From contig PLIQ01000215.1 of NCBI GenBank assembly GCA_003140115.1, forward strand, positions 20,594-39,296: DNA of 18,703 nucleotides. The letters run 5' to 3'. The notes under the pieces were generated by a model that saw only the letters and a list, made by a program, of their open reading frames with translations, was not told the DNA's origin and searched no databases. The DNA comes from Actinomycetota bacterium. GTDB taxonomy: Bacteria; Actinomycetota; Actinomycetes; Streptosporangiales; Streptosporangiaceae. The position numbers were made by a program, and so were the translations under genes. This document shows positions 1 through 18,703 of this stretch, in pieces; the stretch's first letter is position 1; every line of letters starts with the position of its first letter.

Positions 1-1
1 C

Positions 2-1015
2 CAGATGCAGGTCAGCGGGGCGGTCGATACCGGCGCCGTGGTCCTGGTGACACCCGCTCTGACGCCGACCGCGCCGAGTTCGCCCAGCCCCACTCGGGAC
101 GGCCTGCTCGGGCTGGCAGCCGGTGTCGTGCTCGGACTCGGACTAGCCTTCCTGCGCGACAGCCTCGATGACAAGCTCGCCTCCAAGGAGACGGTCGAGC
201 AGGTCGGCGGTGCCCCGGTGCTGGCCATGACCCCGATGGTGCGGTCCTGGCGACGGCAGCCGCTGGTCGTGGTGGTGACCGATCCTACCTCCCCAGCCGC
301 GGAGTCCTACCGGTCGCTGCGGACCTCGCTGCAGTTCGCCCGGCAGGAAGGCCATCTCCGCTGCATCGTGGTGACCAGCCCCGGCGCCGCCGAGGGCAAG
401 ACGGCCACCCTGGCCAACCTGGGGGTCGTCTTCGCGCAGACGGGGGAGCGGGTCGTGCTCGTCTCGTGTGACCTGCGCAGACCCCGGATCGGGGCGTTCC
501 TCGGGCTGGACGAGCGGGTCGGCCTGACTAACGTCCTGCTCGGCCAGCAGAGGCTGGAGCAGGTCGTGCTGCGGGTGCCGGATTTCGACCAGCTAAGCCT
601 ACTCCCGGCGGGACCGGTCCCACCGAATCCCGCCGAACTGCTCAACAGCGGCCGCATGGAGGACGTCTTCGCGACCCTGCGCGAGCATTTTGACCTCGTG
701 CTCATCGACAGCCCGCCGGTGCTGCCCGTCACCGACGCAGCGATATTGTCGCGGTACGCGGATGCCACGCTGGTGCTCGTAGCTGCGGGACAGACCCGGC
801 GCGGCGATCTGCACCGCGCGGTGGAGAAGCTGAACCAGGTCCGCGCCACGATCTTGGGCATCGTGCTGAACAAGGTAAGCAAGCAAACCGGGCGCAATTA
901 TGGGTCGTCGTATGGCTATAGCTACAAGCCTTACCGGGCGGAGGCCTCGCCGGTGACAACGGCTGCAGCGCACCCGAACGGGAGCAGCAGGGCGCCGGAT
1001 CATAGCCCACGCTGA
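2..1015 (+). CDS. Wzz/BY-kinase polysaccharide co-polymerase (tyrosine autokinase), 5' end outside window
   Basis: This is a membrane-linked bacterial tyrosine kinase that would control chain length and export of the polysaccharide. The frame is open at the left edge, so the N-terminal Wzz domain is missing. Counting from the Met at position 5, residues 12-30 are a Pro-rich stretch and 33-50 a transmembrane helix, the usual end of a Wzz domain. The cytoplasmic P-loop kinase follows: Walker A SPGAAEGKTA (125-134, Lys132), Walker A' VVLVSCDLRRP (150-160, Asp156) and Walker B LVLIDSPP (231-238, Asp235). A C-terminal cluster of five Tyr (299, 303, 305, 307, 310) fits the autophosphorylation tail of BY-kinases. 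Kinase and Wzz parts are fused, as often in actinobacteria and Gram-negatives rather than in most Firmicutes. The gene converges on the next one with about 60 bases between; I see no clear terminator there. Confidence 0.93.
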   Translation, partial: QMQVSGAVDTGAVVLVTPALTPTAPSSPSPTRDGLLGLAAGVVLGLGLAFLRDSLDDKLASKETVEQVGGAPVLAMTPMVRSWRRQPLVVVVTDPTSPAAESYRSLRTSLQFARQEGHLRCIVVTSPGAAEGKTATLANLGVVFAQTGERVVLVSCDLRRPRIGAFLGLDERVGLTNVLLGQQRLEQVVLRVPDFDQLSLLPAGPVPPNPAELLNSGRMEDVFATLREHFDLVLIDSPPVLPVTDAAILSRYADATLVLVAAGQTRRGDLHRAVEKLNQVRATILGIVLNKVSKQTGRNYGSSYGYSYKPYRAEASPVTTAAAHPNGSSRAPDHSPR

Positions 1016-1074
1016 CCAGTTTCCGCGCCAGGCATTCGCCGGCTCGTCGGGGCAAGGGCGTCAGCACAGCCATG

Positions 1075-2103
1075 TCACACTCTGACCCACTGCGCGAGCA
1101 CCACAACGGTGATACCCGCAGTTAGCACGACAGCAAGTGAGCCAACTGCCGGGAGGGCGCCGAACGTGACAAGGAGCCCGAAGATGCAGGAAATTCCTGC
1201 TACGGCCGATAGCAGCGCGGCCGCCTGCGACGTTCGTAGGCCAAGTACTCGCAGCCGGTGAGCGATATGGTCGGTGCCACCTTTCATCAGCGGCCGCCCG
1301 GTGCGATACCTGGATACCACGACCGTGCCGGTATCCACCGCCGCGACGAAGGTCAGCAGCAGCAATCCCGACGTCCGATCCGCCCAGGGGGCTGGCGGGT
1401 CGGATCCGTTATGCAGGCCAAAGACGAACACAGCCGAGGCGGAGGTTACGAACCCTAGGAACAGCGAGCCGGCGTCACCCATGAAGATGCGGGCTGGTGC
1501 CCAGTTGTGGATGAGAAATCCAGCGCAGCTTGCCGAGACGGCGAAAAGAAATACGGAGATGCTCTCCCAGCCGGCTCCGAATGCCAGCACCGCCAAGGCG
1601 GCGGCGGTTACCGCGGCGATACTCCCGGCAGCACCGTCACTGTTGTCGAGCAGGTTGAAGGAGTTCGTCATCAGAACAATCCACAGCACTGTGATGGCAA
1701 TGTAGCAGCAGTTGCCGATACCGTGCAGAGAGCCGAAGACGCCCACTCGGGCGCCAGAGGCGACAAACGCTCCCGCAGCAAGGAACTCGACACTAAGGCG
1801 AACGGAAACGCGCAAGGGCCTGATGTCGTCCGCGAGGCCGAGTAGCGAGATTATGGTTCCGGTCAGGATGAGCGTCAGGACTTGCGGGTCACGCGGCGGT
1901 ACTGCAATTGCCCATGCCGCCAGCGCGCCCATAACTATCGCCGCCCCGCCCAAGTAGGGCGTCGGGGTTCTGTGCGCCTTCGTCTTGCCTGGTACGTCCA
2001 TCAGCCGGTACTTCAGAGCGATCCGGCGCATGGCCTCGGTGAACAAGGCAGTCAGGACAAACGCTACGGCGCCGACCATGGCATAAGGCGCAAGCAGGGT
2101 CAC
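1075..2103 (-). CDS. WecA/TagO/MraY-family polyprenyl-phosphate sugar-1-phosphate transferase
   Basis: This integral membrane enzyme would transfer a sugar-1-phosphate (typically HexNAc-1-P) from a UDP-sugar to undecaprenyl/decaprenyl phosphate, the first step of repeat-unit assembly. Family motifs are all visible in the 342 residues: DVPGKTKAHRTPTPYLGG (36-53), the Asp pair LADDIRP (90-96), NLLDNSDGAAG (150-160, a variant of the usual NLLDNMDG), IFMGDAGSLFLG (206-217) and DHIAHRL (278-284). About ten hydrophobic segments fit the family. The GTG start overlaps the stop of the upstream epimerase by four bases (GTGA, 2103-2100), and I see no good ribosome site, so translation is probably coupled. 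The chemistry is well supported; the sugar (GlcNAc, GalNAc, QuiNAc or other) cannot be read from the sequence. Confidence 0.93.
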   Translation of the reverse strand: MTLLAPYAMVGAVAFVLTALFTEAMRRIALKYRLMDVPGKTKAHRTPTPYLGGAAIVMGALAAWAIAVPPRDPQVLTLILTGTIISLLGLADDIRPLRVSVRLSVEFLAAGAFVASGARVGVFGSLHGIGNCCYIAITVLWIVLMTNSFNLLDNSDGAAGSIAAVTAAALAVLAFGAGWESISVFLFAVSASCAGFLIHNWAPARIFMGDAGSLFLGFVTSASAVFVFGLHNGSDPPAPWADRTSGLLLLTFVAAVDTGTVVVSRYRTGRPLMKGGTDHIAHRLRVLGLRTSQAAALLSAVAGISCIFGLLVTFGALPAVGSLAVVLTAGITVVVLAQWVRV

Positions 2104-3104
2104 AACAAGGCCACTGCCGGGATCTCATCGGCGATCTCCGCGCGGGCCTCCGCGATCGTCTCCCGAAGGATATTCATCAGGCCACGGCGCGGTGACCAGC
2201 TCGTCAGAGAGCGCAGCTTCGCGCAGTCCGGGACACGGCGCTCCATGTCCTCGAACCCCGACGCGTAGGCACGATCGTAAGGAACGAAGGTTAGCGACGA
2301 GCGACTGTCGCATTCGGCAATAATGAGACGGGCCAGGTCAGCGATGCTGATCTCGTGGGGCGATCCGACGTTGAAGGTCTGCCCAATTGCGGCCTCCGTG
2401 TCCAGCAGCAGCATCATCGCCGCTACCACGTCTGCTACATGAGTGAAGCAGCGAGTCTGCCGCCCGTCGCCGAACACTGTCAGTGGCTCACCGCGAAGCG
2501 CCTGCCGTACCAGCCGCGGAATGACCATGCCGTAAGCTCCCGTCTGCCGCGGGCCTACGGTGTTGAACAGCCGCACGACGATAGTCGGCAGCCCTCGTTC
2601 CCGGTAGTAAGCGTTGGCTAGAACCTCATCGACGCCCTTCGCCGTGCTGTAGGCCCAGCGTGCCACGGCCGGGCTGCCCAGGATCCGGTCCGACTCCTCA
2701 TGCAGCGGGCCCGACGAGTTCTTGCCATAGATCTCCGAGGTGCTCGCCAGCATGAGTTTGCGCCGGTAGCGATGGGCTGCGTCGAAGATCATCTCCGTGC
2801 CACGGATATTCGTGGTGAACGACCGTAGTGGCTGTTCGACGATCAGCTTGACGCCGACCGCCGCGGCCAGGTGGATCACTATGTCGCACTGGCCCACGAG
2901 CTCGTCCACCATTACCGCGTCCAGCACCGAGCCATGCAGGAAACGCAGCCTGGGATGCAGCAGGGAGCTGGCTAGGTTTGACTGCCGGCCAGTGGACAAG
3001 TTGTCCAGGATCATCACCGAATTACCACGCTCCAGGAGCGCGTCGACCAGATGCGAACCTATAAAGCCACTTCCGCCCGTAACAAGGTAGGACATTCCGG
3101 TCAT
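2100..3104 (-). CDS. NAD-dependent epimerase/dehydratase (extended SDR), sugar-nucleotide modifying
   Basis: This extended short-chain dehydrogenase, about 334 residues, would epimerise or decarboxylate a nucleotide sugar for the polymer. Motifs from the chosen start: Rossmann GGSGFIG (10-16), catalytic STSE (121-124) and YSTAK (Tyr152, Lys156), then the RLFNTVGPRQ and FGDGRQTRCF segments typical of this family. The YDxAYxxGFEDMxRRVPD-like stretch near the C-terminus is common in UDP-glucuronate decarboxylase/UDP-glucose 4-epimerase relatives. The frame extends upstream to 3179, but I prefer ATG 3104 (MTGMSYLVTGG): GGGGGAAG lies ten bases upstream and the Rossmann strand follows at once. ATG 3095 is an alternative. 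The first 21 codons also lie in a direct repeat whose second copy holds a dead fragment of the same gene (4499-4594). It is coupled to the WecA-like gene downstream. Exact substrate is unknown. Confidence 0.9.
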   Translation of the reverse strand: MTGMSYLVTGGSGFIGSHLVDALLERGNSVMILDNLSTGRQSNLASSLLHPRLRFLHGSVLDAVMVDELVGQCDIVIHLAAAVGVKLIVEQPLRSFTTNIRGTEMIFDAAHRYRRKLMLASTSEIYGKNSSGPLHEESDRILGSPAVARWAYSTAKGVDEVLANAYYRERGLPTIVVRLFNTVGPRQTGAYGMVIPRLVRQALRGEPLTVFGDGRQTRCFTHVADVVAAMMLLLDTEAAIGQTFNVGSPHEISIADLARLIIAECDSRSSLTFVPYDRAYASGFEDMERRVPDCAKLRSLTSWSPRRGLMNILRETIAEARAEIADEIPAVALL

Positions 3105-3368
3105 GAGATTGCTGCTTCCCCCGCTATCGCTGAATAGGTTCCACGCATTCTCCCCGCAGAGCCTGTTAATATGCGTCAAAGCTACAGCAGTTCCGCCCAG
3201 TCACAGCATAATGTATGGCATCGCCGCGTGACACTGCCGGGGGTTCCGGGATAGCCTTCGGGCACGGGAATCGCGAGAACGAAACAGGGGGATTCAGGTC
3301 CATACTAGACAACCTGGCAAATACTGCAGAGCCGGCCCGCTTCGACTTCGGCAGGAACTGGCTCTCAT
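3042..3368. repeat. Copy 1 of a ~327-base imperfect direct repeat (divergent promoter plus two gene starts)
   Basis: This stretch aligns end to end with 4532-4857. By eye, the epimerase end differs at 3 of 63 bases, the central intergenic part is about 80% identical with small indels, and the methyltransferase end is again above 90%. Here the epimerase (minus strand) is intact and the methyltransferase start is dead. Homology starts sharply at GTCGACCAG (3042/4532) and fades after CTCTCAT (3362-3368/4851-4857). Confidence 0.9.
3105..3301. promoter_or_regulatory. Divergent intergenic region, copy 1 (probable epimerase-wecA promoter)
   Basis: This 197-base spacer is locally AT-richer than its surroundings. 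Two short segments are conserved exactly in the duplicated copy while the bases around them drift: TAATATGCGTCAAA (3167-3180) and CATAATGTATGG (3207-3218), the latter with an inverted CATAnnnTATG core. They are candidate promoter or operator elements; I cannot assign -35/-10 boxes with confidence. Leftward output would express the epimerase and wecA-like genes. Rightward output meets only a dead methyltransferase remnant and then the 3' end of the O-methyltransferase gene in antisense. Confidence 0.45.
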
Positions 3369-3480
3369 GACGGTCATGGATCGCGCGGTCCACCTCGCGC
3401 CTTCGAGAAGCTCGAGCACATCGCCGAGATAGACGGGTTCATCAAGGCGGTCGTTCGTTCCGTGCGGCCGGTGGCCGATA
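3302..3480 (+). pseudogene. SAM-methyltransferase remnant (two fragments, dead)
   Basis: The first 67 bases match the start of the methyltransferase gene at 4791, but its ATG is ATA here (3302-3304) and the frame ends at TGA 3368-3370 (conceptually xLDNLANTAEPARFDFGRNWLS-stop, split at the family start). A second fragment at 3398-3480 reads LEHIAEIDGFIKAVVRSVRP in another frame. It resembles LEHVAEISEFLTAVVCCVRPGG of the methyltransferase at 5612, about three-quarters identical at the DNA level to 6130-6213. One base is missing just where the conserved RPGG motif should continue. The remnant runs to the stop codon of the convergent O-methyltransferase gene. It is best explained as debris of one or two methyltransferase genes after duplication and deletion. 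Confidence 0.75.
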
Positions 3481-4329
3481 TCAGGATGCCTTGACGATGA
3501 AGGCCTGCCCGGTGGGACAGCGCACGATCGGCTCCGGGCGGTCGGCCATGAATTCTTCCATTGCGCTGGTGGCACCGGGGCATGTGGCGAAGCCGTAGTC
3601 GTCACAGATGATGATCCCTCCCGCTACCGTCCGCGGGTAGAAGAACTCAAGCGAGTCTCTTGTCGGCTGGTAGAGATCAACGTCGATATGGACGAAGCAG
3701 AATTGCCGATTCATGACCTCGGCAAAGCGCTCGGGGATCCAGCCTGGATAGAAGTTCACCTCAAAACCCGTGAGCGTCGCCCGCGCGCGATCCTCCACCG
3801 TCTTGAGGTTTCCGGGTTGCCAGTAGCGTCCGTCCAAGTGTGTCGGCTCCGGCAGTCCCTCGAACGAGTCGAACGCATGGTGGGCCTTACCCGAGCCGCG
3901 GAAGTGGTCGCAGATGAACCACGAGGTCGCGCCCTCGTACACGCCGCACTCGGCGGTGTCGCCCGGCAGCCTATCGGCGAGTTGCAGCAGCGATCTCAAA
4001 AAATACTTCCGGTCGGCAGACCGGTCGTTACCAGGGACGAGTCTTCGATATTGGACTAGGAAGTCGTCGTCTTCGAACCACAGCTTCGCGTAGTCGGTGA
4101 CGACGTAGGAGGGGCATATATGGGCGGCCACCCGCGCAAGCAGTCTCCAGCCAGCGTGCTCTCGGGCGAAGCGGTCCTGCTCTGAACGGGCCACCGCATA
4201 GAGGCGGCACATCGTGAGCGTTCCGCAGACGAGTCCACGCAGCCGGGGCGGCGCTTTGCGGATGAGGACCCGCCGAATCCGGCGGGGTACGGCAGTCGCG
4301 TTCCTGGGATAGCTCAACTGGTTTGTCAT
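3481..4329 (-). CDS. TylF/MycF-type O-methyltransferase
   Basis: This 282-residue SAM-dependent, probably Mg-dependent methyltransferase belongs to the family of macrocin and mycinamicin sugar O-methyltransferases, many members of which sit in polysaccharide clusters. Visible marks: AECGVYEGATS SAM loop (126-136), DSFEGLP (154-160), the metal-site stretch VHIDVDLYQPT (213-223), and ICDDYG (241-246). It probably methylates a sugar hydroxyl of the repeat unit or its precursor. ATG 4329 is preceded by AGGA seven bases upstream. The gene lies alone on the minus strand between the two repeat copies. Its likely promoter is the leftward-facing one in copy 2, read through the dead epimerase start (4594-4499). 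The first ~60 residues are basic and not diagnostic. Family call is firm; acceptor unknown. Confidence 0.9.
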   Translation of the reverse strand: MTNQLSYPRNATAVPRRIRRVLIRKAPPRLRGLVCGTLTMCRLYAVARSEQDRFAREHAGWRLLARVAAHICPSYVVTDYAKLWFEDDDFLVQYRRLVPGNDRSADRKYFLRSLLQLADRLPGDTAECGVYEGATSWFICDHFRGSGKAHHAFDSFEGLPEPTHLDGRYWQPGNLKTVEDRARATLTGFEVNFYPGWIPERFAEVMNRQFCFVHIDVDLYQPTRDSLEFFYPRTVAGGIIICDDYGFATCPGATSAMEEFMADRPEPIVRCPTGQAFIVKAS

Positions 4330-4498
4330 CCTGTTGTCCTGTCCGTTGGATTGCTGCGCATGTAAGCGCGATAGGCGACCGGGTCACGGTGCCGTCCTAG
4401 CCTGCCCCCGCTAACCGTACGAGCCCCCCAGGAGTCGCCCGGGACACGAGCACAGGCTCCACTGCTCACGGACGAGGACTCGCCCCTAGGCACCCTGG
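4330..4498. other. Non-coding spacer upstream of the O-methyltransferase gene
   Basis: About 170 bases between the O-methyltransferase start and the dead epimerase fragment. One minus-strand frame is open across it, but its residues match no family I recognise and it has no own start with a ribosome site. I see no hairpin terminator. It probably serves as a long leader for the O-methyltransferase mRNA. Confidence 0.4.
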
Positions 4499-4594
4499 CT
4501 AGCTGCCAGCGCGGGTCTGCCAGCAGGGCATGTCGACCAGATGCGAACCTATAAAGCCACTTCCGCCCGTTACGAGGTAGAACATTCCGGTCAT
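4499..4594 (-). pseudogene. Dead 5' fragment of the epimerase gene (31 codons)
   Basis: Reading leftward from ATG 4594, the frame gives MTGMFYLVTGGSGFIGSHLVD, nearly the same as the intact epimerase start at 3104. After GTCGAC (4537-4532) it departs into ten unrelated codons and ends at TAG 4501-4499. Only the Rossmann loop is left, so it is not an enzyme. It keeps a start context like the functional copy (GGGGAAA upstream) and could be translated as a short leader peptide before the O-methyltransferase gene. Confidence 0.8.
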
Positions 4595-4857
4595 AAGATT
4601 GCAGTTTCCCCGCTATCGCTAAATAGATCCCGCGCAATTCTGCCCGCAGAACCTGCTAATATGCGTCAAAGATACAGCAGCTCACGCCCGCTCACAACAT
4701 AATGTATGGCGCGCCGCGCGGCGCTGCCGGGCGGCCTCCGGATAGCTTTCGGGCACGGGAATCGCGAGAACAAAACGGGGGATCAGGTCCATGCTGGACA
4801 ACCTGGCAAATACTGTCGAGCCGGCCCGCTTCGGCTTCGGCAGGAACTGGCTCTCAT
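4532..4857. repeat. Copy 2 of the ~327-base imperfect direct repeat
   Basis: This is the partner of 3042-3368 in the same orientation, about 1.49 kb away. Here the rightward gene (methyltransferase at 4791) is intact and the leftward epimerase is reduced to its first 21 codons, the mirror image of copy 1. The two copies bracket the O-methyltransferase gene and its spacer. Confidence 0.9.
4595..4790. promoter_or_regulatory. Divergent intergenic region, copy 2 (probable promoters for methyltransferase operon and O-methyltransferase)
   Basis: This counterpart of 3105-3301 keeps TAATATGCGTCAAA (4657-4670) and CATAATGTATGG (4698-4709) unchanged. Rightward it ends in GGGGGA with eight bases to ATG 4791, a good ribosome site. 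Leftward it would transcribe the dead epimerase start and then the O-methyltransferase gene. The promoter role is inferred from position and conservation, not from a clear consensus. Confidence 0.45.
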
Positions 4858-5615
4858 TCATCGACGTCGTGGATGAGACCAGGATCAGGGCCGCACGTGA
4901 CTCACTGCGGGGGACCTTGCATCTTTCCACGCTGTCCGGGCGCACGTTCCTAGACATCGGATGCGGCAGCGGGCTGTTCTCCCTCGCTGCGTGTCAGCTC
5001 GGGGCCGCGGTCCGTTCGTTCGACCACGACCAGGACTCGGTCCTGGCCACGACCCGACTGCGCCGCCGGTTCGCGGCCGACAGCGACTGGCGGATCGAGC
5101 GGGGATCGATTCTCGACCCGGAGTTCGTGGCCGGCCTGGGGCGCTTCGACGTGGTGTACTCGTGGGGGGTGCTGCACCACACCGGTGATCTGTGGCGGGC
5201 CATGGACACCACCGCACGGCTCGTCACCCCGGACGGGCTGCTGTACATATCGATATACAACGATCAGGGCCTGGCCAGCCGGGTGTGGCGGCACGTGAAG
5301 TACCGTTACAACACCTCGGGCCCGCTCATGCGGGCGGCGCTAGTCGCCGGTTGCGCGGCATACCTGTACCGTCATCAGCCGCTGAATACCGTGCGGCGGG
5401 CAATCCGCAGACGAGGCGGTGCCACGGCGCCGCGCCCGCGGGGCATGTCGGGCCGACATGACCTGATCGACTGGGTCGGCGGCTATCCGTTCGAGGTGGC
5501 CAAACCGGAGGCAGTTTTCACCTTTGTCCATCAGCGGGGTTTCGAGCTGCGTCATCTTAAAACGATGGGCGGTGGGCTCGGCTGCAACGAGTACGTGTTT
5601 CAGGCCCGGCCGTGA
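4791..5615 (+). CDS. Class I SAM-dependent methyltransferase (UbiG-like fold)
   Basis: This 274-residue class I methyltransferase has the SAM loop FLDIGCGSGLFS (53-64), an acidic strand end at RSFDHD (75-80), and the post-motif region FDVVYSWGVLHHTGDLW (119-135) with LVTPDGLLYISIYN (144-157). The C-terminal part (about 165-250) is basic and specific to this subgroup, which occurs in polysaccharide and glycolipid clusters. ATG 4791 has GGGGGA eight bases upstream. The 5' end of this gene is duplicated at 3302 as a dead copy. Its stop overlaps the GTG of the next methyltransferase (GTGA, 5612-5615), so the two are co-translated. Substrate unknown; a sugar or lipid-linked sugar is inferred from context. 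Confidence 0.88.
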   Translation: MLDNLANTVEPARFGFGRNWLSFIDVVDETRIRAARDSLRGTLHLSTLSGRTFLDIGCGSGLFSLAACQLGAAVRSFDHDQDSVLATTRLRRRFAADSDWRIERGSILDPEFVAGLGRFDVVYSWGVLHHTGDLWRAMDTTARLVTPDGLLYISIYNDQGLASRVWRHVKYRYNTSGPLMRAALVAGCAAYLYRHQPLNTVRRAIRRRGGATAPRPRGMSGRHDLIDWVGGYPFEVAKPEAVFTFVHQRGFELRHLKTMGGGLGCNEYVFQARP

Positions 5616-6586
5616 CCGGCGCTCCACCGGAACAGGGCCGGCTCGCCTGCCCGCTGTGCGACGGGCTCGTGCATACCCGCGTCTGGACGGTGACCGCCGA
5701 GGTGATCCGGAGCGGGCTGAGCCGGGAGTGGGGCGCGCGCATCTCCGGGGACGCCTTTCCCGCGCCGTCCGAGGCCACGTTCGCCCTGTACGAGTGCGAG
5801 GGGTGCGGGCTGCACTTCTTCGTCCCCGGCCTGGCCGGCAGCGCGGCCTTCTATCAGGAGCTCATGGCCACGGTCCCGTACGAGACGGCCCAGTCCCGGT
5901 GGGAGTTCGGCCAGGTCGCCCGCCAGCTGAGACCCACGGATCGCGTGGTCGACTTCGGTTGCGGCGACGGCGCCTTCCTGCGGATGGCCAAGCCGCTCGT
6001 CCGGCAGGCGGTCGGTGTCGACCGTAACCCCGACGCGATCGAGCGGCTGGGCCAGGCGGGCCTGACCGGCGAGGAAACGTCTTGCTCGGAGTTTGCGCAG
6101 CGTCATCCGGAGGGCTTCGATGTGGCCTGCGCCTTTCACACGCTCGAGCATGTCGCCGAAATAAGCGAGTTCCTGACGGCTGTTGTCTGTTGTGTGCGTC
6201 CCGGTGGCCGGGTCTTTCTTTCGGTGCCCAACCGCCGTCGGCTCGCGCGGCAGAACGGTGAGCCGCTGGATTGCCCGCCGCACCATGTCAGCCGCTGGGA
6301 TCCCGCTCAGTGGCTGGTGCTCGCCATCCGGTTCGGGCTCGATCTGCGGGAAGTGCGGTTCCAGGAGCCGACTTTGTCCCACGTTAAGTTGCTGTACCGG
6401 CAGCGCCTTGACCGCGGCTACGGCCGACTGCTCCGGCGGCCCGCGCCCGCGCTGGCCCTGCGCGCTTACGCCAAGCTGCTGGTCGGGCCCACACGCCACG
6501 AGCGAAGGGCGCGGCGCGGCTGGTATTCGCGGCGGGATATCTACGGCCACGCGATGCTGGCTGAGTTCGTCAGGCCATCGCCGTGA
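5612..6586 (+). CDS. Class I SAM-dependent methyltransferase with N-terminal Cys4 zinc-ribbon-like domain
   Basis: This 324-residue protein starts with CPLC (Cys13, Cys16) and, after about 45 residues, CEGC (Cys62, Cys65), a likely zinc ribbon. The methyltransferase core follows: VVDFGCGDGAFL (112-123), GVDRNPDAIERL (135-146), CAFHTLEHVAEISEF (173-197 region) and VRPGGRVFLSVPNR (195-208). Proteins of this layout are common in O-antigen and capsule clusters and act on sugars or glycan ends. The C-terminal third (about 240-324) is basic and less conserved. The GTG start overlaps the preceding stop by four bases. The last 46 bases overlap the convergent fusion gene (6541-6586), so the two 3' ends lie on opposite strands of the same DNA. 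Part of the dead remnant at 3398-3480 resembles residues 173-200. Exact acceptor unknown. Confidence 0.88.
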   Translation: MTGAPPEQGRLACPLCDGLVHTRVWTVTAEVIRSGLSREWGARISGDAFPAPSEATFALYECEGCGLHFFVPGLAGSAAFYQELMATVPYETAQSRWEFGQVARQLRPTDRVVDFGCGDGAFLRMAKPLVRQAVGVDRNPDAIERLGQAGLTGEETSCSEFAQRHPEGFDVACAFHTLEHVAEISEFLTAVVCCVRPGGRVFLSVPNRRRLARQNGEPLDCPPHHVSRWDPAQWLVLAIRFGLDLREVRFQEPTLSHVKLLYRQRLDRGYGRLLRRPAPALALRAYAKLLVGPTRHERRARRGWYSRRDIYGHAMLAEFVRPSP

Positions 6587-9500
6587 GCCCCGCCCTGGTC
6601 TGAGGCCGTCGCGCGGAGCTCGCGTGGCCGCCTGCCGCCGAGCAGCCCGTAATACAGCCGCAGAGAGTCGGTCACCATCCGGTCGACGCCGAACCGGTCG
6701 CGCACGAGAGCCCGGCCCTCAGCCCCCAGCTCGGTCGCCAGGCCGGGGTCGGCCAGCAGTATCAACATAGCCTCGGCTAGGGTCTCCGGGTCGCCGGGGC
6801 GGACGAGGATGCCTCCCCCATGGTTGAGGATCTCCGGCACGCCACCCACCGCGGAGGCGATCACCGGGCGGCCGTGCGCGAGGCTCTCGAGCACGGCGTT
6901 CGGCATGCCTTCGGTCAAGGACGGCAGGACCGTGAATGAGCAGTCGGCCAGCAGGGAGGGAACGTCGGCTACCGAGCCCAGGAAATCGACCTCCTCGTCG
7001 ATGCCGAGCTCGCGAGCCTGGGCCCGCAGCGCCTGCGCCGCGGGTCCCGAGCCCACGAGCTGCAGCCGGGCCGCCACCGTCGGGAGCGCGGCCCGGACCT
7101 GTGCGAACGCGGTGAGAGCGACGGCGTGGCCCTTATAAGGGTAGAGGTTGGCCACGATAACGATGCGCTGCGGCGCTCCGCCCGGGGGCGCGACCTCTGC
7201 CGGCAACTGCACCCCGTTGCGGATTACGACGGCCTTGCGCCGTGGCAGGCCAGAGCGGGCGATGGCATCTTCCATCACCGCGGCCGAGTTGCAGACCACG
7301 GCTTTGGCGAGACGATCGCAGGCCCGCTCCCACGGAAAGAGCAGCCGGATCCGGCTGGCGGCGGCGGTGAGGCTCCGCCGCGAGCTGACGACCACCGGCG
7401 CGCCGACGCTACGCGCGGCCGGCACGCCGATCAGGTAACCCCAGTACAGGAAGCAGTGGACGACGTCGGGCGATGCCTCCCGCAGGACGCCGCGCAGCCG
7501 CCGGACGGCCGGCAGCAACTCATCCCTCAGCCACCACGGCCGGAACACCAGCGACCGGTGCAGGCTGGGAAAGCCGATCTCGGCCACACGGATTCCCGCG
7601 GCGCGCGCCGCGGCGCTCTGGTGACCCGCCCTGACCAGGCAGATGGCCGTCACCTGGTGGCCACGGGCGGCCAGGGCCGAGCCAAGCAGCAGGATCTGCC
7701 CCTCCGTCCCACCGCGGTTCAAGGTGCCGACCACGAAGGCCACCCGGAGCGGGTCGTCGTCCCTGACCCGCGGCCGGGCTTGCCGTCGGGCGAGGATCAC
7801 GTACGATAGCGCGAGCGCCGCGTAGCAGACCGAGGACGCGATGCTCGAGCCGCGGATGCCGATCCGGGGCAGGAGAGCGACGTTCAGGGCGACGTTGACG
7901 CAGAGCACACCGAGGCCCAGCACGGTCAGGACAGCCGCCCGCCCCTCCTTGAGCAGCATCGCCAGCAGCGGCCGGGTCGCGCCGAGGGCGACTATACCGG
8001 GCAGCAGCAGGCGCAGCGCGGGGGCGGCGCCGACGAACGCGGAGCCGTACACGACGCGGATCGCTAGCGGCGCCAGCAGCCAGGCCGCCGCCGCCGCGCT
8101 CATGGATATCCAGAGGCTTCGCCGGACCATCGCGAAGCTGAGCCGGTGCCCGTCTCCTGAGGACGCCCGCACCTGATGCGGTACCAGGGCGGCGGCCAGT
8201 GGAGCGGTCACCAGCCAGAGCATCTCGGCGATGGTCGTGGCGAGCGTGTACAAGCCGAGCTGCCTGTACCCCGCGAACCCGCGCACCAGCACCTGATCCA
8301 CCCGCAGCACCAGATAGAAGATGGCCTGCGCGCCGTAGGCCTTCACGCCGAACGCCACGGACCGCCAGAGCAGGTCGCGATCGGGCCGCAGGCATACCAG
8401 CCCGGCCCGGCGGCAGGCCAGCAGCAGCAGCAGCCAGGTGGAACCGTTGAGCAGCCACTGCAGCATCAGCACGCGAAACGGGGTCAGCTCGTGCAGGCCA
8501 AACAGGACGCCGACCGCGGCCGCCTGCACAGCGGCGCCGATCCAGGACGCGTGGGCCGTAACCACCAGCCGGCCATCGATCTGGAGCAGGCTCGCCCAGT
8601 ACAGGCTCATGAGCGCAATCGGCACGAGCCCGGCCGGGAGAACGAGCCACCACAGTGGCAGGCCGCCGGTCGTGCGCGGGTAGATGACGACGACGATGGC
8701 CAGACCAGCCCAGCACAGGCCGCCAAGGAGCACGCTGACCACCGTCGCGTTCGCCCACATACGTCGCAGGTCCTGACCCTGGCTCGCCAGGCGGATCTGC
8801 GCGAACTCCAGCCCGATGTGCCCGAATGCCACCATGATCCCGAGGATGGCGACGGGATAGGCATAAAGGCCGCGGCCGACGGGGCCAAGCGAACGCGCGA
8901 TCAGTGCGCTGGCGGCGAATCCGACCGCGTTGGCCAAGATCCACAGGCCCATGACGTGCACGCCGGTGGAGGTGGCCCGGGCGAGTCCCGAGGCGATTTC
9001 CCGCTCCTCAGCGACACCGCGGTCCAGTTGCCTGGGCCAGGCCACGGACGGGCCGGGTCGCGCGCCGAGCCTGCGGGCGGTGTCATGCGCGAAAGCCAGC
9101 GGCCTGAAGTCCCCGCGAACGTACAGCGCGGGAACCACCAGCAGCAGCAGCGCCAGCCCCGGCAACGGGAACACACGCGCCTGCACAAGCACGGCGACAG
9201 CCACGACGCAGGCGCCGGCGGCCGTCCAGGCCTGGGCCAGCTGCGGGCGCCGGGCGAAGGCGTACAGGCCCACCACCAGCAGCAGGAGCTCCACTGTGTA
9301 GCGCTGCCTGAAGAACCCCTGGTTCTGGAACACGACCGCGTAGAGATACAGGTACACCAGTGCGGATATCACGACGCCCTTCGCGGCCCACGGTCCCCGC
9401 CGGATGAGCTCCCAGCAGCCGAACGCCACGGCCGGCAGCATCAAGATCCACACGATCATGCCTGGATAAAGCGCGCGGTATACCGTGTCGGTCGCCGGGT

Positions 9501-10380
9501 TGAACGCCCACGGAAACGGCCCGAGCAGCGAACGAAGCACGCTGGTGACGGACGGGGTGAAACTTGCCGTCACGGGACCGTTGCCGAGCGAGAGCGATGC
9601 GTCGCCGGCCAGTGTGGACTTCAGCAGGTGCACATACCTAGCCGCCAGCACGACCGAGACGAGCGCCAGGACCGGAAGCCCCACGAACAGGACGCTCATC
9701 CGGGTCCCGGCCGATACTGCGGGTCCGTGACCCCGGATGCGGCCCCGCAGCAGCCTAACGACCGGGACCACCATCATGATCAGGCAGACGAGCGCCAGAA
9801 CGGGACGGGACATGAAGCCCACCGCGATGAGGGCGGTCGCGGCCGCCAGGCGCCTCATCGTCAGCGGCCGCAGCGCGATCGCCGCCATCGCCAGCAGCAG
9901 CGCCGTGAGCGGGCCGTCCTTCAGGCCGCTGGTGCCCCAGAAGACCGCGTTGGGATACAGGGCCGCGAGCCACGCCGCGCGGACGGCGAGACGACGCCCG
10001 CCCAGAGCGTCGCCGATGGCGGCCGCGGCGGGAACCGACAGCGCGGACAGCAGCGCGGCGACGACCTTCAGCACCACCCAGTGGTGGCCGAACACGTAGT
10101 ACACCACGGCAACCAGGACGTAGTACAGATAGGAGAGCGTACCGGCGTACGCGTACGAAGCCGGCGACGGGAACGTGTGCCTGGACCACTCCTGGGCGAG
10201 TGACCATCCGATCTGGTCATATCCTTGGTCGTCCAGAAACAGGAAGTTCCCGTGCAGGGCCTGGACGACGAGGACCGTGATCACGCGGACGGCCGCGCCG
10301 GTCACGAACGCGGTCTTCGCCAGCCGCCAGGCAGATGGCGCGGCGTTCTCCAGGCCGACCCGGCCCGCACGGGACGTCAT
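6541..10380 (-). CDS. Three-domain fusion: GT-C-like membrane protein, Wzx-like flippase, GT4 glycosyltransferase
   Basis: One uninterrupted frame encodes about 1279 residues. Domain 1 (about 22-440) is a multi-spanning membrane protein with an early acidic loop DDQGYD (50-55) and ALYPNAVFWGTSGLKDGPL (about 140-158), as in GT39/ArnT-like and polymerase-like proteins of polysaccharide loci. A hydrophilic linker follows (about 432-470). Domain 2 (about 472-867) is a Wzx/MOP-type flippase with ~12 membrane segments, beginning ANAVGFAASALIARSLGPVGRG. Domain 3 (about 877-1247) is a cytosolic GT-B enzyme: GGTEGQ (890-895) and the GT4 E-x7-E pair in EGMPNAVLE (Glu1157, Glu1165). ATG 10380 is chosen because it overlaps the asnB-like stop (ATGA); ATG 10404 is possible. 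Flippases and GTs are normally separate genes. Domain 3 resembles the GT4 at 12290. Frame continuity is observed; function of domain 1 (transferase or polymerase) is inference. Confidence 0.85.
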   Translation of the reverse strand: MTSRAGRVGLENAAPSAWRLAKTAFVTGAAVRVITVLVVQALHGNFLFLDDQGYDQIGWSLAQEWSRHTFPSPASYAYAGTLSYLYYVLVAVVYYVFGHHWVVLKVVAALLSALSVPAAAAIGDALGGRRLAVRAAWLAALYPNAVFWGTSGLKDGPLTALLLAMAAIALRPLTMRRLAAATALIAVGFMSRPVLALVCLIMMVVPVVRLLRGRIRGHGPAVSAGTRMSVLFVGLPVLALVSVVLAARYVHLLKSTLAGDASLSLGNGPVTASFTPSVTSVLRSLLGPFPWAFNPATDTVYRALYPGMIVWILMLPAVAFGCWELIRRGPWAAKGVVISALVYLYLYAVVFQNQGFFRQRYTVELLLLVVGLYAFARRPQLAQAWTAAGACVVAVAVLVQARVFPLPGLALLLLVVPALYVRGDFRPLAFAHDTARRLGARPGPSVAWPRQLDRGVAEEREIASGLARATSTGVHVMGLWILANAVGFAASALIARSLGPVGRGLYAYPVAILGIMVAFGHIGLEFAQIRLASQGQDLRRMWANATVVSVLLGGLCWAGLAIVVVIYPRTTGGLPLWWLVLPAGLVPIALMSLYWASLLQIDGRLVVTAHASWIGAAVQAAAVGVLFGLHELTPFRVLMLQWLLNGSTWLLLLLACRRAGLVCLRPDRDLLWRSVAFGVKAYGAQAIFYLVLRVDQVLVRGFAGYRQLGLYTLATTIAEMLWLVTAPLAAALVPHQVRASSGDGHRLSFAMVRRSLWISMSAAAAAWLLAPLAIRVVYGSAFVGAAPALRLLLPGIVALGATRPLLAMLLKEGRAAVLTVLGLGVLCVNVALNVALLPRIGIRGSSIASSVCYAALALSYVILARRQARPRVRDDDPLRVAFVVGTLNRGGTEGQILLLGSALAARGHQVTAICLVRAGHQSAAARAAGIRVAEIGFPSLHRSLVFRPWWLRDELLPAVRRLRGVLREASPDVVHCFLYWGYLIGVPAARSVGAPVVVSSRRSLTAAASRIRLLFPWERACDRLAKAVVCNSAAVMEDAIARSGLPRRKAVVIRNGVQLPAEVAPPGGAPQRIVIVANLYPYKGHAVALTAFAQVRAALPTVAARLQLVGSGPAAQALRAQARELGIDEEVDFLGSVADVPSLLADCSFTVLPSLTEGMPNAVLESLAHGRPVIASAVGGVPEILNHGGGILVRPGDPETLAEAMLILLADPGLATELGAEGRALVRDRFGVDRMVTDSLRLYYGLLGGRRPRELRATASDQGGAHGDGLTNSASIAWP

Positions 10381-12302
10381 GCCGGCAAGACGCCCGGACG
10401 GCATCCAGGCGGCGCGGCGGGGTGAACGGCGGGGGTATCTACGTATGCCCTATGCCACAGCTCGAACTGGATCAGCGCCCACAACAGCCGCGCATGATCA
10501 TGTCCCTGATCGTGCTCGGCGAGCATATTCGCGACGGCCTCGGGCCGGAACAGGCCGCGCGAGCGGGCCGTGGCGTCGGTGAGCACATCACGAGACAGGT
10601 CTCGGAAGCTGGTTCGCAGCCAGGCCGCCATCGGCACACCGAAGCCCTGCTTGCGCCGGGTGAGCAGCTCGCGTGGCAGCCACGGCTCCATCGCCTTCTT
10701 CAGCAGGAACTTCGTGGTTCCCCTGCGGAGCTTGAGATGAGCCGGCAGCCCGGCGGCCCACTCCATCAGATGATGGTCGAGAAAGGGGCACCGGGCTTCG
10801 AGCGAACACGCCATCGACGCGATGTCCAGCTTCACCAGGATGTCTCCTGGCAGGTAGGTATGGATGTCGACATCCATGACCCGGCCGGCCCGCGACGGCG
10901 CGAGGGAGGCCGCGAAGGCCTGGTCGATGAGCTGGTAGCTGTCGATCCCGCCGACCTGCTCGCGCAGGTCGTCCGTATAGATCTGCAGCTTCTGCTCCGG
11001 CGTGAAATACGACACGAGCCTGGCGTAGCGGCGGGAAGGCGGCTGGCCCAGCACATCGAGCGCCCGCGCCGCCTGGCGCATCCGTGGCCGGTCCCCGGCC
11101 GCGGCCAGCCGCGACGACAGGCCGCGCAGACCCGGACGGATGACGCTGGGTACCGGGAGCCGCCCGGCCGTGGCCAGGTAGCGCTGATATCGCTGATAGC
11201 CGCCGAAAAACTCGTCACCGCCGTCGCCGGTCAGCACCACCGTTACGTGTTGGCTGCTCAGTTCAGACACATAGAAGGTCGGAATCGCGGAGGCGTCGGC
11301 GAACGGCTCGTCGAAATGCCACGCCAGCGACGGCAGCACCTCGAGGGCCGAGGACGTCACGACATGCTCGTGGTGATCCGTGCCGTAGCGGCTAGCTACG
11401 ATCCGGGCGTAGGCCCGTTCGTCGAACATGGCGTCCTCGAAGCCGATGCAGAACGTCTTGACCGGCTCCGATGCGCTCCGCGCCATCGCGGCGACCACCG
11501 CGGAGGAGTCGACGCCACCCGACAGGAACGCGCCGAGCGGCCGCTCACTCATCAGCCGGATTCTGGTGGCCTCGAGCAGCAGTTCCCGCAGCCGCTCCGC
11601 GGCCTGCGCAACCGAGGTGACCGGCTCAGGCGGGGCAGCGGGCAAAGTCCAGTACCGGTGTGTCTCCACCCGCCCGTCCTGCCAGGTGAGTATGTGCCCC
11701 GGCGGCAGCTTGCGCACCTCCTGGTAGATGGACCACGGCGCCGGCACGTACTGATAGGTGAGGTAGTGATGCAGGGCGACCAGGTCCACCCGGCGCGCGA
11801 GGCCGGGATCGACCGCGAGCGCCTTGAGCTCCGAGCCGAACCATAGCGACCTGCCGTCGCAGCGCCAGTACAAGGGTTTCTTGCCCACCCGGTCCCGCGC
11901 CAGCAGCAGGCGCCCCCGCGCGGCATCCCAGACGGCGAGGGCGAACATGCCCCGGAGGTGGTCGACCAGCGAGTCCCCGTATTCTTCGTACAGGTGGGCG
12001 ATGCATTCGCTGTCCCCGTCCGTCACCATCCGGTGGCCCCGCCGTCGCAGCCCGGCCCGGAGTTCGGCGAAGTTGTAGATCTCACCGTTGAAGACCACCG
12101 CCACCGTGCGGTCCTCGTTGTATACCGGCTGCTGTCCCCCGGCCACATCGATGATCGCGAGCCTTCGCATGCCGAGCACGGCATGCGGGCCCTCGTGGTA
12201 GCCAGCGCCGTCCGGACCCCGGTGCGCGAGCACGTCACACATCCGGCGCACCAGGCCGGCATCGGGCTGTCCAGTGGACACGATTCCCGCTATGCCGCAC
12301 AC
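10377..12302 (-). CDS. AsnB-like glutamine-dependent amidotransferase (asparagine synthase family)
   Basis: This 641-residue protein has both AsnB halves. The class II glutaminase has the N-terminal nucleophile Cys2 (MCGIAGI), RGPDG (28-32) and FNGEIYN (71-77). The ATP-pyrophosphatase synthetase has the PP-loop SGGVDSS (261-267) and TGDGGDEFFGGY (358-369). All key residues are present. In a polysaccharide locus such proteins probably amidate a carboxyl group, for example a uronic acid or an amino-acid substituent, rather than make free asparagine; that is inference from context. GTG 12302 has GGAG five bases upstream, and the Cys must be residue 2, which fixes the start. It overlaps the upstream GT4 by 13 bases and the downstream fusion gene by four (ATGA), so all three form one operon. 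Confidence 0.9.
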   Translation of the reverse strand: MCGIAGIVSTGQPDAGLVRRMCDVLAHRGPDGAGYHEGPHAVLGMRRLAIIDVAGGQQPVYNEDRTVAVVFNGEIYNFAELRAGLRRRGHRMVTDGDSECIAHLYEEYGDSLVDHLRGMFALAVWDAARGRLLLARDRVGKKPLYWRCDGRSLWFGSELKALAVDPGLARRVDLVALHHYLTYQYVPAPWSIYQEVRKLPPGHILTWQDGRVETHRYWTLPAAPPEPVTSVAQAAERLRELLLEATRIRLMSERPLGAFLSGGVDSSAVVAAMARSASEPVKTFCIGFEDAMFDERAYARIVASRYGTDHHEHVVTSSALEVLPSLAWHFDEPFADASAIPTFYVSELSSQHVTVVLTGDGGDEFFGGYQRYQRYLATAGRLPVPSVIRPGLRGLSSRLAAAGDRPRMRQAARALDVLGQPPSRRYARLVSYFTPEQKLQIYTDDLREQVGGIDSYQLIDQAFAASLAPSRAGRVMDVDIHTYLPGDILVKLDIASMACSLEARCPFLDHHLMEWAAGLPAHLKLRRGTTKFLLKKAMEPWLPRELLTRRKQGFGVPMAAWLRTSFRDLSRDVLTDATARSRGLFRPEAVANMLAEHDQGHDHARLLWALIQFELWHRAYVDTPAVHPAAPPGCRPGVLPA

Positions 12303-13408
12303 CGGCGCTCCAGCAGCCCGGAGTAAATCTGGATGTGCCGGTCCACCATGGCCGCGACGCTGAGGTGTCCGCAGCTCCAGTTCCTGGCCGCCTCACCCAG
12401 CCGGACCGCCAGCCCGTGATCGGACAGGACCTGCCCGATCGCCACCGCGAGCGCTACCGGGTCGGCAGGAGGCACGATCAGGCCACGCCCTGCGAGCAGT
12501 TCAGGTGTCCCTCCGACGCGGGTGGCGACGACGGGCCGTCCCGCTGCCATCGCTTCCATGACGGCGTTGCTCATGCCCTCTCTCAGAGAGGGAAGCACCA
12601 CGACGTCCGCTCGCGCGAGCAGGGGCCGCACATCGTGGCATTGGCCGAGGAACCGGACGTCGATGCGCAACCCCGCTGCCTGGCGCTCCAGGGAATGGCG
12701 TTCCTGGCCCTCTCCGGCGAGCAGGAGCGTGCACGGGCGGCCGTCCCGTTGCAGACGGTCCATCGCCTCCAGCAGGTAACGGTGCCCCTTGCACCCTCTG
12801 AGGTTCGCCACGCAGAGCACGACGGGATCGGAAGTCTCGACGTCGGCGGGTGAAACCGCCGCGAAGGCCTGCTCGGGCAGGCCGTTGTAGACAACCTCAA
12901 CCTGGCCGACGCCTACTCGCTCGCGTCGCTCGGTGTCCGCTGCGACGGCTTCGGCGTTCGCGATGATCAGGTCGGTGATGCGAGTCGCCAGCCGTTCGGC
13001 GGCCAAGGCCACCGGGCGGCCCTCCTTGAAGTCCCCGAGGCTGCGCCGACCCGCCACGAAGACCGGGATCCGGGCCATCCGGGCGACCGGCGCGCCGACG
13101 ACATACGAACGAAACAGAAACGCGTGGACAATATCCGGACGTTCCCGGTGCAGACGTATTGTCATAGCTCCCAGCCGGGTGAAATTCGGCGGAGCCTGGC
13201 ATAGGTTCCGGAATCGGCGGAGTCCAATATCCACTACCCGGATACCGTCCCGCCGGAGCGCGTCTTCGTGGCATTTTTCGGTGTCACCGGACAGGACCCA
13301 GACACTGGTATCGATGCCCCGCTCGTGAAGGCCGCAGGCCAGCAGGACGACTTGCTTCTCAGTCCCCCCCATGCCGAGTTGCTCAATCATCAACACGACA
13401 CTTCTCAC
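12290..13408 (-). CDS. GT4-family glycosyltransferase
   Basis: This cytosolic GT-B enzyme, about 372 residues, would add a sugar to the lipid-linked intermediate. From the chosen start: MRSVVLMIEQLGMGGTEKQV with the glycine-rich acceptor loop (12-19), KGHRYLLEAM (about 207-216), and the nucleotide-sugar site EGMSNAVME (E277-x7-E285) followed by GRPVVATRVGGTPELL. The frame is open back to 13552. I chose GTG 13408 because it starts just before the first beta strand; GTG 13507 and GTG 13552 are alternatives, and none has a strong ribosome site. It is clearly related to domain 3 of the fusion protein: both have VH(A/C)FL, RRSL and LPSL-EGM. It is first in the operon with the amidotransferase and the fusion gene. 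Donor and acceptor unknown. Confidence 0.85.
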   Translation of the reverse strand: MRSVVLMIEQLGMGGTEKQVVLLACGLHERGIDTSVWVLSGDTEKCHEDALRRDGIRVVDIGLRRFRNLCQAPPNFTRLGAMTIRLHRERPDIVHAFLFRSYVVGAPVARMARIPVFVAGRRSLGDFKEGRPVALAAERLATRITDLIIANAEAVAADTERRERVGVGQVEVVYNGLPEQAFAAVSPADVETSDPVVLCVANLRGCKGHRYLLEAMDRLQRDGRPCTLLLAGEGQERHSLERQAAGLRIDVRFLGQCHDVRPLLARADVVVLPSLREGMSNAVMEAMAAGRPVVATRVGGTPELLAGRGLIVPPADPVALAVAIGQVLSDHGLAVRLGEAARNWSCGHLSVAAMVDRHIQIYSGLLERRCAA

Positions 13409-13531
13409 CGATGGCGGCGCGGGCCGCGAACTTCGGTCCCGGACTCGGGGCGCGCCTCCTCGGGCTCGGACACTATCTGTAATATATGATCCACGTAGAG
13501 TAATCACTGACCGACTGTACCCCAGGTAGGG
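13409..13531. promoter_or_regulatory. Divergent intergenic region between the two large operons
   Basis: This is the only spacer between the leftward GT4-amidotransferase-fusion operon and the rightward GT4-epimerase-methyltransferase operon, so it probably holds promoters for both. It contains an AT-rich patch around 13476-13506 (CTGTAATATATGATCC and TAGAGTAATC) that stands out from its GC-rich surroundings. I cannot place exact -35/-10 boxes. Confidence 0.4.
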
Positions 13532-14773
13532 ATGCCTGCGCAGGGATTGCACCTGGGGACGATCGGAGCACGAGAGGAGGGGTTGGGAAAATTGGGGGGG
13601 AACCCGGCGCTGCGCGTAATGCGGATTATGGCGCGCACGAACGTCGGAGGGCCCGCGCTGCAGGCCACGATTCTCATGCGGGAACTACCGGCTGACAGGT
13701 TCGAGCAGCGGCTGTACGCCGGCTCGCCGGCGGCCGGGGAAGCCGATTTTCTCGAACTCCGCGCGCCCGCCGTCCCCGTCTACCGAGTACCGACGATGAG
13801 CCGCAGTGTCAGGCTCGGCAATGACGCCCGCGCACTTGGATTCCTTGTGTCCGAAATGCGGAAGTTCCGGCCGCATATCGTGCACACCCATACCGCGAAG
13901 GCCGGTGTCGCCGGGCGCTTGGCGGCCATGATGACCCACGTTCCAGTTCGCGTTCACACCTTTCACGGGCATCTGCTTCATGGCTACTTCTCCGCCGTGG
14001 CGACCCGCGGTCTGGTCGTGGCGGAAAGCGCTCTCGCCCGGCATACCGACCGACTGGTCGCGGTGGGAGCCCAGGTCCGTGATGACCTGCTGGCCGCCGG
14101 AGTCGGCACTCCTGCCCAGTACGTCGTGGTGCCGCCTGGAACGTCACTCGGCCCGTTGCCCGACCGTTCGGTGGCACGGCGCGCACTGGGCGTGCCGCTA
14201 GATGCCGCGGTCGTCGCCTTCGTGGGACGGCTAACCCAGGTCAAGCGCCCCGACCGCCTTCTCGCGGTCGCTCAGGAGGTCAGCCGCGCCGTCCCCGGTA
14301 CCAGGTTCCTCGTCTGCGGCGATGGTGATCTCGCCGCAGACGTCCGGCATGCGGCCCGGCACGGTGACGGCGGCATCACGGCGCTCGGCTGGCGGGCCGA
14401 TGTGGAGACCGTTTACGCGGCCGCTGACCTCGTCCTGCTCACCTCCGACAACGAGGGAATGCCGGTGTCGCTCATCGAAGCGGCCCTGGCCGGCGTGCCC
14501 GCCGTCGCCACCGACGTCGGCAGCGTGGCCGAGGTCGTCGAGCATGAGGCCACCGGCATTCTCACCGACGCCAGCCACGAGGCGCTGGCCTGTGCGGTGA
14601 TCCGGCTGCTGGCCGACGAGGAACTACGCCGTGACATGGGCGCCCGCGCCCGTGTCCGGGCCGCTGCCCGGTTCGGCCCGGAACGGCTGGCGTCGGATAT
14701 CGAGCGGCTTTACGAGTCCATGGCACTTGCCCGCGGATTGCGGTCAGGCGCCCACACATCAAAGCGTGCCTGA
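13532..14773 (+). CDS. GT4-family glycosyltransferase
   Basis: This GT-B glycosyltransferase (413 residues from ATG 13532) has MRIMARTNVGGPALQ (30-44, acceptor loop), HTHTAKAG (118-125), GRLTQVKRPD (232-241) and the GT4 nucleotide-sugar motif NEGMPVSLIE (Glu308-x7-Glu316) followed by GVPAVATDVGSVAEVV. It would extend the lipid-linked oligosaccharide. The start is uncertain. ATG 13532 has only a weak AGG five bases upstream. TTG 13592 has a strong AGAGGAGGGG (13573-13582) nine bases upstream and lies closer to where homologues begin, giving about 393 residues. It is first in an operon with the epimerase and the methyltransferase. It is only distantly similar to the other two GT4 sequences here, so it probably makes a different linkage. 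Confidence 0.87.
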   Translation: MPAQGLHLGTIGAREEGLGKLGGNPALRVMRIMARTNVGGPALQATILMRELPADRFEQRLYAGSPAAGEADFLELRAPAVPVYRVPTMSRSVRLGNDARALGFLVSEMRKFRPHIVHTHTAKAGVAGRLAAMMTHVPVRVHTFHGHLLHGYFSAVATRGLVVAESALARHTDRLVAVGAQVRDDLLAAGVGTPAQYVVVPPGTSLGPLPDRSVARRALGVPLDAAVVAFVGRLTQVKRPDRLLAVAQEVSRAVPGTRFLVCGDGDLAADVRHAARHGDGGITALGWRADVETVYAAADLVLLTSDNEGMPVSLIEAALAGVPAVATDVGSVAEVVEHEATGILTDASHEALACAVIRLLADEELRRDMGARARVRAAARFGPERLASDIERLYESMALARGLRSGAHTSKRA

Positions 14774-14785
14774 GGAGTTCATGTG

Positions 14786-15802
14786 ATGAGAGTGCTCGTC
14801 ACCGGGGGGGCTGGCTTCATCGGCGCCAACCTGTGCCGGGAGCTAGCCGCCCGTCCTGAAGTCGATGCCGTGATCGCGCTGGATGATCTCAGCACCGGCT
14901 CAGCGGAGAATCTCCGCGGGGTAGATGCCAAGCTCATCGAGGGCAGCATCCTCGACCAGGGCCTGCTGGCTGAGCTCGTGGATGCCGCCGACGCCGTGGT
15001 TCACCTGGCTGCGCTGCCATCTGTGCCGCGGTCCCTGGCCGACCCGCTGGGCACCTTCGAGGTCAATGCCACCGGAACCGTCTACGTGCTGGAGGCGTGC
15101 CGCCGGAAATCGCTCTATGTCGTGGCTGCGTCATCTTCGTCCGTCTACGGGAATGTCCCGGTGTCGCCGAAGCACGAGGATCTGCCGACCCGCCCGCTCA
15201 GCCCTTACGCCATGAGCAAGATCACCGCCGAAGCGGGTGTGCTGGCGTACGGTGCGGCCTTCGGCCTTCCCACGCTCGCATTCCGCTTCTTCAACGTGTA
15301 CGGCCCGTTGCAAACAGCAGGTCACGCGTACGCGGCGGTCATCCCGACGTTCATCACGTCGGCGCTTCAGGGCGGTGAGCTGCAGATCTACGGGGACGGC
15401 GGTCAGGTGCGGGACTTCACGTTCGTTACCACCGTGACCCGCGTCCTAGCGGACGCGGTACTCCGCCAGGTGACCAACTCCGTCCCGGTCAACCTCGCGT
15501 TCGGCACCCGGGTCTCGGTCTCGGAGCTGGCCGAGCGTGTGGCGACGGCCACCGGGATGCGCCCGGTGGTCCGCTACCGCCCGCCCCGGCGCGGGGACGT
15601 GCGGGAGTCCCAGGCCGACTGCGCTCGCTTCCGGGCGTTGTTCCCTGATGCCCGGTCCGTCAGCCTCGATCAGGGCCTCAGCGAGACGATCGCCTGGTTC
15701 CGGCAGGCCCAGCCCGGGTTGGCTGTGCCGGAACAGCGCGGTAGCGCACGTGACCGGGTCCAAGGTCTCGGGCAGGCCAAGGAGGCACAAGGGCAGGCAT
15801 GA
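14786..15802 (+). CDS. UDP-sugar 4-epimerase-like extended SDR
   Basis: This 338-residue NAD-dependent epimerase has the Rossmann loop GGAGFIG (7-13), LAALPSVPRSLADP (74-87), SSSSVYG (116-122), catalytic Tyr141 and Lys145 in YAMSK, and FRFFNVYGP. The SVPRS-xx-DP stretch is typical of UDP-GlcNAc/GlcNAcA 4-epimerases of the WbpP/Gne type, so a UDP-HexNAc substrate is my best guess, at moderate confidence. ATG 14786 is preferred because GAGGAG (14772-14777) is eight bases upstream; the adjacent GTG 14783 is also in frame. GAGGAG overlaps the stop of the preceding GT4. The stop overlaps the ATG of the next methyltransferase (ATGA, 15799-15802). The last ~25 residues form a Gln/Arg-rich tail that is not part of the fold. 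Confidence 0.9.
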   Translation: MRVLVTGGAGFIGANLCRELAARPEVDAVIALDDLSTGSAENLRGVDAKLIEGSILDQGLLAELVDAADAVVHLAALPSVPRSLADPLGTFEVNATGTVYVLEACRRKSLYVVAASSSSVYGNVPVSPKHEDLPTRPLSPYAMSKITAEAGVLAYGAAFGLPTLAFRFFNVYGPLQTAGHAYAAVIPTFITSALQGGELQIYGDGGQVRDFTFVTTVTRVLADAVLRQVTNSVPVNLAFGTRVSVSELAERVATATGMRPVVRYRPPRRGDVRESQADCARFRALFPDARSVSLDQGLSETIAWFRQAQPGLAVPEQRGSARDRVQGLGQAKEAQGQA

Positions 15803-16689
15803 CGAACTGTGAGCTAGAGGCGGCCGGAAACCAGAGCATGACCCTGGTGTGCGAGGCCATCATGGCCTCCCGCGGAGGAATCCCGAGCGAGGCCCGCATT
15901 CTCGACTTCGGGTGCGGGCAGGGGCGGCATGTCCGGGAGTTCCGCGCCGCGAGCTACGACGTTGTCGGCGTAGACAGGTTCCACGAGGAGCTTGACGTAC
16001 CCCGGAGCCCGCTTCACGACGGCCAGGAATATCTTTACTCATCTGATGCCCAGGGGAGATTCCCGTTCGCTTCTGATTCCTTTGACTTCTGTTACTCCAC
16101 ATCTGTCTTCGAGCATGTCATGGACTACGACCAGGCGGTCAGCGGGATCTGGCGCGTTCTCCGCCCCGGTGCGTGGACCCTGCACATCTTCCCGGCCCGC
16201 TGGAGGCCCGTGGAGCCACATATCTTTACGCCGTTCGGCGGGCGTTTCCAGCATCCAGCAGTCATTTCTCTATGGGCGCATCTCGGCATCAGGAATTCTT
16301 TCCAGAAAGGTCTTGGGGCCGAGCAGACCGCCGCGCGTAACCTGACCTACAGCCGGACAGGAATTAACTACCCCCCAAAGCGTGAGATTGTCCGCTCTTT
16401 CGGCCGGTATTTTGGCCATGTCGAATTCATCGAACGGGAATTCGTGTCCGCGATACGGGAAGTGAGCAGGCTATCCGGACTGCTCGCCCCGGTGATTTCA
16501 TGGCCTGGCGTGGAGGCTCTGTACCGGGATTTCCACACCCGCGTCGTGCTGGCTCGTAAGAGCTGCTCGGTCACCAGCGGGTCGGCCGCCCGGACGTCCG
16601 CTCCCATGCGGACGAGCAACTCGGCGACTCGGATGGAGGGCGATTCCAGCCACCCCCGTACCTGCCCCTGCGTGGTCCGGTCCGGGTAG
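15799..16689 (+). CDS. Class I SAM-dependent methyltransferase with an anomalous C-terminal tail
   Basis: This class I methyltransferase has the SAM loop ILDFGCGQGRHV (34-45), VVGVDR (55-60), FDFCYSTSVFEHVMDYDQA (95-113) and LRPGAWTLHIFP (121-132). It is coupled to the epimerase by an ATGA overlap and would modify a sugar of the repeat unit. The fold seems to end near VVLARKS (residue 255, base ~16563). The last 41 codons are Ser/Thr/Arg-rich, have no family character, and are the antisense strand of a UDP-sugar dehydrogenase fragment (16560-16690). The native stop was therefore probably lost by a rearrangement, and the frame runs to the first stop in foreign sequence. Whether the lengthened protein is active cannot be told from sequence. 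Confidence 0.8.
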   Translation: MTNCELEAAGNQSMTLVCEAIMASRGGIPSEARILDFGCGQGRHVREFRAASYDVVGVDRFHEELDVPRSPLHDGQEYLYSSDAQGRFPFASDSFDFCYSTSVFEHVMDYDQAVSGIWRVLRPGAWTLHIFPARWRPVEPHIFTPFGGRFQHPAVISLWAHLGIRNSFQKGLGAEQTAARNLTYSRTGINYPPKREIVRSFGRYFGHVEFIEREFVSAIREVSRLSGLLAPVISWPGVEALYRDFHTRVVLARKSCSVTSGSAARTSAPMRTSNSATRMEGDSSHPRTCPCVVRSG

Positions 16690-16690
16690 G
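16560..16690 (-). pseudogene. UDP-sugar dehydrogenase C-terminal fragment
   Basis: The minus strand reads LESPSIRVAELLVRMGADVR followed by AADPLVTEQL. This matches the start of the C-terminal UDP-binding domain of UDP-glucose/UDP-ManNAc dehydrogenases, whose hallmark is YKPDxxDxRESPxxxVxELLxxxGAxVxxxDPxV. A degraded YPD stands about ten residues upstream. Only some 40 codons remain, with neither the NAD domain nor Cys active site, so it is a relic. It lies wholly under the anomalous tail of the methyltransferase on the other strand and abuts the IS66 fragment. It suggests that the locus once had a uronic-acid-forming gene here. Confidence 0.65.
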
Positions 16691-17020
16691 AGGTGGACTC
16701 TGGGCGCCCTACGACGGCTACGACGGCCTGGCCGGGCACGCTGTGTGTGCGGCGCGCACCTGCTCCGGGAGCTCACCGCGGTCACCGAGAGCGGCACCGC
16801 CGGTGACATGATCTGGGCGCGGCAGGCCATCGACGCCCTGCTGGAGCTGAAGCAGGCCGCCGGTGTCGCCCGCGCCGCAGGGCACGAGGCCATCGACGCG
16901 GAAGTCCTGGACAAGTACGGCCGCTGGTTCCGCGACGCCGCGGACACCAGGATCGTCCTGAACGCCGCCCGCCGCAGGAAGGTGCAGAAGAGACGGCACG
17001 CCCTAGCTACCCGGATGGCG
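16691..17020 (+). mobile_element. IS66-family transposase fragment, frameshifted
   Basis: The reading WAPYDGYDGLAGHAV (from 16701) followed, two bases out of frame, by CGAHLLRELTAV (from about 16748) matches the IS66 transposase segment WAPYDxY...HALCNAHxLREL. The shift falls in a short TG run (GCTGTGTGTGCGG), so slippage is likely. Homology continues through IWARQAIDALLELK, YGRWFRDAADT and QKRRHALATRM to about 17015. The N-terminal half, the C-terminal half with the last catalytic residue, and both IS ends are missing. An open frame of 109 codons (16745-17074) covers the second part but cannot encode an active transposase. Confidence 0.8.
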
Positions 17021-17024
17021 GCCC

Positions 17025-17996
17025 ATGCCGAAGGCCGTGTGCGAGGCGATGTCCGCGGCCATATACGGCGCTGACATCAGCAAGCTGCGGAGCATGGGAG
17101 GGAACGTCATCGCCTCCTTCGGCGGGAGCACGGCAGACGGCGACAGGACCGAGATCGCTGACTCCTGCGGGACCGTAAGCACTATAGCCGCAGCGTACGA
17201 GTCCGTGATAAGCACCTATGGGGTGACGCGCCTGGATATGGATGTCGAGGGTAAGTCCCTGGCCGATTCCGCCGGGATCAAGCGCCGGAACCAGGCCATA
17301 AAACTGGCCGAGATATGGGCGGCCCAGCGCGGTATCCCCCTGAAAGTCCAGTACACGCTGCCGGTCGCGAAGTCAGGCTTGGTTGCCAACAGCCTTGCTG
17401 TCCTGCAGGATGCCGTGGCCGAGGGCGCCAGGGTCGACGTCGTCAACGTCATGGCATTCGACTACCACGCGCCAGGTGAGGGCACCGTCAACATGGGTGT
17501 CGCTACCGAGAGCGCCCTCCGGGGAGTGCACGAGCAGCTGAAGCAGCTCCACCCCACGACAAGCTCGGCGAATATCTGGCGCATGCAGGGAGTTACGCTC
17601 CTGCCAGGAATCGACAGCGCGCCGGACCGGGCGGAGCTGACGGACCTCGTGGACGCCGCCAACGTGCTCCGTTTCGCTCAGGCCAATCACGTCGATCTCA
17701 TCGCCATCTGGGCGGTACAGCGCGATAACGGTAGCTGCCCCGGGACCGCCGACAACAATTCGTGCTCTGGTCTCAGCCAGAGGACCTGGGCGTTCAGCCA
17801 GGTGCTGAACTCCTTCACGAGCTTATTCCACGCGCCCGGAGCCCGGGGGGATCTAGCCCCCCGGGCTTTGCCATGTTCAGCGGCGATCAGGGCATCCGGA
17901 CGTGCGACATGGGCGACATGCGCAGATTTCACCGTTCGGTGGGCTCATATTCACATTAAGCGCTGTTCAGACCCGATTCCGCGAGTAAGCCGGTGA
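17025..17996 (+). CDS. GH18 chitinase-like protein, 5'-truncated and with abnormal 3' end
   Basis: Residues about 14-266 match glycoside hydrolase family 18: SFGG (31-34), the catalytic strand TRLDMDVEG (68-76) with the proton-donor Glu75 and Asp73, MAFDYH (143-148) and IWAVQRDNGSCPG (228-240). The usual first Asp of DxxDxDxE is Thr68, as in some actinobacterial GH18 enzymes that carry LDxDxEG. The N-terminus is missing: there is no signal peptide or first beta strands, and the first ~14 codons lie next to IS66 sequence. The family end is near SQVLNSFTS (266, base ~17822). The remaining 57 codons cross a strong hairpin (17840-17867) and stop near the IS1380 element, so the original stop seems to have been lost. 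It is probably a broken, non-secreted gene unrelated to polysaccharide assembly. Confidence 0.75.
   Translation: MPKAVCEAMSAAIYGADISKLRSMGGNVIASFGGSTADGDRTEIADSCGTVSTIAAAYESVISTYGVTRLDMDVEGKSLADSAGIKRRNQAIKLAEIWAAQRGIPLKVQYTLPVAKSGLVANSLAVLQDAVAEGARVDVVNVMAFDYHAPGEGTVNMGVATESALRGVHEQLKQLHPTTSSANIWRMQGVTLLPGIDSAPDRAELTDLVDAANVLRFAQANHVDLIAIWAVQRDNGSCPGTADNNSCSGLSQRTWAFSQVLNSFTSLFHAPGARGDLAPRALPCSAAIRASGRATWATCADFTVRWAHIHIKRCSDPIPRVSR
17840..17869. terminator. Strong hairpin terminator inside the chitinase-like frame
   Basis: AGCCCGGGGGG (17840-17850) and CCCCCCGGGCT (17857-17867) form a perfect 11-bp stem with a six-base ATCTAG loop, followed by TT. The weak T tract fits a high-GC intrinsic terminator. 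Its place just after the family end of the chitinase marks where that gene used to stop. Confidence 0.75.
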
Positions 17997-18014
17997 CACG
18001 CTCGTGCAGATGCC

Positions 18015-18087
18015 GATAGGTGCCGCTCTGGCCTGGGATGATGATCGCTGCCAAGTGATGACCAGCCCAGTGGAGAGGACACCTATC
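18015..18087. repeat. Inverted repeat ahead of the IS1380 transposase
   Basis: GATAGGTG (18015-18022) and CACCTATC (18080-18087) are exact inverted copies 57 bases apart, with imperfect pairing extending inward (CTCTGG / CCAGTGGAGAGG). The right arm lies between the ribosome site and the GTG start, so a folded transcript read from outside could hide the start. That role is inference. Confidence 0.4.
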
Positions 18088-18089
18088 TG

Positions 18090-18703
18090 GTGAGCAGGAT
18101 ACGTGCTGGTGGCAGGCGGCGTCAGCGGGTGCGGGCCGGCGCGCCGGATGCGGCGCTGACGCCGAACGCGGGAATGGCCGCGATCAGCGAGTTGTGTGAC
18201 CGGCTGGACGTGACCGGGGCGCTGGATGCGGCGGTCGGCCCGGTCAAGCAGCGGGATCGCGGGTTCGGGGCCGGGGAGCTGCTGACGGGGATCGCGGCGG
18301 CGCAGCTGGCCGGGGAGGACTTCTTGACCGGGCTGGACCGCCAGCGCGCCGATGCGGCCGGGCAGCTGGTCACCCCGGTGCCGGGGCTGGCGTCCACGAC
18401 CGCGGCCGGGCTGGCCCAGCGGATCACTCCCGCCCAGTGGCGGGCGGTCGAGCGTGGCCTGGCGGCAGTGACCGGGCGGATGCTGGACCTGGTGCCCGCG
18501 GAGCGGGCCGCGGCGCTGGCCGGCGGGCCGGTCACGATCGACCTGGACACCACCGATGTGGAGGTCTACGGCCGCAAGAAGCGCGGCGTGGCGTATAACC
18601 ATCAGGGCCAGCGGGTGGGCCGGCCGCACGTGGCGGCCTGGGCCGAGACCGAGATCGTGCTGGCCGCCGACCTGGGCGACGGCACCGATGACCCGCGCGC
18701 GAC
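18090..18703 (+). CDS. IS1380-family transposase, 3' end outside window
   Basis: The frame is open from GTG 18090 to the window edge (204 codons), with GGAGAGGA (18072-18079) ten bases upstream. The N-terminal part has PNAGMAAISELCDRL (25-39) and RDRGFGAGELLTGIAAAQLAGEDF (about 55-78). The RNase H-like catalytic domain begins at VTIDLDTTDVEVYGRKKRG (148-166), with Asp151/153/156 holding the first catalytic Asp, and continues with AYNHQGQRVGRPH. This matches DDE transposases of the IS1380 family. No frameshift is seen in the visible part, so the element may be intact, unlike the IS66 fragment. Confidence 0.88.
   Translation, partial: MSRIRAGGRRRQRVRAGAPDAALTPNAGMAAISELCDRLDVTGALDAAVGPVKQRDRGFGAGELLTGIAAAQLAGEDFLTGLDRQRADAAGQLVTPVPGLASTTAAGLAQRITPAQWRAVERGLAAVTGRMLDLVPAERAAALAGGPVTIDLDTTDVEVYGRKKRGVAYNHQGQRVGRPHVAAWAETEIVLAADLGDGTDDPRA

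Follow-up and report, generated by a model that had tools for sequence, protein, structure and literature searches.

A conserved three-module fusion of a GT-C-type membrane glycosyltransferase, a Wzx-type flippase and a GT4 glycosyltransferase in an actinobacterial polysaccharide locus

An 18,703-nucleotide stretch of DNA from an Actinomycetota bacterium (contig PLIQ01000215.1, analysed as a whole and called the window here) encodes a single polypeptide in which a GT-C_A-type membrane glycosyltransferase (module A), a Wzx-type flippase (module B) and a GT4 glycosyltransferase (module C) follow one another. The gene lies on the minus strand at 6541..10404. The fusion is real, conserved in part of its family, unusual, and built from known domains. 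We give about even odds (roughly 0.5) to the reading that it is a genuine fusion for trans-membrane glycan assembly and belongs to a polysaccharide locus of Wzx type, probably that of a Streptosporangiaceae-like actinobacterium; in it a late sugar transfer, flipping and an en-bloc transfer at the outer face would follow one another.

The frame at 6541-10404 (minus strand) runs through 1287 codons without a stop, and this long uninterrupted frame, already remarked on in the initial annotation, is kept in relatives. Openness by itself is weak proof of a fusion gene here, because at 71% GC this region also contains an antisense frame of 675 aa (8176-10203, plus strand) and another of 474 aa (7520-8944, minus strand); judged at the sequence level, it is conservation that makes the gene real. 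The remaining two same-strand frames across the gene carry 40 and 9 stops, the 9 being those of frame +2 over 1288 codons. GC3 of the fusion frame stays between 0.81 and 0.94 over its whole length and is even at both joins, which fall near 9061-8998 (A/B) and near 7764-7747 (B/C). Translation could begin at ATG 10404, but ATG 10380 is likelier, since it forms an ATGA overlap with the stop of the asnB-like gene upstream and since P0002-P0008 align from that methionine. The product would then have 1279 aa and 136 kDa, and this start on the minus strand coincides with the boundary at 10380 proposed earlier with no strand given.

Module A covers residues 9-448 (9061..10380, minus strand), or about 9-440. 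It scores 25.0 bits against the PMT_2 profile, whose cut-off is 26.1, and 25 of 50 family members match this profile at E<=0.01. The AF2 model of the module has a fold like that of PMT, ArnT and OST, with ArnT and PMT among the nearest folds. Membership of GT-C_A is indicated by this fold together with a conserved acidic residue in what we take, by analogy, to be the first outer loop: D58 is present in 50/50 alignment rows and D59 in 49/50 (10228..10233, minus strand, codons checked), and both are putative catalytic acids. Module A thus shares fold and PMT_2 similarity with the PMT_2 / GT39-like and ArnT GT-C enzymes, but differs from them in being fused to a flippase and in a model whose helices are followed by no large soluble domain. 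No Wzy or WaaL fold appeared among the fold matches listed for module A, which says nothing on A being unlike them. Wzy and WaaL enzymes are of the other GT-C subclass, not GT-C_A, so that the fold does not imply a polymerase; polymerase, ligase and decorating transferase are all candidate roles.

With module A by itself as query, 59 proteins were found: 56 are 43-90% identical to it and three are distant (31, 31 and 22%). PF13231 was precomputed for six of the 59. All but one lack B (58/59); the exception, P0162, extends into B and is a fragment of a fused gene. The longest contig reaches at least 10 kb for 23 of the 59, and some of the 'lone' A proteins from short contigs may be truncated. 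Where sources name them, lone members of this GT-C family of about 450 residues are mostly called 'hypothetical protein'. The alignment of module A took in 49 of the 59 matches (alignment A1), leaving out P0133, P0136, P0141, P0143, P0157 and P0159-P0163. Module A gave no match in PHROGs and none at E<=1 in a sequence-profile search of the PDB.

Module B (residues 470-880; 7765..8997, minus strand) matches PF01943 (Polysacc_synt) with 29.4 bits, above the curated cut-off of 28.2. Its AF2 model has the MOP-superfamily fold, with WzxE as the best match and MATE transporters scoring nearly as high, and on this predicted fold module B would flip a lipid-linked oligosaccharide. It differs from WzxE, the MOP flippase of E. 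coli ECA, by extra domains at both ends. WzxE is described in PMC11706664 as having 12 helices and a pyrophosphate-linked oligosaccharide as cargo. The topology of the fusion plausibly fits, given that a cytosolic C-terminus suits a GT4 domain and that Wzx carrying a C-terminal GFP is still functional (PMC3412221). The hydropathy profile of the chain is ragged, and the ~24 membrane spans proposed initially are a putative count.

Between A and B lies a poorly conserved linker, delimited by alignment and pLDDT (residues 427-469; 8998..9126, minus strand). Its pLDDT is under 50 at model residues 419-450, which are residues 427-458 of the protein, in agreement with the linker that the initial annotation had placed between the two membrane parts. 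Where B-C proteins that stand on their own, P0020 for example, have their start methionine, the fusion protein has Val464 (GTC, 9013-9015); a scan of the neighbouring codons gave in-frame starts at 454, 482, 485 and 490. Because the start of the separate proteins is a GTC codon in the fusion gene, this is a true fusion at that site and the old start is gone. In the AlphaFold2 model of A+B the linker is disordered and the pTM is 0.53, so that a fixed arrangement of A and B is not supported.

Module C (residues 887-1255; 6640..7746, minus strand) is a GT4 glycosyltransferase by profiles and alignment (GT4 match E 1.9e-36). It scores 125.9 bits against Glyco_trans_1_4 (cut-off 27) and 73.9 against Glyco_transf_4 (cut-off 28.5). 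Over 72 of 80 rows, 8 truncated or partial rows being left out, E1165 is conserved in 70, E1173 in 71 and K1091 in 69; the pair E1165/E1173 forms the EX7E motif. Profiles, predicted folds and relatives with the same layout all bear out the order GT-C, Wzx, GT4 read initially from the translation.

To place these modules among their relatives, the 7992 candidates sharing the most words with the fusion protein were scored; their lengths were about 708-2252 aa, a range outside which lone B or C proteins fall. The 106 homologue clusters among the matches listed were mapped by module. A count of homologues with the three-part layout had been called for, and it came to 17 of the 106: P0002 plus 16 others at 60-90% identity and 95-99% coverage, in the same order. 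P0002, from an ENA contig, is nearly identical to the fusion protein; counted from its later start, it differs by two substitutions and an additional residue. Also among the matches listed, P0023 and P0031 are A-B-C with a shortened C, and P0064 and P0065 are A-B without C. By eye, the ends of these four incomplete fused entries read like a frame change, which in P0064 and P0065 falls late in B, ahead of the B/C join. The commonest form among the matches listed is B-C without A (55/106, with 2 B-C-Wzy_C and 2 B-C-TylF in addition), which argues, as far as sequences tell, against the fusion being needed; 26 of the 106 share C only or a weak stretch. Separate genes in related genomes had been named as what would refute the fusion: at the A/B join the parts are indeed separate in many relatives, but not in the fused clades. 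At the B/C join no split gene was seen among the candidates of about 708-2252 aa, a size range that hides lone B or C proteins. P0036, P0058 and P0113 are assigned to Streptosporangiaceae by their sources, the sole taxonomic hint for the fusion family. The plasmid search matched 695 records, none spanning 80% of the query, the viral contig search with the fusion protein gave no match, and the genome contig search gave one weak match (L001), to the GT4 part only.

Other domains can be joined to B-C. In P0049 and P0053 a Wzy_C domain stands behind C in place of A in front, and in P0033 and P0036 a TylF methyltransferase is fused at the end. The TylF tail of these two is 75-77% identical to the separate TylF-type methyltransferase gene of the window (3481..4329, minus strand, PF05711), so that fusion seems to follow gene neighbours and not only membrane steps. 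A further type of chain was found through P0101, a search with which gave eight matches including itself. Five have the order Wzy_C-GT4-Wzx (P0101, P0167, P0168, P0169 and P0171), while P0170 (scanned) and P0172 (precomputed domains), two of the seven GT4/Wzx proteins of this family, have GT4 and Wzx without Wzy_C, which counts against a functional assembly fusion; P0173 matches over a short stretch only. P0092, assigned by its source to Ktedonobacterales, is also Wzy_C-GT4-Wzx and is absent from the P0101 matches. Like A-B-C, these fusions combine in one chain a flippase and a GT4 with a membrane enzyme of the outer face, but in another order and with a Wzy/WaaL-type domain where A-B-C has GT-C_A. 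The GT4 and Wzx parts of P0092 and P0101 are merely 26-34% identical to C and B, which, together with the differing order, suggests separate joining events. Such a trio would therefore have been joined at least twice, as read from order and low identity.

The history of the fused state was followed on a tree of 60 B-C rows, which has seven changes of that state, five of them forced by starred branches, with six to seven in the bootstrap. A quick tree of all 80 rows has eight, seven of them forced. The 20 of 80 rows dropped were chosen after the quick tree: partial or ambiguous ones (P0023, P0031, P0060, P0061, P0064, P0065, P0070, P0071, P0072, P0074 and P0081), distant ones (P0075, P0077, P0078 and P0080) and near relatives (P0037, P0041, P0043, P0063 and P0067). 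The near-identical P0002 stands outside both trees, and, as a caution, the long branch of P0073 attaches at the root of the 60-row tree. A single origin, with one fused clade, was rejected by the AU test (p 1.7e-6), the 17 fused rows having been labelled by the module map ahead of any tree. The grouping of the fusion protein with P0003-P0009 as a clade was also rejected (p 0.004), a weaker p for a group named after the tree. P0056 and P0057 are split and lie inside a mostly fused nine-row clade with P0012-P0018, seven rows of which are fused, and P0019 has the first 15 residues of the fusion protein and then directly B, as if A had been lost in frame. On these sequence trees the fused state changes in both directions, or fusion recurs. 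Since the A-B fusion has been gained or lost several times, a single chain is not required, and together with the disordered linker and the low pTM of A+B this leaves the earlier proposal of a physical channelling of the lipid-linked unit unsupported.

Split relatives suggest how the fusion may have come about. Nine A/B-C pairs have identical longest-contig sizes: six fit an 8-nt overlap of the A stop with the B-C start, P0138/P0057 fits a 4-nt ATGA overlap, and two fit only 1 nt. Among unmatched A/B-C pairs, 148 of 600 (25%) fit some overlap of at least 7 nt. This protein-level compatibility is suggestive of overlapping A and B-C genes in split relatives, and, with the equal contig sizes, points indirectly to their adjacency. 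Among the B-C proteins without A, 31 have a longest contig that reaches 10 kb, and seven of these have a module A match on a contig of equal size; in the remaining 24, A could be missing, too diverged or simply outside the matches listed. The fusion would have arisen, repeatedly or with reversals, when the stop and start separating two adjacent and probably overlapping genes were lost.

The genes around the fusion fit a polysaccharide locus. Directly upstream, with the ATGA overlap, is an asparagine-synthase-type amidotransferase gene (10377..12302, minus strand; TIGR01536 476.4 bits, cut-off 267.1; TIGR03108 650.6 bits, below its 816.9). A second GT4 gene (12290..13552, minus strand), 37% identical to module C, heads the same gene run. 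A WecA/MraY-type initiating phosphoglycosyltransferase lies at 1075..2103 (minus strand; PF00953, E 1.2e-32; 98.7 bits against the NCBIfam WecA model, under its cut-off), and a Wzz/Wzc-like co-polymerase, truncated by the left end of the window and represented by its BY-kinase part, at 2..1015 (plus strand; TIGR01007 176.8 bits, cut-off 108). Apart from the fusion, the window encodes two further GT4 enzymes, two epimerases and four methyltransferases. An initiating phosphoglycosyltransferase, a Wzx and a Wzz/BY-kinase are thus all present in the window, as in a Wzx/Wzy-dependent locus, and WecA-like, GT4, Wzx and BY-kinase genes are shared with that pathway. In the pathway, however, WecA, the glycosyltransferases, Wzx, Wzy and Wzz are separate, whereas here Wzx shares one chain with a GT4 and a GT-C_A enzyme and no separate Wzy was found in the (incomplete) window. 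Among the 15 window proteins scanned with Pfam there was no match to Wzy (Wzy_C or other polymerase), GtrA or GT2; because the window ends inside the Wzc-like gene this is weak evidence, and a separate Wzy may lie outside.

Trios of a glycosyltransferase, a flippase and a GT-C enzyme as separate proteins are known, according to PMC8035078 and PMC11127046. The multi-component systems described there (GtrA/GtrB/GT-C; GacI-GacK-GacL; the GT136 system) share with A-B-C the trio of cytosolic glycosyltransferase, flippase and GT-C enzyme, but in them the proteins are separate and the sugar is supplied by a lipid-phosphate synthase, whereas A-B-C has a GT4 and is all one chain. The words 'fusion' and 'fused' are absent from PMC11127046 and PMC8035078. 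Judged by titles and the openings of abstracts, we recognised none of the open-access matches listed as describing a naturally occurring Wzx-GT or GT-C-Wzx fusion; the 'Wzx fused' of PMC3412221 is a reporter or tag construct.

The strongest rival to a functional fusion is read-through, whereby co-transcribed, overlapping genes in GC-rich, stop-poor DNA would fuse and split almost neutrally and the fused state would inform only on co-expression. We regard it as a serious contender with somewhat less than even odds. The tree and the TylF fusions fit it well: the fused state changes seven times and a single fused clade is rejected, the split P0056 and P0057 sit among mainly fused rows, P0019 resembles an in-frame loss of A, and the methyltransferase fused to C in P0033/P0036 has no flipping step. 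The few stops of frame +2, the ATGA fit of P0138/P0057 and the excess of 8-nt fits over unmatched pairs point the same way, but the overlap argument is weak, as a quarter of unmatched pairs also fit and two of the nine pairs fit only 1 nt. Against read-through, fused clades last, and distant proteins join the same kinds of step in another order. That an assembly or sequencing error joined separate genes is very improbable. Close relatives do have separate A and B-C proteins, but 16 other listed clusters share the layout with linkers of their own, GC3 is even over the joins, and the apparent frame changes of the four incomplete entries break the chain rather than join it; with 17 fused clusters among the matches listed, such an error is unlikely for the family.

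Two other readings concern what module A does. In a one-chain version of multi-component transmembrane glycosylation, A would decorate a glycan with a lipid-monophosphate sugar, B would flip the donor and C would help to make it. Modules A and B do provide the flippase and GT-C enzyme of such a system, and ArnT and PMT, which are among the nearest folds of A, use lipid-monophosphate donors. We think this unlikely, as module C is a GT4 and not a GT-A polyprenyl-phosphate sugar synthase, and as the scanned proteins of the incomplete window include no GtrA or GT2. In favour of this reading, the known trios combine the cytosolic glycosyltransferase and the GT-C enzyme with a flippase of GtrA or Wzx/MATE type (PMC11127046 and PMC8035078); against it, the best match of B is WzxE, with its pyrophosphate-linked cargo (PMC11706664), even if MATE transporters score nearly as high. 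Alternatively, A could be an oligosaccharyltransferase or ligase that passes the flipped glycan to a protein or wall acceptor in a glycoconjugate locus, a special case of a trans-membrane assembly fusion with which its odds overlap. We consider it doubtful: the model of A shows no large soluble domain after its helices, and the BY-kinase part in the locus points to control of polymer chain length.

Under the trans-membrane glycan-assembly reading, the unit would be started by the WecA-type enzyme, with undecaprenyl phosphate as the lipid; in the cytosol the GT4 module C would add a late sugar to the lipid-linked oligosaccharide, and the Wzx module B would flip it. Module A would then use the flipped lipid-linked sugar as outer-face donor, for en-bloc polymerisation or ligation. 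The Wzy_C fusions speak for such an en-bloc role of A, as does the lack of a lipid-phosphate sugar synthase and of a separate Wzy among the scanned window proteins, whereas the GT-C_A fold predicted for the module weakens it. The disordered A-B linker would tie the parts 1:1 and close together, and would not form a sealed channel. In a bolder version, to which we give only low odds, the chain would be a near-minimal, self-contained Wzx/Wzy-like machine in which the PMT/OST-class GT-C_A enzyme does the job of polymerase or ligase and hand-over takes place within one polypeptide. If so, the same need would have been answered independently by the Wzx-GT4-Wzy_C and the Wzy_C-GT4-Wzx fusions. A physical cooperation of a late cytosolic transferase, a flippase and an outer-face enzyme is difficult to test when they are separate proteins. 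Fusions found in nature, repeatedly made or undone and in several arrangements, name the partners and offer single-chain constructs for structure determination and reconstitution, and, in Rosetta-stone fashion, they point to what the GT-C family represented by module A may do.

The fusion gene of the window (6541-10404, minus strand) joins a GT-C membrane glycosyltransferase (module A), a Wzx-type flippase (module B) and a GT4 glycosyltransferase (module C), and database searches with its product and with the distant relative P0101 returned homologous proteins with other combinations of domains. By domain content, the distant relatives P0092 (labelled as from Ktedonobacterales), P0101, P0167, P0168, P0169 and P0171, 1241-1515 aa in length, have the domain order Wzy_C-GT4-Wzx within one chain. 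P0088, of 908 aa, contains Wzy_C followed by GT4, and P0091, of 1250 aa, two GT4 stretches plus a Wzx-type domain. P0049 and P0053, which are close relatives of modules B and C, have Wzy_C after the GT4 domain and no GT-C domain at the front.

Other relatives also have the Wzx-type and GT4 modules in one chain lacking module A. In P0033 and P0036 the end of this chain is fused to a TylF methyltransferase, and these tails share 75-77% identity with the product of the separate TylF gene of the window (3481-4329, minus strand). P0019 retains, upstream of module B, just residues 1-15 of the fusion protein, and from its sequence it looks as if module A had been deleted in frame. The MAEER start of the two-module chain is repeated in P0021.

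In the right part of the window, a GH18-like frame (17025-17993, plus strand) scores under the Pfam cut-off and is overlapped by a shorter preceding frame, and the region 16745-17996 (plus strand) may represent a gene that is broken or has another start. The start of a DDE transposase-like frame, also under the Pfam cut-off, lies at the right edge (18090-18701, plus strand).

Upstream of the fusion gene, the top model for an asparagine-synthase-type gene (10377-12302, minus strand) is the XrtA/PEP-CTERM amidotransferase (650.6 bits, under the cut-off of 816.9), and the window's GT4 proteins score best with an XrtA-system model, likewise under its cut-off. Since the product of the upstream GT4 gene (12290-13552, minus strand) and the GT4 domain of the fusion protein share 37% identity, module C may have arisen by local duplication.
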